Source: Dyadobacter flavalbus
GTDB lineage: Bacteria > Bacteroidota > Bacteroidia > Cytophagales > Spirosomataceae
DNA length: 64,000 bases
NCBI RefSeq assembly: GCF_006149045.1
Contig: NZ_VBSN01000076.1
Location: forward strand, 62,001 to 126,000
Reading direction: 5' to 3'
Shown here one piece after another: positions 1 through 64,000 of the stretch. Position numbers and translations under genes: made by a program. The stretch's first letter is position 1; each line of letters starts with the position of its first letter. The notes beneath the pieces were generated by a model, which ran no database searches, was not told the origin of the DNA, and was given only the letters and a program-made list of their open reading frames with translations.

Positions 1-830
1 ATATACTCTGCGGGACTGGAGCCTCCGTTATTCAGGAAAGTGTTGTACAACGATTCAAAATTCGGTGCAAGCGTAAACTGGCCCGAAGTAATTACTTCAT
101 TTGCCTCATCCCGTGCACCCTGAAAATTGGACTGCATCAGATATACACGAGAAAGCTGTGCAGAGGCAGCATATTTGGTTGCGTAAATGGTATTGGTTTC
201 CGGTAACAGCGTCTTGGCCGCTGTAAGGTCTTCCAGAACCTGCGCATAAACTTCTGCAACGGAGTTTCTCGGAATTTCATTGGCTTCTGTTACAACGCGT
301 GTTGGTGTAAGCACAATCGGAACACCCGGATTGGAAGCATTATCCCCGTCACCCCAGGTTTTAGCAAACAGTTTTACCAATTCAAAGTAAACTGACCCGC
401 GTATAAAGCGTGCTTCGCCTTCAATACGTTGCCGCTTGTCTTCATCCACTTTGTCCAATGCCGAAAGTACATTGTTGCAGCGGTTAATCGTAACGTAGGA
501 ATCCCGCCAGGTTGCCGCCGCTGTCACATTGGCTTTGGTAATTTCTTTATTATACATTTCCAGCAAATTCTGGAAAGTTCCTCCGAATCCCAGTTCGCCG
601 TTGTTGCCAAGCAATTCCGACGCATACTGAAATGCTCCGCCATAAACATCAATATCCTGCAGAGCGTCATAACAGCCAATCAATGTCACTTCTACATCTC
701 GAGAAGTGCTTAGTGCCTGGCTTTCATCGATACTTTGTGTTGGCTGCACATCCAGTTTGTTATTGCAGCCAACGGTAAAAAACAATCCGGCGGATAATGC
801 CAGAGAATATATAAATACTTTCTTTTTCAT
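1..830 (-). CDS. SusD/RagB-family glycan-binding lipoprotein (partial)
   Basis: Reads from the ATG at 828-830 leftward and runs off the window, so only about 276 N-terminal residues are visible. The N-terminus is a basic signal peptide ending in a lipobox-like TVGC (Cys22), which fits a lipoprotein. The body has SusD/RagB features: an early LIGCYDAL segment, YVTINRCNNVL, and the TPR-like helix EGEARFIRGSVYFELVKLFA. It starts 28 bases after the SusC stop, the usual susC-susD order. SusD proteins sit on the outer surface and hand glycans to the SusC channel. The substrate cannot be read from this fragment. Confidence 0.93.
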   Translation of the reverse strand, partial: MKKKVFIYSLALSAGLFFTVGCNNKLDVQPTQSIDESQALSTSRDVEVTLIGCYDALQDIDVYGGAFQYASELLGNNGELGFGGTFQNLLEMYNKEITKANVTAAATWRDSYVTINRCNNVLSALDKVDEDKRQRIEGEARFIRGSVYFELVKLFAKTWGDGDNASNPGVPIVLTPTRVVTEANEIPRNSVAEVYAQVLEDLTAAKTLLPETNTIYATKYAASAQLSRVYLMQSNFQGARDEANEVITSGQFTLAPNFESLYNTFLNNGGSSPAEY

Positions 831-858
831 AGTTCTTTAATAATTAAACCTGATGCTA

Positions 859-3800
859 TTAGAAACCGATATTAACGCCCAATAACAGCGTGCGCGGCTG
901 AGGGGCTGTGTAAAAATCATTTCCAAGCGCAAATTTCAAATCCCTTTCACTCATGTCATCCGTATTTACTTCCGGGTCCCAGCCTTTATAGTTGGTAAAA
1001 GTGGCAAGGTTCAAAGCAGAGACATAAATGCGTATGCGGTCCATTTTGATCCGGCTCACAAGACTTGACGGAAGGTTGTATCCTAATGTCATTGTGCGAA
1101 GGCGAAGGTATGAACCATCATAAATATAGCGCGTGGATGCCTGATTGCCATTTCCACGGTAAAAACGTGCTTCCGGAACATTTGTGTTCGGATTTTGCGG
1201 CGTCCATGCATTCAACTGATCGGCAGTCTGGTTGTCTTCATAAATGCCGTTTGCAGAAGAATACTGGCCTACTCCGTAAAAATTGATTTTATTTCCTGCA
1301 ACACCGTTAAAGAATACGTTCAGGTCAAATCCTTTATAAGAGAAAGTATTGGTAATACCGCCTACAAATTTCGGGTTCGGATTGCCCGCTGCTACGCGGG
1401 TAGCACTGTTATAACCATTGTTTGTTACGGTTGAACGATCCACTGTTCCGTCCGGATTGGGTGTGTTTTTATAGAAAAGGGCGTCTCCGTTTGCAGGATC
1501 AACACCTGCATACTCTACAGTATAAAAAACACCGACCGGCTGTCCTTCCATAACGCGGCTCATATTCCTCATTCCTCCTTCAATAATTTGTCCCTGAATG
1601 TCGATAACCTTGTTCTTGTTATTTGCGACATTAATGGAAGTGTTCCATTTGAATGCACCTACAAGGTTCTGTGTGTTCAGTACGAATTCAAAGCCTTTGT
1701 TTTCCAGCTTTCCAACGTTGGCAACCTGAGTAGAGAAACCTGTTGTATTTGGAACATTTACTTCCAGCAAAAGTCCGTTGGTCTTTTTTACATAGTAGTC
1801 GATTTCACCATTAATACGGTTGTTGAAAAAGCCGAAATCAATACCAAAATCAGTTTGCTTTGTGGTTTCCCATCTCAGATCAGGGTTGCTAAGCTGCGAA
1901 GGCCGCTGTCCGGCTGCCCCTGCGTAACCTGCATCTCCTGCATACAAGCCAAGCTGAGGAAAATCGCCGATTTCTGAATTACCTGTAGATCCGTAGCTTC
2001 CTCTGAATTTAAGAAAGCTTATGATGTTGTTGCTTTTAAGAAAGCTTTCTTCGGTAAGAACCCAGCCTGCAGACACAGACGGGAAAAATCCGTAACGGGA
2101 GTTTACTCCAAACCTGGAAGAACCATCAATACGCGCGCTTGCTGAAAGCAGATATTTATCTGAAAACTTGTAATTCAGACGTGCAAAATAAGACAGGAAC
2201 CGGAAATTCGTTTCGGTCGAAGATCCGTCCGATTTGGTAGCAGCACTGGCAATTTTTTTGTAAGAATCGGAAGGGAACTGGGTTCCTGCAATGTAGCTGT
2301 ACTTCGTTTGTGACTGCTGATACGACATACCCAATGTCGCTCCGAAAGAATGAGCATTGTGTATCTTGTCATATGAGATAAAGTTGTTGGTATTGTAATT
2401 GGTGACGAAAGTAGCATAGTTTTCACCCAGCCCACTACTTGCATTGCTTACATTGCGGATATTCTGACTTTGCCAGTAACCTTCCTCATTCTGGTTTAAA
2501 AGGTCAATGCCAAGCTCACTGCGGAATTTCAGATCTTTTGTAAAGTTAATCTGAGCATAAGCATTGGTAAGGTTCCGGAAAGAAGTAGCTACATAACTTG
2601 CGTACTGGATTGAAATCATCGGATTGAAGTACAATGGCACGTTCACGTCACCGGGAGGTGTTCCGGTAGGCAATCCCGTTTCAGGATCGGTAAACGGTGT
2701 CAAAGGCGTAAGCGCTGCCATCTGCAATGGATTTGAGAAAGCGTTATCTCCGGGCAAACGCTTGTTATTGGTACGTGCAAGTCCCATGGATAATCCGATC
2801 TGCAGCCAGTTATATGCCTGATGATCCAGGTTCATACGGGCTGAAAGACGATCCAGTTTGTTGCCGATGATGGTACCTTTCTGATCAAGGTATTGGCCTG
2901 ATAAAAAGAATTTTGTTTTTTCACTTCCGCCATTTAACTGAAAGTCAAGCTGCTGCATTGGGCCTTTCTGAAATGCCTGATCCTGCCACAAATATTCCTT
3001 TTGATTTGGCGTATTGTAAGTGCCGAGGCTGTAATATTCAAGAAATCCGCCGGGGCCCAGCATGTATTGGGTGTAAGAATCCGGATCCGTTGTTTCAACA
3101 CCGTCAATACGGTCGCGATTATTGGCAGCCATGGTATAAAATTTCACGTACTGCTCAGCATTCAGGAAGTCAACGCGTCTTGTGGCTTTGGATGAACCCA
3201 GCTGATAGTTGATGCTTACATTGGTTTTTCCGGCTTTGCCGCGTTTTGTTGTGATAAGTACAACGCCGTTTGCAGCACGGGAACCATAAATGGCGCCTGC
3301 GGAAGCATCTTTCAGTATCTCAATGGATTCAATATCATTGGAGTTGATATCGGATAAAGGGTTGGTCGCACCTCCGTTGTTGCTCAGGTCCGATGTCGTG
3401 ATCGGCATTCCGTCCACCACGTACAATGGCTGGCTGCTCGCACTGATGGACGAATTGCCCCGGATACGCACATTGATTCCCTGCCCCAGTTTTCCCGAAC
3501 CGCTGTTAACATAAACTCCGGCCGCACGTCCCTGCAATGCAGCATCCACGCTCGCAACGGGCATGTTCTGGATTTCAGTGCCTTTTACCTGCGCAATGTT
3601 TCCGGTAAGGTCGCGCTTGATCTGCGAGCCGAAACCGGTAACAACCACTTCGCTCAGATTACGCGAGTCACTTGCAAGCTTTACGTCGATAACCGTCTGG
3701 CTGCCTACGGTTATTTCCTGTGCAAGCATTCCTACAAAGCTGAATACAAGTACAGAGCCGTTTGATGGCACACTGATGGAATACGTTCCGTCGGCATCCG

Positions 3801-3963
3801 TCTGTGTTCCTGTTGTTGATCCTTTAAGCTGGACAGTAGCACCCGGCAATACAGAATCTTCGTCATCAGATGTAACTTTTCCGGTTATTTGCACACTCTG
3901 CCCGTAAGCGGACAGCCATGCACTCAATAAGCAGAAAATTACTGCTAGCAAAACTTTTTTCAT
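859..3963 (-). CDS. SusC/RagA-family TonB-linked outer membrane protein
   Basis: 1034 residues. Order: signal peptide (about 1-21, ending AYGQ), a carboxypeptidase-regulatory-like beta domain (about 25-100, ITGKVTSDDE...LPGATV), the SusC junction LSEVVVTGFG, a plug domain (about 115-240 with VRIRGNSSI, LYVVDGMPI and KDASAGAIYGSRAANGV), then a long beta-barrel ending in a short strand LLLGVNIGF. SusC proteins import oligosaccharides with energy from TonB. It is the first gene of a two-gene operon with the SusD-like gene downstream and has a good promoter match just upstream. No anti-sigma, glycosidase or hybrid two-component gene adjoins it, so the substrate is unknown. Confidence 0.95.
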   Translation of the reverse strand: MKKVLLAVIFCLLSAWLSAYGQSVQITGKVTSDDEDSVLPGATVQLKGSTTGTQTDADGTYSISVPSNGSVLVFSFVGMLAQEITVGSQTVIDVKLASDSRNLSEVVVTGFGSQIKRDLTGNIAQVKGTEIQNMPVASVDAALQGRAAGVYVNSGSGKLGQGINVRIRGNSSISASSQPLYVVDGMPITTSDLSNNGGATNPLSDINSNDIESIEILKDASAGAIYGSRAANGVVLITTKRGKAGKTNVSINYQLGSSKATRRVDFLNAEQYVKFYTMAANNRDRIDGVETTDPDSYTQYMLGPGGFLEYYSLGTYNTPNQKEYLWQDQAFQKGPMQQLDFQLNGGSEKTKFFLSGQYLDQKGTIIGNKLDRLSARMNLDHQAYNWLQIGLSMGLARTNNKRLPGDNAFSNPLQMAALTPLTPFTDPETGLPTGTPPGDVNVPLYFNPMISIQYASYVATSFRNLTNAYAQINFTKDLKFRSELGIDLLNQNEEGYWQSQNIRNVSNASSGLGENYATFVTNYNTNNFISYDKIHNAHSFGATLGMSYQQSQTKYSYIAGTQFPSDSYKKIASAATKSDGSSTETNFRFLSYFARLNYKFSDKYLLSASARIDGSSRFGVNSRYGFFPSVSAGWVLTEESFLKSNNIISFLKFRGSYGSTGNSEIGDFPQLGLYAGDAGYAGAAGQRPSQLSNPDLRWETTKQTDFGIDFGFFNNRINGEIDYYVKKTNGLLLEVNVPNTTGFSTQVANVGKLENKGFEFVLNTQNLVGAFKWNTSINVANNKNKVIDIQGQIIEGGMRNMSRVMEGQPVGVFYTVEYAGVDPANGDALFYKNTPNPDGTVDRSTVTNNGYNSATRVAAGNPNPKFVGGITNTFSYKGFDLNVFFNGVAGNKINFYGVGQYSSANGIYEDNQTADQLNAWTPQNPNTNVPEARFYRGNGNQASTRYIYDGSYLRLRTMTLGYNLPSSLVSRIKMDRIRIYVSALNLATFTNYKGWDPEVNTDDMSERDLKFALGNDFYTAPQPRTLLLGVNIGF

Positions 3964-3999
3964 AATAGTTAGATTTGGTTATTTGCTTTTATATTAAAA

Positions 4000-4030
4000 C
4001 AAATATATCTCTATTGGCATAACAACCAAA
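4000..4030 (-). promoter_or_regulatory. Bacteroidota-type promoter for the susCD pair
   Basis: On the minus strand TTTG (4027-4030) is followed by 19 bases and then TATATTTG (4000-4007). This matches the Bacteroidota -33/-7 pattern TTTG-N19-21-TAnnTTTG. The -7 box lies about 36 bases upstream of the SusC ATG. Confidence 0.7.
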
Positions 4031-4177
4031 TGTTGTAATAAGATATTTGCTAATATCCCTTTTTTTATTACAATATATTTTTACAAAAAACGACTGTCGT
4101 GTTCGTCGGCAGGAATGAAGAAATTCCGGAAATCACGCAATTTCAGGGCTTGTTCAATTTTTTAAAAATTGGATTAT

Positions 4178-4957
4178 TTACCAGTACCGGCCATTGCGGC
4201 GGGCAAACTGAAACCCTCTCTGAAAAATAAGCAGGTGATTGAAAAGGGCAGGAATGAGGCCGAAATGCTTGCGCAGAACATGAAATCTGTCCATCAGCGA
4301 GCGACGGTGATTTTTGACCGAAATGCCGCCCAGGAGGTATTTGCAAAGCAGAAAATCGAGGTACTGCACTTTATCTGAACGTTTCAGGATCTGAATTTCC
4401 CAGTCAATGTCCGCACTGAGATTCTGGTCGTCGTAATGAGGGGCAATCTCTTTTTTTGCGATAAAAGCCTGATGGCAAACTTTCATTCCGAATGCAAAAT
4501 CCTGCCATTTCAGGTTTTTCGGAAGATCGTGCGGCGTGAACCGGCTTCTGAGCCCCACTTCATTTTCATCGTCTTTTACAAGCATGGCATCGCTGTAATA
4601 CACATCCGCATGGCTTTCAAAATTCAGGAAAAGCTTTTTCATGACATTTTCATCGTAAATTTCATCGCCTGCATTCAGAAACCAGATGTATTTTCCGGTC
4701 GCAAGTGCAAGTCCTTTGTTCATGGCGTCATAAAGCCCGCGATCAGGTTCCGAAACGATCCTGGAAATAATCTGTTTGTGTTTTTCAGCAATTTCCAACG
4801 TTCCGTCCGTTGAATTTCCGTCAATAATCAGGTATTCGGTTTGGGACGGATTATCCGTATTTTTCAACGCCAGTTCAACGCTTTTCAGCGTCCGTTCAAG
4901 AAAGCGTTCTGCGTTGTAAGTAATCGTGATAATCGTAAGTAGCGGTGTCGTGTTCAT
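4178..4957 (-). CDS. Family 2 glycosyltransferase
   Basis: 259 residues with a GT-A fold. The N-terminus LLTIITITYNAERFLERTLKS is the GT2 nucleotide-binding strand. It is followed by YLIIDGNSTDGT, then EPDRGLYDAMNKG and the DXD-equivalent FLNAGDE near residue 95, and SADIDWEI near 190. The pattern resembles WcaE-like colanic acid transferases. The start overlaps the stop of the upstream GT4 gene by 4 bases (ATGA), so the two are probably translationally coupled. Role inferred from context: adding a sugar to an undecaprenyl-linked exopolysaccharide unit at the inner membrane. Donor and acceptor are not predictable. Confidence 0.9.
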   Translation of the reverse strand: MNTTPLLTIITITYNAERFLERTLKSVELALKNTDNPSQTEYLIIDGNSTDGTLEIAEKHKQIISRIVSEPDRGLYDAMNKGLALATGKYIWFLNAGDEIYDENVMKKLFLNFESHADVYYSDAMLVKDDENEVGLRSRFTPHDLPKNLKWQDFAFGMKVCHQAFIAKKEIAPHYDDQNLSADIDWEIQILKRSDKVQYLDFLLCKYLLGGISVKNHRRSLMDRFHVLRKHFGLIPALFNHLLIFQRGFQFARRNGRYW

Positions 4958-6204
4958 TGTGCAAGTAAAGACTGATACAATTCCTGATACCGGCGGGCAA
5001 TAACATTTTCTGCATACGAGCGGATAACCTTTTCACGCGCAAGCCTTGACAATGAATAACCGGTATTGTTATCCATAATCCATTGCATCCCTTCTGCAAG
5101 TGAATCGGACGATCCGGCTTCTGAAACATAGCCATTCACTTTATGATCGATCATTTCAGGAATGCCGCCCGTACTGAACCCTGCGACCGGCGTTCCGCAG
5201 GCCATTGCTTCCATAATCGTATTGGGCAGATTGTCTTCAAGCGACGGAACGGCGATTATATCCGCTGCATTATAAGCATTTACAAGTTCCTGCTGATCCG
5301 ATATCTTTCCCAGATAATGAACGTTCGCCGGAAAGCCGGTAAAGTTTTCCGGGCGCGATTTTCCCAGGACAAGCACTTCGATTTCTGTGGAATTGCGGTT
5401 CAGTTTGGCAACGGCATCTTTGAAATAGGAAAAACCTTTCCGCGGGTCCTGCGTGTTGGCGCCGGCAAAAAGAACCAGTTTTTTATCCAGCGGTAAATTC
5501 AGCCTTGCACGTATTTCTGACTTGTCCAATGAAGTAAACAAACCGGTATCAATGCAGTTCGGAATACTCTGGGCATGTATATTTTTGGTTAAAGCGGCGC
5601 TTTTCACAATGTCATCGAGCCATTGGCTTGGCGATACAAGTGCCATCCGCGCATTGCCGTACATGGATCTTTTACGTTCAAACTGTGCAAATGACAAATC
5701 ATACGCTTCCGGCCGGGCAAGAAACGGGCAGTAACGGCAGTGCGAAAGGAAATTTTCACATCCTTTGCTGTAATGGCAGCCGCCGGTAAAAGTCCACATG
5801 TCATGCAAAGTCCATACAATCGGTTTGCCCAGTGAAAACAGTTTTTCGAGAGAATGAAGCGACAGAAACCCGAAATTGATCCAGTGAAGGTGAATAATGT
5901 CCGCTTGCTGAACCAATGGATGCATACGGATGTCTGCGCCGATTGCGGCCGGCGAAAATGCAAACCGGACACTTTTATCTTTTTCATAAGGTAAAAAAAA
6001 TGCCCTTTCCGCAACAAACCGCATCCATGCCTTTCGTGCCTGCCATTTGGTGTTCGCCAGGCCGTACACGCCATTTTCTTCATGCTGAACAGCCGGTACG
6101 AGCATGCCGGAATCGGATCCGGAACGGAGCAATGCCCTGTGCAGCCGGGTCGCTGCAACGCCGGCTCCGCCTTCCAGATGAAAAGTACTCAGGTGAAGCA
6201 CCAT
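4954..6204 (-). CDS. Family 4 glycosyltransferase
   Basis: 416 residues with a GT-B fold. The N-terminal glycine-rich acceptor loop is FHLEGGAGVAATRLHRAL. The C-terminal domain has VLFAGANTQDPRKGF, VLGKSRPENF and the GT4 signature PSLEDNLPNTIMEAMACGTPV with the retaining-enzyme Glu. A cysteine-rich stretch (CHYSKGCENFLSHCRYCPF, about 143-161) in the first half is typical of one GT4 subgroup in surface-glycan clusters and may bind metal. First gene of a two-gene unit with the GT2 downstream. The ATG at 6202-6204 directly precedes VLHLSTFHL, the expected first strand. Confidence 0.93.
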   Translation of the reverse strand: MVLHLSTFHLEGGAGVAATRLHRALLRSGSDSGMLVPAVQHEENGVYGLANTKWQARKAWMRFVAERAFFLPYEKDKSVRFAFSPAAIGADIRMHPLVQQADIIHLHWINFGFLSLHSLEKLFSLGKPIVWTLHDMWTFTGGCHYSKGCENFLSHCRYCPFLARPEAYDLSFAQFERKRSMYGNARMALVSPSQWLDDIVKSAALTKNIHAQSIPNCIDTGLFTSLDKSEIRARLNLPLDKKLVLFAGANTQDPRKGFSYFKDAVAKLNRNSTEIEVLVLGKSRPENFTGFPANVHYLGKISDQQELVNAYNAADIIAVPSLEDNLPNTIMEAMACGTPVAGFSTGGIPEMIDHKVNGYVSEAGSSDSLAEGMQWIMDNNTGYSLSRLAREKVIRSYAENVIARRYQELYQSLLAQ

Positions 6205-6442
6205 TTGAATTTACTGCTTGTGTTCAGAAATGAGCGACTGATTTACAGGTCCGTTTTGCAGCCTGAAACCGGTGGCTTCATCATTCCCGGATAATGGGAA
6301 TGAACTTATTGCGGTAAAATTAAATAGTTCTGCGGTTAAATAATCAGCTGTCGGCAATTAGCTTTCAGCAGCGAGGAAGATAAATATATAACAACGGGCA
6401 AATTGTAAAAACTAAAAATCTCAACTAATTTTAAGCAAATAC

Positions 6443-6471
6443 TTGATTTTTATAGCTTCAAACTATCTTTA
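6443..6471 (+). promoter_or_regulatory. Candidate promoter for the 6496 methyltransferase gene
   Basis: TTG (6443-6445), an 18-base spacer, then TATCTTTA (6464-6471), one mismatch from the TAnnTTTG box. It lies 24 bases before the ATG in an AT-rich intergenic stretch (6205-6495) that otherwise shows nothing clear. Confidence 0.4.
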
Positions 6472-6495
6472 TCAAAAATTAAGATTTCAGGAACA

Positions 6496-7404
6496 ATGTC
6501 CAATGAAAAGCGGAGCCATGAGGCGCATTCCGGATGGTATGAAGTACAGTACGCTACACAGGAAGCGAAGGATAAAGCCATTGAGCTGTGGGAATATGAC
6601 GAGGCAAACAAGACTATAAATTGCTGGATTCATCATCGTTTGCTGGATCTTACAAAACCGTTTGTAAGTGAGAAAAAATCGTGGCTTACGGTTGGGGACG
6701 GTTATGGATTTGATGCCAATTATTTTTTCAGAAAAGGGCTCGACGTAACTGCAACGGATATTTCCGGTACCTTTCTTCCTTTGTCGCAGTCGCATGGATT
6801 TTTTGAAAAATACTCGATTGAGAATGTTGAAAAGCTGAGTTTTGAAGACAACAGTTTTGACTATATTTTCTGCAAGGAAGCATATCATCATTTTCCGCGC
6901 CCGTACCTCGGCGTTTATGAGATGCTGCGCGTTGCGCGTGAGGCCATTATATTGATTGAGCCGCATGATCCGATTTCCAAAATGCCTTTGCTGCTGGCTT
7001 TAAGAAACATTTTTGACCGCTTTGATACTTCCCTTTTACAGAAATACTGGAAAAACAGGTATTCTTTTGAAGAGGTTGGAAATTATGTTTTCAAGCTTTC
7101 CGAACGTGAAATGGACAAGCTTGCGAACGGGATCGGACTTCCGATGGTTGCTTTCAAGGGCATCAACAATAATTACTATCATCCGGCTACCAGCAAGGAA
7201 AAAGCGGACGATTCTTCGCCGGCATTCCGGAAAATAAAGAAGAAACTGGCTGTTCATGACCTGCTTACAAAACTTTCGTTAATGCCTTCGCAAGTGCTTT
7301 GTGCCGTTATTTTCAAGAAAATTCCTTCGCAGGAAACGATGGAAGCCATGAAAAAAGAAGGTTTTCAGATTCATGTTTTTCCGCCAAATCCTTATGCCCG
7401 ATAA
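6496..7404 (+). CDS. Class I SAM-dependent methyltransferase
   Basis: 302 residues. Motif I is the variant WLTVGDGYGFDANYF (about 62-76), followed by the acidic end of strand 2 (DVTATDIS) and a post-motif EDNSFDYIFCKEAYHHFPRP typical of the Methyltransf_11 family. It stands alone on the plus strand between minus-strand glycan genes. Inference: it modifies a sugar or acceptor of the polysaccharide made by this locus. It could equally act on a small molecule, since the C-terminal third (about 200-302) is not recognised. Confidence 0.85.
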   Translation: MSNEKRSHEAHSGWYEVQYATQEAKDKAIELWEYDEANKTINCWIHHRLLDLTKPFVSEKKSWLTVGDGYGFDANYFFRKGLDVTATDISGTFLPLSQSHGFFEKYSIENVEKLSFEDNSFDYIFCKEAYHHFPRPYLGVYEMLRVAREAIILIEPHDPISKMPLLLALRNIFDRFDTSLLQKYWKNRYSFEEVGNYVFKLSEREMDKLANGIGLPMVAFKGINNNYYHPATSKEKADDSSPAFRKIKKKLAVHDLLTKLSLMPSQVLCAVIFKKIPSQETMEAMKKEGFQIHVFPPNPYAR

Positions 7405-7423
7405 TTTGCAGGAACGTTCATTT

Positions 7424-8230
7424 TTATTCCCGCCAGCCAAAAATATTCAACTGTAAATCCATGGAATCATTTCCGCGGTAACGATGATTTGCAAATGGCC
7501 GCGTGCGGTGCTGATTGGTGTCAATAAAATACCGGAACCCGTTCTCTTCAAAAATTTTGATGGTTTCGGCCAGTCCCTGCGGATTTCCGATGTAGGAATG
7601 GAATTCAACAAAAAGGTTCTGAACGTGTCCGAGGTTTTCGCGGCAATCGGCAAGTACCGGCTGCTCTGCGCCTTCAATATCGATTTTCAGGAAGTCAATT
7701 CTTTTTTCTGCGAGTAAAAAATCCTTTAAACGGATTGAAGGTATTTTTTTCTTGTCTGAATTCGAATAAATGGAAGAAGAATCGGCTGCTTCGCTTCCAA
7801 ACCAGACGCCGTTTTCATCCGTCCACACCGCTTTGTCAACAATGCGCACGCCGCTGATTTGATTGGTATTCAGGTTTTCACGCAGCAAGGAGGCAATTTC
7901 AGGTTCGGCTTCAAATGCAACAATTCTTGATTTCGGATACAATTCCTTGAAATACAAAATGCTCATTCCGACATTGGCGCCGCAGTCCAGAATGACAGGT
8001 TCGGCGTCCGGTGCCTGGAAAAAATAGAATTCATCCGCAAAGATTTCCTTGTACTGCCACAAAAACGACATACTATCCGGAACTTTAAGTTTGAACCTGC
8101 TGAACTGAACCGGCGTAAGCACATGCCTTTTGCTGTTTCCATACTGAAACAGCAACCTTAAAAACTCGCGATTGGAAGTTGTGCGCAAGGAATGATAAGG
8201 TTCTTTAAGCAAATAGCGAAGCCAGTACAT
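7424..8230 (-). CDS. FkbM-family methyltransferase
   Basis: 268 residues. The FkbM core is clear: ILDCGANVGMSILYFKELYP (motif I, about 85-104), IVAFEAEPE, NLNTNQISGVRIVDKAVW, then IRLKDFLLAEKRIDFLKIDIEGAE (about 165-188) and LFVEFHSY. FkbM enzymes O-methylate sugars and polyketides and are frequent in surface-glycan loci. It is followed upstream on the same strand by a glycosyltransferase and another methyltransferase with gaps below 20 bases, so the three probably form one transcript (9765 to 7424). Confidence 0.92.
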   Translation of the reverse strand: MYWLRYLLKEPYHSLRTTSNREFLRLLFQYGNSKRHVLTPVQFSRFKLKVPDSMSFLWQYKEIFADEFYFFQAPDAEPVILDCGANVGMSILYFKELYPKSRIVAFEAEPEIASLLRENLNTNQISGVRIVDKAVWTDENGVWFGSEAADSSSIYSNSDKKKIPSIRLKDFLLAEKRIDFLKIDIEGAEQPVLADCRENLGHVQNLFVEFHSYIGNPQGLAETIKIFEENGFRYFIDTNQHRTRPFANHRYRGNDSMDLQLNIFGWRE

Positions 8231-8246
8231 AATTGAATTTCTTTAT

Positions 8247-9149
8247 TCAGATCCCGTATTTGATCCGGTTTTTGATTTTTAAATAAAATGGAAGATGATA
8301 ATAACGGCGAAAAGCGGTGATCATTTCCGGATCCGGTTTCAGCAAAGGATCAAATGAAACTTTGTCCGGATTCATTTCTTTTCCGTAATAACCCGTTTTA
8401 AAGGTAAAATTGGTCCCGCTTCCGTCCGTACCGATGTTTTTTATCTTGGATTTAACAGGATATACGCCGTATGCCTTGTTTTTGAACTGGCTGTACGTCC
8501 AGCGGATCGCCCAGGAATCAATCATGCCGAGCTGCTGCTTGGCGAGCATGGGCCAGAGGTCTTCGCCGCCTTGTGAAAATGCCTGTTTTTTGTCCGGATC
8601 ATTTTTCAGCGAGTCAAAATCATTTACTTCCCAGTCCGCGTGCTGCCATCTGGATTTCCAAGTTCCCCAGCCCCACGAACTTGCCCGGGGCGCCAGATAC
8701 AAATCATGCCTGTAAGCGGCAGGAACTTCAATGGGCGGACTGTAAGCCGTGACCGAAAAAACATCCTTTCTTTCCTGATAAATATGCAGGGCTTCATTCA
8801 TGAAAGTCAGGAAATCGGGCGTACTGAGCATGTCATCTTCCAGCACAATGATTTTTTCATATTTTTCCAGAACGTCACTAACGCCCTTTATAACCGATTT
8901 TGCCAGGCCGTTATTTCTTTCTGCGGCAATTACCTTTACAGTTTTAAATCCCTTTATATCAGCAATGTAATTTCTTATATCTGCAATAAAAGGCTCATCC
9001 GACGGCAATTTCGGGCCGTCAGAATAAATAATCAGTTCACTTTGGGAAGCATGTGAATTGAGCTGCAGGGATTCGATAGTCTGCCGCAGATGCCAGGGAC
9101 GATTGTAGCAAAACAGTACAACTGGAGCCAGATTTCCGGACAAGCCCAT
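8247..9149 (-). CDS. Glycosyltransferase (GT-A, GNT-I/GT2-like)
   Basis: About 300 residues. It begins with APVVLFCYNRPWHLRQTI, then IIYSDGPK, ERNNGLAKSV and the metal-binding IIVLEDDM motif, followed by SSWGWGTWKSRW, which recurs in this bacterial transferase family. The ATG at 9147-9149 follows the upstream stop (TGA 9153-9151) by one base. In-frame ATGs at 9170 and 9167 would give an extension of 6-7 residues overlapping the upstream gene and look less likely. Middle gene of the 9765-7424 unit. Sugar specificity is unknown. Confidence 0.87.
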   Translation of the reverse strand: MGLSGNLAPVVLFCYNRPWHLRQTIESLQLNSHASQSELIIYSDGPKLPSDEPFIADIRNYIADIKGFKTVKVIAAERNNGLAKSVIKGVSDVLEKYEKIIVLEDDMLSTPDFLTFMNEALHIYQERKDVFSVTAYSPPIEVPAAYRHDLYLAPRASSWGWGTWKSRWQHADWEVNDFDSLKNDPDKKQAFSQGGEDLWPMLAKQQLGMIDSWAIRWTYSQFKNKAYGVYPVKSKIKNIGTDGSGTNFTFKTGYYGKEMNPDKVSFDPLLKPDPEMITAFRRYYHLPFYLKIKNRIKYGI

Positions 9150-9150
9150 T

Positions 9151-9765
9151 TCAGCTTTTGTAAGCATCAATAATCAGAGAAGTATAGCCGAGCTTGCCGT
9201 TCTGGTTGCGGCTATCGTGATCTGCCGAACGGCGGATCATGCCGTCTTCCGGTTTCCACGGCGCTTTGTGAAATTGTCCGTTTTCATCAAAGTATTCCAG
9301 CAGTTTCACCGTAAACCCGATTTCCTGAAGAAAGCCGGACATCAGCTTGTAATTATACAGGATTTTATGGTCGTCTGCGCCGTTTCCGGTGCCGCCCGGC
9401 TTTACATAGTTAATGTACTCTTCGCTCGGATTATAGCCGTCGGGAACGGCAACGCGTAAAAAGCCGCCGGGTTTGAGATACGTATAGCAATGCTGAAATG
9501 CCAGCTTTCCTTCCGCTTCCGTCAGATGTTCCCAAACGTGCTCAGCCAGAATCCTGTCAATGGAATTTTCTTCAAAATATTTTTCCCAGTCGCTCCTTTT
9601 CAAAAGGTTGAGGGTTTCAATATCGGAATGTATCCAGCCCTTGTAAAGCGAAAACATGGAGCCTACGACCATATTTACCGGTTTGGTACGATCATACGTC
9701 ATCAGCTGATACAAGCTGAAAGGCTGTTTTAAAACACCGGCAACAATTTTCTGCGTTAGCGACAT
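9151..9765 (-). CDS. Predicted SAM-dependent methyltransferase, atypical motif I
   Basis: 204 residues, similar in layout to the short predicted methyltransferases of surface-glycan clusters. Visible parts: KGWIHSDIETLNL (strand 2, acidic end), IDRILAEHVWEHLTEAEG, and YLKPGGFLRVAVPDGYNPS. The N-terminal glycine-rich SAM loop normally seen just before KGWI is replaced by VNMVVGSMFSLY, so SAM binding is uncertain. First gene of the three-gene minus-strand unit. It could be a degenerate or acceptor-specific variant. Confidence 0.75.
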   Translation of the reverse strand: MSLTQKIVAGVLKQPFSLYQLMTYDRTKPVNMVVGSMFSLYKGWIHSDIETLNLLKRSDWEKYFEENSIDRILAEHVWEHLTEAEGKLAFQHCYTYLKPGGFLRVAVPDGYNPSEEYINYVKPGGTGNGADDHKILYNYKLMSGFLQEIGFTVKLLEYFDENGQFHKAPWKPEDGMIRRSADHDSRNQNGKLGYTSLIIDAYKS

Positions 9766-9855
9766 CGGAATAAAATATTGAATGATAAAACGGCGTGTAA
9801 ATGGCTGTTTTATTTTCCCAAAGATAGTAAAAGTTAAAATGGCAAAAGGCCGGCC

Positions 9856-11376
9856 TTATTTCATTTTCAAAAAGCTTGTTTTTACAAGGTTCCAGCCCGA
9901 GCGAAAGCCGCCGCTGATATCTTCCGAAACATTCCAGAGCAAAATTCCGCCTCCGAACAGGAGCGTGATCAGCAGCGATTTTGCAAACATGACTGCAAGC
10001 GATTCCAGAAGGATTCCATTTGCGGGATCGGGCACGAAGGATGCGGCAAGATAAGACACCATGGCAAGAACAATGACTTTCAGCGTGCCCGTTGTAAACG
10101 GCTGAATACCCATTTTGTACCTGATAAAAAGCAGTTTGACTACATTATAGGTTACGGTTGCAAAAAGTGCCGCCGCCGCTGCGCCGTTGTAGCCGTAAAG
10201 CGGAATGAGAAACTGGCTGCTTAAAAGAATCAGTGCAGTGAAAAAAAGCATGAAAACAATGTCGAAACGGTAAAAACGGGAATTGGTCAGTATTTCAGAA
10301 TTCAGGCCCGTCATCATATCCGCAATCCTTGAAATCCCGACCATCAATACCACCCATTTGCCTTGTGAATAGATGTCGGATTTCGGGATAAGTCCGAAAA
10401 TGGCATCGATATTGCACCAGATTCCGAGAAAGAGGAAAGAACCGATGATAAAAAGGTTAAGCGATGATTTTTTGTAAATCATATCAATATGCGCCAGGTC
10501 ATTCCGGGCATATGCTCCGGAAATGATCGGTGCGCTGATCATGACAATGCTGTTCCTCGGAATGGAAATAACCAGTGCAATGCGCGAGGCAATGTCAAAA
10601 ATGGCCGTGCTGCCGAGTCCGCCCTTAAAAGCGGGCAAAAGCACTTTTTCGATATGCGGAAGCAGCGCGGCACTGGCTCCGCCCAGCAAAACCCACAGCC
10701 CGTAGCGGTACATTTCGGAAAATGCAGGATGTTTTATAAAGCCGAAGTCAAGCGAAGTATACAAACGTTTCTGAAAATACAGGTAAATCAGCATGGCGAC
10801 AATGGCCAGCGCGTAACTGACGACCGTAAGATTGACCATGGTGTCAAAAGAAATGATCTTGAAGCCGAAAAGAATAACGACAAGGCTGTTGGCAAGCCGC
10901 AGGCCGACTTCCCGGATCAAGGAAGGAACGGCAATGCGCAGATTGATCCTCGAATAGGATTCCAGTGCCAATAGATAAACCATACCGACCGTCAACGGAA
11001 TGAAAACGTAATAATACCTGACGAGCATCGGGGAATGATCCAGATAAAATTTCAGGTAAAGCGGCTTGAAGAGAAGATAAAGGATCGCAAAAGCCGCCAG
11101 CCCGACAAGTGGTGTAATGATTATAAAAGTAAAAAGCTGCCTGCGCGATGCATGATCCTGAAACCGGCTGTGAAAGCGTACGGCCACGGAAGGAACGCCA
11201 AGCAGCGCAAATGACATGTAAATAACCGGAAAAGTAAGCAGCGTGGATGCGTACAAACCCAGCTGTTCCTGCGTAAGAAACTGGTTATAAAGTATCAGGA
11301 TATTAAAAATGCCTATAATAACCCCGATATAAGAAACAATGGAGCTTTTAAATCCCTGCCGTACGATAATCCCCAT
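9856..11376 (-). CDS. Polysaccharide flippase (Wzx/MOP superfamily)
   Basis: About 506 residues with roughly 12-14 hydrophobic segments, from FKSSIVSYIGVIIGIFNILI at the N-terminus. The segment ITNSRFY...MLFFTALILL and the paired helices fit the polysaccharide transporter branch of the MOP superfamily, which flips lipid-linked glycan units across the inner membrane. The open frame extends to 11529, but the extra 51 residues would overlap the divergent epimerase gene by 28 bases and are not flippase-like. I therefore chose the ATG at 11374-11376. No Wzy polymerase was recognised nearby. Confidence 0.87.
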   Translation of the reverse strand: MGIIVRQGFKSSIVSYIGVIIGIFNILILYNQFLTQEQLGLYASTLLTFPVIYMSFALLGVPSVAVRFHSRFQDHASRRQLFTFIIITPLVGLAAFAILYLLFKPLYLKFYLDHSPMLVRYYYVFIPLTVGMVYLLALESYSRINLRIAVPSLIREVGLRLANSLVVILFGFKIISFDTMVNLTVVSYALAIVAMLIYLYFQKRLYTSLDFGFIKHPAFSEMYRYGLWVLLGGASAALLPHIEKVLLPAFKGGLGSTAIFDIASRIALVISIPRNSIVMISAPIISGAYARNDLAHIDMIYKKSSLNLFIIGSFLFLGIWCNIDAIFGLIPKSDIYSQGKWVVLMVGISRIADMMTGLNSEILTNSRFYRFDIVFMLFFTALILLSSQFLIPLYGYNGAAAAALFATVTYNVVKLLFIRYKMGIQPFTTGTLKVIVLAMVSYLAASFVPDPANGILLESLAVMFAKSLLITLLFGGGILLWNVSEDISGGFRSGWNLVKTSFLKMK

Positions 11377-11501
11377 TGAGGTACTACTTGGTTCACAGGG
11401 CGAAATAAGACAAAAAGCATAAGATAGCCTAACGATAATTGGCGATAACTTCACAATGACAGTAATTATAACTTGGGCCTGAAAACTTAAATTATGAATC
11501 T

Positions 11502-12620
11502 TTGAAAGTTCTGAATATCGTTGGCGCACGTCCCAATTTCATGAAAATAGCACCGATTCACAGGGCATTTATGAAATACAGTGACATCAGCTCAAAAATT
11601 GTACACACCGGCCAGCATTATGACGCACGCATGTCCGGCCTATTTTTCAGGCAGCTCGAAATGCCCGAACCGGATTATTTTCTGGGCATAGGTGCAGGCT
11701 CGCACGCGCAGCAGACGGCCGGGATTATGCTGGAATTTGAAAAAGTGATTTACAGGGAAAAACCCGATCTGGTCGTGGTGGCCGGTGACGTGAACTCTAC
11801 GCTGGCTTGTGCATTGGTTGCCGTGAAGGAACAGATTCCCGTTGCGCATGTGGAAGCAGGTTTGAGAAGCGGCGACAGGCGCATGCCGGAGGAAATCAAC
11901 CGTATCATGACGGATTCCGTTTCGGATCAGTTGTTCATTACCGAAAATGCAGCGCTTGTCAATCTGAAAAAAGAAAATGTGGATGAAAGCAAAATTCATT
12001 TTTCAGGCAATGTCATGATTGATTCGCTGCTTTATTATCTTCCAAAAATCAAAAAGCTGAATATTCCGGAAAGCATCGGCGTGGCCCCGAACGCTTACGT
12101 GCTGATGACCATGCACCGCCCGGCAAATGTGGATGGTGCGGAAGGGTTGAAAAAAATCCTGCAAGTTGTAAAGAAAATTGCCATGCTAAAAAAGGTTGTT
12201 TTTCCGGTTCATCCGCGCACTTTGCAGCATATGAAAATAACTGGTTTGAAAAAGGAATTTGAAAACATTGCCGGTCTCAAAATGCTGGAACCGCAAGGAT
12301 ATCTGGAATTTCTTAACCTTACATTACATGCCGCTTTGGTGCTCACGGATTCGGGCGGCATTCAGGAAGAGACGACTTTTCTTCAGATTCCGTGCATTAC
12401 GCTGAGGGAAACCACGGAAAGGCCAGTTACGGTGGAATCGGGAACAAATTATTTACTAAGCAGCCCGGATGCTGAAGACGTTGTAAAACTTGCCCATGAG
12501 ATTTTTGCAGGAAATGCCAAGAAAGGCATTATTCCGGCGCTCTGGGATGGAAAAGCTGCGGAAAGGATCGTTTCGGTTTTAAGAGAAAAATACATTAATT
12601 CGTACGTTTGTGGCAATTAA
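11502..12620 (+). CDS. wecB: UDP-N-acetylglucosamine 2-epimerase (non-hydrolysing)
   Basis: 372 residues, the usual size. Family motifs: LNIVGARPNFMKIAPIHRA at the N-terminus, VVVAGDVNSTLA, VAHVEAGLRSGDRRMPEEIN, then TMHRPANVDG and LTDSGGIQEETTFLQIPCIT. It converts UDP-GlcNAc to UDP-ManNAc in the cytoplasm for surface polysaccharide. The start is a TTG at 11502. The nearest ATG (11494) is in another frame and opens a 3-codon ORF (ATG AAT CTT TGA) whose stop overlaps the TTG. The next gene follows after 21 bases. Confidence 0.93.
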   Translation: MKVLNIVGARPNFMKIAPIHRAFMKYSDISSKIVHTGQHYDARMSGLFFRQLEMPEPDYFLGIGAGSHAQQTAGIMLEFEKVIYREKPDLVVVAGDVNSTLACALVAVKEQIPVAHVEAGLRSGDRRMPEEINRIMTDSVSDQLFITENAALVNLKKENVDESKIHFSGNVMIDSLLYYLPKIKKLNIPESIGVAPNAYVLMTMHRPANVDGAEGLKKILQVVKKIAMLKKVVFPVHPRTLQHMKITGLKKEFENIAGLKMLEPQGYLEFLNLTLHAALVLTDSGGIQEETTFLQIPCITLRETTERPVTVESGTNYLLSSPDAEDVVKLAHEIFAGNAKKGIIPALWDGKAAERIVSVLREKYINSYVCGN

Positions 12621-12641
12621 CCGGCAATTGGCTGAAATAGA

Positions 12642-13286
12642 ATGATCAAAAAAATAAAGAATAATGCCTGGAACGTTCTGAACGGGATGGGTCTGGGCGG
12701 AAGTGTTCAGCTGATTCTGGATGGCGCCTTAAAGCAGTACGGCTGGTTCAGAAGCTTTCATACCAAGCAGTCTGTGGACGCCAACGGCGACCCGCTTCCG
12801 TGGTATACGTATCCGTTTATTCTTTTCCTGAAACCCCGCATCAAGCCCCATTTCAACGTTTTTGAATACGGATCGGGCAACTCTACAAGATGGTATGCAG
12901 CGCGTGTGAAGCATATTACGGCAGTAGAACACGATGCCGACTGGATTAAACAGATCAGTCCGAAGCTTCCGGCGAATGCAAAAGTGCTGGAAAAGCCTTT
13001 GGGCGAATCTTACATCAAGGCAGTAAAATCAACAGGCGATTTTTATAACATTATTGTTGTCGATGGCCGTAACAGGGTAAAATGTGCCGTTTTTGCTGCC
13101 AGTTATCTTACGCCGGACGGCGTTCTGATCCTCGATAACTCGGAACGGGAATGGTATAGCAAGGCAAAGGAATTTCTGGCTGAAAAAGGCTTCCGGCGGC
13201 TTGATTTTATCGGAATGGCGCCGATTGTAGGCATTGAAACCTGTACAAGTGTGTTTTACAGAGACAATAACTGTCTGGGCATCTGA
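12642..13286 (+). CDS. Class I methyltransferase-like protein
   Basis: 214 residues. A SAM-binding glycine loop is visible (NVFEYGSGNSTRWYAARV, about 67-84), then ITAVEHDADW with an acidic residue after strand 2, NIIVVDGRNRVKCA, and LTPDGVLILDNSERE. This is the O-methyltransferase or FkbM-like class of small methylases. It is 21 bases downstream of wecB on the same strand, so probably co-transcribed. Substrate unknown; a sugar of the same glycan is the natural guess. Confidence 0.82.
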   Translation: MIKKIKNNAWNVLNGMGLGGSVQLILDGALKQYGWFRSFHTKQSVDANGDPLPWYTYPFILFLKPRIKPHFNVFEYGSGNSTRWYAARVKHITAVEHDADWIKQISPKLPANAKVLEKPLGESYIKAVKSTGDFYNIIVVDGRNRVKCAVFAASYLTPDGVLILDNSEREWYSKAKEFLAEKGFRRLDFIGMAPIVGIETCTSVFYRDNNCLGI

Positions 13287-13287
13287 T

Positions 13288-14184
13288 CTAGAATTTCTGT
13301 GAATAAGTGATTTTAACACATGCTTCTCCGCCGACGTTCTGTTTGAACCGGCTCAACGACGGCTTGTGAATGCCGTTGCCGTCAGCAGAAATGCCAAGAT
13401 CAAGCATGCTGATCTGCTTTTCCTGACAAAACCGGTAAATAGTTTCCAGTAACAGGACTGTCGGACTGAATTGCCGGTAACTGCAGAGATCTGCCGGAAG
13501 GAAGTTGTACAAAACACGTTCGTTAACACGGACGGTCAGTGAAAGTGCAATAATCCGGTCAGTATCTTTCACAGTAAAAATTTGAAAATGATCCGGGAAT
13601 ACGTTCAGCAGCAGCTGCATTTGCAGCAAAGGAACCGAAACGGCATAGCCTTTCTGCAGGCGGCATTCCTGAATAAATTCGTAAGCGGTCTCATAGGAAA
13701 CAGTAGAATCCGGACCGGAGATAAATTTTGCATCCACGGCTTTTCTTAATCTTCGCCTTTCGGCGGCAGCGATGCGGTTGCAGAATGGAACCGGACTGAC
13801 CGGGATAAAATGACTGGAATAAGTACTTTCCGGAATAAAACCGGCATTCATGTAACAATTATGATAAAAAATGTGCATTTTCAAATCATAAGCCGAAGGA
13901 GCCGTCTTGATCGTCATTTTTTTTCCGGAAAATAGATTAACCCATTTTTTTATGCAGTTTAGAAGGAAAGTAATCTCATTTTCATTACATTTCCCATCAG
14001 ACTGGATTCCACCGAACGGAGCGGCCAGCGGTGAGTACCAATTATCCTCCGGATCTCGGGTGCAGTGAAATACCGCAGCAGCATGTTCAGCATTTTGACG
14101 AAAAAGCATAAAAGTGTATATTTCACCTGAAGCTTGCGTCTGAATATGTGCGGAAGAAAAATACAGGTCAGGGAAAAAGCCCAA
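13288..14184 (-). CDS. FemAB/GNAT-type acyltransferase
   Basis: 298 residues from a TTG at 14182-14184. The C-terminal half resembles the GNAT domain of FemAB-like transferases: FQIFTVKDTDRIIALSL, SPTVLLLETIYRFCQ, ISMLDLGIS and SLSRFKQNVGGE. Such proteins transfer acyl or aminoacyl groups to cell-wall or glycan acceptors. The reading frame stays open upstream to a stop at 14296-14298 and encodes a protein-like segment (WPNTGFSIHLFTGN then HLGFFPDLYF), yet holds no ATG, GTG or TTG above 14184. The true N-terminus may use a rarer start codon. It converges on the 12642 gene with a 1-base gap. Confidence 0.72.
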   Translation of the reverse strand: MGFFPDLYFSSAHIQTQASGEIYTFMLFRQNAEHAAAVFHCTRDPEDNWYSPLAAPFGGIQSDGKCNENEITFLLNCIKKWVNLFSGKKMTIKTAPSAYDLKMHIFYHNCYMNAGFIPESTYSSHFIPVSPVPFCNRIAAAERRRLRKAVDAKFISGPDSTVSYETAYEFIQECRLQKGYAVSVPLLQMQLLLNVFPDHFQIFTVKDTDRIIALSLTVRVNERVLYNFLPADLCSYRQFSPTVLLLETIYRFCQEKQISMLDLGISADGNGIHKPSLSRFKQNVGGEACVKITYSQKF

Positions 14185-14574
14185 ATGCTGGTTGCAATGC
14201 GAATTTCCTGTAAAAAGATGAATGCTGAAACCGGTATTCGGCCAGCTGTATTCAGAATTAAGTGTGTGTATGATAGTAGTAATAATTAATAGTGGTTACA
14301 ATGCATATATTTTTGCCGTTTTTTAGAATTTATATCCTGATATTGTAACGTTTGGTAAATAATAATATACTAATTTGATTTTTTTTAGGTTTAATACAGC
14401 GTTGATTACTATTTTTGTTTATTATTCAACTTTCCTGATGGGAAATGTCGTAATTGTTCTGGTTTAATTATCAGGAACTTTAACAAAAATATGTATCTGT
14501 TCACATAAAGTTGATAGATTAATTTAACTTTGACACCAGGATAATTTTATATTCAATTGGACTCAAACCCATAC
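14185..14574. promoter_or_regulatory. AT-rich divergent intergenic region with candidate promoter
   Basis: 390 bases between the divergent acyltransferase and response-regulator genes. Nearest the acyltransferase (14185-14295) it may still be coding. A TAACTTTG box at 14525-14532 matches TAnnTTTG and lies 43 bases before the regulator ATG; no convincing -33 element was found at the right spacing. Nothing else is evident. Confidence 0.4.
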
Positions 14575-15195
14575 ATGAAACACATACTTATTGCTGAGGA
14601 CCATGCAGTGGTTAGAATCGGTACGAAACACCTCCTCAAATCACTTATTCCGGAATCCACTATTTCGGATGTGGACGATTTTGACAAATTACTTCAGGAG
14701 CTTGAAGTAAAGCCATACGATCTTTTAATTCTGGACATTAACATTCCGGGCGGCAACACAACCAAAATGGTTGAGACCATTCGTGCCAAATCTCCCGGCG
14801 TAAGAATATTGATGTTTTCAAGTTATGACGAACAACTTTATGGTCTTATGTATCTTCAGGCCGGTGCAGACGGATATTTATCCAAGGATGCTCCGGAAGA
14901 AGAGTTCAAAACAGCCGTTATGAGCGTTTTGAACAATAAAAAATACATGAGCGAAGATATGCAGCAAATGAATATCAACAGGCTGATCAATCCGCGGGAA
15001 TTCCTTCCGGATCCGGTTGTAAGCTTGTCGCCGCGTGAAACGGATGTGATGAATTTGCTGAAAGAAGGTCTGGGTACCGCCAAAATTGCCGAAAAACTTA
15101 ACTTGCAGCTGTCTACGGTAAGTACTTACAAAGCCCGGATTTTTGAAAAGCTGGGTGTGAAAAACATTGTAGAACTCATTACCAAAATCAAATAA
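14575..15195 (+). CDS. NarL/LuxR-family response regulator
   Basis: 206 residues from the ATG at 14575; a TTG six codons upstream is also open but the receiver strand begins at KHILIAEDH. Receiver domain about 1-120: acidic ED pair at 8-9, phosphoacceptor Asp54 (LLILDINIPGG), Ser/Thr switch MFSSYDEQ and Lys in YLSKDAPEE. The C-terminal LuxR helix-turn-helix (about 150-203) reads LSPRETDVMNLLKEGLGTAKIAEKL and LSTVSTYKARIFEKLGV. No histidine kinase adjoins, so it is an orphan here. A hairpin terminator follows. Confidence 0.93.
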   Translation: MKHILIAEDHAVVRIGTKHLLKSLIPESTISDVDDFDKLLQELEVKPYDLLILDINIPGGNTTKMVETIRAKSPGVRILMFSSYDEQLYGLMYLQAGADGYLSKDAPEEEFKTAVMSVLNNKKYMSEDMQQMNINRLINPREFLPDPVVSLSPRETDVMNLLKEGLGTAKIAEKLNLQLSTVSTYKARIFEKLGVKNIVELITKIK

Positions 15196-15213
15196 AGTTT
15201 TTTGATGAACTTG

Positions 15214-15249
15214 AAAAATCCCTGTGCGTGCTGCGTGCAGGGATTTTTT
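15214..15249 (+). terminator. Intrinsic terminator after the response regulator
   Basis: AAAAATCCCTG (15214-15224) and CAGGGATTTTTT (15238-15249) form an 11-bp stem with a 13-base loop and end in a T run, 18 bases after the stop codon. Confidence 0.85.
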
Positions 15250-15314
15250 GTATCACAACGGATCTGTTCCTTTGGCAAAGATTTTATTATTTTTAATCGG
15301 TTGAAAAAACTTTC

Positions 15315-15845
15315 ATGCGAAAACTGAGCGTTGAAGAAATGGGCCGCATGACGGTCGAAGAATTTAAAGAAGCAGATAAATTTCCTTTTACAATTGTACT
15401 TGATAATATTCGCAGCCTGAACAACATCGGGTCATTTTTCAGGACGGCTGATGCTTTCCGTGCAGAAAAAATTCTACTATGCGGCTACACCCAGAGCCCG
15501 CCGCACCGTGAAATAACCAGAAGTGCGCTGGGTGCGGAACTGGCGGTGAATTGGGAAAAGGTAGCGGATACGTTAGACGCGGTAAAGGATCTGAAAGCCG
15601 CAGGCTACAAGGTCTGGTGCGTGGAGCAGGCCGAAGGAAGCGTCCTCCTGCAGAACTTCATGCCGGAACCGGATTCTTCGTACGCATTTGTGTTCGGAAA
15701 TGAAGTGGAAGGCGTCGCAGATGAGGTCATTGCAGCATCCGACGGATGTCTGGAAATTCCTCAGTTCGGCACAAAACACTCGTTTAATGTATCCGTTTCT
15801 GCAGGCATTGTTTTTTGGGAATATATCAGAAATAAATTAACATAA
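15315..15845 (+). CDS. SpoU/TrmH-family RNA 2'-O-methyltransferase
   Basis: 176 residues, a compact SPOUT methylase without an N-terminal RNA-binding extension. Motif 1 is VLDNIRSLNNIGSFFRTADAF (about 29-49) with the conserved Asn and Arg. Motif 2 is YAFVFGNEVEGVADEV, and motif 3 is LEIPQFGTKHSFNVSVSAGI, which forms the trefoil-knot cofactor site. Members 2'-O-methylate tRNA or rRNA riboses; the exact target cannot be assigned. Monocistronic as far as visible, with a terminator upstream. Confidence 0.92.
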   Translation: MRKLSVEEMGRMTVEEFKEADKFPFTIVLDNIRSLNNIGSFFRTADAFRAEKILLCGYTQSPPHREITRSALGAELAVNWEKVADTLDAVKDLKAAGYKVWCVEQAEGSVLLQNFMPEPDSSYAFVFGNEVEGVADEVIAASDGCLEIPQFGTKHSFNVSVSAGIVFWEYIRNKLT

Positions 15846-15991
15846 ATATAACACAAAAAATTAGGTATTTACGACTTTATAAGTGGTAATTGCAGGTTAT
15901 AAGCGTGAGCGAAAACAGTCCTTTTCCTGTTTGCAAAGCAAGTATTAACCCTGCGTCCGGCATATTGTTAATGTATTCACAAAACTAAATT

Positions 15992-16414
15992 ATGAAATCT
16001 GCTACAAAAAAACTGACCGTTGACATTGCGGAATCTCTTTCAGAGAAAATAAATTCCGTTTCTGCCGGTTCCAAGAAAATAAAGAAATCGATTGAGAAAG
16101 CGGCTGCCAAACTTGCCAAGAAGGTCGTCAAGTTTGAAAAGGAAACGCAGAAAAAAAAGGAGAAAGAAGCCAAGAATGCTGAAAAGAAGTTAAAAGGCAA
16201 GGACAAAAAAGAAGGTAAAAAGCACAAGCATGAAAAAGTTGCTGCCCTCGTAGCCGAAGCTTCTTCCAAAGTTCCGGTGGCACCTCCGGCAAAACCGGTT
16301 GCAGCCAAGCCGGCAGCAAATACCAAAACAGCTGTTAAAACCGAATCGAAACCGACAGAAACTTTACCGCAAGCCGTTGAAGCAGCGGATAACAGCAGTG
16401 CTTCCGCAGAATAA
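15992..16414 (+). CDS. Lysine/alanine-rich, histone H1-like basic protein
   Basis: 140 residues of low complexity. Residues 1-85 are mainly Lys, Ala and Glu with long charged helical stretches (KKEKEAKNAEKKLKGKDKKEG). Residues about 90-140 switch to Pro/Ala/Lys (VAPPAKPVAAKPAANTKTA) and an acidic Ser-rich tail. No catalytic domain is visible. The composition resembles bacterial histone H1-like and other Lys-rich nucleic-acid-binding proteins, so DNA or RNA binding is an inference. It ends at a bidirectional terminator. Confidence 0.7.
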   Translation: MKSATKKLTVDIAESLSEKINSVSAGSKKIKKSIEKAAAKLAKKVVKFEKETQKKKEKEAKNAEKKLKGKDKKEGKKHKHEKVAALVAEASSKVPVAPPAKPVAAKPAANTKTAVKTESKPTETLPQAVEAADNSSASAE

Positions 16415-16435
16415 TTCTGATCACGGAATCCGCAG

Positions 16436-16470
16436 AAAAATTCAGCTTTTCAGAAAGCTGAATTTTTTTG
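16436..16470. terminator. Bidirectional terminator between convergent genes
   Basis: AAAAATTCAGCTTT and AAAGCTGAATTTTTTT form a hairpin flanked by A and T runs, directly between the stop of the Lys-rich gene (+) and the stop of pgeF (-, 16472). Confidence 0.85.
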
Positions 16471-16471
16471 T

Positions 16472-17254
16472 TTAAAGATCATGGGTTTTCATTCCAATTG
16501 TTGCCAGCATTCTGCCGGTAACCCCTTTTTCATGTCTGTACGAAAAGTAATCGCTGTTATTTAATACAGTGGAGAAAGCAGATACCTCAATATTTTCATT
16601 CTTCAGACCCGCATGGATCAGCTGATCGCGGTTGGCAAGTTTCAGGTCAATAAAATATTTGCCGCTGGTTTCATCCGCACGTTTGTAAGCGGATTCAAAA
16701 TGTTCTGCAACTTCTTCACCCACTTCAAATGAACATTCGTCGATGCAGGTGCCGACGTATGCATAACAATGTTCAGGAACGGTTCCGTATTCTTTCTGAA
16801 GAGCAGCCACGGTTTTTTGTACAATGTGTTTTACCGTTCCCCGCCATCCGGCATGAATGGCCGCAACAGCATTGTGAACCGGATCAAAAATCAAAATCGG
16901 GGTGCAATCCGCAATTGTTACTGCCAGCTGCACATCGGGTTTACCGGTTATCAGGGCATCAAAAGTTTCAAACCGGCCAGGTTCTGTCACTTTCAGAATG
17001 GCATCGCCGTGAATCTGATGCGATTTTGCAACACGTTCCAGCGGCACCTGTAAGGCATTGAAAAAACGTCGCACGTTTTCTGCTACGTTTTCAGGTTTAT
17101 CCAGCGTCGAACCGCCGAGATTCAGTGATGCATAGGCGCCTTCGCTCACGCCGCCGTGCCGTGTACTTTCTGCTGCAATAAGGTTCGGGAATTGTAAAAA
17201 GATGCCGGGAGCTCTGTAAAGCGGCTTTTCCGGCATTTCAGAATGGGTTGTCAT
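16472..17254 (-). CDS. pgeF: Peptidoglycan editing factor / multicopper-polyphenol-oxidase-fold protein
   Basis: 260 residues, the normal length for the YfiH/PgeF (DUF152) family. Conserved blocks: STRHGGVSEGAYASLNLG near residue 35, DALITGKPDVQLAVTIADCTP, AAIHAGWRGTVKHIV and TCIDECSFEVGEEV. The His and Cys residues in these blocks form the family zinc site. PgeF removes mis-incorporated L-Ser from peptidoglycan precursors; homologues also have purine nucleoside activities, so the exact substrate is open. An 8-bp inverted repeat lies 33 bases upstream of the start. Confidence 0.92.
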   Translation of the reverse strand: MTTHSEMPEKPLYRAPGIFLQFPNLIAAESTRHGGVSEGAYASLNLGGSTLDKPENVAENVRRFFNALQVPLERVAKSHQIHGDAILKVTEPGRFETFDALITGKPDVQLAVTIADCTPILIFDPVHNAVAAIHAGWRGTVKHIVQKTVAALQKEYGTVPEHCYAYVGTCIDECSFEVGEEVAEHFESAYKRADETSGKYFIDLKLANRDQLIHAGLKNENIEVSAFSTVLNNSDYFSYRHEKGVTGRMLATIGMKTHDL

Positions 17255-17286
17255 GTTTAAAAATCAGTTTCAGAAATGGGGTTTTC

Positions 17287-17309
17287 TCTCTTGACCAAAC
17301 ATCAAGAGA
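17287..17309. promoter_or_regulatory. 8-bp inverted repeat upstream of pgeF
   Basis: TCTCTTGA, a 7-base loop, then TCAAGAGA. It lies 33-55 bases from the pgeF start in the divergent region with the 17449 gene. It could be an operator or a short 5'-UTR hairpin. There is no T run to make it a terminator. Confidence 0.35.
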
Positions 17310-17448
17310 ACTTATTTAGCAGGAAATAGTTTTTAAAAGTATCAAAACCGTTGCAAAAAGAACCGGAAAATAGTTGCATTCCGTTATATGCAGTTAAATA
17401 AACTAGATTTGCAGCAGGCCGGACGGCTTTAATCAATGAAAAGGGATT

Positions 17449-18435
17449 ATGATAAAAGTGAGTGTTTGTGTAGTTACCTATAACCATGAAAAGTTTGTCG
17501 CAAAAATGCTGGACTCGATTCTGATGCAGCAGACCACTTTTCCGTATGAAATCATTGTAGGCGACGATTGCTCAAAAGATAATACGGCTTCTATATTAAA
17601 GGAATACCAGCAGAAGTTTCCTGAAAAAATCAGGCTTATCCTGCATCCGAAAAATCTGGGTCTGAACGGAAAGTATAATGCATTGTCCACATTTGCCGCT
17701 GCAAAAGGTGAGTACATTGCGCAGTTTGACGGCGACGATTATCTGATTTCTCCGCACAAGCTTCAGAAGCAAGCGGAAATGCTGGACGCCAACCCGCATT
17801 ATTCTGCCTGCTATCACAATGCACGCGTTATTTACGATGATAACGCTGCACCGCCGTATCTTGTGAATACGTTGTCCAAACCGGAAATAACCGTCGATGA
17901 TCTGATCGGTGAAGACGAACTTTGCTTTATTGCGACTTCAAGCCTGATGTTCCGGCGGGAAGACTTTGCCAGAAATCCCGATCCCGAATGGACAAACCTT
18001 TCCACAAGCGGCGATATTCCGAGAAACATCATGTTTGCAACACGCGGCCCGATCGGGTACATTGATGAAGTGATGTCCGTTTATCGTAAAAACAGGGGAG
18101 GAGCCAGCTTTGCAGACAATCACTACGGTGCGGATTTCCTTTTCAACCGGATTCAGCTTTATAGTAACATCAACAAAGAGCTGAAATACAAGTATGACGA
18201 TAAGCTTAAAAAAAATATAGCATCTTATTATTACAAGTTGCTTTTTTCAAGGGAATACGGCCATACATACTGGCCGAGAATGAAATATGCCATGAAATAT
18301 CTTTCTCTGGCGCAGCCCGGCCCGGAGAAGAAAAAGGAAATTATCCGCGATTTTATCATACCTCCGTTTGCCATGAAGATTTACAGTTTTCTTGCACTTG
18401 GCCTCTACAACATCAAGGAAAAAGGAAGGGCATAA
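17449..18435 (+). CDS. Family 2 glycosyltransferase
   Basis: 328 residues. The GT2 core is clear: VSVCVVTYNHEKFVAKMLDS, YEIIVGDDCSKDNT (donor-binding Asp pair), NLGLNGKYN and the DXD-type FDGDDYL near residue 98, then ATSSLMFRRED. The last 100 residues are basic and helical, and the C-terminus IKEKGRA may contact the membrane. It is separated from the main glycan locus by about 3 kb and has its own terminator, so it is likely a lone gene. Donor and acceptor unknown. Confidence 0.9.
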   Translation: MIKVSVCVVTYNHEKFVAKMLDSILMQQTTFPYEIIVGDDCSKDNTASILKEYQQKFPEKIRLILHPKNLGLNGKYNALSTFAAAKGEYIAQFDGDDYLISPHKLQKQAEMLDANPHYSACYHNARVIYDDNAAPPYLVNTLSKPEITVDDLIGEDELCFIATSSLMFRREDFARNPDPEWTNLSTSGDIPRNIMFATRGPIGYIDEVMSVYRKNRGGASFADNHYGADFLFNRIQLYSNINKELKYKYDDKLKKNIASYYYKLLFSREYGHTYWPRMKYAMKYLSLAQPGPEKKKEIIRDFIIPPFAMKIYSFLALGLYNIKEKGRA

Positions 18436-18462
18436 ACAGGAATCATATTTTTTATAAAACAG

Positions 18463-18501
18463 AATTGCCCGGCAGATCATAAAAGATTGCCGGGCAATTT
18501 T
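18463..18501 (+). terminator. Intrinsic terminator after the 17449 glycosyltransferase
   Basis: AATTGCCCGGCA (18463-18474) pairs perfectly over 12 bp with TGCCGGGCAATT (18488-18499), followed by TT. It lies 27 bases after the stop. Confidence 0.85.
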
Positions 18502-18545
18502 GTTAAAACCAGCGCATTTTACAGCAATCGGTTTTCAACAGAAAA

Positions 18546-19061
18546 TCAGAACAATTTTTCCTGCGGCGGTTTGATGCCTTTCATCCGGATGTAAACGGTA
18601 GCTTGTCCGCGGTGATGGGTCTGGTGCTCAAATGCTTTTTCAAACGCAGTTCCGGCCTTCATGTCCATATTAAAGATTTTTACGTCTTTGGCCATATCCG
18701 CATCGCTCATTCCTTTCAGGCTGGAAATTACAAAATCGTAACTGTCCATCACTACTTTGGTTACAGCAGCTTTGGACTGATCGGTCATCTTTTCTGCCGA
18801 ACTGGTCATCGGGCTCTTTTTACCGGATGCGCCTGAAATAAATGCATAGTTTGCATCGGCAATATGATCCATCTGTTCTGCAAAACTGCGTATTTCCGGC
18901 GTTGGTTTGTAAGCATAGCCGTCTTCCGGCATGGCATCCAGATATTCTTTTGTGTATGTTTTGGCTCTTTCCCAGTCGGCAAGCTGCTTGTTGAGCATGG
19001 ATTGCGCGAAAGCGGAATGAATTGCAAAAAGCATAAGGCAGGTAATTGTCAGTCGTTTCAT
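18546..19061 (-). CDS. DinB-family protein, secreted
   Basis: About 171 residues from the ATG at 19059-19061, which opens a clear signal peptide (MKRLTITCLMLFAIHSAFAQ). The open frame reaches 19136, but that part is not signal-like. The mature part is a DinB four-helix fold: DWERAKTYTKEYLDAMPE, RSFAEQMDHIADANYAFI with a metal-type His, and FEHQTHHRGQATVYIRMKG near the C-terminus with the paired His. DinB proteins bind divalent metal; many are thiol-dependent transferases, and exported versions are common in Bacteroidota with unknown roles. Confidence 0.88.
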   Translation of the reverse strand: MKRLTITCLMLFAIHSAFAQSMLNKQLADWERAKTYTKEYLDAMPEDGYAYKPTPEIRSFAEQMDHIADANYAFISGASGKKSPMTSSAEKMTDQSKAAVTKVVMDSYDFVISSLKGMSDADMAKDVKIFNMDMKAGTAFEKAFEHQTHHRGQATVYIRMKGIKPPQEKLF

Positions 19062-19273
19062 CAGGTTCTGTTTTTGGTGGTTAATATTTACGGGAAAGGT
19101 AATTCTAACTAATGCGATTGTCAACACCCGGATCAAATTATTAGTAAATGAAACGCAAGGCGTGGTTACAAATCTGAATCCGCATGAGCAATAAATTTAA
19201 CCGGCAGCCATTGACGTTTGTCAAGTTATTATTTTATTTACCAATCACTCTTAAAATTTCGAAAATCAAACGT

Positions 19274-20503
19274 ATGCCTGAAACTTCACAGGATCGAACA
19301 AAAAAGTATCTGGATCTGGGGCATAGCGAAGCGGAAAACCACGCCAAGACACAGCTTGAACTTTACGAAAAGCATGTAAAGGACACTTCATCAGTCACCA
19401 ATGTAATTTCAGAGTTTTTTAAAACCAATCTCGTCGGTTTTGCATGGCATTACATCAAAAGCCGATTTGGTCCGAGGCATCCGTATCAGTCGTATCCGAG
19501 AAACGGCGATTCCGGAGTTTACAGGTTACAGTCGTCTGTTCCGTCGCGCAAGGAAATCAGTCTGGCCCTGCTTTCCGACTGGGCGAGTGATACCGAAGAA
19601 TCGGACAAAGTTGCGCATCTGGTCGCACGCTATGCACCCGATTATACGGTTCATATGGGTGATATTTACTTTGTAGGAAGCCCGCAGGAAGTCGAGGCAA
19701 ACTTTACGGCGCCTTATGCATCGTGGTATTACGGCGCTTCCGGGAGCCTGGCATTATCCGGAAACCATGAAATGTATTCCAACGGCAATGCATTTTTCAA
19801 ACATTTGCTGCCGGCCATGTACATTCAGGAAGGCGAAATCCGGAAAACGCAGCAGGCCGGTTTCTTTTGTCTTGAAAACAAATACTGGCGCATCATCGGG
19901 CTGGATACCGGTTATACATCCGTAGGAAGGCCATTTGTCGAGATCATTTCACCGCCGGACTGTCATTTAAAGAAAGAACAGATTGAATGGCTGCGGGATG
20001 TTGTGCGCATCGGCGATCCGGACGACAAGCGTGGATTGCTGTTTTTAAGCCATCATCCGTACATTTCTGCCTTTCGTGAGGATTATGCAAAGCCGGGCGA
20101 ACAGATTCAGGAATTGCTGAAAGGAGCAGAGCGTCCGGTTATATGGCTTTGGGGCCATGATCATCGTCTGGTCATTTATAATCCGGGAAAAAACGGAAAC
20201 GGGCCGCTTGCATACGGCCGTTGCCTGGGCCATGGCGGATTGCCGGTTGAGATAAAAATGCCTGATCCGAACGATCTTGAAAGAATCGGTTTTTATGACC
20301 GCCGCGTCAGAACGGTTGTTAAAAGACATGCGCTGGGTTATAACGGCTTTGTACGGCTGCTGCTGGATGAACAAAATCTGAAAGCCGAATACCGCGATCT
20401 GGAAGATACCTGCGTGTTTGAAGAGTCCTGGACAGTAAATATGCAGAACGGCCAGCTCGAATGGAAAATACTTCAGTCCATTCCGGAACTGGCCGTCCGT
20501 TGA
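19274..20503 (+). CDS. Calcineurin-like metallophosphoesterase
   Basis: 409 residues from the ATG at 19274; an upstream ATG (19184) adds 30 residues that look non-coding. Metallophosphoesterase motifs: ISLALLSDWASD, YTVHMGDIYFVGSPQEVEA, LALSGNHEMYS, LLFLSHHPYISAF and VIWLWGHDHRLVIY, in the normal order for the dinuclear metal site. The first block lacks the usual D-x-H (it reads DWASD), so one metal ligand may differ. No signal peptide with this start, so probably cytoplasmic. Substrate unknown. Confidence 0.85.
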   Translation: MPETSQDRTKKYLDLGHSEAENHAKTQLELYEKHVKDTSSVTNVISEFFKTNLVGFAWHYIKSRFGPRHPYQSYPRNGDSGVYRLQSSVPSRKEISLALLSDWASDTEESDKVAHLVARYAPDYTVHMGDIYFVGSPQEVEANFTAPYASWYYGASGSLALSGNHEMYSNGNAFFKHLLPAMYIQEGEIRKTQQAGFFCLENKYWRIIGLDTGYTSVGRPFVEIISPPDCHLKKEQIEWLRDVVRIGDPDDKRGLLFLSHHPYISAFREDYAKPGEQIQELLKGAERPVIWLWGHDHRLVIYNPGKNGNGPLAYGRCLGHGGLPVEIKMPDPNDLERIGFYDRRVRTVVKRHALGYNGFVRLLLDEQNLKAEYRDLEDTCVFEESWTVNMQNGQLEWKILQSIPELAVR

Positions 20504-20544
20504 ATTTCTAGATTACTGTAATGGTCATTGCTGATGGTACCGGG

Positions 20545-20733
20545 TCAGTGATGGTCGGCGCCATGGCTGTCGTCCCTGTAAAATGCTGCAAATGTTACGA
20601 TAAGTCCGACTGTTCCCAGAATAAAGGTGAAAAGATCACCGAATACAGCCAGTATAATGAACAGAATGATGAAAGCTATGATATAGACTGCACTTGGAAG
20701 CGAGCCGGATTTTGTATGCGTTGTTTCGGACAT
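20545..20733 (-). CDS. Small membrane protein of unknown function
   Basis: 62 residues: a polar N-terminus (about 1-14), a strongly hydrophobic stretch of about 38 residues (YIIAFIILFIILAVFGDLF then TFILGTVGLIVTFAAF) long enough for one hairpin or two short helices, and a His/Asp-rich tail (YRDDSHGADHH) that might bind metal. Codon use is like its neighbours and it fills a gap between divergent or convergent genes. I do not recognise the family. Confidence 0.65.
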   Translation of the reverse strand: MSETTHTKSGSLPSAVYIIAFIILFIILAVFGDLFTFILGTVGLIVTFAAFYRDDSHGADHH

Positions 20734-20981
20734 GGTTTCAGAAAAAGGTAAATCGTAATCGTTTGTTTCCGCTAAAATAATAAATCCGGTTCAAGTTTAT
20801 ACCAGTATTGCATATTTTTTGAAAGCGTGCCTTTCCGGCCGTTTTGTAAGGACCGGCATACGGACTTAAAATTTGCCGTTATAAATCCATTTCTTGGTTT
20901 GAATCCATACATTTGCTTCCGTGCAATTTTTCAGTTCGGCCTGCAATCGAATGCCAGCCGCTGTTACTAAAACAAAGAGAA

Positions 20982-22448
20982 ATGTCTTACATTATTGGTT
21001 GTGATATCGGCACAACAAATGTGAAAGCGGTTGCTTTTGATTCCGTTTCCGGTGCAATACTGAACTCACACAGTGAAAGTTATGAAATGATGCATCCTCA
21101 TCCCGACTGGAGTGAGCAGGACCCGGACGATATTTACGAAGCCGCATGCAAAACATTGAAAGCAGTTGCTGATTCCTGTACAGGAAAAGGCAAATTGCTC
21201 GGGATCAGTTTCAGTGCCGCCATGCACGGCGTACTGGCGCTGGACAAGAACGGAAAAAAACTGACGGGTCTGATCATCTGGGCCGATAACAGAAGTTCCG
21301 ACATCGCCGTCAAGCTCCGGTCGTCCGTAACCGGGAAAAAAATATATTACAACAACGGAACGCCGATCCACGCGATGACGCCCGTCTGCAAGCTGCTCTG
21401 GCTGAAAAGTCATCAGCCTGAGATCTATAAAAGCGCAAGCAAGTTTCTGAGTATCAAGGAATACATTATTTATCGCCTGACAGGAAATTTCGTTGTGGAT
21501 TATTCCATTGCTTCGGCCACCGGAATGTTCAATATCCGGGAACTGAAATGGGATGAATATACACTCAAAAAACTGGGTATTAAGTCTGAAAAGCTTTCCA
21601 ACGCCGTATCGCCGTATCATATTGAAAAATTGCCTGCGAATAACGCCGTTCAGCTGCCCGAAGGCACGGCGCTGATTATGGGTGCCAGTGACGGATGCCT
21701 TGCAAATCTGGGAAGCGGTGCAGTCAGAAACGGTTCCATGGCCGTTACAATCGGTACAAGCGCGGCCGTACGTATCTGCTCGGACAAGCCTTATTCCGAT
21801 CCTTATATGCAGACATTCTGCTATGTGCTGGATGAAAAAAACTATATAATCGGAGGCCCTTCCAACAACGGTGCGGTTATTTTTGAATGGCTGATGAATA
21901 CGTTCTTTGAAAATGAAGAATATGATGCCGTTTTTCAGAAAGCATCTTCCGTCAAACCGGGCTCGGACGGCCTGCTGTTTTATCCTTATCTGCTCGGTGA
22001 GCGTGCGCCGTTATGGAGTTCAACGGTTCGCGGCGGTTTTTCAGGACTCGATATTCAGCACGGGAAAGCACATTTTGCAAGGTCCGTTATGGAAGGCATT
22101 CTGCTGAACCTTTACAGTATCGGAAAAATCCTGATGCAGATGAAAGAGACGGATACAATTTTTGCCAACGGCGGTTTTGCAAGAAGCCCGATATGGGTGC
22201 AGATGCTTTCGGATATTTTCGGTAAAAAGGTCATGCTGAATGAAACGGTGGAAACGGGCGCTGTCGGCGCGGCTATGCTGGGTTTGAAAGCACTGGGCGT
22301 TTACAAGGAATACTCGGAAATGAAATCTTTTACAACCGTCGGCAAAGAATTTGATGCTGTTTCGGAAGTGCATGTGCAGTACGATGAGCTGAGTAAAAAG
22401 TTTGTTAAAGGAGCACAGTTTATGCTGGCGTCCGGGGTTCAGGATTAG
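20982..22448 (+). CDS. gntK: FGGY-family carbohydrate kinase, probably gluconokinase
   Basis: About 488 residues from the ATG at 20982, which gives the FGGY start SYIIGCDIGTTNVKAVAFD. The open frame to 20913 begins at a TTG and is not family-like. Other motifs: GISFSAAMHGVLALD, GLIIWADNRSSDIA, NGTPIHAMTPVCKLLWL, IMGASDGCLANLGSGA, TIGTSAAVR, YLLGERAPLWSSTVRGGF and FANGGFARSPIWVQM. The combination ADNRS, GTPIHxMxP and SFSAAMH matches gluconokinase better than xylulokinase. It phosphorylates gluconate to 6-phosphogluconate in the cytoplasm. No gluconate transporter adjoins. Confidence 0.88.
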   Translation: MSYIIGCDIGTTNVKAVAFDSVSGAILNSHSESYEMMHPHPDWSEQDPDDIYEAACKTLKAVADSCTGKGKLLGISFSAAMHGVLALDKNGKKLTGLIIWADNRSSDIAVKLRSSVTGKKIYYNNGTPIHAMTPVCKLLWLKSHQPEIYKSASKFLSIKEYIIYRLTGNFVVDYSIASATGMFNIRELKWDEYTLKKLGIKSEKLSNAVSPYHIEKLPANNAVQLPEGTALIMGASDGCLANLGSGAVRNGSMAVTIGTSAAVRICSDKPYSDPYMQTFCYVLDEKNYIIGGPSNNGAVIFEWLMNTFFENEEYDAVFQKASSVKPGSDGLLFYPYLLGERAPLWSSTVRGGFSGLDIQHGKAHFARSVMEGILLNLYSIGKILMQMKETDTIFANGGFARSPIWVQMLSDIFGKKVMLNETVETGAVGAAMLGLKALGVYKEYSEMKSFTTVGKEFDAVSEVHVQYDELSKKFVKGAQFMLASGVQD

Positions 22449-22493
22449 TAAAATGGAGTTTGTAAAATGTAAAATGAGTTTTGTGATATTAGT

Positions 22494-22527
22494 AAAAAGT
22501 CCCGGTTCGCAAGTTCCGGGACTTTTT
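22494..22527. terminator. Terminator between gluconokinase and the TonB receptor gene
   Basis: AAAAAGTCCCGG (22494-22505) and CCGGGACTTTTT (22516-22527) form a 12-bp stem with a 10-base loop. A/T runs on both sides let it serve both convergent genes. Confidence 0.88.
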
Positions 22528-22532
22528 TATTT

Positions 22533-24911
22533 TCAGAATTTGTAAGCAAGGCTCAACCTGTAATTTCTCGGCGCTTCCGATTGCCAGTAGTAAGCATTCA
22601 GCCATTGGTAATAACCGCCGCTATAAAGATATTTGTCCAGTAGATTGAATGCATTGAGCGTAAGCCGCAGTTTGTCTTTTTCCCAGAACAATCCGCCGTC
22701 CAGTTTGAAGTAATTTGGTAGGTTCATGCTGCTGTTTGTTTGACTCCAGTTGGCCGTTGCCCTGTCCGCCAGATATGTAAACCCGGCAGAAACGCCCGCA
22801 CCTTTCAGTGCACCGTTCTGGACTTTATAGCTCAGCCAGCTGTTTACCGTATGTTTTGCAAATCCCGGAACAACTTCTCCGACCTGAATGCCTGCGACAC
22901 CTTCTGTAACTTTCGTCACTTCCGAATTGGTATAGGCATAGTTTGCAGTAAGGTTCAAGCCTTTTACAATGGTTCCTCTAAGGTCAAACTCAACGCCTTG
23001 TGCACGTTTTTGTCCAAGAACGACGCTCAGCCCGGAATTGGGACCACTGTTCGGGTCGCCCGTAAGTTCGTTGTTTTTTACAATGCGGTAAATGGAAACC
23101 GTTGTATTCCATCTTCCGTCGGCCCAGTCTTTTTTAACGCCCAGTTCCCGGTTGCTGCCGGTAATCGGTTTTACATTGCCGCCGCCTGCAAGTCTTCCCG
23201 ACTGAGGCAGAAAAGCTTCGTCATACAAGGCATAAAGTGCCGTATTGTTATCAAGCGAAACACTCAATCCAAGGCGTGGCGTAAAATGATGCGCACTTTC
23301 CGGTGTTCCGCCGTAAGATGACTGGCTTACATAAGTATAACGGCCGGCAACGGTCAGGCGGATTTTGTTATCCACAAAGCCAAGTTCGTCCTGCGCGTAA
23401 ATGCCGGTATATTTCTGATCGATTGTTCCGCCGCCTTTTACCGCTCTGGCTTCCAGATTTAATGTACGGTCAAAAACAGGAAAGCCGTTTGCAGGCGCGG
23501 CATATACCGGAGCCATCGGATCAAACAAACCGCCCAATGTATCCAGCGGATGCGATTGTGACCAGTCTGCAAAATAGTTTTTTGAACCGATATCAATTCC
23601 GCCCAGAATCCGGTGCTTTACGCCGCCGGTTTGTACGTCGCCATTGATAAAAGCCTGTGCCAAAGTCATTTCACTTTTTGCGTCCCAAATGCCTACTGCA
23701 CGCCGTATTTTTCCTTCCGGTGCTACGGAATTCGGCCACATGCTCGATCCTTTCTGTTGATAATTCAGGTAAGCAACCTGTGCAGTCACTTTCCAGTCTT
23801 TGCTGATCTGGTGCTGAAGATTCAGGAAAAGGCTTTGGTCCTTGATTCTGGTCGGTTCCAGTCCCGGAGGCATTGCCGTAAAATCGCGGGGCAGCGTCGC
23901 ATAGCCTTTCGGTGAAAAAACATAGAATGAACCCACGTCTGACATTTTAGCATACTGCATCGTGTATTCTGCAGTAAACTTGGTCTTGTCGTCAATCTGA
24001 TAGGAAATAACAGGTGCAATGCTGTAACGGTTGTTGTATTCGTAGGCTCGATGTGAATTTTTGTTCTGTCCGGCTGCATTCAGTCTGTAAAGCAATTTTC
24101 CGTTCTTGCTCAGTTTACCGTCCAGATCCAGCGCGGCGCGGTACAGGCCAAAACTTCCGGTCGTCAGACTGAATTCGCCTTTCGTTTCTCCGGTCGGCTT
24201 TTTGGTAACGACATTATACAATCCGCTCGGATCGCCGTTGGCCAGCATAAACCCGGCCGGGCCTTTCACGAATTCAATATGGTCTACAAAACTCATATCT
24301 TCGGTAAGCGGTCCCCAGTAGGAACTCACAACGTTGAACCCGTTGCGGAAGGCCTGAATCTGTGAACCGCGCATGGTGATGTTTGCATAAAGATCGCCCC
24401 AGTGTTCCAGACGCGTTGCGCCGCTCACATTGCGGATCAATCCGTCGCTCATGCTGATTACTTGCTGGTCGGACAAGACTTTTGAAGTAACAACCTGTAC
24501 GTTCTGAGGCGTTTCCAGAATAGGAGTGAGCAGCTTCAGGCTCGACGATACCTGATCCGATTTGTAAAGATTACCGCTTTTTACGATCACTTCCTGCAAT
24601 TGATTGGCGCTTTCAGACAAGGTGAAAAGTACGTTCACGGTTTCACCGGCAATTACTTCAATGTCTTTTTGCTGCGTTTCCAGACCCACGAAACTGACCA
24701 GAACGGTATAGTTTCCGGCTTTGATTTTTTCAATAGTAAAATTTCCTTTTTCATCCGATACTGCGCCTTTGGAACTGCCTTTGATACCCACCGAAACCTG
24801 TTCGGCAGGCTTTCCGTCCGAACTGATAATCTGTCCGGTTATTTTTCCATTTTGGGCGAATGCCGCGCCCGCAGCCATCATGAACAGGAGAAAAGTATAG
24901 ATTTGCTTCAT
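22533..24911 (-). CDS. TonB-dependent siderophore-type receptor
   Basis: About 792 residues from the ATG at 24909-24911, which opens a signal peptide (MKQIYTFLLFMMAAGAAFAQ). The 18 codons above it are not signal-like. A carboxypeptidase-regulatory-like domain (about 22-100, GKITGQIISSDG and VLVSFVGLET) precedes a plug with TMRGSQIQAFRNGFNV and VKGPAGFMLANGDPSGLYNVV, typical of FhuA/ferrichrome-type siderophore receptors. The barrel follows and ends YRLSLAYKF. It likely imports ferric siderophores across the outer membrane, but no siderophore synthesis or inner-membrane transport gene is nearby. Confidence 0.93.
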   Translation of the reverse strand: MKQIYTFLLFMMAAGAAFAQNGKITGQIISSDGKPAEQVSVGIKGSSKGAVSDEKGNFTIEKIKAGNYTVLVSFVGLETQQKDIEVIAGETVNVLFTLSESANQLQEVIVKSGNLYKSDQVSSSLKLLTPILETPQNVQVVTSKVLSDQQVISMSDGLIRNVSGATRLEHWGDLYANITMRGSQIQAFRNGFNVVSSYWGPLTEDMSFVDHIEFVKGPAGFMLANGDPSGLYNVVTKKPTGETKGEFSLTTGSFGLYRAALDLDGKLSKNGKLLYRLNAAGQNKNSHRAYEYNNRYSIAPVISYQIDDKTKFTAEYTMQYAKMSDVGSFYVFSPKGYATLPRDFTAMPPGLEPTRIKDQSLFLNLQHQISKDWKVTAQVAYLNYQQKGSSMWPNSVAPEGKIRRAVGIWDAKSEMTLAQAFINGDVQTGGVKHRILGGIDIGSKNYFADWSQSHPLDTLGGLFDPMAPVYAAPANGFPVFDRTLNLEARAVKGGGTIDQKYTGIYAQDELGFVDNKIRLTVAGRYTYVSQSSYGGTPESAHHFTPRLGLSVSLDNNTALYALYDEAFLPQSGRLAGGGNVKPITGSNRELGVKKDWADGRWNTTVSIYRIVKNNELTGDPNSGPNSGLSVVLGQKRAQGVEFDLRGTIVKGLNLTANYAYTNSEVTKVTEGVAGIQVGEVVPGFAKHTVNSWLSYKVQNGALKGAGVSAGFTYLADRATANWSQTNSSMNLPNYFKLDGGLFWEKDKLRLTLNAFNLLDKYLYSGGYYQWLNAYYWQSEAPRNYRLSLAYKF

Positions 24912-25052
24912 CGTAATTTTAAATTGTTCTAAATAGTAAATTATCCGGCAAATATGATTCAGCAATATTTGCGATACAAGTTTTTATTTAGATTTATTTA
25001 AAATAAGAAACAAAGATAGAATGAATTGTACAAGAGCAGAATAAGTCAATAA

Positions 25053-25087
25053 AAAAGCAGGATTGCCGTCGGACAAATCCTGCTTTT
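25053..25087 (-). terminator. Intrinsic terminator after the cytochrome gene
   Basis: On the minus strand AAAAGCAGGATT and AATCCTGCTTTT (25053-25064 with 25076-25087) form a 12-bp stem with an 11-base loop, followed by more T residues (25051-25056 region). It is just downstream of the cytochrome stop at 25109. Confidence 0.82.
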
Positions 25088-25108
25088 ACCTGGATGAGAA
25101 AAAACGGT

Positions 25109-25519
25109 TTACTTTTTCTCTTTGGTTTCTTCAACCATTTTTTCGGTTACGATTTTCTTGTCGGAAGAATTTCCCCAGGAATTGCTGATGTAATTGACGA
25201 CGTCGGCGATTTCATCGTTTCCAAGTCCCGGATTAGGCATCATATTGTCATAGTCAATGCCGTTAACTTTTATTTTCCCCATCAAACCGAATTTTACTGC
25301 CCTGATTGCATTTTCAGGCGCATTAATAAAGTAATCCGATTTGGCCAGCGGAGGAAAAGCGGCAGGAACGCCCTCGCCATTTCCCATGTGACAAGTAATG
25401 CAGTTTTCCGAATAAATCATTTTACCGCGCTCAATGCTTTTGGCAAGTTCATCGTCCTGATTTGGCATAACGGCTGAACAAAAAACACCGGCAGATAACA
25501 ACGTCAGCAATTTCTTCAT
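25109..25519 (-). CDS. Secreted c-type cytochrome
   Basis: About 136 residues from the ATG at 25517-25519 (MKKLLTLLSAGVFCSAVMP is the signal peptide). A single heme site CITCH follows GKMIYSENC, with the distal Met supplied by NMMPNPGLGNDEIADVVNYI, the class I cytochrome c pattern. The tail (about 118-136) is charged Lys/Glu. It follows the sugar dehydrogenase by 18 bases on the same strand and would accept its electrons in the periplasm. That functional pairing is inferred from gene order. Confidence 0.92.
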   Translation of the reverse strand: MKKLLTLLSAGVFCSAVMPNQDDELAKSIERGKMIYSENCITCHMGNGEGVPAAFPPLAKSDYFINAPENAIRAVKFGLMGKIKVNGIDYDNMMPNPGLGNDEIADVVNYISNSWGNSSDKKIVTEKMVEETKEKK

Positions 25520-25537
25520 ATAAAAATAATTAGGCAA

Positions 25538-26719
25538 TCAACTTTTCGGGCTGATGCGGACGACTTTTCCTGAATTTTCGAGCACTACATAAATATTTCC
25601 GTCCCAGCCCTGACGCACATCGCGTACACGGCCGATTTTGTCAAAAACAATTTCTCTGCTAATCACTTTATTGTCTTTTACAACCAAATGCTGCAGATAC
25701 ATGAATTTCAGCGAACCAATTAGAAGATCGCCTTTCCAGTCCTTGAACTTGTCATTCGTAAGGAAAGTCATGCCGCATGGTGCAATGGACGGACGCCAAA
25801 AGGTAACAGGCTGTTCAAGTCCGGTGCGCGCTGTATCTTTTGAAATAATGCTGTTATCGTAGTCAATGCCGTACGTAATCAGCGGCCAGCCGTAGTTTTT
25901 GCCTTTTTCGATGATATTCAGTTCGTCGCCGCCTTGAGGTCCGTGCTCATGTTCCCAGATTACGCCGGTTGAAGGATGAATAATCATTCCCTGCGGGTTG
26001 CGGTGGCCGTAAGTCCAGATTTCAGGTCGTGCGCCTTCGGTTTTTACAAATGGGTTGTCGGTCGGGATTTTTCCGTCTTCATGCAAGCGTACAACCTTGC
26101 CCTGATCTCTGCCCAAATTCTGGGAATTTTCCTTTTGTCCGCGTTCGCCGAGTGATAAAAACACATAGCCTTTTTTGTCAAAAACAATGCGTCCGCCGAA
26201 ATGGACATTGGCTTTTACATTCGGAATGGCTTTAAAAAGCGGCTGAATATCCGTTAATGCATGGTCTTTCAGTTTGGCACGGATCAGCGCCGTATTGGCG
26301 CCGTTGTCGTCGCCTTCTTCGCCAGCCGCTTTCGGAGAAGAGTAACTGATGTAGATCCAGCCATTGGATTTATAATCCGGATGCAGCGCAATGTCGAGCA
26401 GGCCGCCTTGTCCTTTGTAATAAACCTCCGGGATACCGGAAATTTCCTGCGGGTCCAGTTTTCCTTTATGCACCAGACGAAGTTTGCCGCCGCGTTCGGT
26501 AACAAGCAGATCGCCATTCGGCAGCAATGCAGAAGCCCACGGCATGGTCAGTCCGGTTGCAACCGTATCTACCTGCAGATTGGCTTCCGAAAATTTCTTT
26601 TCAGGCTTTTTATCCGGGTTTATACCGCTGTTGCTCATCAGCCCGGCAGATGCCATCAGCAATGCACCTCCGAGCGCAAGGGGAATGTATTTTTTCAGTA
26701 AAGGAATGTTTTGGTTCAT
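25538..26719 (-). CDS. PQQ-dependent sugar dehydrogenase (sGDH/YliI-type)
   Basis: About 393 residues from the ATG at 26717-26719; an ATG at 26764 adds 15 residues before the membrane-like stretch KYIPLALGGALLMASAGLMSN, which is a signal anchor or signal peptide. The beta-propeller shows VDTVATGLTMPWASALLPNG, GQGGLLDIALHP, HFGGRIVFD, GHRNPQGMIIHP and WEHEHGPQGGDELNII, all family motifs of the soluble glucose/sorbosone dehydrogenases. The conserved His in NVHFGG is the catalytic base. It oxidises aldoses with PQQ; no PQQ synthesis genes are in the window. Confidence 0.9.
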   Translation of the reverse strand: MNQNIPLLKKYIPLALGGALLMASAGLMSNSGINPDKKPEKKFSEANLQVDTVATGLTMPWASALLPNGDLLVTERGGKLRLVHKGKLDPQEISGIPEVYYKGQGGLLDIALHPDYKSNGWIYISYSSPKAAGEEGDDNGANTALIRAKLKDHALTDIQPLFKAIPNVKANVHFGGRIVFDKKGYVFLSLGERGQKENSQNLGRDQGKVVRLHEDGKIPTDNPFVKTEGARPEIWTYGHRNPQGMIIHPSTGVIWEHEHGPQGGDELNIIEKGKNYGWPLITYGIDYDNSIISKDTARTGLEQPVTFWRPSIAPCGMTFLTNDKFKDWKGDLLIGSLKFMYLQHLVVKDNKVISREIVFDKIGRVRDVRQGWDGNIYVVLENSGKVVRISPKS

Positions 26720-26773
26720 AAATGTAAGTAAAGGCTTGTTGTTGTTTAAGACGGTTATGGTCAAAGATAGTAA

Positions 26774-26805
26774 AAAGAAAAGGTAGCGAATGCTACCTTT
26801 TCTTT
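26774..26805 (-). terminator. Perfect 14-bp hairpin after the aldo/keto reductase
   Basis: AAAGAAAAGGTAGC (26774-26787), loop GAAT, then GCTACCTTTTCTTT (26792-26805). It abuts the reductase stop (TAA at 26809-26807) and lies 55 bases upstream of the dehydrogenase start, so it probably ends the reductase transcript. Confidence 0.75.
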
Positions 26806-26806
26806 C

Positions 26807-27802
26807 TTAATTAACAAGTTCCAGCTTGTTAAGGTGCTCCGTTATGAAGCTGATTTCCTCCTGACTTAAATCGATATCAATGGCGGCAGCATTCTGAAGG
26901 GCCTGTGCAGAATCCCTTGCGCCCACAAGCGCGATGGTGATGCCGGGCTGTTCTACGGTCCAGCGCAGCACAAGCTGCCCGAGCGATGCATTTTTTTCAT
27001 CGGCAAGCGGCCTGATCTGATCCAGAAAGCTGTTGACCCTCTGCAGGTTTTCATCTTTGTAATATTTCAGAGAAGCGCGGTGATCGTCCGGAGCAAACTG
27101 GTGCCCGGGCTTCATTTTTCCGGTAAGCAAACCTCTTTCCAGCGGGCTGTATGCCAGAATGGACTTGTTGTTCTCCATGCAGTAAGGAACAAGTTCCGCT
27201 TCGTTTTCACGCTTCACCATGCTGTAAGGAACCTGATCGGAAACGAGATTAATGTACTTTGCAGCTTCTTTCATCAGTTCCGCGTCGTAATTGCAGACAC
27301 CCGCATAGCGCACTTTTCCCTGCTCGATAAGCGTGGAAACAGCTTCCATCGTTTCTTCAATCGGCGTGGTTTTATCATGCCAGTGGATCTGGTAAAGATC
27401 AATATAATCCGTTCCCAGTCTTCTCAGGCTGTCTTCACATTCCTTGATCACGCCATCCTTGCCGGCGTATTTGTAAATGTCAATATCCTGGCCTTCGTTG
27501 TTTTTGCTGTGCATGGCCAGGTCGCCTTTGGCAATGTCCCAGCGCATGCCGTATTTCGTCAGGATCTGCACTTTGTCACGCGGGAAATCCTTGATGGCTT
27601 CACCCACAATTTCTTCGCTGAGACCCTGGCCGTAAACGGGGGCCGTATCAATGGAAGTAACACCCGCATGAAACGAGTCCTGAATGGCTTTTACAGCCTC
27701 ACTTCTTTCCGTTCCGCCCCACATCCACCCGCCGGCCGCCCATGCGCCGAAAGTGATGACCGAAACTTCAAGGTCCGAATGTCCTAGTTTTCTGTATTTC
27801 AT
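26807..27802 (-). CDS. Aldo/keto reductase
   Basis: 331 residues, a complete (beta/alpha)8 AKR. Catalytic tetrad: Asp and Tyr in TSIDTAPVYGQGLSEEIVG, Lys in VQILTKYGMRW and His in IDLYQIHWHDK. NADP-binding region at the C-terminus: ALVGARDSAQALQNAAAID. The first-strand motif LEVSVITFGAWAAGGWMWGG resembles the AKR11/YhdN group. It reduces aldehydes or ketones in the cytoplasm; substrate unknown. Separate from the GH92 gene upstream by 48 bases on the same strand, so co-transcription is possible. Confidence 0.92.
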   Translation of the reverse strand: MKYRKLGHSDLEVSVITFGAWAAGGWMWGGTERSEAVKAIQDSFHAGVTSIDTAPVYGQGLSEEIVGEAIKDFPRDKVQILTKYGMRWDIAKGDLAMHSKNNEGQDIDIYKYAGKDGVIKECEDSLRRLGTDYIDLYQIHWHDKTTPIEETMEAVSTLIEQGKVRYAGVCNYDAELMKEAAKYINLVSDQVPYSMVKRENEAELVPYCMENNKSILAYSPLERGLLTGKMKPGHQFAPDDHRASLKYYKDENLQRVNSFLDQIRPLADEKNASLGQLVLRWTVEQPGITIALVGARDSAQALQNAAAIDIDLSQEEISFITEHLNKLELVN

Positions 27803-27850
27803 AGTTTGCTGATTTTAACGGCAGCCATTTGCCGGCTACCGCAATTTTTT

Positions 27851-30130
27851 TTACTTTGTTAATGAAAACGGCGCTGCTTCGGGCTTGGTTCCCCATGTTC
27901 CCGACGGTTTGCTGTCCATTGTAAACTGGATTGTTCCTCCCTTTTGGATGTCAGCATGTTCCAGAAATGTATTTCCGTAAGGCTTTCCGTTTAAAGTAGC
28001 CGCTTTGATGTACATATTGGCATGGCTGCTTGCCGGCGCCTGCACTACAAATTTCTTGCCATTCTCCATCGTCATGGTGGCTTTTTTGAAAAGCGGCGAG
28101 CCGATCACGTACTGCGTGGTGCCGGGCGTTACCGGATAAAAACCGAGTGAGGAGAAAACATACCATGCGGAAGTCTGGCCGTTGTCTTCATCGCCGCAGT
28201 AACCGTCCGGCGTTGCCTGATACAGTTTGTTCATCACCTGACGCAGCCAGTATTGTGCCTTGTCAGGTGCGCCTGCGTAGTTGTACAGGTAAATCATATG
28301 CTGGATCGGCTGGTTTCCGTGTGCATAATTTCCCATGTTCATGATCTGCATTTCGCGGATTTCGTGAATCGGGAAACCGTAATAGCTGTCGTCGAAGATC
28401 GGAGGCAATGTAAATACCGTATCCAGTTTCTGAACAAATGCTTCTCTGCCGCCGACAAGGCCGATAAGTCCTTTAACATCCTGAAAAACGGACCATGTAT
28501 AATGAATGCTGTTTCCTTCCGTAAATGCATCGCCCCATTTGAATGGATTGAACGGCGACTGGAACTTGCCGTCCTTGTTTTTGCCGCGCATCCATTTGGT
28601 TTCCGGGTCAAATAAATTTTTGTAATTCTGGCTTCTTTTCAGGAACAAATCAATTTCTTTCTGCGGCTTTTTCAGTTCCTTGCCCAATTGCGAGATACAA
28701 AAGTCTGCATACGCGTATTCCAGCGTTCTGGCTGCGTTTTCATTTACTTTTACATCATAGGGAACATAGCCAAGCTCGTTATAATATTCATGTCCGAAAC
28801 GTCCGACAGAACTTACCGGGCCGGCATTTTCAGTATTTTTGATAACCGCCTCATACAGTTTCTCAATGTCATAGCCCCGGATTCCTTTAACATACGAATC
28901 GGCAATGAGCGAAGCGGAATTGGAACCGATCATACAATCGCGGTGCCCCGGACTTGCCCATTCCGGAAGGTAACCGCTTTCGTCGTATGCATTTGCAAGT
29001 CCTTCCATAATGTGCGCGTTCAAAGTCGGGTACATCAAAGTGAAAAATGGAAATACTGCGCGGAAAGTATCCCAGAAACCGTTATCCGTAAACATATAAC
29101 CCGGACGTGTTTCGCCATTGTAAGGGCTGTAATGCACTACTTTGTTGCTTTTGTCAAATTCATAAAACTTTCTCGGAAACAGAAGCACGCGGTAAAGGCA
29201 GGAATAAAAAGTGCGGATCTGATCCACATTGTCGCCTTCCACCTGAATCCGTGAAAGTTCGTTGTTCCATGCTTTCCGGCCTTTTGCCATGGTCGCATCA
29301 AAATTGTCCTTGCCGATTTCACGCTGAAGGTTAAGCTCGGCCTGTTCCGGACTGATAAAAGAGGAAGCCACTTTCACGCCGACTTTTTCACCTTTTTTTG
29401 TTTTGAAACCCACAACGGCTCCGGTATGATTGGCTTTCAGTTCCAGCGTATCTTTTGCCAGCGCCTTGCCGCGGAATGCGGATGAAAAGGTAAATGCCTT
29501 GTCGAATACAAGTACAAAGTAGTTTTTGAAGTTGGAAGGAACGCCGCCGCTGTTTTTGGTTGTATAACCGATGATCTTGCGCTCGGCAGGGATTATTTTG
29601 ATGTAAGATCCTTTGTCGAATGCATCCACAAGAACGAAGGAACTGTCAGCTTCGGGAAATGTAAAACGGAACTGTGCAGCTCTTTCCGTCGGCGCTATTT
29701 CGGTGGTTACGTCATAATCTGCAAGATAAACCTTGTAATAGTGCGGCTTGGCAACTTCGGCTTTGTGTGAAAACCAGCTTGCACGGCTTTCTTCATCAAT
29801 TTTCAGCTTTCCGGTTATTGGCAATATGGAAAACTGGCCGTAATCGTTGATCCACGGACTCGGCTGATGCGTTTGTTTGAAGCCGCGTATTTTTTCAGCA
29901 TCATACATATAACTCCATCCGTCGCCCATTTTTCCGGTTTGCGGCATCCAGAAATTCATTCCCCACGGCAAGGCAATGGCAGGATACGTATTGCCGGATG
30001 ACAAACTGAATTTGGACTGGGTTCCCATCAAGGGATTTACAAAATCAACGAGATCCTTATTGGTTTCAGACTGGGCAAAAAGCGTCGGGGCAGTAAAAAG
30101 CAGAAAGAGAAAGGAAAGGATTTTTTTCAT
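27851..30130 (-). CDS. GH92 alpha-1,2-mannosidase
   Basis: 759 residues with a signal peptide (MKKILSFLFLLFTAPTLFAQ). GH92 features run throughout: FVNPLMGTQSKFSLSSGNTYPA at the start, MNFWMPQTG, MFTDNGFWDTFRAVFPFFTL, PEWASPGHRDCMIGSNSA, EGNSIHYTWSVFQDVKGLIGL, GNQPIQHMIYLYNYAGAP and CGDEDNGQTSAWYVFSSLGFYPV. The Glu/Asp residues in the GDEDNGQ block and the Glu of EGNSIHY fit the calcium-dependent inverting mechanism. It trims alpha-mannose from N-glycan-like or yeast mannan side chains in the periplasm. No SusCD pair adjoins. Confidence 0.94.
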   Translation of the reverse strand: MKKILSFLFLLFTAPTLFAQSETNKDLVDFVNPLMGTQSKFSLSSGNTYPAIALPWGMNFWMPQTGKMGDGWSYMYDAEKIRGFKQTHQPSPWINDYGQFSILPITGKLKIDEESRASWFSHKAEVAKPHYYKVYLADYDVTTEIAPTERAAQFRFTFPEADSSFVLVDAFDKGSYIKIIPAERKIIGYTTKNSGGVPSNFKNYFVLVFDKAFTFSSAFRGKALAKDTLELKANHTGAVVGFKTKKGEKVGVKVASSFISPEQAELNLQREIGKDNFDATMAKGRKAWNNELSRIQVEGDNVDQIRTFYSCLYRVLLFPRKFYEFDKSNKVVHYSPYNGETRPGYMFTDNGFWDTFRAVFPFFTLMYPTLNAHIMEGLANAYDESGYLPEWASPGHRDCMIGSNSASLIADSYVKGIRGYDIEKLYEAVIKNTENAGPVSSVGRFGHEYYNELGYVPYDVKVNENAARTLEYAYADFCISQLGKELKKPQKEIDLFLKRSQNYKNLFDPETKWMRGKNKDGKFQSPFNPFKWGDAFTEGNSIHYTWSVFQDVKGLIGLVGGREAFVQKLDTVFTLPPIFDDSYYGFPIHEIREMQIMNMGNYAHGNQPIQHMIYLYNYAGAPDKAQYWLRQVMNKLYQATPDGYCGDEDNGQTSAWYVFSSLGFYPVTPGTTQYVIGSPLFKKATMTMENGKKFVVQAPASSHANMYIKAATLNGKPYGNTFLEHADIQKGGTIQFTMDSKPSGTWGTKPEAAPFSLTK

Positions 30131-30182
30131 ATCGGGAACGATGCGTTACTGTATATATTAATTGAAAAACCGGTAAAGAGAA

Positions 30183-30210
30183 CAAAAGTAATGGAAGGCC
30201 GGCTAACAAA
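30183..30210 (-). promoter_or_regulatory. Candidate promoter for the GH92 gene
   Basis: On the minus strand TACTTTTG (30190-30183) matches TAnnTTTG, and TTTG (30210-30207) lies upstream. The 16-base spacer is shorter than the usual 17-23, so the match is only moderate. Distance to the ATG is 53 bases. Confidence 0.35.
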
Positions 30211-30310
30211 AAGTAAACAGCTAAAAGATTTGCCGGAGGACAGGAAAACATGACAATTTGTACGGGCATAGTTCTTTACGTTAATAAAACATAAAGGTAA
30301 AACCTGGTTT

Positions 30311-30362
30311 CCGGCAATAACTGCAAGCAGTTGCAATCTGCTCTGTAGGCTGTTATTGCCGG
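30311..30362. promoter_or_regulatory. 11-bp inverted repeat in the hslU leader
   Basis: CCGGCAATAAC (30311-30321) and GTTATTGCCGG (30352-30362) are perfect complements with a nested AGCAG/CTGCT hairpin (30326-30330 with 30338-30342). The structure sits 42-93 bases before the hslU ATG and has no T run, so it is not a standard terminator. Confidence 0.5.
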
Positions 30363-30403
30363 GATGCAGAATGTATAAAAATTACGTATTCATTTAAATT
30401 ACA

Positions 30404-31798
30404 ATGACTGAACACTTAGACCGCTTGACCCCGCGTCAAATCGTTTTTGAGCTTGACCAATATATTATCGGACAAAATGACGCAAAAAGAAACGTGGCCA
30501 TTGCATTGAGGAACCGGTGGAGGCGAATGAACAGCCCCGAAGACATACAGCGTGAAATTATTCCGAACAATATACTCATGATCGGTGCAACGGGCGTTGG
30601 CAAGACAGAAATTGCACGTCGTCTGGCCAAAATTGCCGATGCTCCTTTCGTGAAAGTGGAAGCTTCCAAATTCACCGAAGTGGGTTATGTGGGCCGGGAT
30701 GTTGAAAGTATGGTACGCGATCTGGTGGAGCAGGCCGTTGGAATGGTAAGAACGCAGAAAAAGGAAGAAGTAAAGATCAAAGCGGAACAGGCTGTAGAAG
30801 ATATTATTCTGGATGCACTCATACCGCCCGTACATGCATCGGGTATAGCAAAAGCTAAAACGGATACCGGATCGCCCAATGCAATTCCGGAAGATGAAGG
30901 AGAACTTAACCAGCGTACCAGAGAGCGGTTTCGTGAGAAAATCAGAAACGGAGAACTGGACAGCCGCAAGATCGAGATTGAAGTGCAGCAGAATCAGTCT
31001 CCGAATGTGGGCATGATCGGCGGCGCCGTGGACGACGTTTCGATGATGAACATTCAGGAAATGATCAGCAACATGATGCCGAGACGCGGTAAAAAAAGAA
31101 AAGTAACCGTGGAAGAAGCCAGAAAGATCCTGCTTGACGAAGAAGCGTCCAAACTTATCGATATGGATGAAGTCAAACTGGAAGCAATCAAAAAGGCAGA
31201 AAACCTCGGCATTATATTTATTGATGAAATTGATAAGGTTGCTTCCAATAAATCGGGCGGCGGCGGGCCGGATGTAAGCCGCGAAGGTGTTCAGCGCGAT
31301 CTGCTTCCGATCGTGGAAGGAAGTGCAGTTACAACCAAACACGGCATAATTCATACAGATCACATTCTTTTTGTGGCAGCGGGTGCATTCCATGTTTCCA
31401 AGCCATCCGACCTTATTCCCGAGTTACAAGGCCGTTTCCCGATCCGCGTAGAACTGAACAGCCTGACCGAATCGGATTTTTACCAGATTTTGAAAACACC
31501 TAAAAATGCGCTTACAAAGCAATACGTAGCCATGATGGAGTCCGAAGGCGTAGAGCTGGAGTTTGAAGACGGAGCACTTCGTGAAATTGCCAAAATTGCT
31601 TTTGAAGTCAACAGCGAAGTAGAAAACATCGGCGCACGCAGGCTGCAGACTGTAATGAGTTTACTATTAAATGACTTCATGTATGACATTCCGGACATCA
31701 TCGGTGCAGATTCCCACATTGTCGTCACTGCCGAACTTGTCACCGAAAAACTTTCGGCACTGGTTAAAAACCGCGATCTGAGTCAGTATATTCTTTAA
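30404..31798 (+). CDS. hslU: HslU, ATPase subunit of the HslUV protease
   Basis: 464 residues, slightly longer than the usual 440-450. N-domain: LTPRQIVFELDQYIIGQNDAKRNVAIALRNRWRR. Walker A MIGATGVGKTEIARRLAKIA near residue 62 is followed by EASKFTEVGYVGRDVESMVRDLVE. An intermediate I-domain (about 110-240) carries the extra length. Walker B is IIFIDEIDKV. The sensor and C-domain include HILFVAAGAFHVSKPSDLIPELQGRFPIRVEL and GARRLQTVMSLLLNDFMYD. It unfolds substrates for HslV. hslV is not adjacent here, unlike in many genomes. A strong terminator follows. Confidence 0.96.
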   Translation: MTEHLDRLTPRQIVFELDQYIIGQNDAKRNVAIALRNRWRRMNSPEDIQREIIPNNILMIGATGVGKTEIARRLAKIADAPFVKVEASKFTEVGYVGRDVESMVRDLVEQAVGMVRTQKKEEVKIKAEQAVEDIILDALIPPVHASGIAKAKTDTGSPNAIPEDEGELNQRTRERFREKIRNGELDSRKIEIEVQQNQSPNVGMIGGAVDDVSMMNIQEMISNMMPRRGKKRKVTVEEARKILLDEEASKLIDMDEVKLEAIKKAENLGIIFIDEIDKVASNKSGGGGPDVSREGVQRDLLPIVEGSAVTTKHGIIHTDHILFVAAGAFHVSKPSDLIPELQGRFPIRVELNSLTESDFYQILKTPKNALTKQYVAMMESEGVELEFEDGALREIAKIAFEVNSEVENIGARRLQTVMSLLLNDFMYDIPDIIGADSHIVVTAELVTEKLSALVKNRDLSQYIL

Positions 31799-31844
31799 AA
31801 AGAGAAAGGAGAATAGGAGTAGGGAAGAAAGGGAGAAAGGATCT

Positions 31845-31886
31845 AAGGAGGAAGGAGAAATACGTTTTTCTTTCCTCCTTTTTTGT
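31845..31886 (+). terminator. Intrinsic terminator after hslU
   Basis: A 16-bp stem (31845-31860 with 31865-31880, two G-T wobbles), TACG loop and a T run. It ends 46-90 bases after the hslU stop and just before the tandem repeat array. Confidence 0.85.
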
Positions 31887-31890
31887 TTTT

Positions 31891-32712
31891 CAATTTGTCA
31901 AATTTGTACATGTTTGCTCCGGAGGAGCAGCCTGGCGGAAGTAAAAGGAAACCCCTCCGGGGTTGATATGCATTCAATCATGTATTCAATTTTCTACAAA
32001 CAGGCCACCGCTCTGCGGTGAACATTGGCTCCTGCGGAGCCTTCTGTTTATAGCAAGATTTGATTTATAAAATTTGTACATGTTTGCTCCGGAGGAGCAG
32101 CCTGGCGAAGGCAAAAGGAAACCCCTCCGGGGTTAATATGCATTCAATCATGTATTCAATTTTCTACAAACAGGCCACCGCTCTGCGGTGAATGTTGGCT
32201 CCTGCGGAGCCTTCTGTTTATAGCAAGATTCGATTCGTCACATTGGTACATGATTGCTCCGGAGGAGCAGCCTGGCAGAAGCAAAAGAAAACCCCTCCGG
32301 GGTAAATACGATTAACATATCTTCAACTTTCAACAAACAGATTACCGCTCCGCGGTGAACATTGGCTCCTGCGGAGCCTTCTGTTTATAGCAAGATTCGA
32401 TTTGTCACATTGATACATGATTGCTCCGGAGGAGCAGCCTGGCGAAAGCAAAAGGAAACCCCTCCGGGGTAAATACGATTAACATATCTTCAACTTTCTA
32501 CAAACAGGCTACCGCTCTGCGGTGAACATTGGCTCCTGCGGAGCCTTCTGTTTATAGCAAGATTCGATTTGTCACATTGGTACATGATTGCTCCGGAGGA
32601 GCAGCCTAGCGAAAGCAAAAGGAAACCCCTCCGGGGTAAATACGATTAACATATCTTCAACTTTCTACAAACAGGCTACCGCTCCGCGGTTAATGGCTCT
32701 TGCGGAGCATAA
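31891..32712. repeat. Five tandem ~170-bp hairpin-rich repeats
   Basis: The landmark TGNTTGCTCC recurs at 31911, 32081, 32251, 32418 and 32585, giving periods of 170, 170, 167 and 167. Each unit holds four short palindromes in the same order: GCTCCGGAGGAGC, AACCCCTCCGGGGTT, CACCGCTCTGCGGTG and GGCTCCTGCGGAGCC, separated by conserved AT-rich spacers (ACATG...; TTCTGTTTATAGCAAGATT). Copies 3 and 4 are very alike, and the fifth decays at its end. No plausible ORF. It fills most of the 1-kb gap between hslU and the esterase; 32713-32799 holds nothing clear. Confidence 0.93.
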
Positions 32713-32799
32713 GAACAAAGAAAAACAATCAATGACCAGAAATGACCCAATTCCTTTCCTCCATCCTCCCTTCCCTCCATCTTCCCTTCCCCTGATTCC

Positions 32800-33582
32800 T
32801 TACGCTTCAAAAAATAACCACCTAAGCGCAACAGGAAATTCCTTGCTCCATTGTTCTTCGTTATGCTGACCTTCGGGATCGATGGAAGTTTTGATTTTTA
32901 CACGGCTGTAACCAAATCCTTGATTTTGCAGCGTTTTCTGAAGCCTTTCCACATTCGGGAGCATATTTGCGCCTTCTTTGCCGCCGGCATACAGATAAAT
33001 GCGTGTTTCAAAAGGTTCAAAAAAGTGGATCGCATCAAAATAAATCCGTTGCGAAATCCAGAGCGAAGGCGAAAAAATCATCAGTCTGCCAAATACATGC
33101 GGAAACATTAGTGCAGCATAAATACTCAGCAACCCGCCGACGGAACTTCCTCCTATGCCGGTATTAAGCCTTTCCGGTTTGGTACGGTACGTTGCATCTA
33201 CATGCGGTTTCAGTGTTTCCGTGACGAATTTCAGAAACAGATAACCAAGTCCTTTTCCAAGCCGCGGATTGTCATACGGTGAAAATTCCTGTATTCTGTC
33301 TTCTTCTCCATGATCAATGGCAACAATAATGACATTCGCTTTATCTTCTTCTGCAAGATGAGCAAGACTGGAATCTATGTTCCAGTTTCCGTACGGAGAA
33401 CCTTCACCAAACAGATTTTGCGCATCCGTCATATAAAGTACCGGATAATGTTCTTCCGGCTTGTCGTAGTAATCGTGTGGAAGCAGCACATGTATGCGCC
33501 GGCTTTTGTTGAGCTGAGGTATCTTAAAAGTTTCTGAAAGGACCTCAATAATCGGGAAAAATTCTGTTTTTAATTCGTTCAT
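32800..33582 (-). CDS. Alpha/beta-hydrolase esterase (esterase D/Fes-like)
   Basis: 260 residues, no signal peptide. The fold of the putative-esterase family is visible: RRIHVLLPHDYYDKPEEHYPVLYMTDAQN, VIIVAIDHGEEDR and the nucleophile elbow GIGGSSVGGLLSIYAAL with Gly-x-Ser-x-Gly. The C-terminal His of the triad is probably in DPEGQHNEEQW. Relatives hydrolyse formyl-glutathione, enterobactin or other esters, so the substrate is open. It follows the repeat array on the opposite strand. Its own stop TAA is at 32802-32800. Confidence 0.88.
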   Translation of the reverse strand: MNELKTEFFPIIEVLSETFKIPQLNKSRRIHVLLPHDYYDKPEEHYPVLYMTDAQNLFGEGSPYGNWNIDSSLAHLAEEDKANVIIVAIDHGEEDRIQEFSPYDNPRLGKGLGYLFLKFVTETLKPHVDATYRTKPERLNTGIGGSSVGGLLSIYAALMFPHVFGRLMIFSPSLWISQRIYFDAIHFFEPFETRIYLYAGGKEGANMLPNVERLQKTLQNQGFGYSRVKIKTSIDPEGQHNEEQWSKEFPVALRWLFFEA

Positions 33583-33669
33583 TGCAGGATTATGATGACT
33601 GTTTGTTTTATAAGCAAGTCCTTACTTGCACATCCAGCCATCAGAAGTTTGTTGAGAATTGTTACATTT

Positions 33670-33696
33670 AATTGTAAAACAAATTTTTTTACAATT
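33670..33696. terminator. AT-rich hairpin at the 3' end of folA
   Basis: AATTGTAAAA (33670-33679), 7-base loop, TTTTACAATT (33687-33696). It overlaps the folA stop codon (33691-33689). The stem is pure A/T and weak, so terminator function is tentative. Confidence 0.35.
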
Positions 33697-34189
33697 CATT
33701 CCGTCTGATGTAATCTGCAAACACAAACGGGAAGTGATGACGTTCATCCGCTTCGTGAGTAATGCGGTTGGTTTCCGTCCAATCGGAAGGTTTTATGATT
33801 TCAAAAAAGGTATCGCCTTCTATAATCGTTTTAACTTCTGTGATATAAAGTGTGTCCGAAATTGGTTGTGCCTGTCTGTACAGTTCACCGCCGCCTATAA
33901 TAAAAGCCTCATTTGCATCCATTTCTCTGGCTTTTTGCACAGCTTCTTCCAGCGAATGTGTTACGGTTACACCTTCATAAGCGAAGTCGGGGTTGCGTGT
34001 GACAACGATGGAAGTCCTGCCGGGAAGCGGTTTGCCGATGGACTCGAACGTTTTTCGGCCCATAATAATCGGATGGTTCAGGGTCAGGTTTTTAAAACGT
34101 TTGAGGTCATCCGGCAGGCGCCATAAAAGCTGATTGTCCTTTCCGATTACGCCGTTTTCGGAAACTGCAACAATAATTGATAGGGTCAT
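33689..34189 (-). CDS. folA: Dihydrofolate reductase
   Basis: 166 residues, standard chromosomal DHFR size. Motifs: LSIIVAVSENGVIGKDNQLLWRLPDDLKRFK with the catalytic Asp of LPDD near residue 27, HPIIMGRKTFESIGKPLPGRTSIVVTRN and FIIGGGELYRQAQP for NADPH binding. The C-terminal strand is TETNRITHEADERHHFPFVFADYIRR. It reduces dihydrofolate to tetrahydrofolate. The upstream gene is fmt on the same strand, 80 bases away, and fmt uses formyl-tetrahydrofolate. thyA is not in the window. Trimethoprim sensitivity cannot be judged by eye. Confidence 0.96.
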   Translation of the reverse strand: MTLSIIVAVSENGVIGKDNQLLWRLPDDLKRFKNLTLNHPIIMGRKTFESIGKPLPGRTSIVVTRNPDFAYEGVTVTHSLEEAVQKAREMDANEAFIIGGGELYRQAQPISDTLYITEVKTIIEGDTFFEIIKPSDWTETNRITHEADERHHFPFVFADYIRRNEL

Positions 34190-34269
34190 TAATGAATTTG
34201 GATTGCGTTTTTACGCGTAATTGAAAAAAGTCAGTCTATATCTGAAAACGATTATCGTTTTCCCGGATC

Positions 34270-35190
34270 TTAAATTTTGTTTCCTCTCAGGAAATCGCCG
34301 GTATTCATTCTTTTTTTGCCTTCCAGCTGCAAATTTTCAACTGAAATCCAGCCATCGCCGGTACAAAAATGGAGATAAGTCTTATGATCCGTGCGGTATG
34401 CTCCGGGTTGTTCATCTTTTTGACTATCAACGATTTTTGTTCTGAATATTTTGCAGGAAAGCCCGTTCAAAACAGTCCATGCGGCAGGGTAGGGCGAAAG
34501 TCCTCTTACAAAATTGTGGATTTCCAGTGAAGGCCGCTTCCAGTCGATTTCGCAGGTTTCACGGAAAATTTTCGGAGCCATTTTAATGTCGGCCGGCTCT
34601 TGCTGCGGTTCCTGCGGAAAGCTGCCGTTTTCTATTGCCTGAACCGTTTTTACAACCAGCTGCGCACCTTTGAGCATAAGCCGGTCGTGCAGTGAACCCG
34701 CGTCATCGTCCTCAGAAATCGTTTCTTTATCCTGAAAAATGATTTTTCCCGTATCAATATCCTTTTCAATGAAAAAAGTAGTTACGCCGGTTTCCGTTTC
34801 ACCGTTTATAACCGCCCAGTTGATCGGTGCCGCTCCGCGGTATTGCGGAAGCAATGAACTGTGCAGGTTGAATGTGCCTTTTGGCGGCATGTTCCACACA
34901 ACTTCGGGCAGCATCCGGAAAGCAACTACAACCTGCAGGTCGGCGTTATAGGACTTTAATTCTTCCAGAAACTCCGGATTTTTCAGTTTTTCAGGCTGGA
35001 GAACAGGGATTCCTTTTTCCTGCGCATACATTTTTACAGGCGAAGCAGTCTGTTTCTGTCCGCGTCCCGACGGCTTGTCCGGAACGGTTACAACGGCTAC
35101 TATATTAGAATTGCTTTCGACCAGGCTTTTCAAGCTGGGGACTGCAAATTCCGGCGTTCCCATGAAAATGATTCTTAACGGATTTGACAT
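34270..35190 (-). CDS. fmt: Methionyl-tRNA formyltransferase
   Basis: 306 residues. N-terminus LRIIFMGTPEFAVPSLKSL, loop VPDKPSGRGQK, catalytic Asn-His-Ser block FNLHSSLLPQYRGAAPINWAVINGE and TTFFIEKDIDTGKII. The C-terminal OB-like tRNA-binding domain begins around FVRGLSPYPAAWTVLNG. It formylates Met-tRNA(fMet) using 10-formyl-tetrahydrofolate. It is divergent from the greA leader, with about 50 bases between its start and the leader promoter box. Confidence 0.97.
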   Translation of the reverse strand: MSNPLRIIFMGTPEFAVPSLKSLVESNSNIVAVVTVPDKPSGRGQKQTASPVKMYAQEKGIPVLQPEKLKNPEFLEELKSYNADLQVVVAFRMLPEVVWNMPPKGTFNLHSSLLPQYRGAAPINWAVINGETETGVTTFFIEKDIDTGKIIFQDKETISEDDDAGSLHDRLMLKGAQLVVKTVQAIENGSFPQEPQQEPADIKMAPKIFRETCEIDWKRPSLEIHNFVRGLSPYPAAWTVLNGLSCKIFRTKIVDSQKDEQPGAYRTDHKTYLHFCTGDGWISVENLQLEGKKRMNTGDFLRGNKI

Positions 35191-35267
35191 AGATTGTTAC
35201 TGCTTTGTATAAAAATGGTGTTACCATTTACAAATATTGTTATTTTTGTCGTTCTTAACAGAAAATT

Positions 35268-35315
35268 ATGATGCAGATGAAATCATATACGAGCCGAAAA
35301 GAAAAGGTCTTATAG
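35268..35315 (+). CDS. Tentative 15-codon leader ORF upstream of greA
   Basis: ATG ATG CAG ATG then a basic, polar peptide ending KEKVL and TAG at 35313-35315, located between the candidate promoter and the terminator hairpin. There is no run of one rare or amino-acid-specific codon that would suggest classic attenuation. It could be chance. Confidence 0.2.
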   Translation: MMQMKSYTSRKEKVL

Positions 35316-35345
35316 CCTGCTACTACAAGTATCACCAACTTATGT

Positions 35346-35375
35346 AGAGCGGTCTTTGAGCCGTTCTTTTTTTTT
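35346..35375 (+). terminator. Intrinsic terminator in the greA leader
   Basis: A 6-7-bp stem with one G-T wobble, an 8-base loop and an uninterrupted T tract, ahead of greA. No plus-strand gene precedes it within the intergenic region, so it acts on the leader transcript. Confidence 0.65.
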
Positions 35376-35419
35376 ATTCAATATTTCAAAATCAAGGACT
35401 TATAAACTTAATTAAGGTC

Positions 35420-35902
35420 ATGGCTAAAATTTCATACTATACGGTAGAAGGATTAAACAAGCTGAGGAATGAGCTGAATGATATGAAAACCAAAGGCCGC
35501 ACGGATATTGCACGACAAATTGCAGAAGCGCGGGATAAAGGGGATCTGAGTGAAAATGCAGAATATGATGCGGCAAAAGATGCGCAGGGAATGCATGAAA
35601 TGAAAATTGCAAAGCTTGAAGAAATTCTTTCCAATGCCCGTGTGATCGACGAATCTTCTATGGATAATTCGCAGGTCGCAGTTCTTTCAAAAGTAAAGAT
35701 CAAGAACCGTAAAAATGGAATGGAAGTAACCTATACGCTGGTTTCGGAAGAGGAAGCCGATCTGAAAACGGGTAAAATATCCGTCGGCTCGCCGATAGGA
35801 AAAGGATTGCTGGGCAAAAAAGTAGGGGATACGACCGAAATCAAGGTGCCTGCCGGTTTAATGGAATTTGAAGTCCTGAATATCAGCCGGTTTACAGAGT
35901 AA
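35420..35902 (+). CDS. greA: Transcription elongation factor GreA
   Basis: 160 residues. N-terminal coiled coil (about 8-75) with the acidic tip GDLSENAEYDAAKDAQG, whose Asp/Glu pair activates RNA polymerase transcript cleavage. C-terminal FKBP-like domain: YTLVSEEEADLKTGKISVGSPIGKGLLGKKVGDTTEI. GreA rescues backtracked polymerase. The leader contains an intrinsic terminator, suggesting termination control or a leader sRNA, and a second terminator follows the gene. Confidence 0.96.
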   Translation: MAKISYYTVEGLNKLRNELNDMKTKGRTDIARQIAEARDKGDLSENAEYDAAKDAQGMHEMKIAKLEEILSNARVIDESSMDNSQVAVLSKVKIKNRKNGMEVTYTLVSEEEADLKTGKISVGSPIGKGLLGKKVGDTTEIKVPAGLMEFEVLNISRFTE

Positions 35903-35918
35903 CATTTGCCGGTTGCCG

Positions 35919-35969
35919 AATGTTGGATTATAAAATGAGCAGATCATTTCACGATCCAACATTTTTGTT
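35919..35969 (+). terminator. Terminator after greA
   Basis: AATGTTGGAT (35919-35928) and ATCCAACATT (35954-35963) form a 10-bp stem with a nested AAATGA/TCATTT hairpin, followed by TTTTTG. Confidence 0.7.
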
Positions 35970-36034
35970 TACAAAGGGCGAGGTAAATTGATTCAGAATT
36001 TTTTGTTACCAGAATATAAAGCCGGTCGTCAAAG

Positions 36035-36358
36035 ATGAAATTCAAAGGGTTTTTGCTGAATATTTCATTCCTGTGGGTGGAAGGCATGGCTGTTTTTCCC
36101 TTTATTTTCCTGAGACGCAAGGCCCCCAGCCGTTTTCTCATCAATCATGAACAGATCCATTTGCGGCAGCAGCTTGAAATGGGGCTTGTTATCTTTTACA
36201 TATGGTATTTTGCTGAATATTTAATCCGGCTCGTGCAGCACAGAAAACATTATTTGGCATATCTTCATATTTCGTTTGAAAGGGAAGCATACCAGCATCA
36301 GGCCGATCTCGATTATCTGAAAAAACGCTCTTTCTGGGCTTTCCGGAAATATTTGTAA
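36035..36358 (+). CDS. Mini-zincin-like protein with HExxH motif
   Basis: 107 residues. Residues 38-42 are HEQIH, a zincin zinc-binding motif, preceded by FLIN and followed by LRQQLEMGLVIFYIWYFAEYL, a hydrophobic helix (about 50-67). A later FEREAY segment (81-86) offers a glutamate as a possible third zinc ligand. The N-terminus (about 5-27) is hydrophobic, so it may be membrane-associated. It is too short for any recognised peptidase family. Function unknown; proteolytic activity is only suggested by the motif. Alone between greA and an M42 peptidase. Confidence 0.7.
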   Translation: MKFKGFLLNISFLWVEGMAVFPFIFLRRKAPSRFLINHEQIHLRQQLEMGLVIFYIWYFAEYLIRLVQHRKHYLAYLHISFEREAYQHQADLDYLKKRSFWAFRKYL

Positions 36359-36423
36359 AATTGGAATACGATTCGGACGAATCAGTCAAGCGCATAAATG
36401 GAATTACAATTTAATCAACACAT

Positions 36424-37494
36424 ATGTCTGAACAAAGCAAAGAATTTCTTTATAAATACCTTAACAATGCTTCTCCGACCGGATTCGAGTCGACCGGACA
36501 GCAGATATGGCTGGATTACATCCGACCGTACATTGAAGAAACGATTATAGATGTTTACGGCACGGCAGTCGGGGTAATTAACCCGGGCCAGGATTACAAG
36601 GTTGTCATTGAAGCGCATTCAGATGAAATTTCCTGGTTTGTAAACTATATTACCGACGACGGCTACATTCATGTGCGCCGCAACGGCGGATCGGATGCGG
36701 CCATTGCGCCGTCCATGCGTGTCAATCTGCATACTGCAAAAGGCGTTGTAAAAGGCGTTTTCGGCTGGCCTGCCATTCACGTACGTGATACGGCAAAAGA
36801 CCAGGTTCCGAAAGTGCATGAGCTGTTCATTGATGTCGGCGCTGCCAAAAAAGACGAAGTACTGGAAATGGGAATCCACGTCGGTACTGTTGCTACGTTT
36901 GCAGACGGGTTTGATGAACTGAATGACAAATATTATCTCGGAAGGGCGCTGGACAACCGCATGGGCGGCTACATGATCGCGGAAGTTGCGCGTATGCTCC
37001 ACGAGAACAGCGTTAAATTGCCTTTTACTCTGTATGTCGTAAATGCAGTTCAGGAAGAAATCGGCTTGCGCGGTGCTGAAATGATCTCGCGCCGCCTGAA
37101 ACCGGATCTGGCGATTTGTACCGATGTGACGCACGATACGCAGTCGCCGATGTACAATAAAAAGGAACAGGGCGATCTTAAAAGCGGAAACGGTCCGGTT
37201 ATCTGCTACGGTCCGGCAGTTCAGAACAACGTTCGCGATATGCTCATCCGGGTTGCGGAAGAAAAAAATATTCCGTTCCAGCGTCAGGCGGTAAGCCGCT
37301 CCACGGGAACCGACACGGATTCCTTTGCCTATTCAACCGAAGGAATCGCTTCTGCCCTGATTTCGCTTCCATTGAAATACATGCATACGACTGTTGAAAT
37401 GGTTCATAAAGAAGATGTTAAAAATGTTATTCAGCTGATGTACGATGTGCTGCTTTCGCTAAAAGGCGGTGAGGATTTCAGATACATCCGATAA
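36424..37494 (+). CDS. M42-family metallopeptidase
   Basis: 356 residues. Dinuclear zinc peptidase motifs in order: VVIEAHSDEISWFVNYI (His ligand), KYYLGRALDNRMGGYMIAEV (bridging Asp), VVNAVQEEIGLRGAEM (general-base Glu pair), LAICTDVTHDT (Asp) and KYMHTTVEMVHKEDV (His). The substrate-side GTDTDSFAYSTEGIASALIS block is also present. M42 enzymes are cytoplasmic aminopeptidases that form tetrahedral shells and shorten peptides released by other proteases; older labels call them endoglucanase M. Annotation as cellulase would be wrong. Confidence 0.93.
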   Translation: MSEQSKEFLYKYLNNASPTGFESTGQQIWLDYIRPYIEETIIDVYGTAVGVINPGQDYKVVIEAHSDEISWFVNYITDDGYIHVRRNGGSDAAIAPSMRVNLHTAKGVVKGVFGWPAIHVRDTAKDQVPKVHELFIDVGAAKKDEVLEMGIHVGTVATFADGFDELNDKYYLGRALDNRMGGYMIAEVARMLHENSVKLPFTLYVVNAVQEEIGLRGAEMISRRLKPDLAICTDVTHDTQSPMYNKKEQGDLKSGNGPVICYGPAVQNNVRDMLIRVAEEKNIPFQRQAVSRSTGTDTDSFAYSTEGIASALISLPLKYMHTTVEMVHKEDVKNVIQLMYDVLLSLKGGEDFRYIR

Positions 37495-37514
37495 ACCGGC
37501 TCATTTTTAGAAAG

Positions 37515-37557
37515 AAAAAATTTACGTCCGCTTTAAACAGGCTGGCGTGAATTTTTT
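37515..37557 (+). terminator. Terminator after the M42 peptidase gene
   Basis: A 14-bp stem (37515-37528 with 37544-37557, two G-T wobbles), a 15-base loop and a T6 run, 20 bases after the stop. Confidence 0.7.
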
Positions 37558-37638
37558 GTTTTATAAACCGGCATGACGGCGGCTGCGAGAACACATCGCC
37601 GGCATTATGTCATCGTGTAAATTGTAACAAGCTGAAAT

Positions 37639-38691
37639 ATGGACAACGGTGCGAGAGGTCGCGGGGCTGGAATGAACACCCGTAACAAATTTTCAAAACT
37701 GCAGACGGAGTACATTTCCGAAGAATGGCAGCAATGGGAAGAGCCGGCTGCAAATCCCAAAACCCGGTTTATTGAAGAAGAATCCAAAACGCTGCTCAGT
37801 GTTTCGGACAGTCCTGATCTGGGCCGTTATCATTCTGTCAATCCATACCGCGGCTGTGAACATGGCTGTATTTACTGTTATGCACGCAATTCGCATGAAT
37901 ACTGGGGTTTTTCCGCCGGGCTTGATTTTGAAACAAAAATCATTGTAAAAAAGAATGCGCCGCAGTTACTGGAAAAGCTGTTTAATTCAAAAAACTGGCA
38001 GCCCAAAAGCATTCATCTTTCCGGAAATACCGATTGTTACCAGCCCGGTGAAAAAACGTACAAGCTCACCCGGCAACTGCTTCAGATTTGCCTCCGGTAC
38101 AGAAATCCTGTCAGTGTCCTTACCAAAAATGCATTGATTCTGAGAGATATCGACGTGCTTGAAAAACTGGCGGAACTGAACCTTGTACATGCCGCTGTTT
38201 CTATAACTACTTTGAATGAAGATTTGCGCACTGCGCTGGAACCTCGCACGGTTACGGGTAAAAAGCGTCTTCAGATCGTTAAATCGCTGCATGAAGCCGG
38301 CATTCCGGTTGGTGTCATGACGGCACCGATTATCCCCGGCCTCAACGATCATGAAATTCCTTCCATCATTCAGGCCGCAGCTGAAAATGGCGCAGTATGG
38401 TCTGCTTATACGGTTGTGCGGCTCAATGGTGCTGTCGGTGAAATTTTTGAAGAATGGATCAACCGGCATTTCCCCGACCGTGCTGCAAAAGTACTTAACC
38501 AGATCGCTGCATGTCATGGCGGCTCGGTAAACGATTCCCGCTTCGGGCTCCGCATGACCGGCGAAGGGCAGTATGCCGAAAACATAAGGCAACTGCATAA
38601 TCTGGCCTGCCGGAAATATTTCAAAGACAGGAAATTGCCGGATCTGGATACGTCCCGGTTTATAAAAGGCGGCCAGATGAAATTGTTCTGA
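37639..38691 (+). CDS. PA0069-family radical SAM protein
   Basis: 350 residues. The 4Fe-4S cluster motif is CEHGCIYCYARN, within VNPYRGCEHGC near residue 74, the form C-x3-C-x2-C. Supporting blocks: SIHLSGNTDCYQPGEKTYKLTRQLLQIC, VLTKNALILRD, VSITTLNEDLRTALEPRT and GIPVGVMTAPIIPGLND. This matches the SPL-related PA0069/Rv2578c family of unknown substrate. The Tyr/Asn following the last Cys is typical. Cytoplasmic, no partner gene nearby. An internal ATG 11 codons in (37672) is another possible start. Confidence 0.92.
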   Translation: MDNGARGRGAGMNTRNKFSKLQTEYISEEWQQWEEPAANPKTRFIEEESKTLLSVSDSPDLGRYHSVNPYRGCEHGCIYCYARNSHEYWGFSAGLDFETKIIVKKNAPQLLEKLFNSKNWQPKSIHLSGNTDCYQPGEKTYKLTRQLLQICLRYRNPVSVLTKNALILRDIDVLEKLAELNLVHAAVSITTLNEDLRTALEPRTVTGKKRLQIVKSLHEAGIPVGVMTAPIIPGLNDHEIPSIIQAAAENGAVWSAYTVVRLNGAVGEIFEEWINRHFPDRAAKVLNQIAACHGGSVNDSRFGLRMTGEGQYAENIRQLHNLACRKYFKDRKLPDLDTSRFIKGGQMKLF

Positions 38692-38784
38692 GCTTTGAGC
38701 TGATGCTGATGTTTTTGAATATCCGTGGTAATTCGTGTATTCGTGGCTTAAAAAAACTATTTTAGCAAGCTCAATCCGGATCTT

Positions 38785-40053
38785 ATGAAATCAATTTCAG
38801 CAATAATCAGCCTCACTATTCTCATTTGTCTTAACAGTAATTGTGTAAATTCCTCATCCCAGAAAAGTCCGGTAATCACCGGCACCGGCGGCGCGGATTC
38901 TACATTGAACCGCCCGGTAAAAGCAGCTCCGCTTATTACCGGCGCAGACCAGATTTCGGAATACGTCAGTTATCTGAAAGGAAAAAAAGTAGGGATTGTC
39001 GTGAATCAAACTTCCATAATCGGCAATACACCCATTGTAGACAGTCTGGTGGCCCTTGGAATCAATATCGTTACTATTTTCGGACCCGAGCATGGTTTCA
39101 GGGGAACAGCGAGCAATGGCGATAAAGTAAATGACAGCGTAGATCCGAAAACAGGCATTCCGGCCATTTCATTATACGGCAAACTGAAAAAGCCTACAAA
39201 AGAGCAAATGGCTGCTTTGGATATTATGCTGTTTGATATTCAGGATGTCGGCGCACGTTTTTATACTTATATCAATACGCTGGGGCATGTAATGGAAGCA
39301 TGTGCCGAGAATGACAAGGAAATGATGATTCTCGACAGGCCAAATCCGAATGGTTTTTTAGTGGACGGCCCGGTTCTGGAAGATCATCTGCATTCGGGAA
39401 TCGGAATGTACGCCATACCAATCGCACACGGAATGACGATTGCAGAATTTGCACAGATGATAAACGGTGAAGGCTGGCTGCCCAACAAAATAAAATGTAA
39501 ACTCCGGATTGTTAAGGTCGCAAACTACACGCACGATACGCCGTACACTTTGCCTGTAATGCCTTCACCCAATCTTAACACGCAGCAATCCGTTATGCTT
39601 TACCCGCATATCTGTATGTTCGAAGGCACCATCATCAGCCAGGGAAGAGGCACGTACATGCCTTTTACGGTACTCGGAGCACCTTTGCTGAAAGGTAAAT
39701 ACGAATTTTCGTTCAAGCCGCAAAGTATAAAAGGAATGAGTGAAGCGCCTTTACACCAGAATCAGGAATGCTACGGGCTGGACTTGAGAAAGTACGATAT
39801 GCAGCAGATCAAAAAAAGCCGCAAGCTGCATCTCGACTGGCTTATTGAATTGTACAAAGCATATCCGGAAAAAGAAAGATTCTTTGACATGAGCCAGAGC
39901 AAACAAATGGGAAATTTCGATAAACTCGCCGGAACTGAAAACCTCAAAAAACAGATTATTGCCGGAACCTCCGAAGAAGAAATCAGAAAAAGTTGGGAGC
40001 CAGGTCTGTCCGATTTTAAATCCGTTCGGAAAAAGTACTTGCTTTATCCATAA
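38785..40053 (+). CDS. DUF1343/NamZ-type exo-beta-N-acetylmuramidase, lipoprotein-like
   Basis: 422 residues. The N-terminus is a signal peptide with a Cys at residue 20 (CLNSNCVNSS), a possible lipobox although the residue before Cys is Asn. Family blocks: VGIVVNQTSIIGNTP, TIFGPEHGFRGTASNG, IMLFDIQDVGARFYTYINTL, MILDRPNPNGFLVDGP and MLYPHICMFEGTIISQGRGT. Bacillus YbbC/NamZ of this family releases terminal N-acetylmuramic acid from peptidoglycan chains. A wall-turnover role here is inferred from family membership. Confidence 0.9.
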   Translation: MKSISAIISLTILICLNSNCVNSSSQKSPVITGTGGADSTLNRPVKAAPLITGADQISEYVSYLKGKKVGIVVNQTSIIGNTPIVDSLVALGINIVTIFGPEHGFRGTASNGDKVNDSVDPKTGIPAISLYGKLKKPTKEQMAALDIMLFDIQDVGARFYTYINTLGHVMEACAENDKEMMILDRPNPNGFLVDGPVLEDHLHSGIGMYAIPIAHGMTIAEFAQMINGEGWLPNKIKCKLRIVKVANYTHDTPYTLPVMPSPNLNTQQSVMLYPHICMFEGTIISQGRGTYMPFTVLGAPLLKGKYEFSFKPQSIKGMSEAPLHQNQECYGLDLRKYDMQQIKKSRKLHLDWLIELYKAYPEKERFFDMSQSKQMGNFDKLAGTENLKKQIIAGTSEEEIRKSWEPGLSDFKSVRKKYLLYP

Positions 40054-40100
40054 CATACCAAATCGCAGCCTGCCATTTAAAATAAAAAATCACATCATTC

Positions 40101-40290
40101 AAGATGACAAGGAATGACAAACAATGACAAGAAATGACAAGGAATGACAAGGAATGACAAGGAATGACAAGGAATGACAAGGAATGACAAACAATGACAA
40201 GGAATGACAAACAATGACAAGAAATGACAAACATTGACAAGAAATGACAAACATTGACTTGTAATGACAAACATTGACTTGTAATGCCAT
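40101..40290. repeat. 10-bp tandem repeat (about 19 units)
   Basis: In strict 10-base register the unit is RRAATGACAA with variants GG/AC/GA at the first two positions. Units 40141-40190 are five identical copies, and from 40231 some units read ACATTGACAA or ACATTGACTT. A period of 10 is not a multiple of 3, so all three minus-strand frames stay open and create false ORFs. It lies in the 450-base gap between two genes; the rest (40291-40506) shows nothing clear. Confidence 0.95.
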
Positions 40291-40506
40291 CTCTGCAATT
40301 ATTTTGATTAAATGCCCGGACCTCTTTTTGAATCAGAAGTCCGGTTCATCATGCCGTGAAATATTTGGAGGATAGAGGTATGGTTTACGTGGTGCAAAAT
40401 TACTTCTATGTTTATTCTTTTATAATTCCGTGTGGTAAAAGGCCTGTATGTTGGGGTTTGCGTCGGAAATAACAATATATAATCTCGAAAATGCTTCAAA
40501 AAGGGC

Positions 40507-41241
40507 TTAGGAGAAAGTTTTCACCCGGCTGAGCAGCTCATTTCTGTTGTCGTTTGTAATAGGTATTTCTATATCGTTGATAATTACATGTACATAATTG
40601 ATTCCGGTAATTGCATGCAGATTGATAATAAACGATTTGTGAACGCGAAAGAAGAAATTCGGAGGCAATTGATTAAGCATATTCTTCAGCGTTTCCCTGA
40701 TCGTGTACTTTTTTCTGCTCGTATGTAGTTCCAGATAGTTGTCGTCACTCCGGATATACAGGATATCTGAAAGGAGTATTTTGGTAAACATATGTTTTTC
40801 CTTAATGAAAAGGGCGTCTTTTATAACCGTCGTATCCTGTTTTTCTTCCATGTCCGACTCGCCTGCAATTGCCGCCAGCCGGTAATTTTTAAGCGCCAGT
40901 TTCACCGCCGTGTAAACCGTAATTTTCTGAAATGGTTTTTGTAAAAAGGCATGCGGAGCCGATTGCAAGGCAGCATTGATTACCGCAATGTCTTCATGAC
41001 TGGAAAGGAACAGGAACGGAATCTGGTAATTTTCCCTGATATGGTCCGCAAGATCAATTCCCGTTTGGTAGCCATTCAGGTTGATGTCGAGAATGGCAAG
41101 ATGAAACACTTTATTGCTCAGCATTTCCGTTGCCATTGTATAGTCAGAAGCGATGTCTTTGGCTTCATAACCAAAACCGTTGAGCAGATATTGAAGATGT
41201 TTCGCAATGATATAATCGTCCTCAACAATTAAGATATTCAT
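40507..41241 (-). CDS. LytTR-family response regulator
   Basis: 244 residues. Receiver domain about 1-120: MNILIVEDDY with acidic pair, phosphoacceptor Asp52 in FHLAILDINLNGYQTG, switch Ser in FLFLSSHED and the Lys in AFLQKPFQK. C-terminal LytTR DNA-binding domain (about 142-240): SDILYIRSDDNYLELHTSRKKYTIRETLKN and FFRVHKSFIINLHAITGI. Such regulators usually pair with a LytS- or His_kinase-type sensor, but none is adjacent. A TAAATTTG box at 41325-41332 on the minus strand is a possible promoter element. Confidence 0.95.
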   Translation of the reverse strand: MNILIVEDDYIIAKHLQYLLNGFGYEAKDIASDYTMATEMLSNKVFHLAILDINLNGYQTGIDLADHIRENYQIPFLFLSSHEDIAVINAALQSAPHAFLQKPFQKITVYTAVKLALKNYRLAAIAGESDMEEKQDTTVIKDALFIKEKHMFTKILLSDILYIRSDDNYLELHTSRKKYTIRETLKNMLNQLPPNFFFRVHKSFIINLHAITGINYVHVIINDIEIPITNDNRNELLSRVKTFS

Positions 41242-41712
41242 TCTGGTTTATAGTGTTCAGCTTAGCCTGGTGTGAAAAGGCTAAATGTGTTAATGGAATT
41301 TATGACCTGTGTACTATCCAAAAACAAATTTAGCATAATACACGAAGTAATTCTACTGATTTAAATCTATTTGTAAAACTTTTTTAAATATAAACTGAAA
41401 AGCTATTAATTGCTATTTTGTAGCAATAATAACTTGAAAATGAGAGATAAATCTATGTACGAAAAAGAAGCTGCTAAAGATGAGCATGCAGCGTAAAATA
41501 TCCGGATGCTGAAAAATCAAATAACGGATGTGTACACCGGTGTATGTGACGGCGGTTGCCGGGAAATTTGCGGCATGCAGAAAAATGATTGCGTCCTATT
41601 GAATACGGCCGGTACTTGTCGAGAGGCAAGCATCAGGCGTCAGGCAGACAGCAACTTCGCCAATTGCAAAAGGCAATTCGAAAATGTACAAGTTCAGATT
41701 TTCCGCTTTATT
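41242..41712. other. Intergenic region with one tentative 18-codon ORF
   Basis: About 470 bases between the LytTR regulator and the ethanolamine-type permease. The only ORF with a natural look on the plus strand is 41440-41496, 18 codons, charged (YEKEAAKDEHAA), preceded by CTATTTTG. It has no known homologue I can name and may be chance. The 41506-41913 open frame is antisense to the permease. No repeat or hairpin terminator was seen. Confidence 0.3.
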
Positions 41713-43014
41713 TCAAAGCGTTCTGTGCCGGCCCGTGGCAACGAAGAAAACAGTTACAAGAGCAAGGCCGGCAAAAAACCAGAGGCTGAGTACCATATTA
41801 TAATAAATGATGGCAATCAGGCAGATTGTGGACAAAACAAGTGCAATCAATGGAAAGAACGGGAATCCCGGCACCATAAACGGCCGTTCCAGTTCAGGTT
41901 CTTTTTTCCGTAAGACAAACAGGGCAACCATACTGATCATATACATGACAACGGCTCCAAGCGCAGCAAGAATAATAACCTGGTCCGTGGTTCCGAGCAG
42001 CAAAGCCATACAGCCGATAATGCCCCCGGCAATCAATGCCCAGTGCGGCGTTTGAAAACGAGCGTTGAGCCGGCCAAGAAAGGACGGCAGATAACCGCTT
42101 CTTGCCAGTGCAAAAATCTGCCTTGAATAACCGATCACAGTACCGTGAAATGAGGCAATCAACCCGAAAAGCCCGAGGCTTGCAAAAAGCTGCGTAAGAC
42201 TGTTGTCGCGTCCGAGCACAATGCCCAGCGCCGCTGGAAGCGGATAATCAATTTCACTCAGCCGCCGCCAGTGTGCAACGCCGCCGGTGAAGATCATGAC
42301 GGCCAGTGCAAGTACAACCAGCGTAAGAATCCCGTAAATGTAACCCAGTGATATCGTACGTTTCGGATCTTCCACTTCCTCCGCCACCATGGCAACGCCT
42401 TCTATGGCCAGATAAAACCAGATTGCAAACGGAAGCGCTGCAAAAACGCCCGGCCAGCCAAACGGCATAGGCTCGGTCACGAAAGTTTCATAGGAAAAAT
42501 GCGGCGCAACAATGCCGATGTAAATCAGCAGTTCAGCAACGGCAAGGATGGTGACAACCAATGAGAAAAATGCCGATTCCTTGATTCCCAGTAAATTGAT
42601 TACAATAAAAATAGCATAACACGCCAATGCAACTTCAAGGACCTGTAACGATGGATATAGAAAGTGCGTGTAACTGCCAAGTGCAAAAGCAATCGCCGGC
42701 GGGGTAATCAGGAATTCGATCAGCGTTGCATATCCGGCAACAATGCCTCCCCACCAGCCAAAAGCCCGGTGCGAGTACGAAAACGGGCCTCCTGCCTGCG
42801 GAATCGATGTGGTGAGTTCGGTAAAGCTGAATATGAATGTCACATACATAACGGTCACAACCAGCGTGGCAATAAGAAATCCGACGGTTCCGGAAACGCC
42901 CCAGCCATAGTTCCAGCCGAAATATTCACCGGAAATAACCAGTCCGACAGCAATGGCCCAGAGATGTATTGGTTTTAGAACTTTTTTAAGAGAAGCAGAT
43001 TGTTCAGCAGACAT
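41713..43014 (-). CDS. eat: Ethanolamine permease-type APC transporter
   Basis: 433 residues with about 12 membrane helices. Family-like motifs: IHLWAIAVGLVISGEYFGWNYGW at helix 1, TSIPQAGGPFSYSHRAFGWWGG, IWFYLAIEGVAMVAEEVEDPKRTI and GYSRQIFALARSGYLPSFLG. These match the ethanolamine permease subfamily of the APC superfamily. It would import ethanolamine or a similar amine by proton symport. No ethanolamine ammonia-lyase or other eut gene is present, so the use of the substrate is unknown. Confidence 0.85.
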   Translation of the reverse strand: MSAEQSASLKKVLKPIHLWAIAVGLVISGEYFGWNYGWGVSGTVGFLIATLVVTVMYVTFIFSFTELTTSIPQAGGPFSYSHRAFGWWGGIVAGYATLIEFLITPPAIAFALGSYTHFLYPSLQVLEVALACYAIFIVINLLGIKESAFFSLVVTILAVAELLIYIGIVAPHFSYETFVTEPMPFGWPGVFAALPFAIWFYLAIEGVAMVAEEVEDPKRTISLGYIYGILTLVVLALAVMIFTGGVAHWRRLSEIDYPLPAALGIVLGRDNSLTQLFASLGLFGLIASFHGTVIGYSRQIFALARSGYLPSFLGRLNARFQTPHWALIAGGIIGCMALLLGTTDQVIILAALGAVVMYMISMVALFVLRKKEPELERPFMVPGFPFFPLIALVLSTICLIAIIYYNMVLSLWFFAGLALVTVFFVATGRHRTL

Positions 43015-43123
43015 GCAGCAGTTTTTAACTTTTGATAAAACAGCACAATATAATCTATAACTTTCCTAATGCAATTGATTGTATTTGGAAAGTTATAGAT
43101 TTATGATATTTTATTTGGAGTTG

Positions 43124-43909
43124 TTATCGGGGCGCAGTACGAAGATAATCGCCCATTTCCCTTACTTTGTCCGTATTCAGGTAATCCACGCCCAGCATCA
43201 TCATGATTTTCCAGGAATTAATATTGTCCGGAGTGGCCCATATCCGCATTTTTTTTCCAAGGCTGTGTGTCTGGTTAAGTACCTGAACAATCCGCTTTTT
43301 GTCTTTTTCGGGCAAAGGACCTTCACCGTTCCATCGGGAATATTTATCAAAAGCCTGACTGATCAGTCCGATGCGTTCCAGTTGCTTCGGCGTGTAAGTT
43401 GTTTCCGGCCGGCCGTCGAAGAAAATATAGTCGGGGTATTTTTCGAATGACGAAGGTTCCGGAACATTGCCGCTCACAACGATCCGGACCGTTCCTTTCG
43501 GCGCCAGAACATGCTTGTGCGGTTCCAGTTCTTTAACCAGTGCGGCCAGCGTCGGTTCAGCCGAAGTTTTCAGGTCGATAAGCAACTGAAGCGGCACATC
43601 TTCCTGCGGATAAATACTGCCGCCGTTCTTTTCAATCTGCTTTAAGATTGGCTGCATGTAAAGCGATGCGAATGTTCGTCCGGGACGGATGTCTTTTACA
43701 GTATGCGCAACAAAAAGCGTGTCATTTACCAGAAAAAGATCCGCTTCTATCGAACCGAATTGCTGGTCATAGGCATCATGAAAAGCTTTTTTTCTTTCAT
43801 AATCATTGTGCGAGTGTGCTTGTGCGGTTGTGTAAGACTTGATGCTTTGTGCATGCAGCTGCGGATAAAAAAGCAGGGTTCCAAGGAGAAAAAGTATAGT
43901 AAGCTTCAT
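43124..43909 (-). CDS. Secreted GDPD-like phosphodiesterase
   Basis: 261 residues with a signal peptide ending LHAQ. PI-PLC/GDPD-type TIM-barrel motifs: TAQAHSHNDYERKKAFHDAYDQQFGSIEADLFLVNDTLFVAHT (His, Glu and Asp of the catalytic metal site), PLQLLIDLKTSAEPTLAALVKEL and KKMRIWATPDN. The HSHNDYE block resembles an uncharacterised GDPD subgroup. Probable periplasmic or outer-membrane phosphodiesterase on a glycerophosphodiester; substrate not proven. Confidence 0.85.
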   Translation of the reverse strand: MKLTILFLLGTLLFYPQLHAQSIKSYTTAQAHSHNDYERKKAFHDAYDQQFGSIEADLFLVNDTLFVAHTVKDIRPGRTFASLYMQPILKQIEKNGGSIYPQEDVPLQLLIDLKTSAEPTLAALVKELEPHKHVLAPKGTVRIVVSGNVPEPSSFEKYPDYIFFDGRPETTYTPKQLERIGLISQAFDKYSRWNGEGPLPEKDKKRIVQVLNQTHSLGKKMRIWATPDNINSWKIMMMLGVDYLNTDKVREMGDYLRTAPR

Positions 43910-44165
43910 TAATCAGAAAGATAAGGGGCGTAAAATCGGGTAAATATATGCTAAATTAGGATCAGCTGTTATTGAAAAAAGAATCCGTTTCGGAATTAGG
44001 CAATCACGGTTGTATTCTCCTCATTTTTAGGACGGCTCCCGTTTTTTACAAAACCGTTTTTCCCGGATTGCGGTACAAAAAATCAACTTAAAAGGAGTTG
44101 CGGCCAGAATATTGCTATTTTAGCTAAACTATTGCTTACTGACGTTGTGATAACTCGATTACTTC

Positions 44166-45866
44166 ATGAAACAAAATTCTGCTCTCTTTCGTAAAAAAAC
44201 AGTTGATCAAATACTGAAAGATGCCCACTCAAATGAAAACAGTCTGGCCAAAATACTCGGAGTGCGTGATCTTGTTTCGCTGGGCATTGCTGCCATTGTA
44301 GGAGCAGGTATTTTCAGTACAATCGGCCTGGCCAGTTACAACGGCGGACCGGCTGTATCTCTTTTATTCGTTTTTACTGCCGTTGCATGCGTTTTTACTG
44401 CTTTGTCCTATGCCCAGTTTGCAAGTACGGTCCCGGTTTCCGGCAGTGCTTATACTTACGCATACGTTGCCTTCGGGGAACTTTTTGCGTGGATTATCGG
44501 CTGGGCGCTTATTCTGGAATATGCCGTTTCCAACATGGTGGTTGCCATTTCCTGGTCCGAGTATTTCGTAAGCATGCTCAAAGGTTTTGGTATCAATTTG
44601 CCCGGCTGGCTTACTATGAATCAGGAATCTGCATCTGAGGCATTCAGCAAATTGCAGCTTGCAGGCGCGGCTCAGTTAACGGATTATGAGCGCTTTGCAG
44701 CGTCGGCTTACGAAATGGCTCCCCGCATCGGAGACTTTCCCGTTATTCTCAATCTTCCCGCCGGGCTTGTTACCTTGTTCATTACGGCGCTTGTTTACAT
44801 CGGCATACGCGAGTCCCGGACGGCCAGCAACATTATGGTTGTGCTGAAAATCGGCGTGGTGCTGCTCGTTATTCTTGCAGGCGCATTTTATGTAAAACCG
44901 GAAAACTGGTCGCCGTTTGCACCAAACGGAGCCAAAGGTGTTTTGAGCGGAGTTGCGGCGGTATTTTTTGCATTTATCGGTTTTGATTCCATTTCAACAA
45001 CGGCGGAAGAATGCAAAGATCCACAAAGGGATATGCCCAAAGCCATGATTTACTGTCTGATTATCTGTACCGTTTTATATGTGCTGATTACGCTGGTCCT
45101 GACGGGAATGGTGAATTACAAGGAACTGAAAGTAAGCGATCCGCTGGCGTTTGTTTTTCAGAAAAACGGCCTTGATTTCATGGCAGGCGTTATTTCGGTA
45201 AGTTCCGTAATTGCCATTACAAGCGCCTTGCTCGTTTATCAGCTCGGGCAGCCGAGGATCTGGATGACGATGAGCCGCGACGGGCTTTTATGGAAAAGGT
45301 TTTCGAAAATTCATCCTAAATACCAGACGCCTTCTTTCGCCACCATCGTCACGGGCTTTGTCGTAGGCATTCCCGCACTGTTTTTCAAAATGGATTTCTT
45401 TGTCGATCTGACGAGTGTCGGGACGTTTTTTGCCTTTATTCTGGTTTGCGGCGGCGTGCTGTATCTGGATCACAAAGGCATTTCTGCGCAGTCCAAGTTT
45501 CGCGTACCTTACGTGAATGGAAAATATCTGGTCGGGATCCTTTTTATCCTGTCCATCATGGGACTTTTACTGTACGGGCAGGAAGTAATTCAGGAGTGGA
45601 GTCTTCTTTCAGCAGAAGCAATATTTGAACACAAGCTGCTTACGATTATATTCTGGATTGTGTGGGCGGTACTTTCGGTAATGAGTTATCAGTATAATTT
45701 TTCCATTCTTCCCGTTGCGGGCATTCTTACAAACCTTTATCTGATGACGGAACTCGGCTCTTCCAACTGGCTGATTTTCGTAATCTGGCTGGCAATCGGG
45801 CTGGTGATTTATTTCAGTTACGGTTACCGCAGGAGCAAGCTGGCCGTTGGCAATCAGAATTTGTAA
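44166..45866 (+). CDS. APC amino-acid permease (CAT/YfnA-like)
   Basis: 566 residues, about 12-14 membrane segments. Helix 1 region LVSLGIAAIVGAGIFSTIGLAS with the APC GxG motif. Also SGSAYTYAYVAFGELFAWIIGWALILEYAVSN, AVFFAFIGFDSISTTAEECKDPQRDMPKAMI and GQPRIWMTMSRDGLLWKRFSKIHPKYQTP. These blocks fit the cationic amino-acid transporter group. The insertion after helix 4 (about 147-190) is long. Located just before, and convergent with, the histidine kinase gene. Direction: import of amino acids, substrate not assigned. Confidence 0.92.
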   Translation: MKQNSALFRKKTVDQILKDAHSNENSLAKILGVRDLVSLGIAAIVGAGIFSTIGLASYNGGPAVSLLFVFTAVACVFTALSYAQFASTVPVSGSAYTYAYVAFGELFAWIIGWALILEYAVSNMVVAISWSEYFVSMLKGFGINLPGWLTMNQESASEAFSKLQLAGAAQLTDYERFAASAYEMAPRIGDFPVILNLPAGLVTLFITALVYIGIRESRTASNIMVVLKIGVVLLVILAGAFYVKPENWSPFAPNGAKGVLSGVAAVFFAFIGFDSISTTAEECKDPQRDMPKAMIYCLIICTVLYVLITLVLTGMVNYKELKVSDPLAFVFQKNGLDFMAGVISVSSVIAITSALLVYQLGQPRIWMTMSRDGLLWKRFSKIHPKYQTPSFATIVTGFVVGIPALFFKMDFFVDLTSVGTFFAFILVCGGVLYLDHKGISAQSKFRVPYVNGKYLVGILFILSIMGLLLYGQEVIQEWSLLSAEAIFEHKLLTIIFWIVWAVLSVMSYQYNFSILPVAGILTNLYLMTELGSSNWLIFVIWLAIGLVIYFSYGYRRSKLAVGNQNL

Positions 45867-45887
45867 AAGTGATTTTGAAAATGCCGG

Positions 45888-47228
45888 TCAGATAATCAGC
45901 GTAAAAACAGTCCCTTTTCCGACTTCGGAAGAAACGTTGAGCTGTCCGTTATGCTGCTGCAGAATCTGCCGGGAAAGGCTTAATCCGATTCCCGAGCCTG
46001 TTTTTTTGGTGGTATAAAAAGGAATAAAGATATTCTCAATGGCTTCGGGCTCAATCCCGTCGCCATTGTCTTCCACCTCGATCATCACCGCATTGTCCGT
46101 CTGATATGCGGATAATGTAATCAGGCGGTTAGTCTGGGAAGAAAATGCTTCGGCGGCATTTTTGATCAGGTTGATCAGGACCTGCTGAATCTGGCTCGCG
46201 TCGGCTTTTACAGTCAGCGTTTCAGGCTTGACGGAAAGTTTCCAAAGCACTTTGGATTGCGTCAGATCTGTTTGCAGAAGCTGTATAACTTCATGTAAAA
46301 GTTCGGCAACACTCAGGCTCGCAAAAACCGGCTTGGGCAAAGTCGTAAAATCGCGGTATGCATTTACAAACTGCATCATGCCCTTGCTTCTTTTTTCAAG
46401 CGTGTGCAAAGCTTCCTTAAGGTCGTTTACCGCTTCCTGGTCCGTTGTGGATTTCTCAATGTCTTCATTTACAATGAGCCTCATCGTACCGACAAGCGAA
46501 ACAATCGGCGTCATGGAATTCATGATTTCATGGCGCAGCACCCTCGTCAGATTTTGCCAGGATTCCACTTCCTGCTGCTGAAGTTCGGTCTGGATATTTT
46601 GCAGAACCACAATCCTGACCCACATGCCACGCAGCTGAATGGCCGCGCCCTGCAGGGCAAGAGGCTGGTCTGAAGGTGTCCGGTACAGTTCACGTACGCC
46701 GCTGTCCAAATTGGAAAGCAGTTCAAAAAGCCTCGGATGTTTGTCTTTCAGTTCGCCAAGCTGATGCAGCCTGTAAATGCCGAGCATCCGCAAAGCCGCA
46801 TTGTTGATCAGATTCACTTGCCCGGTACTGTCAAAAGTGATGAGCCCGGTTCCGATATGCTGCACAATGGTGTTCAGATACTGAAGATTGGCTTCTTTTT
46901 CGGCCCGCGCCTGACGAAATGCGTGTAAAACTTCATTGAACTGCTGATTTAGCTCCTTGAAAGTCCTGCCCATTTTATTGTCCGACCGGAAATTGATCGT
47001 AAAATCGGAATAACGGACCGATTCCAGAAAATAGGTCAGTTTTCTGTTGACATTGGTTACATACTGATACAGCAGTGAACCCTGCACGAAAATAAAAACG
47101 GCGCCCAGAACATAAATGAGCATGCTGTTGGTATGTCCCGAAGCCAGCCATGCCACGGCAATAACGCTCAGGATAATCACTGTTATCCTGAGCATGATCA
47201 TGATGCTGAAATGTCGTAATCCGACCAT
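45888..47228 (-). CDS. Sensor histidine kinase (NtrB-like, two-helix membrane sensor)
   Basis: 446 residues. Two N-terminal hydrophobic segments (about 12-30 and 36-56) with almost no periplasmic loop, then a linker and PAS-like domain (about 115-215). HisKA: LTRVLRHEIMNSMTPIVSL with phospho-His233. ATPase: LINLIKNAAEAF (N box), VEDNGDGIEP (G1), IFIPFYTTKKTGSGIGLSLSRQIL (F/G2). The short periplasmic loop suggests membrane or cytoplasmic signal sensing. No response regulator adjoins. It is 25 bases after the HAD gene on the same strand. It resembles kinases paired with NtrC-type regulators of efflux loci; one such regulator is at 56902. Confidence 0.94.
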   Translation of the reverse strand: MVGLRHFSIMIMLRITVIILSVIAVAWLASGHTNSMLIYVLGAVFIFVQGSLLYQYVTNVNRKLTYFLESVRYSDFTINFRSDNKMGRTFKELNQQFNEVLHAFRQARAEKEANLQYLNTIVQHIGTGLITFDSTGQVNLINNAALRMLGIYRLHQLGELKDKHPRLFELLSNLDSGVRELYRTPSDQPLALQGAAIQLRGMWVRIVVLQNIQTELQQQEVESWQNLTRVLRHEIMNSMTPIVSLVGTMRLIVNEDIEKSTTDQEAVNDLKEALHTLEKRSKGMMQFVNAYRDFTTLPKPVFASLSVAELLHEVIQLLQTDLTQSKVLWKLSVKPETLTVKADASQIQQVLINLIKNAAEAFSSQTNRLITLSAYQTDNAVMIEVEDNGDGIEPEAIENIFIPFYTTKKTGSGIGLSLSRQILQQHNGQLNVSSEVGKGTVFTLII

Positions 47229-47253
47229 TTAAAACCCGGTATTCAGAAATTTG

Positions 47254-47931
47254 CTATTCGTTTTCCAGTACGTTCTGCGGTACACCCGACATTTCGCTCA
47301 GCACATACTTTTCCAGCGAAGGAATTTTATAATGCGCCAGATTGAATTTGGAATGTTCGTATACTTCCATAGCAGGGACCGAAATCGTGATCATTCCGGC
47401 TGCATGCGCTGCACGGAGGCCGGCATGAGAGTCTTCAAACGCAATGCATTCTTCGGGCAGTACGCCCAGTTTGGCAGCAGTTGTAAGGTAAACTGCGGGA
47501 TGCGGTTTTGTGAATTCTTCCAGTTCGCCGGAATGCCATACATCAAAATAATCGATTATTTCAAGTCTTTTAAGCACGCCTTCGATCAGCTCCATGTGCG
47601 AAGCGGAAGCAACAGCCAGTTTGAGTCCTTTCGCTTTCAGATCTTTGATCAGGTCAATGGCTCCGGGCATGGCTACGGCATGGGCAAGAATGTTTTTATG
47701 CGCAAGTTCCAGAATTTCACTTTCCAGTTCCTCAAACGAAGGCGTGTTCCAAGGTTGCAGCTGGTGGCAGAAATCCAGGAACAGTTTCACCGACAGTCCG
47801 GTTGTCTGCTGTTTGAGCGCATCAGTCAGGTCAAAATTTACTTTCCGCATGACGTCACGCGCGGCTTGTGTCCAGATGGGTTCCGAATCAATCAGCAACC
47901 CGTCCATATCGAATATGGCAGCTTTAATCAT
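47254..47931 (-). CDS. HAD phosphatase (YniC/HxpB-like)
   Basis: 225 residues. HAD motif I: AAIFDMDGLLIDSEPIW with the nucleophile Asp. Motif II: LAVASASHMELI. Motif III/IV: FTKPHPAVYLTTAAKLGV and CIAFEDSHAGLRAAHAAGM. A helical cap domain (about 20-90) is present. It is similar to E. coli YniC (HxpB) and beta-phosphoglucomutase-like enzymes, and likely dephosphorylates a hexose or hexitol phosphate in the cytoplasm. The histidine kinase follows by 25 bases, so they may share a transcript. Confidence 0.91.
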   Translation of the reverse strand: MIKAAIFDMDGLLIDSEPIWTQAARDVMRKVNFDLTDALKQQTTGLSVKLFLDFCHQLQPWNTPSFEELESEILELAHKNILAHAVAMPGAIDLIKDLKAKGLKLAVASASHMELIEGVLKRLEIIDYFDVWHSGELEEFTKPHPAVYLTTAAKLGVLPEECIAFEDSHAGLRAAHAAGMITISVPAMEVYEHSKFNLAHYKIPSLEKYVLSEMSGVPQNVLENE

Positions 47932-48023
47932 TATCAGGTGAGTGGATTATAATTTATTATGGTTTTCCGGACTTCCGAATTTTTTATTAATCGCCCAAAA
48001 CTACTACATTCGCCGGTAAGAAT

Positions 48024-48102
48024 GGCTTTGGGGGTGTCCAAAAAGGACTGAGATTCATACCCTTTGAACCTGAAACAGTTTATACTGTCGTAGGAAAAAG
48101 CA
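48024..48102 (+). promoter_or_regulatory. TPP riboswitch (THI box)
   Basis: The conserved core is visible: GGGGTG (48031-48036), CTGAGA (48048-48053), then ACCCTTTGAACCTGA (48059-48073), ACAGTTTATACTGT and GTAGGAAAAAGC. A closing P1 stem can form between GCTTT (48025-48029) and AAAGC (48097-48101). It lies 112 bases before the thiM ATG. No T-rich terminator was seen in the downstream 110 bases, so control may be at translation. A TACATTCG box (48005-48012) is one mismatch from the -7 consensus. Confidence 0.93.
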
Positions 48103-48213
48103 ATATCAAGGTAATAACTATCTTTTTTGTCTTTTAGTTGTCGTGCAATTCATCTTGTATGGCAGCTTCTTCCTCTTTGCCGTTCCGTTTGTCAATCTTT
48201 TAAATCCGAAGGA

Positions 48214-49014
48214 ATGGAATTTAACCTTGCAAATAACCTGCACAGCCTGAGAGCTTCCGCTCCGCTTGTTCACAATATTACCAATTATGTGGTGATGAAT
48301 TTTACAGCCAACGCCTTGCTGGCAATCGGTGCTTCGCCCGTGATGTCGCATGCTGCAGAAGAAGTGGAAGATATGGTTTCCATTGCCGGCGCATTAGTCG
48401 TAAACATCGGTACTTTGTCGCCGGAATGGGTAAAAGGCATGAAGCTCGCCATGCGCAAAGCAGCACAAACGGGCAAGCCGATCATTCTGGACCCGGTAGG
48501 AGCGGGCGCCACGCCTTACCGCAATGCGGTGCTGACAGAATTGCTCGAAACAGCCGCTCCGGCAATCATCAGAGGAAATGCTTCGGAAATCATGGCGCTT
48601 GCCGGAACAAACATTCAGACAAAAGGCGTGGACAGCACGGCAAGTTCGGCGGACAGTATGGAAGCGGCAAAAGCATTGAGCCTTAAGTATGGTTCCGTCA
48701 TCAGTGTAAGCGGTGAAACGGATGTAATCGTGAGCGGCACGCAAACTGCATTCGTCTCCAACGGCGTTCTGCTGATGACAAAAATAACCGGAATGGGCTG
48801 CACGGCTTCTGCGCTTGCCGGCGCATTTGCGGCAGTAAGTTCTGATCCTTTTCATGCTGCCGTGTCGGCGGCAGCGGCCATGGGCGTATGCGGAGAGCTG
48901 GCTTACCGCCATGCAAAACTGCCCGGCTCGTTCCAGATTGCCTTTCTGGATGCACTTGCGGACATTTCACCGGCGCATCTTGCCGAATTGTCGAAAGTAA
49001 AATTTGCTTTCTGA
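48214..49014 (+). CDS. thiM: Hydroxyethylthiazole kinase
   Basis: 266 residues from the ATG at 48214; the open frame starts at 48127 but those 29 residues fall in the riboswitch leader. Motifs: LVHNITNYVVMNFTANALLAIGASPVMSHA, GALVVNIGTLSPEWV, PIILDPVGAGATPYR and the catalytic Cys region ITGMGCTASALAGAFAAV. It phosphorylates 4-methyl-5-hydroxyethylthiazole in thiamine salvage. First gene of a four-gene operon under the TPP riboswitch. Confidence 0.96.
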   Translation: MEFNLANNLHSLRASAPLVHNITNYVVMNFTANALLAIGASPVMSHAAEEVEDMVSIAGALVVNIGTLSPEWVKGMKLAMRKAAQTGKPIILDPVGAGATPYRNAVLTELLETAAPAIIRGNASEIMALAGTNIQTKGVDSTASSADSMEAAKALSLKYGSVISVSGETDVIVSGTQTAFVSNGVLLMTKITGMGCTASALAGAFAAVSSDPFHAAVSAAAAMGVCGELAYRHAKLPGSFQIAFLDALADISPAHLAELSKVKFAF

Positions 49015-49073
49015 GATAAGCCAGGTTTATTCTGAAATATGAAGCCCTAAAATCAAACTTAATTTTTTCCCAA

Positions 49074-49733
49074 ATGGAACTTTACCTTGTAACGGACGAA
49101 GCTGCATGCCTTGGCCGGGATTTTTTCTGGGTTGTGGAAGAAGCTGTAAAAGGCGGTGTGACTATGGTTCAGCTGAGGGAAAAAGCGTTGTCAGCAAATG
49201 CTTTTATCGACAAGGCGAAAAGGCTGAAAGAGCTGCTGGCGCCGTATAAAGTGCCTTTGATCATTAATGACAGCGTGGAAGTTGCACTGGCTTGTGATGC
49301 CGACGGCATTCATGTCGGGCAAAGCGACATGCCGTTTCATGAGCTGAAAAACAGGTTTCCTGCCGGCAGGATCATCGGTATTTCTGCTGAAACCAGGGAA
49401 AATGTGCAGGAAGCGGAAGCGTGGAATATTTCTTATCTCGCACTGAGCCCGTTGTTTGCAACACCTTCCAAAATGGACACCGGAAATCCGTGGGGAATGA
49501 ACGGGATCAGCTGGGCAAAGCGAAACAGCAGACATCCTTTGCTGGTCATCGGCGGCCTGAGCAGGCATAATACAAGAGAAGCCATTCTGAACGGAGCGGA
49601 CGGAATTGCTGTCATTTCTGCCATATGCAGTTCGCCTTCACCGTATGAAGCCGCCAAAGAACTCGGATCCATTATTGCAGCCTCCAAATCCGGAATACAC
49701 TTACCTCCACAAATGGAATTTCCCAACAAATAA
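49074..49733 (+). CDS. thiE: Thiamine-phosphate synthase
   Basis: 219 residues, a TIM barrel. Motifs: LYLVTDEAACLGRDF, VTMVQLREKALSANAFI, PLIINDSVEVALACDADGIHVGQSDMP, IIGISAETRENVQEAE, YLALSPLFATPSK and LLVIGGLSRHNTREAI. It couples HMP-pyrophosphate with thiazole phosphate to give thiamine phosphate. It starts 60 bases after thiM. The last 20 residues (IHLPPQMEFPNK) extend past the usual C-terminus. Confidence 0.95.
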   Translation: MELYLVTDEAACLGRDFFWVVEEAVKGGVTMVQLREKALSANAFIDKAKRLKELLAPYKVPLIINDSVEVALACDADGIHVGQSDMPFHELKNRFPAGRIIGISAETRENVQEAEAWNISYLALSPLFATPSKMDTGNPWGMNGISWAKRNSRHPLLVIGGLSRHNTREAILNGADGIAVISAICSSPSPYEAAKELGSIIAASKSGIHLPPQMEFPNK

Positions 49734-49747
49734 CTTGCTGAAAGTGC

Positions 49748-50569
49748 ATGAAACGATACCCAACAGTACTAACCATAGCCGGTTCCGACAGCAGCGGCGG
49801 AGCCGGAATCCAGGCCGACCTGAAAACCATTGCAGCATTGGGCGCTTACGGCGCCTCGGTCATTACGGCGCTTACGGCCCAGAATACGCAGGGTGTAAAA
49901 GCCATTCATCCCGTTCCGGCAGATTTCCTGAAAGAACAGCTCAATGCAATTTTTGAAGATCTGACCGTGGATGCCGTAAAGATCGGTATGATCAATACCG
50001 TGGAAGCAGCCGTAACCATTGCGGAAATACTGGACCGCTACAAGCCGGGATTCGTTGTTTTTGATCCGGTAATGGTTTCTACAAGCGGATCAAAACTGAT
50101 AGAAGATGAAACCGTTGCCGTTTTGTGGAAGGAACTGTTTCCGCGCGTGGACTTGATCACGCCCAATCTGGATGAAGGCCAGATCCTTATTTCCGGAAAA
50201 ATTGATTCTGTCGGACAGCTGAAAGAAGCTGCCGAAGCAATGGTTCAAAAAGGCTGCAAAGCGGTACTGCTGAAAGGCGGACACCTGGTGGCACCTACGT
50301 TATCTGATGTTTGTGCCAGGCAAGATGAAGAAACGTTGATATTGGAATCCGGCTACATTGCAAGCGGTAACCTGCATGGAACCGGATGCACGCTTTCTTC
50401 GGCCATTGCAACTTACGTCGCGTTGGAAAATTCGCTTCCGGAAGCAATCATTTTTGCCAAAGAATATATTTCAGAAGCTATTGTAGCCGGCAAAGATGTA
50501 AAAACCGGCCACGGACCGGGACCGTTAAATCATTCTTTTTCTCCGATAAAAATGCAGTTTATTTTATGA
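49748..50569 (+). CDS. thiD: Hydroxymethylpyrimidine / phosphomethylpyrimidine kinase
   Basis: 273 residues. Ribokinase-like fold: VLTIAGSDSSGGAGIQADLKTIAALGAYGASVITALTAQNT, VFDPVMVSTSGSKLI, ITPNLDEGQILI, AVLLKGGHL and the anion hole GNLHGTGCTLSSAIATYVA with catalytic Asp-equivalent Cys region. It phosphorylates HMP and HMP-P. The start lies 15 bases after thiE. The TGA (50567-50569) overlaps the tenA ATG by 4 bases. Confidence 0.96.
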   Translation: MKRYPTVLTIAGSDSSGGAGIQADLKTIAALGAYGASVITALTAQNTQGVKAIHPVPADFLKEQLNAIFEDLTVDAVKIGMINTVEAAVTIAEILDRYKPGFVVFDPVMVSTSGSKLIEDETVAVLWKELFPRVDLITPNLDEGQILISGKIDSVGQLKEAAEAMVQKGCKAVLLKGGHLVAPTLSDVCARQDEETLILESGYIASGNLHGTGCTLSSAIATYVALENSLPEAIIFAKEYISEAIVAGKDVKTGHGPGPLNHSFSPIKMQFIL

Positions 50570-51216
50570 AATTTACAGACCAGCTCTGGACGGAAGCTTT
50601 GCCGATCTATGAAAAGATAAAGCTCCACCCCTTTAATCAGGAATTGAAAAACGGCACGTTGCCGGTTGAGAAATTCAAATTCTACATTCTTCAGGATTCA
50701 CTTTATCTGGCAGATTTCGCACGGGCGCTCGCCACGGCAGGAACGCGCGCAGGCACCAGCAATGAACTGCTCGATTTTCTGCAGTTTGCGCAGAATGCCA
50801 TTCTGGTTGAGCGTGCGCTGCATTTGAGTTATTTCAAGGAATATGATATTCCATATGAAGGCAAAAAGGCGCCGGGTTGTTTTGCTTATACCAGTTATTT
50901 AATGGCTGTAAGTGCATTTGAGTCTTATGAAGTAGCCGTTGCTGCATTGCTGCCCTGTTTCTGGATTTACAAGAAAATCGGTGACTATATATATGAAAGC
51001 CAGGTTTCACCCAATCCTTATCAGAACTGGATCGACGCCTATGCAGGTGAGGATTTTGCACATTCTGTTGAAAAAGCGCTGACGATTTGCAATACGCTGG
51101 CAGAGACCGCTTCGGAAAAAACCAGAAAGCAGATGACGGAAGCATACCTTACCGCTTCACGGCTGGAATATGTGTTCTGGGACAGCGCTTACAGGCTGGA
51201 AAAGTGGGAAGTATAG
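50566..51216 (+). CDS. tenA: TenA aminopyrimidine aminohydrolase (thiaminase II)
   Basis: 216 residues from the ATG at 50566, which overlaps the thiD stop (ATGA). Upstream reading (50386 on) is a shadow of thiD. All-helical TenA features: FTDQLWTEALPIYEKIKLHPFNQELKNGTL, FYILQDSLYLADFARALA, the catalytic Cys in ALLPCFWIYKKIGDYI, and the C-terminal Glu in SRLEYVFWDSAYRLE. It hydrolyses degraded aminopyrimidine forms of thiamine to HMP for salvage. Last gene of the riboswitch operon. Confidence 0.95.
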   Translation: MKFTDQLWTEALPIYEKIKLHPFNQELKNGTLPVEKFKFYILQDSLYLADFARALATAGTRAGTSNELLDFLQFAQNAILVERALHLSYFKEYDIPYEGKKAPGCFAYTSYLMAVSAFESYEVAVAALLPCFWIYKKIGDYIYESQVSPNPYQNWIDAYAGEDFAHSVEKALTICNTLAETASEKTRKQMTEAYLTASRLEYVFWDSAYRLEKWEV

Positions 51217-51376
51217 ACAGGCGGGCGGCTCATTCAGAAGTTCATCGCTGCATTTTGCTTCTTCATCATATGATTTGTTAACTCCGTCAGATTCGCATGT
51301 TCATCCGTCGAAAACGGATTTATATTCGTAGGTCAGCAGCCGAAAACGCTGATTTTAACCAAAAAACAAAAAAGCT

Positions 51377-51661
51377 ATGGAAACGCCGCGCAATGAATTT
51401 CTCTGGAGAAAAGCAAAACAAAGAGCATCGTTTAAAATGCATCTTCGTACGTATCTGGTTGTCAATGCAGGTTTGTGGCTGATTTATCTGGTAACATTTT
51501 ACCCAAATGCCGGAAGAGGCGGTTTTCCATGGCCGGTGTTCCCGATGCTTGGCTGGGGAATCGGCCTTGCATCGCATTATCTTTCGGCTTACGGCAGTCT
51601 GGATGAAAAAAATCTGGCTGAAAAAGAATATGAGAAACTGCTGCGTAACGGACTGAGATAA
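51377..51661 (+). CDS. 2TM-domain protein
   Basis: 94 residues. A basic N-terminus (WRKAKQRASFKMHLRTYLVVN) leads to two hydrophobic segments (about 22-42 and 56-72) joined by a loop NAGRGGFPWPVFPMLG. A charged tail (LDEKNLAEKEYEKLLRNGLR) follows. This is the 2TM-domain family, common in Bacteroidota as a stand-alone membrane protein or fused to LytTR kinases. The role is unknown. It sits between tenA and a pyridoxamine-oxidase-like gene, separate from the thiamine operon by 160 bases with nothing evident between. Confidence 0.85.
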   Translation: METPRNEFLWRKAKQRASFKMHLRTYLVVNAGLWLIYLVTFYPNAGRGGFPWPVFPMLGWGIGLASHYLSAYGSLDEKNLAEKEYEKLLRNGLR

Positions 51662-51757
51662 CGGGTTCCACTGTTTTATACAACCGCATACCCGGTTTTG
51701 GAACAGTTGTTTTATTGATATCGAAGAATATTATTTTTAAGATTAAATAAAACAATC

Positions 51758-52258
51758 ATGGAAAAGGACCTTCAGAATAAAGAAGCGGTAAAAAAACTGA
51801 AATCAGCAGCTGAGGATATTCGTTTTTGTATGTATACAACTTACAAAAACGGAAAAATCGAGTCCCGGCCAATGACGACGATCCAAATAGACGAGGACGG
51901 AAACGCATGGTTTTTCACCAGTAAAAAAACCGAGATCGGCAGCGAAACAAATCCGGAAGAAGCCGTAACGCTTATTTATTCCGATCCGAAAAACAATACT
52001 TATCTGAGCGTTTCGGGTAGTGCGGTCGCAGTTGAAGACCAGGCGAAAAAAGATGAGCTGTGGAATCCGATGACAAAAGCATGGTTTCCCGAAGGTAAAG
52101 ATGATCCAAATGTTGTATTGCTGAAAGTTACAACCGACGAAGCAGCATACTGGGACAATACATCGTCACAAATGATCGTATTTTTCTCGATGGTAAAAGC
52201 AGTTTTGACGGGTACTACGCCGGATGGCGGCGATTACGGCAAACTGAATCTTGCCTGA
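51758..52258 (+). CDS. Pyridoxamine 5'-phosphate oxidase-like protein (general stress family)
   Basis: 166 residues. Split-barrel flavin-binding motifs: IRFCMYTTYKNGKIESRPMTTIQIDEDGNAWFFTSKKTE, VTLIYSDPKNNTYLSVSGSA and VVLLKVTTDEAAYWDNTS. It resembles the general stress protein 26 group, which binds FMN or FAD without clear oxidase activity. A strong bidirectional terminator follows. Confidence 0.9.
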   Translation: MEKDLQNKEAVKKLKSAAEDIRFCMYTTYKNGKIESRPMTTIQIDEDGNAWFFTSKKTEIGSETNPEEAVTLIYSDPKNNTYLSVSGSAVAVEDQAKKDELWNPMTKAWFPEGKDDPNVVLLKVTTDEAAYWDNTSSQMIVFFSMVKAVLTGTTPDGGDYGKLNLA

Positions 52259-52269
52259 TTTTAACAGAT

Positions 52270-52313
52270 AAAAAAAGAAGCCGTTCAGAATTTTTCTGAA
52301 CGGCTTCTTTTTT
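52270..52313. terminator. Bidirectional terminator between the PPOX-like and DUF892 genes
   Basis: AAAAAAGAAGCCGTTCAGA and TCTGAACGGCTTCTTTTTT form a stem of about 19 bp with a short T-rich loop, flanked by A and T runs on both sides. Confidence 0.92.
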
Positions 52314-52336
52314 TATAAACGATTTACAAATTCTGC

Positions 52337-52873
52337 TTATTCAGCGCTTGCTTCTTCATTTACATACGTTTCTGCAAGTGCAGTCAGTTTGTGATCGGTT
52401 TCGCCTTCCTGATCCAGCGTTTGTTGCAGCAAATCAGCTACATCTGCATGTCCCAATGTTCTTGCGATGTTACGGAGCGTACCGTAAGAAGCGATTTCAT
52501 AATGCTCAACTTTCTGTGCTGCCATAATCAATCCGCAGTCACGAACCATGGTTCCTTTATCTGTGCTGCTTACGATTTCATTGGCTTCTTCGATCAGACC
52601 TTCCATGGCTGCACATTTTTTAGCCTGTGCTTTTTCGCCAACCAGTTCAAAAATTTGTTCCAGTCTTGCTGCATGTTCTTCTGTTTCAGTTGTATGCTGT
52701 TCGAAAGCAGCTTTCAGTTCCTCAGAAGTTGCACTTTTTGACAATTTGGTCAATGCTTTTGCCAGATTTTTTTCTGCCCAGTAAATATCTTTCAGACCGT
52801 CTACAAACAGTTCTTTCAATTTAGCGCTATCTGATTCTGTAATCTTGTTGGTTACTTTGCTCTTAGTTGCCAT
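52337..52873 (-). CDS. DUF892 (YciE/YciF) ferritin-like protein
   Basis: 178 residues from the ATG at 52871-52873; an ATG at 52924 adds 17 non-family residues. Ferritin-like helices: KLKELFVDGLKDIYWAEKNLAKAL, KAAFEQHTTETEEHAARLEQIFELVG, CGLIMAAQKVEHYEIASYGTLRNIARTL and LLQQTLDQEGETDHKLTALAE. The Glu and His residues (EQHTTETEEH, KVEHYE, DQEGETDH) can form a diiron site. Members are stress-induced four-helix proteins of uncertain activity. Confidence 0.92.
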   Translation of the reverse strand: MATKSKVTNKITESDSAKLKELFVDGLKDIYWAEKNLAKALTKLSKSATSEELKAAFEQHTTETEEHAARLEQIFELVGEKAQAKKCAAMEGLIEEANEIVSSTDKGTMVRDCGLIMAAQKVEHYEIASYGTLRNIARTLGHADVADLLQQTLDQEGETDHKLTALAETYVNEEASAE

Positions 52874-53141
52874 GATAATAAAAATTAAAAAGGTATTTGG
52901 TTTGAAAATGAATTTGGATGACAAACGTCATCTTGTTTGATTCCGGATGTTTAAAAAACCGTACCAATTTCAGTGTTGCAGTAACGGGCTTTCGGCCGGG
53001 CTGTAATGAAGAGTTAAGTCTACATATGCGTAAAACGGCTCTTTAATGCATAGACAATTCTGTTTTCAATCAAATTCCGGAGTATCTTATTAAAAGGTAT
53101 GATTTTTATCTTCACCGCTCTGAACCAATAATTTAACCAAT

Positions 53142-54056
53142 ATGAACGGAAAGTTTGTAAAAACGCTGCTGATTGTCATTGTGCTGCTGATTGCCGGCGG
53201 TTTCGGCTGGTATATGTATAAAAAGAAGAACGAAAACCCGGTTTCCGATCTCAAACCACGTGTGGAAATGGGGATCGGGCAAATCAACAATATTACGGAC
53301 AGTACGCTGGATATGGATTTGAAAGTACTTGTACATAATCCGCTGCCTGTCGGGCTGGACATCAAGCATTTCAGTTATGTTGTACAGATGAACGGTAAAA
53401 CGATCATGGAAGACGATTACCCGAAACCGGTAAATATCAAATCCAGCGACAGCACCGTTATTCCTGTTTCTTCCGAATTAAAAATCAGTAAATTGAGAAT
53501 AGAAGGCGATCAGGAAGCATCGAAAGGAGAGGATAGTGCAGATTATCATTTTGAAGGCGTTTTTCATCTGCAGAAACCTTTTCTCGGAAAAGATTCGATT
53601 GAGCTGTCCATGGACAAACGGCTGCCGCTCGTAAGGGTCCCGAAAATCAGAATGGCCGGTTACGACATGAAAAAGCTGCGCCTGAAAGATACGGAAGTAG
53701 TCCTGAGCATAGAACTTACGAACCCCAATCCGTTTTCAATGGAATTCAGGAATGCAGCTTATGTAATGGATCTCGGCAAACAGAAAAGAATTGCGGAAGG
53801 CAGCGTAAAAGGCCCAACCAAAATAAAAGCGCACAGCAAGGAAGTGTACGAAATTCCGATGTCGATTGACCTTGGAAAAATGCTGAAAGCAACCGGTCAG
53901 GCGATTACCAAAGGCAAGCACCTGCCGTATACTTTCTATTTCAAAAGCAAGATCGTTTCTGAAAATGACATGTTCAAGAACAGTGATATCAACATGATTA
54001 CAAACGGAGAACTGGAAGATTTGAAAATGGCAAAAGAAAACCTGATCAAAAAGTAA
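53142..54056 (+). CDS. Membrane-anchored protein with two LEA-like (WHy) domains
   Basis: 304 residues. An N-terminal membrane anchor (about 5-25, VKTLLIVIVLLIAGGFGWYMY) precedes two repeats of a LEA-14/WHy-type immunoglobulin-like domain. The first (about 43-150) has DLKVLVHNPLPVGLDIKHFSYVVQMNGK. The second (about 175-290) has VVLSIELTNPNPFSMEFRNAAYVMDLG. The NP-(L/F) after the strand is the WHy signature. Such proteins are linked to desiccation or stress, but the role in this cell is unknown. The last residues KK precede a short gap to the convergent GH127. Confidence 0.83.
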   Translation: MNGKFVKTLLIVIVLLIAGGFGWYMYKKKNENPVSDLKPRVEMGIGQINNITDSTLDMDLKVLVHNPLPVGLDIKHFSYVVQMNGKTIMEDDYPKPVNIKSSDSTVIPVSSELKISKLRIEGDQEASKGEDSADYHFEGVFHLQKPFLGKDSIELSMDKRLPLVRVPKIRMAGYDMKKLRLKDTEVVLSIELTNPNPFSMEFRNAAYVMDLGKQKRIAEGSVKGPTKIKAHSKEVYEIPMSIDLGKMLKATGQAITKGKHLPYTFYFKSKIVSENDMFKNSDINMITNGELEDLKMAKENLIKK

Positions 54057-54069
54057 CGATCCTTAAAAG

Positions 54070-56019
54070 TTATTTTTTCTGATCAAACCAGATTGTCATT
54101 TCGTTGGCACCTCTGTTTCCCCATGCATAATAAGGAACAAGCATTGCATTTCCGGAAGCTGATTTCAGTACATTGATGCCGCCCAGAAAGTCCTTCTGGA
54201 ACTGCGGTACGAAGGTATCTGAAGCCGAAATCCGGATGGCAGCTGCTTTTCCGTTGTTGTCGCGGCCTTCGGCGCAGTACAGAACCGGCCCGCGTTCAAT
54301 GGCCACTTTTCCGTTGTTTGATCTGATGTTTTGATCCGAAACCACTTTCCTGACAGGCATATCCAGCGTAAGTTCAATAACGTCACCTTTTTTCCACGTT
54401 CTTGTAATTTTCAGATAACCGTTTTCAATTGTTGCCGGCGATTTTTTACCATTGATTGTTAACGTTACGGGCTTTGATTCTTTCTCGGTATAAGTATAAA
54501 GATCTCCGGGAATGGCCTGTCCGTTGGCCCAGCCGGGAATCCGTACCGATAAAGGAAATGCAAGTGATTTTTCAGGCTCAATACTGATTTTTATATTTCC
54601 TTCCCACGGATAACTGGTCTGCTGAATAATTTTGACCGTTTCGTTTTTTACCATAACGTAGGCCTCATTATCCGCAAATAAATTAACAATCAGTTTGTCG
54701 CCGCGCAGGGCATAAATGTAAGCCGGCATGGAAGGCAGAAACCGCGATACATTGGTCGGGCAGCATGCCGTTCCAAACCAGAGTTGTCTTTCCGCGCCCG
54801 TACCGCGGTTAAAATCATTGACACCGTTGGATGCCATCGGATTAACATAGAAAAATTTGTCGCCTTTCACGGACATGCCGCCCAGAAAACCATTGTAAAG
54901 CACTCTTTCGAAAACGTCCATGTATCTGGATTCGCCTGTATACAGATACATTTTATGGTTCCAGAGCATATTGGCCACAGCCGCGCAGGTTTCGGCATAC
55001 GCATTATCGTTGGGAAGCACGTAAGCTTTGTCAAATGCTTCGCCGTCTTCACGCGCGCCGACGCCGCCGGTTATGTATTGCTTTTTCTCTGTTGCATCTT
55101 TCCAGATAGCGTGAATGGCATTGCTGTAACGGGCATCTTCCTGCACGGTAAGGAAATCTGCAACCGCAGTGTAAAGATACTGTGCACGAACAGCATGGCC
55201 TTCGGCTTCTTTCTGCCTCACAAACGGAACCTGATCCTGAAAATACGCCGGTCCGAGCTTGTGTTCATCCAGATAAAGTGCGCGCTTGTCGGAACGTCCG
55301 CGCATGTCTATGAAAAAGCGGGAAAGGTCCAGATACTCTTTTTTTCCGGTTGTACGGTACAATCGGATCAGTGCGATTTCTATTTCTTCATGACCGGGAA
55401 CCACAACGAGCTGGCCGGGATTCGGCCCGAAAGTCTTTACAAGATGATCCGCATTCTTGATGGCAACATTCAGCAGTGATTTTTTTCCGGTTGCTTCGTA
55501 ATGGGCAATGGCCGCTTCATAAAGGTGCCCCACATTGTAGAGTTCATGGCTGCCGTTTTCAAAGCCGTACCGGTACGGGCCGGCAATCCAGTCGTAAGAA
55601 CCCGTGGTATCTTTGTTGATCGTCCGGATGGTGTAAAGGTATCCGTCGGGTTCCTGCGCAGCGGCAAAAAGCGTGATCAGGCTGTCGAGGTAATGATCCA
55701 ATTTGGCATCATACTGGTTTTGCAGCACGTAAGCGGCGCCTTCCACGACTTTGAAAACATCCGAATCGTTAAACCGTGTGCCTTCGAATTTTCCTTTTTT
55801 CAATCCGCCGGCCACGGCAAAGTTGTCGATCCTTCCCGATTTTTCGCATTCTTCCAGCACATGCGGAACGGTTACGTTCTTTGCTGCTTCCAGCCTCTGG
55901 TGCCAGAACCCCTGACGGGTTTTTACATTTTTAAGCGGAACGGGAGTTATCTTGGTTTTCTGGGCAAAAAGGAAATGGCAGGAAAAAAACAGGAAAAAAG
56001 AAAGCAGGAATCTGGTCAT
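54070..56019 (-). CDS. GH127 beta-L-arabinofuranosidase-like protein
   Basis: 649 residues with a signal peptide (MTRFLLSFFLFFSCHFLFAQ). GH127/DUF1680 motifs: GFWHQRLEAAKNVTVPHVLEEC, RFNDSDVFKVVEGAAYVL, NVGHLYEAAIAHYEATGKKS, ARYSNAIHAIWKDATEKKQYITGGVGAREDGEAF, AETCAAVANMLWNHKMYLYTGESRYMDVFERVLYNGFLGGMS and GTACCPTNVSRFLPSMPAYIYA. The Glu of AETC and the Cys pair of ACCP match the zinc-binding cysteine-nucleophile site of the family. It likely trims beta-L-arabinofuranose in the periplasm. Confidence 0.92.
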   Translation of the reverse strand: MTRFLLSFFLFFSCHFLFAQKTKITPVPLKNVKTRQGFWHQRLEAAKNVTVPHVLEECEKSGRIDNFAVAGGLKKGKFEGTRFNDSDVFKVVEGAAYVLQNQYDAKLDHYLDSLITLFAAAQEPDGYLYTIRTINKDTTGSYDWIAGPYRYGFENGSHELYNVGHLYEAAIAHYEATGKKSLLNVAIKNADHLVKTFGPNPGQLVVVPGHEEIEIALIRLYRTTGKKEYLDLSRFFIDMRGRSDKRALYLDEHKLGPAYFQDQVPFVRQKEAEGHAVRAQYLYTAVADFLTVQEDARYSNAIHAIWKDATEKKQYITGGVGAREDGEAFDKAYVLPNDNAYAETCAAVANMLWNHKMYLYTGESRYMDVFERVLYNGFLGGMSVKGDKFFYVNPMASNGVNDFNRGTGAERQLWFGTACCPTNVSRFLPSMPAYIYALRGDKLIVNLFADNEAYVMVKNETVKIIQQTSYPWEGNIKISIEPEKSLAFPLSVRIPGWANGQAIPGDLYTYTEKESKPVTLTINGKKSPATIENGYLKITRTWKKGDVIELTLDMPVRKVVSDQNIRSNNGKVAIERGPVLYCAEGRDNNGKAAAIRISASDTFVPQFQKDFLGGINVLKSASGNAMLVPYYAWGNRGANEMTIWFDQKK

Positions 56020-56163
56020 TATAAAATCAAATTGGTTCTAAATCCGACGTTAAAACGATAAAAGTCTTCTAAAAACATGCCAGTCAGTCAATTCTGAAGA
56101 CCTTTTTACAATCAGATGAAAACGGCTGTTATCTTCAAATGATTTAATAATGAAGGAACAGCC

Positions 56164-56889
56164 ATGCTTAAATATTTAACTTTTTTACTGGTATTTTTTA
56201 AAACGGGTTATGCGTCCGCTCAGTCTTCCAAATGGACATTCAGCCTTAAACCGGGTTACGGATGGGCCGGAACGGAAAAGACAGTAATACTTGGTCCGGA
56301 AATAAAGGACGAATTTGGCCGGGGTTTCACTGTCAGTTCAGGTATTCGCGCGGGGTACCGGCTATCCGGATTTCTGACACTTTCCTTGGATGCAGAATGG
56401 CAGTTCAGTCAGGATCTGAGAATCCGGACTTTCGATACCCGGAATTCTGCCGACATTTCAAATGATCCGGTTTACACTACTTTTTACCGAAACAATTTCA
56501 AGCGCATCCAGTTTCCGTTGACCCTGCAATATTCACCATTTGATAAATCCTTCAAACCATACATTACTGCCGGTATCATGCCGTCGTTTATTACTTCCGG
56601 ACGCATCCGTTATACTGCCAAAAGCTCGTTGATCGGAGAAATAGATTCGGGAAATATACCTGCTGATTTTGCCATTCCTGCAAATGCAAAACTCAGAAAA
56701 AACCTTTCCTATATCACAGGAATCGGGTTAAACCTTAAAAAACGCGTTTCCTTTGAACTGGTTTATCAATTCGCCAGACCGGTTGAACTGGCAGCTTTCG
56801 ATCCCGGATCAAGTGCCATTAATGTTCCTGTTTATACTACAAGAGCCAATGAAGGCTGGATATTTTATGTATTGATACGCTTGTTCTAG
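56164..56889 (+). CDS. Outer membrane beta-barrel protein of unknown function
   Basis: 241 residues with a signal peptide (LLVFFKTGYASAQ). The mature part alternates aromatic and polar residues, as in barrels: WTFSLKPGYGWAGTE, LSLDAEWQFSQDL, RIQFPLTLQYSPF, YITAGIMPSFITSG, YITGIGLNLKKRVSFELVYQF and the C-terminal strand WIFYVLIRLF, ending in Phe. This is a PorT-like/OMP_b-brl type pattern, without a clear function. It is convergent with the NtrC-type gene. Confidence 0.8.
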   Translation: MLKYLTFLLVFFKTGYASAQSSKWTFSLKPGYGWAGTEKTVILGPEIKDEFGRGFTVSSGIRAGYRLSGFLTLSLDAEWQFSQDLRIRTFDTRNSADISNDPVYTTFYRNNFKRIQFPLTLQYSPFDKSFKPYITAGIMPSFITSGRIRYTAKSSLIGEIDSGNIPADFAIPANAKLRKNLSYITGIGLNLKKRVSFELVYQFARPVELAAFDPGSSAINVPVYTTRANEGWIFYVLIRLF

Positions 56890-56901
56890 GGTACTTCGGA
56901 A

Positions 56902-58269
56902 TTACAAACCGTACTTTTCCATTCTTCTGTAAAGTGCTGCGCGGCTCAGGCCCAGTTCGCGTGCGGCATCTGTAATATTTCCGTTAAAGCGTTTCATTGC
57001 CTTGATGATCAGCGTTTTCTCCATATCTTCCAGATCAAAGCCCGTAGCCGTCACAGGCTGTCCGCCGGAACTTTTGAGGAAAAGGTCTTCAGGCTGCAAC
57101 GTTTTTTCCTGCGAAAGGATCACGGCGCGCTCAATGGCATGCTGCAGTTCGCGGATGTTTCCCGGCCAGTTGTACTGCTGCATTTTCTTGATCAGTGCGC
57201 TGCTGACGTCGTTGACAGGACGGTTGTATTTTTTGCTGTACTGCTTCAGGTAGAAATCCGCAAGTGCGCTGATATCCTCGGGCCTTTCACGAAGCGGCGG
57301 AAGTTCCAGTTCAATGGTATTGATCCTGTAAAGCAGATCCTGACGGAATGTTTTTTCCGATACCATTTTTTCAATGTTCATATTGGTGGCGCAAAGCAGG
57401 CGTACATCCAGTGAGATCGGTTTGTTGGAACCCACACGCGTAACGCGCCGTTCCTGTATGACAGTCAACAGCTTGGCCTGCAGCGGAAGCGTAAGGTTGC
57501 CGATTTCATCCAGAAAAATAGTTCCGCCTTTTGCTTCCTCAAACCTTCCTGCGCGGTCTTCCTTGGCATCCGTAAAAGCGCCTTTCACGTGTCCGAAAAG
57601 CTCGCTTTCAAACAGTGTCTCGCTCAAAGCGCCCAGATCAACGACGACAAACGGCTTGTCCGAGCGTCTGGAATGTTGATGGATATGTTTGGCAAGCTGC
57701 GTTTTGCCTGTACCGTTTTCTCCGAGTATCAGAACGTTTGCGTCCGTTGCAGCCACGCGTTCAGCAGTGGCCAGCACCTGCCGCATGGATTCGCTGGATG
57801 CCACGATCGTGTCTGCGGCCGGCTTGGGTTTCTTGCTGTCTTCCTTGCTTTTTTCTTCCGGCACAACTACCGCTTTGTCCGCTCCGCCTTCGAGCGCGCC
57901 GGCAATGGTTGCAAGGAGCTTGTCGTTTTCCCAGGGTTTCAGTACAAAATCGGTGGCGCCCGCTTTGATGGCGCGGATGGCCATTTCAATATCACCATAT
58001 GCCGTGATCATGATTACTTTTGAACTGGGCTTGATGTCTAGAATACGGTCGAGCCAGTGAAATCCTTCCCGTCCGCTGTTGACGTCACGGGTAAAGTTCA
58101 TGTCCAGCAGAATAAGGTTGTAGTCGCCGTTGGTAATCAGAAAAGGGAGTTTCTGCGGATTCTTTTCGATATCGACGGCTTTTGCGTGCCGTTTCAACAA
58201 AAGTTTGGCTGCGCTGAGCACGTCAACATCGTCGTCGATGATCAGGATTTTTGCTTCAGAGAGTTGCAT
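56902..58269 (-). CDS. NtrC-family sigma-54-dependent response regulator
   Basis: 455 residues. Receiver (about 1-120): acidic IDDDVDV, phosphoacceptor Asp56 in LILLDMNFTRD, switch Thr in MITAYGD, Lys in FVLKPWEN. Central AAA+ domain: Walker A GENGTGKTQLAK (183-194), sigma-54 contact GAFTDA (230-235), Walker B GTIFLDEIGNL (249-259) and the arginine-finger segment RQDLLYRINTIELELPPLRER. C-terminal Fis-type helix-turn-helix: RFNGNITDAARELGLSRAALYRRMEKYGL. It activates sigma-54 RNA polymerase. It is divergent from the ABC export operon, whose upstream region has two dyads and a sigma-54-like promoter. Confidence 0.95.
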   Translation of the reverse strand: MQLSEAKILIIDDDVDVLSAAKLLLKRHAKAVDIEKNPQKLPFLITNGDYNLILLDMNFTRDVNSGREGFHWLDRILDIKPSSKVIMITAYGDIEMAIRAIKAGATDFVLKPWENDKLLATIAGALEGGADKAVVVPEEKSKEDSKKPKPAADTIVASSESMRQVLATAERVAATDANVLILGENGTGKTQLAKHIHQHSRRSDKPFVVVDLGALSETLFESELFGHVKGAFTDAKEDRAGRFEEAKGGTIFLDEIGNLTLPLQAKLLTVIQERRVTRVGSNKPISLDVRLLCATNMNIEKMVSEKTFRQDLLYRINTIELELPPLRERPEDISALADFYLKQYSKKYNRPVNDVSSALIKKMQQYNWPGNIRELQHAIERAVILSQEKTLQPEDLFLKSSGGQPVTATGFDLEDMEKTLIIKAMKRFNGNITDAARELGLSRAALYRRMEKYGL

Positions 58270-58423
58270 GGCTGTTTTTATTCACAAAGATAATCCTGCG
58301 GTTGAAAACAGAAATTATCCGGATGTTGGTAATTGTTTTGTAAGATAGTATATGCAATTTGAAATTTAATTTTATACCTGCCTAAAAAGCTGCAAGACAT
58401 CCGGACGGCCGCTTGAAACGGCT

Positions 58424-58459
58424 TGTCCGCCGCCGAACAAAAATGTCCGTTATCGGACA
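58424..58459. promoter_or_regulatory. Two 16-bp dyads, candidate binding sites for the NtrC-type regulator
   Basis: TGTCCG-CCGC-CGAACA (58424-58439, one mismatch) and TGTCCG-TTAT-CGGACA (58444-58459, perfect). Their centres are 20 bases apart, about two helical turns, and the second centre lies about 75 bases upstream of the -24 element. This is the layout of NtrC-type upstream activating sites. Confidence 0.65.
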
Positions 58460-58523
58460 AAGCAGCAGGTTTGTAAATATTTATGTATATTGATTTTCAG
58501 TGCCTTAAATGCGTAAATGTTCT

Positions 58524-58540
58524 TTGGCACAAGGATTGGA
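58524..58540 (+). promoter_or_regulatory. Sigma-54-type promoter for the export operon
   Basis: TTGGCACAAGGATTGGA aligns with the sigma-54 consensus. The -24 GG is at 58526-58527, and the -12 pair at 58538-58539 is GG where GC is usual, with the correct 10-base spacing. It is 46 bases before the adaptor ATG and downstream of two dyads. Confidence 0.6.
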
Positions 58541-58585
58541 TAGTAAAGATCAAAGTTTAACAGCGAATCCAATCTTTACAATATA

Positions 58586-59896
58586 ATGGAAGTCAAAACA
58601 CCTAATTCAACGAGCAGCAGTAACGGCTTTACCGGGGGCTCATCGTCTATGGATAAAATCAAACCAAAAAAATTCTGGACTACCCAACGCATCGGTATCA
58701 TTGCCGGAAGCACATTGCTGGTTGCCTTTCTGATCTATCAGTTTTTCTTTGCAGACAAACGCAGCAAGCTCAACGTAGAGCAGGACAAACTGACTGTATC
58801 GACTGTCAGACAAGGAAAATTTGACGAATTCATTGTGGTTACGGGTGTTGTGCAGCCATTGAAAACCATTCAGCTGGATGCGATTGTAGGCGGCTATGTT
58901 ACCGAAAAACTGATTGAAGGCGGAAACATGGTAAAACAGGGCGACGTACTGCTGCGGCTCGAAAACCAGAACCTGAAACTGAGCTTTCTTCAGTCGGAAA
59001 CGGAAGCCAGCCGATTGGTAAACGATCTGCAGAATACGCGTCAGAGCCTGCGCATTGCCCGGTTTACCCTTCAGAAAACATTAAGCGAACTGGATTATCA
59101 GATTGATCAGGCGAAAGATGCGCATGAGAGAAATACCAAACTATACAAGGATAAAGTGATTCCGGATGCTGATTTCCTGAAAACGAAAAGAGAATTTGAG
59201 CGGCTTACCAAACAGCGTGAAATCGAGATCGAATCGCAGAAATATCAGGAAGAAAACTCACGAATGCAGATTTCCCAGCTCGAAGGAACGCTGGCGAGCA
59301 CGCAAAAGAACGTAAGTTTGTGGAGGCAGACACTTGATAATCTCGTGGTTAAAGCGCCGGTTTCAGGATTGCTTTCGTCCATGAATGTGGAAGTCGGATC
59401 GAATATCAACCAGGGACAGAACATTGGCCAGATCGATGACCTGAACGGATTTAAAATGCGTGTGAGCGTGGATGAGCATTATATTTCCAGGATTTTCGCC
59501 GGGTTGCAGGGTTCCATGGAATTCAACGGAAAAGATTATGGACTGAAGATCATCAAAATATATCCGGAAGTACTGAGCGGCCGGTTTGAAGTCGATATGC
59601 AGTTTGACAAAGGCGCTCCCGAACTGATCAAAAGAGGCCAGTCGGCACCGATCCGTCTGCAGCTTGGACAGCCATCGCAGGCAACGCTGCTGCCTGTCGG
59701 CGGGTTCTTCTCCGAAACAGGCGGAAACTGGGTGTATGTAGTCGGCGAAGACGGAAAACGCGCTTCCAAACGCAATATTACATTAGGCCGCAAAAATCCT
59801 GAATATTTCGAAGTACTGGAAGGCCTGAAACCGGGCGAAAAGGTGATTACGAGCTCGTACGAGAACTTCGGGGATAATGAGGTGTTGGAATTTTGA
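58586..59896 (+). CDS. HlyD/MacA-type periplasmic adaptor
   Basis: 436 residues. A cytoplasmic Ser/Asn-rich start (about 1-33) precedes one membrane helix (IGIIAGSTLLVAFLIYQFFFA, about 36-56). The barrel-sandwich lipoyl halves are VTGVVQPLKTIQLDAIVGGYVTEKL and LDNLVVKAPVSGLLSSMNVEVGSNI. They bracket a long helical hairpin (about 130-245, heptad-like FLKTKREFERLTKQREIEIE). The last part is beta-barrel and membrane-proximal. This is the adaptor of a MacAB-type or efflux ABC system, joining the permease to an outer-membrane channel. No TolC-type gene is in view. Confidence 0.92.
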   Translation: MEVKTPNSTSSSNGFTGGSSSMDKIKPKKFWTTQRIGIIAGSTLLVAFLIYQFFFADKRSKLNVEQDKLTVSTVRQGKFDEFIVVTGVVQPLKTIQLDAIVGGYVTEKLIEGGNMVKQGDVLLRLENQNLKLSFLQSETEASRLVNDLQNTRQSLRIARFTLQKTLSELDYQIDQAKDAHERNTKLYKDKVIPDADFLKTKREFERLTKQREIEIESQKYQEENSRMQISQLEGTLASTQKNVSLWRQTLDNLVVKAPVSGLLSSMNVEVGSNINQGQNIGQIDDLNGFKMRVSVDEHYISRIFAGLQGSMEFNGKDYGLKIIKIYPEVLSGRFEVDMQFDKGAPELIKRGQSAPIRLQLGQPSQATLLPVGGFFSETGGNWVYVVGEDGKRASKRNITLGRKNPEYFEVLEGLKPGEKVITSSYENFGDNEVLEF

Positions 59897-60531
59897 TGGC
59901 TGTTAGCCATTAGCTTTTAGCGATTAGTTGTATTTTTTAGCCAAGTGCTTAGCACTTTAAAGTCAATTATCAAGTGCTTTGATTACAGTAACCAAAAGTC
60001 AATCGCTAAAAGCCAACAGCTTACAGCCAACAACCAATCCTCATTTCGTGTTTAATTTTTTAATAAACGAATTAAGCATTTTGTGAATTTCGGTTAAATC
60101 GTTTGCAAGTTTTTCATATTCATCCAATGAAAGAAAATGAAGGTATTTACTAAGAAGCAGCTGATATTCAAGCTCGGAAGCAGAGCCGCTGGCAATTACC
60201 ATGAATTTGGCCAGTTCGGCATCTGAAAGTCTTCCGCATCCTTCGGAAATGTTTGAAGGTATGGAAACGGCAGAACGGCGAATCTGACTGACAAGGCCAA
60301 ATAATTCATTCTTAGGAAAATTTTTTGAAATGGCATAAATATCAAGAACTAGCTGATGACTTTTTTCCCAAACTCTTAATACCCTGAAATCTTTCATTTG
60401 ATCTATAAACATTTGACTTGTTTCCTTTAGAATCAGAATCAGATGTTAGGTCACAAAGCAATACAGAATTTGTAAACCACATTTATCATAACCAAATTGC
60501 CGATAGCTAAAAGCTAACAGCCAAAAGCCAG
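59897..60531. mobile_element. Repeat-flanked cassette carrying a four-helix-bundle gene
   Basis: The DNA between the adaptor stop and the ATPase start begins TGGCTGTTAGCCATTAGC and ends with AGCTAAAAGCTAACAGCCA-type sequence, an imperfect inverted repeat (59897-59919 with about 60503-60522). Internal inverted copies CTTTTAGCGATT (about 59915-59926) and AATCGCTAAAAG (60001-60012) also occur. The cassette holds only the minus-strand four-helix gene. A perfect AAGTGC/GCACTT hairpin lies around 59943-59957. No transposase. Mobility is inferred from placement and repeats. Confidence 0.5.
60041..60397 (-). CDS. Four-helix-bundle protein (S23 / 23S rRNA intervening-sequence protein family)
   Basis: 118 residues from the ATG at 60395-60397; an ATG at 60410-60412 adds five residues. 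Family motifs: FRVLRVWEKSHQLVLDIYAISKNFPKNELFGLVSQIRRSAVSIPSNISEG and the helical C-terminus ASGSASELEYQLLLSKYL. Such proteins bind nucleic acid in some cases; relatives include proteins encoded in 23S rRNA intervening sequences and the Avd accessory of diversity-generating retroelements. No reverse transcriptase is nearby. It sits antisense inside an otherwise co-directional export operon. Confidence 0.92.
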   Translation of the reverse strand: MKDFRVLRVWEKSHQLVLDIYAISKNFPKNELFGLVSQIRRSAVSIPSNISEGCGRLSDAELAKFMVIASGSASELEYQLLLSKYLHFLSLDEYEKLANDLTEIHKMLNSFIKKLNTK

Positions 60532-60538
60532 AAAAACG

Positions 60539-61216
60539 ATGATCAAAATTACAAACCTTCACAAAATCTTTTCTACCGAAGAAGTAGAGACCACAGCGCT
60601 GAACGGCATTGATATGGATGTCAGGGACGGCGAGTTTGTTGCCATTATGGGGCCTTCAGGCTGCGGGAAATCCACGTTGCTGAATATCCTCGGGCTTCTG
60701 GACAATCCAAGTGAAGGTTCTTACGAATTTTACGGAACCGAAGTTGCAAAAATGTCGGAAAGACAGCGTGCGCAGATCCGCAAGGGAAATATCGGGTTTG
60801 TGTTTCAGAGCTTTAACCTTATCGACGAACTGACCGTGTATGAAAATGTGGAACTTCCTTTGCTTTACCTGAAAACGCCGCCGGCAGAACGCAAGGAAAA
60901 AGTGGAAGCCGCCCTGACGCGCATGAACATGATGCACCGCAGAAACCACTTTCCGCAACAGCTTTCGGGCGGGCAGCAGCAGCGTACGGCAATCGCCCGG
61001 GCTGTGGTTGCAACGCCGAAGACAATCCTAGCGGATGAGCCTACGGGTAACCTCGACTCCAAAAACGGGGAAGAAGTGATGAACCTGCTCAGCCAGCTCA
61101 ATGCCGCCGGAACAACGATTCTGATGGTGACGCACTCGCCTTACGATGCCGGTTTTGCACACCGGATTGTGAATTTGTTTGACGGAAAGATAGTGACAGA
61201 AAAAGTACATGTGTAG
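60539..61216 (+). CDS. ABC transporter ATPase (LolD/MacB type)
   Basis: 225 residues. Walker A: MGPSGCGKSTLLNILGLL near residue 37. Q-loop: NIGFVFQSFNLIDELTVYENVELPLLY. Signature: FPQQLSGGQQQRTAIARAVV. Walker B: TILADEPTGNLDSKNGEEVM, H-loop: MVTHSPYDAGF. The pattern fits the LolD/MacB class, which powers export or extraction through an FtsX-type permease. It follows the repeat-flanked cassette and ends 1 base before the small secreted gene. Confidence 0.95.
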   Translation: MIKITNLHKIFSTEEVETTALNGIDMDVRDGEFVAIMGPSGCGKSTLLNILGLLDNPSEGSYEFYGTEVAKMSERQRAQIRKGNIGFVFQSFNLIDELTVYENVELPLLYLKTPPAERKEKVEAALTRMNMMHRRNHFPQQLSGGQQQRTAIARAVVATPKTILADEPTGNLDSKNGEEVMNLLSQLNAAGTTILMVTHSPYDAGFAHRIVNLFDGKIVTEKVHV

Positions 61217-61217
61217 C

Positions 61218-61595
61218 ATGAAAGCTTTCCTGCGCTTTGTCCTTGCTGGCGCCGGTATGCTCGGTGTGCATACGCTGGCAATTGCCCAGAAAGAACCGGC
61301 CTGCGGCAAGGTCGCCGGCCGGAGCGAAGTGAGAACACATGCGGCCATGTCGGAGTGCATATATACACAGCCGTATGCAGCGGAAGAGGCCGGGGAATTT
61401 AAAAAATACGTCAGCTACAATGATGATTCCGGCGTGCTCTTTCTCAAATACGAGTTTGTAAAAAACAAGGAAGAATTTATTTATGAAAAGACGGTAAATG
61501 CCGCTGGAAAATCAAAGGAGGAGCGCAAGCAGATCATTCTTGAATTTGAAGACGAAATAGCATTTCCGGGACGGGAAATTCATATCAATCTGTAA
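61218..61595 (+). CDS. Small secreted protein of unknown function
   Basis: 125 residues from the ATG at 61218; an ATG at 61209 overlaps the ATPase stop. A signal peptide (KAFLRFVLAGAGMLGVHTLAIAQ) is followed by two Cys residues (about 29 and 47) and a mixed region KKYVSYNDDSGVLFLKYEFVKNKEEFIYEKTVN. No known domain. It lies between the ATPase and permease genes on the same strand, so a role in the export system is possible but not shown. Confidence 0.7.
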   Translation: MKAFLRFVLAGAGMLGVHTLAIAQKEPACGKVAGRSEVRTHAAMSECIYTQPYAAEEAGEFKKYVSYNDDSGVLFLKYEFVKNKEEFIYEKTVNAAGKSKEERKQIILEFEDEIAFPGREIHINL

Positions 61596-61733
61596 TTCCG
61601 GATTGATGCCGCAAAGCTGCTGTGCAAATCGGGCTTTGATCTGATGCCTGATTTTCCATATTCGTTTCATATGGATTTTAAGTTCATGTGAAAACCAAAC
61701 CGTTTATACTCACACTAAAGAAACAATATTGGT

Positions 61734-64000
61734 ATGTTCAAAAACTATCTAAAAATCGCATGGCGGAATTTGCTGAAAAATAAGTTATTCAGTCTGATCA
61801 ATATACTTGGCCTTGCCTTGGGAATGGCCTGCAGTCTGCTGATTATGCTTTGGGTGCAGGACGAAATGAAAATGGACCGGTTTCACAAGAATGACGCCCG
61901 GATTTTCTCGGTTATGGAAAACCAGCATTATTCCGGCGCTATCAATACGTATTCGTCCACGCCGGGAATTTGGCGGAAAATATTGTAAAAGATATTCCGG
62001 AAATTAAATTGGCAAGTCAGGTGATTTGGGAAGAAACCCCGGTGCTGAAAGCCGGCAATATTTACGATAACGAAAAAGGTCGCTACGTTCAGGGCGATTT
62101 CCTGAATATATTTTCTTTTGATCTCAGCCAGGGCAATGCCGCTACTGCATTGAAGCGCCCGGACGGGATTGTGATATCAAAAAAACTGGCTGAAAAGTAT
62201 TTTAAAGGTCAGGATGCAATGGGTAAAGCCATGCGCGTTGATAACAAGGATGATGTGATCGTAACGGGTATTTTAGAAGAACTCTCTCCTTACTCATCCA
62301 TGAAATTCGATTTCCTGATGAGCTACGACCATTGGAGGAAAAGCAATCAATGGGCAAAGGAATGGGGAAATAACGGTCCGCGCTGCGTTGTATTGCTGGC
62401 TGAGAATGCTTCTGTTGACAAAGTCAATGCCAAGATCAAGGGTTATCTGAAAACCAAGAATAAAGACAGTAACATAGATATATTCCTGGTCAATTACGGG
62501 CAGTCGTATCTTTATTCCAAATGGGATTCAGGCAGACAAAACGGCGGACGAATCGAATATGTGCGTCTTTTTACAATTGTTGCCGTTTTTATACTGATTA
62601 TTGCATGCATCAATTTCATGAATCTGGCCACTGCCCGTTCTGTGAAAAGAGGCAAGGAAGTAGGGCTGCGAAAAGTTGTGGGCGCCTATAAAGCCAGCCT
62701 TATCGGCCAGTTTATGGGAGAATCCATACTGATCACGCTGATTGCACTTTTCTTTGCCCTGGCCATTGTACTTATTTTACTTCCTTCGTTCAATTCATTA
62801 ACGGAAAAACAGCTGTCACTGGATTTTCTTAATCCGTCGTTGCTTTTACTCCTACTTGGACTTACGGTTATAACCGGAATTGTGGCAGGCAGTTATCCTG
62901 CATTATTTATGTCGTCGCTCAATCCGGTTGTTGTACTGAAAGGTGCACTGAAATTCAAGCCGAGTGCGGCCTATTTTCGTCAGGGGCTGGTTGTATTCCA
63001 GTTCGGGCTGTCAATTCTTTTGATACTTTCCATGATTGTGGTTTATCGCCAGATTCAGTTTATCCAGAACAAAAATCTTGGTTTTGACAGGGAAAACCTG
63101 CTTTACATCAATAATGTGGAGAAAAGCATTGAAAAGAATTTTGAGGCATTCAAGCAGGCGCTGGAAAATGAGCCCGGCATCAAGTCGGTAACGTGCTCCC
63201 AGTCTGATCCGATCAATTATGGAAGTTCTACGATGGGCGTTACATGGCCTGGAAAAGATACGACGCAAAAAATCCTGTTCAGCGTAAATACGATTGGCTA
63301 TGATTTTATAAAGACAATGGGCATAACGTTGCTGGACGGCCGCGATTTCAACCCCGAATTTGGAACGGATACGACCAACTTTATTATTAATGAAGCTGCT
63401 GCCAGGAAAATGGGATTCAAAGATCCTGTTGGAAAAGAGCTGACCATTTTTGATAGGAAAGGGAAAATAATCGGGCTTATGAAGGATTTTCATATAGGTT
63501 CTCTACATGTAGCCATTGAACCTCTGATTATCGGGTTCCAGTCAAGAAATTCATACCGCGGCGCTGTGCTGATCCGGACAGAAGCCGGCAAAACCAGGCT
63601 TGCCATTCAGAATATTGAGAAGGTTTACAAACAGTTTAGCCCGGGGTTTCCTTTCAAGTACCGCTTTACAGATGAAGAATTCGGAAATCTTTACAAAGCG
63701 GAAAATGTAGTCAGCCGGTTAGCCAATTATTTTGCATTTCTGGCCATATTCATTTCCTGCCTGGGCCTGTTCGGATTGGCAGCATTTACCTCGGAGCAGC
63801 GGACCAAGGAAATAGGTGTCAGAAAAGTGCTGGGTGCAAGTGTTGCCAACCTTGTTGGCATGCTTTCCATGGATTTTGTAAAGCTCGTGGCAATTGCAGC
63901 AGTCATTTCGTTCCCGGTTGCAGGATATTTTCTGCATGGATGGCTTGAAAAGTATGCTTACCGCATTGAAATGGAATGGTGGTATTTTCTGGTTGCAGGC
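61734..64000 (+). pseudogene. FtsX/MacB-type ABC permease with an apparent one-base frameshift (partial)
   Basis: The first 78 codons read MFKNYLKIAWRNLLKNKLFSLINILGLALG, with a membrane helix at about 18-40, up to NTYSSTPG. The frame then ends at a stop at 61986-61988. From about 61970 the next frame is open to the window end and continues the family with LAENIVKDIPEI, KLAEKYFKG and GLRKVVGAYKASLIGQFMGESI, three more membrane segments, a second periplasmic half and VLGASVANLVGMLS near the end. One missing base around 61965-61970 would restore one permease of about 790 residues. It may be a real frameshift or a sequence error. Confidence 0.82.

Follow-up and report, generated by a model that had tools for sequence, protein, structure and literature searches.

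Paired dyads and a phased −24 element mark scattered export genes as a probable NtrC-type, sigma-54-dependent regulon in Dyadobacter and related bacteria

A pair of palindromic dyads, followed at phased distances by a −24 element, lies upstream of an export operon in Dyadobacter flavalbus and recurs in front of export genes scattered over the genomes of this organism and its relatives. Very likely, an NtrC-type two-component activator and sigma-54 together switch on both an adaptor/ATPase/TolC set and many permeases that lack an ATPase of their own. In several bacterial groups, mostly environmental ones, the scattered export-pump genes that carry the pair are probably switched on jointly by one regulator. 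The proposed mechanism is of a standard kind, with an NtrC-type activator working together with sigma-54. The sites, their conservation, their genomic context and the phase of their spacing were established by computation, as was the presence of RpoN and of a kinase. The operon was found in a stretch of 64,000 nucleotides (hereafter the window), in which the following features are relevant:

58424–58439, plus strand: distal dyad TGTCCG-N4-CGAACA (TGTCCGCCGCCGAACA), one mismatch, predicted activator site
58444–58459, plus strand: proximal dyad TGTCCG-N4-CGGACA (TGTCCGTTATCGGACA), perfect, predicted activator site
58524–58539, plus strand: sigma-54-like −24/−12 element TTGGCAC-N5-TTGG (TTGGCACAAGGATTGG), 75 bp downstream of the dyads
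56902–58269, minus strand: NtrC-family response regulator (receiver, Sigma54_activat, Fis-type HTH), divergent to the adaptor gene
45888–47228, minus strand: histidine kinase, likely the partner, orthologue of the regulator-adjacent kinase in most other genera examined
58586–59896, plus strand: periplasmic adaptor (HlyD/DarC-like), first gene of the operon, from reading frame and family matches
60539–61216, plus strand: export ATPase (DarD/LolD/MacB-like), from reading frame and family matches
61734–64000, plus strand: MacB/FtsX-type permease frame, continuing to 64093 beyond the window

The initial annotation had described two dyads, one perfect and one with a single mismatch, with centres 20 bases apart, and the coordinates agree with the sequence (centres at 58431.5 and 58451.5, spacing 20 bp). 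The same is true of the GG-N10-GG element in a TTGGCAC context, which had been placed about 75 bases downstream of the dyads and 46 bases before the adaptor start. TTGGCAC occupies 58524–58530, the two GG pairs (58526–58527 and 58538–58539) have 10 bases between them, and the TGG of the −24 element begins 81 bp past the start of the proximal dyad; the gap between the end of the element and the adaptor ATG (58586) is 46 bases. The first permease frame of the operon is broken into two overlapping frames (61734–61988 and 61970–64093), by a frameshift or an assembly error, and no permease was seen at the corresponding place in the closest relative (L353). Between the adaptor and ATPase genes lies a gene for a 23S rRNA-intervening-sequence-type protein (60041–60412, minus strand; PF05635, 134.7 bits), and a gene of this type is found at the same place in that relative. 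The predicted leader holds an inverted repeat (GATTGGAT/ATCCAATC, window positions 58535–58577) that overlaps the −12 element. It was discarded as a conserved feature, being exact in just 5 of 30 Dyadobacter leaders.

The arrangement is conserved at orthologous loci. From 102 relatives of the regulator, 80 were kept (51–98% identity), the closest named one being that of Dyadobacter sediminis (98% identical). A divergent adaptor gene is found within 700 bp at 68 of these 80 loci; the other 12, some of them on short contigs, are without an adjacent divergent adaptor. Alignment of the orthologous upstream regions, proposed earlier as a check, bore out both elements. Paired dyads (each with ≤2 mismatches, centres 20–22 bp apart) are kept at 60 of the 68 adaptor loci, an exact TGGCA-N6-TT is present at 65, and 58 have the pair and the element together, while none of the 68 has any of four control dyads (the reversed form and three further palindromes). 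The offset of the TGG from the start of the proximal dyad is 69–71 or 79–81 bp in all 65 adaptor promoters that have the element. The genera represented are Dyadobacter, Telluribacter, Persicitalea, Runella, Larkinella and Chitinophaga, covering two orders, with Dyadobacter in the Cytophagales and Chitinophaga in the Chitinophagales.

As the dyads lie in the intergenic region common to both divergent genes, 155–190 bp from the regulator start, they could serve autoregulation of the regulator gene, a role that could coexist with one at the adaptor. That they serve autoregulation only is highly improbable. At two Dyadobacter loci (L061 and L063) other DNA parts the regulator from the adaptor, and there the pair keeps close to the adaptor, ~130 bp upstream of it, with >1 kb between pair and regulator, a position that argues for service of the adaptor promoter. 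Furthermore, pairs precede export genes or operons at 117 other places, among the matches listed.

The dyad had also been put forward as a usable regulon word, and this was upheld for the pair with a −24 element at export genes but not for the single dyad. The window contains five dyads with ≤2 mismatches against a shuffle mean of 1.73, and five or more were reached in 5 of 100 shuffles. Across the genome, neither the single dyad with ≤1 mismatch (19 sites vs 23 for the reversed pattern) nor the bare TTGGCAY-N5-TTGS pattern (21 vs 21) is enriched, and regulon scans with either one were dropped for that reason. Because of this lack of enrichment, the working regulon word is the pair, its centres 20–21 bp apart, together with the −24 element in phase. 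The pair was matched in 47 of 48 congeneric genomes (the regulator–adaptor locus counted), compared with one match across all 48 for the reversed pattern. A pair spaced by 21 bp was found in 16 of 20 genomes from other genera (control none), genomes that were chosen from the orthologous regulator loci and of which most were already known to carry the pair at the adaptor. Pairs with 21-bp spacing are present in 36 of the 48 Dyadobacter genomes as well (control none), and the spacing was therefore rejected as a lineage fingerprint separating Dyadobacter (20 bp) from the others (21 bp).

A scan for the dyad and the −24/−12 element together, likewise suggested earlier, revealed that the pair with its −24 element recurs before export genes elsewhere. 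In total, 126 pairs outside the regulator–adaptor locus were examined among the matches listed in the 48 congeneric and 20 other genomes; the two site lists (65 and 61) were counted by hand, regulator–adaptor sites were removed by position, and sites from related genomes are not independent. For 117 of the 126 (among the matches listed), one of four kinds of gene starts 80–307 bp downstream (median 110), namely a MacB/FtsX permease (75), PadR (25), an export ATPase (13) or a protein of 95 aa (4). Within the same listed matches, a permease gene lies behind the PadR gene in 25 of 25 cases and a TolC-like gene behind the ATPase gene in 13 of 13. One of the permease references was wrongly framed at its start, and other permease references were used alongside it. 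None of 32 control sites in the D. flavalbus genome (single dyads and TTGGCAY matches) has an export-gene neighbour; this set excludes three tested sites (L002, L003 and L015) and the window promoter (L169).

Nine of the 126 pairs (among the matches listed) are without an export gene (L271, L272, L274, L299, L328, L370, L381, L383 and L389). In Larkinella, near-perfect pairs face other genes (L271:2489–2525, L272:2522–2558 and L274:2481–2517), and the regulon may thus be wider there. One of the non-export targets in Larkinella is a small secreted protein with a weak match to DUF3244, and a similar one was recognized by eye at L328 (Dyadobacter). The ~95-aa protein, which starts with MSHIAIPIP or MAHIAIPIP, is found behind pairs at L207:2318–2605, L200:2302–2589, L281 and L294, and in Runella tandem copies precede a permease (L281:2657–2959 and 2964–3263; L294:2548–2913 and 2918–3214). 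Two copies of the protein were compared with Pfam and neither gave a match; it is a possible component of the export system. Loss of a permease at L200 and L207 was considered and dropped, since the frame behind the pair is that of the 95-aa protein.

The −24 element accompanies the dispersed pairs as it does the adaptor promoters. Among the matches listed, TGGCA-N6-TT with ≤1 mismatch follows 107 of the 117 target-bearing pairs (55 exact), compared with a mean of 16.7 and a maximum of 27 when the same stretches were subjected to single-base shuffling. Of these 107 listed elements, 101 are at offsets of 57–59, 67–71 or 78–83 from the proximal dyad, phase windows that were set after the first 80 sites, with 46 sites added later. 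The offsets advance in steps of approximately one helical turn, which is what one would predict for an activator that has to face the polymerase across a DNA loop. At the place of the −12 GC, the 65 adaptor promoters have GG in 51 cases (the window among them), GA in 12 and GC in 2; the 107 other regulon sites (among the matches listed) have TT in 19, GA in 15, GT in 15, TA in 12, GG in 8 and GC in 7, with others making up the rest. The −12 GC is nearly absent, and a textbook GG-N10-GC search would consequently miss most of these promoters. The likeness to a sigma-54 promoter noted in the initial annotation thus stands for the −24 TGGCA with TT at a fixed distance (65/68) and fails for the −12 GC (2/65 and 7/107).

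The scarcity of the −12 GC also speaks for a promoter that does not depend on sigma-54, with TTGGCA stemming from another kind of promoter or from chance and the regulator using another form of polymerase; the unenriched TTGGCAY-N5-TTGS pattern and a GAFTDA loop in place of GAFTGA point the same way. Such a promoter is nevertheless very unlikely in view of TGGCA-N6-TT at 65 of 68 orthologous promoters and its phased recurrence at the listed regulon sites (107/117), the Sigma54_activat domain of the regulator (227.7 bits) and the presence of RpoN, for which the genome has one match (413.9 bits, cut-off 277.35). 

Promoters of the D. flavalbus genome were given a module score combining the proximal dyad and the phased −24 element, using a PWM built without L200–L202 but including congeneric orthologues. 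Approximately 14 promoters bear the module: those of the adaptor operon (37.2), a second operon with ATPase and TolC genes (33.1), 10 permeases, a PadR–permease unit (22.9) and the 95-aa protein (28.6). The genome has 29 matches to FtsX/MacB-type permeases, fragments included, and 23 of these were scored; two second pieces (L232 and L241), three fragments (L246–L248) and a permease at a contig end (L234, scored separately at 13.0) were left out. Ten of the 23 reach 21.9–29.2 and the remainder ≤6.9, while 2002 null tiles, which overlap and in part come from loci picked for single dyads, score ≤20.3. That the pair and its phased −24 element stand at ~14 promoters suggests that one signal drives all of them. 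The 1.5 kb flanks of the 10 module-bearing permeases contain nothing that matches either reference ATPase. The other 13 of the 23 have no module within 400 bp before their start. One sits behind a PadR gene that has its own module, and other module-less permeases closely trail another permease; these could be operon-internal and read from its promoter.

A tandem cluster of about ten FtsX/MacB-type permease genes (C74:123.7–153.7 kb) starts within the window. Before the third permease (window coordinate ~67000), a perfect dyad (L016:12010–12025) also makes up the stem of a long, terminator-like hairpin with T's behind it (L016:11996–12040), and this one sequence may be both terminator and activator site. 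We give hardly any credence to the notion that the dyads in general are repeats or terminator hairpins devoid of regulatory meaning, and it was set aside as a general explanation because context counts against it despite this one site: 117 of the 126 listed pairs lie 80–307 bp before the start of an export gene, 107 of them with a −24 element, and the flanks vary between sites.

The divergent regulator has the domains of an NtrC-type protein (PF00072, 68.4 bits; PF00158, 227.7 bits; PF02954, 57.3 bits), in agreement with the earlier description. The GAFTDA loop that had been called intact is instead a variant, one residue off GAFTGA, a motif referred to as invariant in the accessible part of PMC12316311. 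The D. flavalbus genome encodes at least four EBPs related to the regulator, and the loop in the four compared reads GAFTGA in two, GSFTGA in one and GAFTDA in the closest paralogue. Most of the 80 orthologues share a strongly conserved DNA-binding helix (GNITDAARELGLSRAALYRRMEKYGL or a variant of it); L116 deviates, the helix of L117 was unreadable in frame, and the helices of the four paralogues compared are different.

In a sample of 296 genomes from the phylum, with the regulator called at E≤1e-125, the strict pair was found in nine (control none) and the regulator in 74. Eight of the nine pair-bearing genomes are among these 74 (Fisher p 8e-5), and in three genomes (G326, G205 and G147) the pair lies 121–509 bp before the regulator gene. 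The strict pair is missing from 66 of the 74 genomes with the regulator, and the word is accordingly limited to part of the regulator's range, or it has diverged or is missed by the pattern.

With at least four related EBPs in the genome, a paralogous EBP or a repressor might read the dyads while the adjacent regulator controls something else, and in one of the nine pair-bearing phylum genomes (G269) the regulator was not found at E≤1e-125. We consider this unlikely, as members of two orders keep the pair at the locus of the regulator itself, the pair precedes the regulator gene in G326, G205 and G147, and the paralogues differ in their binding helices. In addition, the operon promoter of the closest paralogue has a different palindrome. 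This paralogue (46%) belongs to a self-contained cluster of adaptor, TolC-like gene, ATPase, permease, EBP and kinase (L355 and L404, C28:711500–722500), in which the homology match to the permease is interrupted by stops or by a break in the frame. In the promoter of the sister adaptor, TGGCATGGAATTG (a TGGCAT-N5-TTG element) is located exactly 69 bp after the palindrome CGTGCG-TTAA-CGCACG. Judged from the sequences, this fits two sister systems of equal architecture that would use different words, in line with the different binding helices; the CGTGCG palindrome has a T run behind it and could be a terminator. The sister promoter, which is outside the null set, has a module score of 22.6, chiefly from the −24 part (dyad part 9.0), and the module score alone thus cannot separate the two systems.

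In 17 of the 20 non-Dyadobacter loci listed, a gene of the same type (about 390–500 aa) lies directly behind the regulator, and HATPase_c was found in all four neighbour kinases tested. The D. flavalbus kinase (45888–47228; HATPase_c, 90.9 bits) lies 10 kb from the regulator and is 73% identical to the Telluribacter kinase, the next best match being 28%. To judge by neighbourhood in other genera, it is the likely partner of the regulator.

Taken together, these data suggest a model of how the operon may be switched on. The kinase would phosphorylate the regulator, which would then assemble into a higher oligomer on the paired dyads, the two dyads representing the putative upstream activating sequence of this divergently encoded NtrC-type response regulator. 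The bound regulator would loop the DNA and bring about open-complex formation by the RpoN holoenzyme at the element at 58524–58539, the predicted sigma-54 promoter of the adaptor–ATPase–permease operon. One signal would thereby have the adaptor, the ATPases and the outer-membrane channel made together with many alternative permeases. What we infer is binding by the regulator, a phosphorelay, sigma-54 transcription, an activating and not a repressing effect, and the use of one ATPase/adaptor/TolC set by the permeases.

NtrC-family systems combine a receiver–AAA+–Fis HTH activator with upstream inverted repeats, a −24/−12 promoter and RpoN, and the system in the window has a corresponding activator, inverted repeats, a −24/−12 element and RpoN. 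Sigma-54 regulons of this family have reportedly been reconstructed for the Clostridiales (PMC6615313); unlike these, the system described here has dispersed exporter and permease targets in Bacteroidota, a loose −12 and a GAFTDA loop. The regulator scores under the TIGR01818 cut-off for NtrC itself (324.2 vs 558.6 bits), and it also lies under the NifA equivalog cut-off (325 vs 528.85). The NifA-type activating sequence is TGT-N10-ACA, and the dyad fits this geometry but adds CCG/CGG arms.

The exporter proteins resemble several known systems. The best NCBIfam matches are DarC for the adaptor and DarD for both ATPases, and the permeases match DarB as well as MacB; the scores are below the curated DarBCD cut-offs (DarC 194.3/450, DarD 273/375, DarB 144.4/700). 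Unlike in DarBCD and MacAB-TolC, the permeases here are many and mostly apart from ATPases. ADOP are orphan permeases of Acidobacteria, with no ATPase gene beside the permease. Similar to ADOP (TIGR03434), there are many paralogous permeases here, with 10 site-bearing ones lacking a neighbouring ATPase; two permeases score 290.2 and 326.9 bits, under the cut-off of 622.3. Resembling PadR/permease-prefix-domain pairs, the PadR-linked permease at L208 in another Dyadobacter has perm_prefix_2 (72.3 bits, cut-off 35). Given scores under the DarBCD, MacAB and ADOP cut-offs, the exporter proteins are not filed in those families. By analogy with the darobactin and macrolide exporters that they resemble, they may transport peptides or envelope-active molecules.

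Literature searches found no published account of this activator or dyad word, no paper on 'orphan permease', and none on the activator or driving ATPase of orphan FtsX/MacB permeases. According to the accessible part of PMC12316311, COG0577/FtsX permeases are enriched under predicted sigma-54 promoters, Bacteroidia included, which is claimed there as first evidence; these belong to the same family (COG0577, FtsX-like) as the regulon permeases here. That part of the paper leaves the sigma-54-linked FtsX permeases without a named activator, activator site or list of regulon members, and the words Dyadobacter and Chitinophag- are absent from the paper's main text. For the family-level link between sigma-54 and FtsX drawn in the accessible part of PMC12316311, a likely activator, site and kinase are now named.

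The conserved word unites permeases lacking an ATPase with one adaptor, ATPases and TolC under one regulator, and the paired dyads with the phased −24 element can serve as a search tool in Dyadobacter, Runella, Larkinella and Chitinophaga. The regulon may encode a modular exporter under one two-component/sigma-54 switch, in which one adaptor, two ATPases and TolC would be made alongside at least ten exchangeable orphan permeases as well as PadR–permease pairs, a reading to which we give an even chance. If it is true, common subunits would power the otherwise ATPase-less FtsX/MacB permeases of the Bacteroidota, and the regulon word would tell which permeases belong with which energy and adaptor set.
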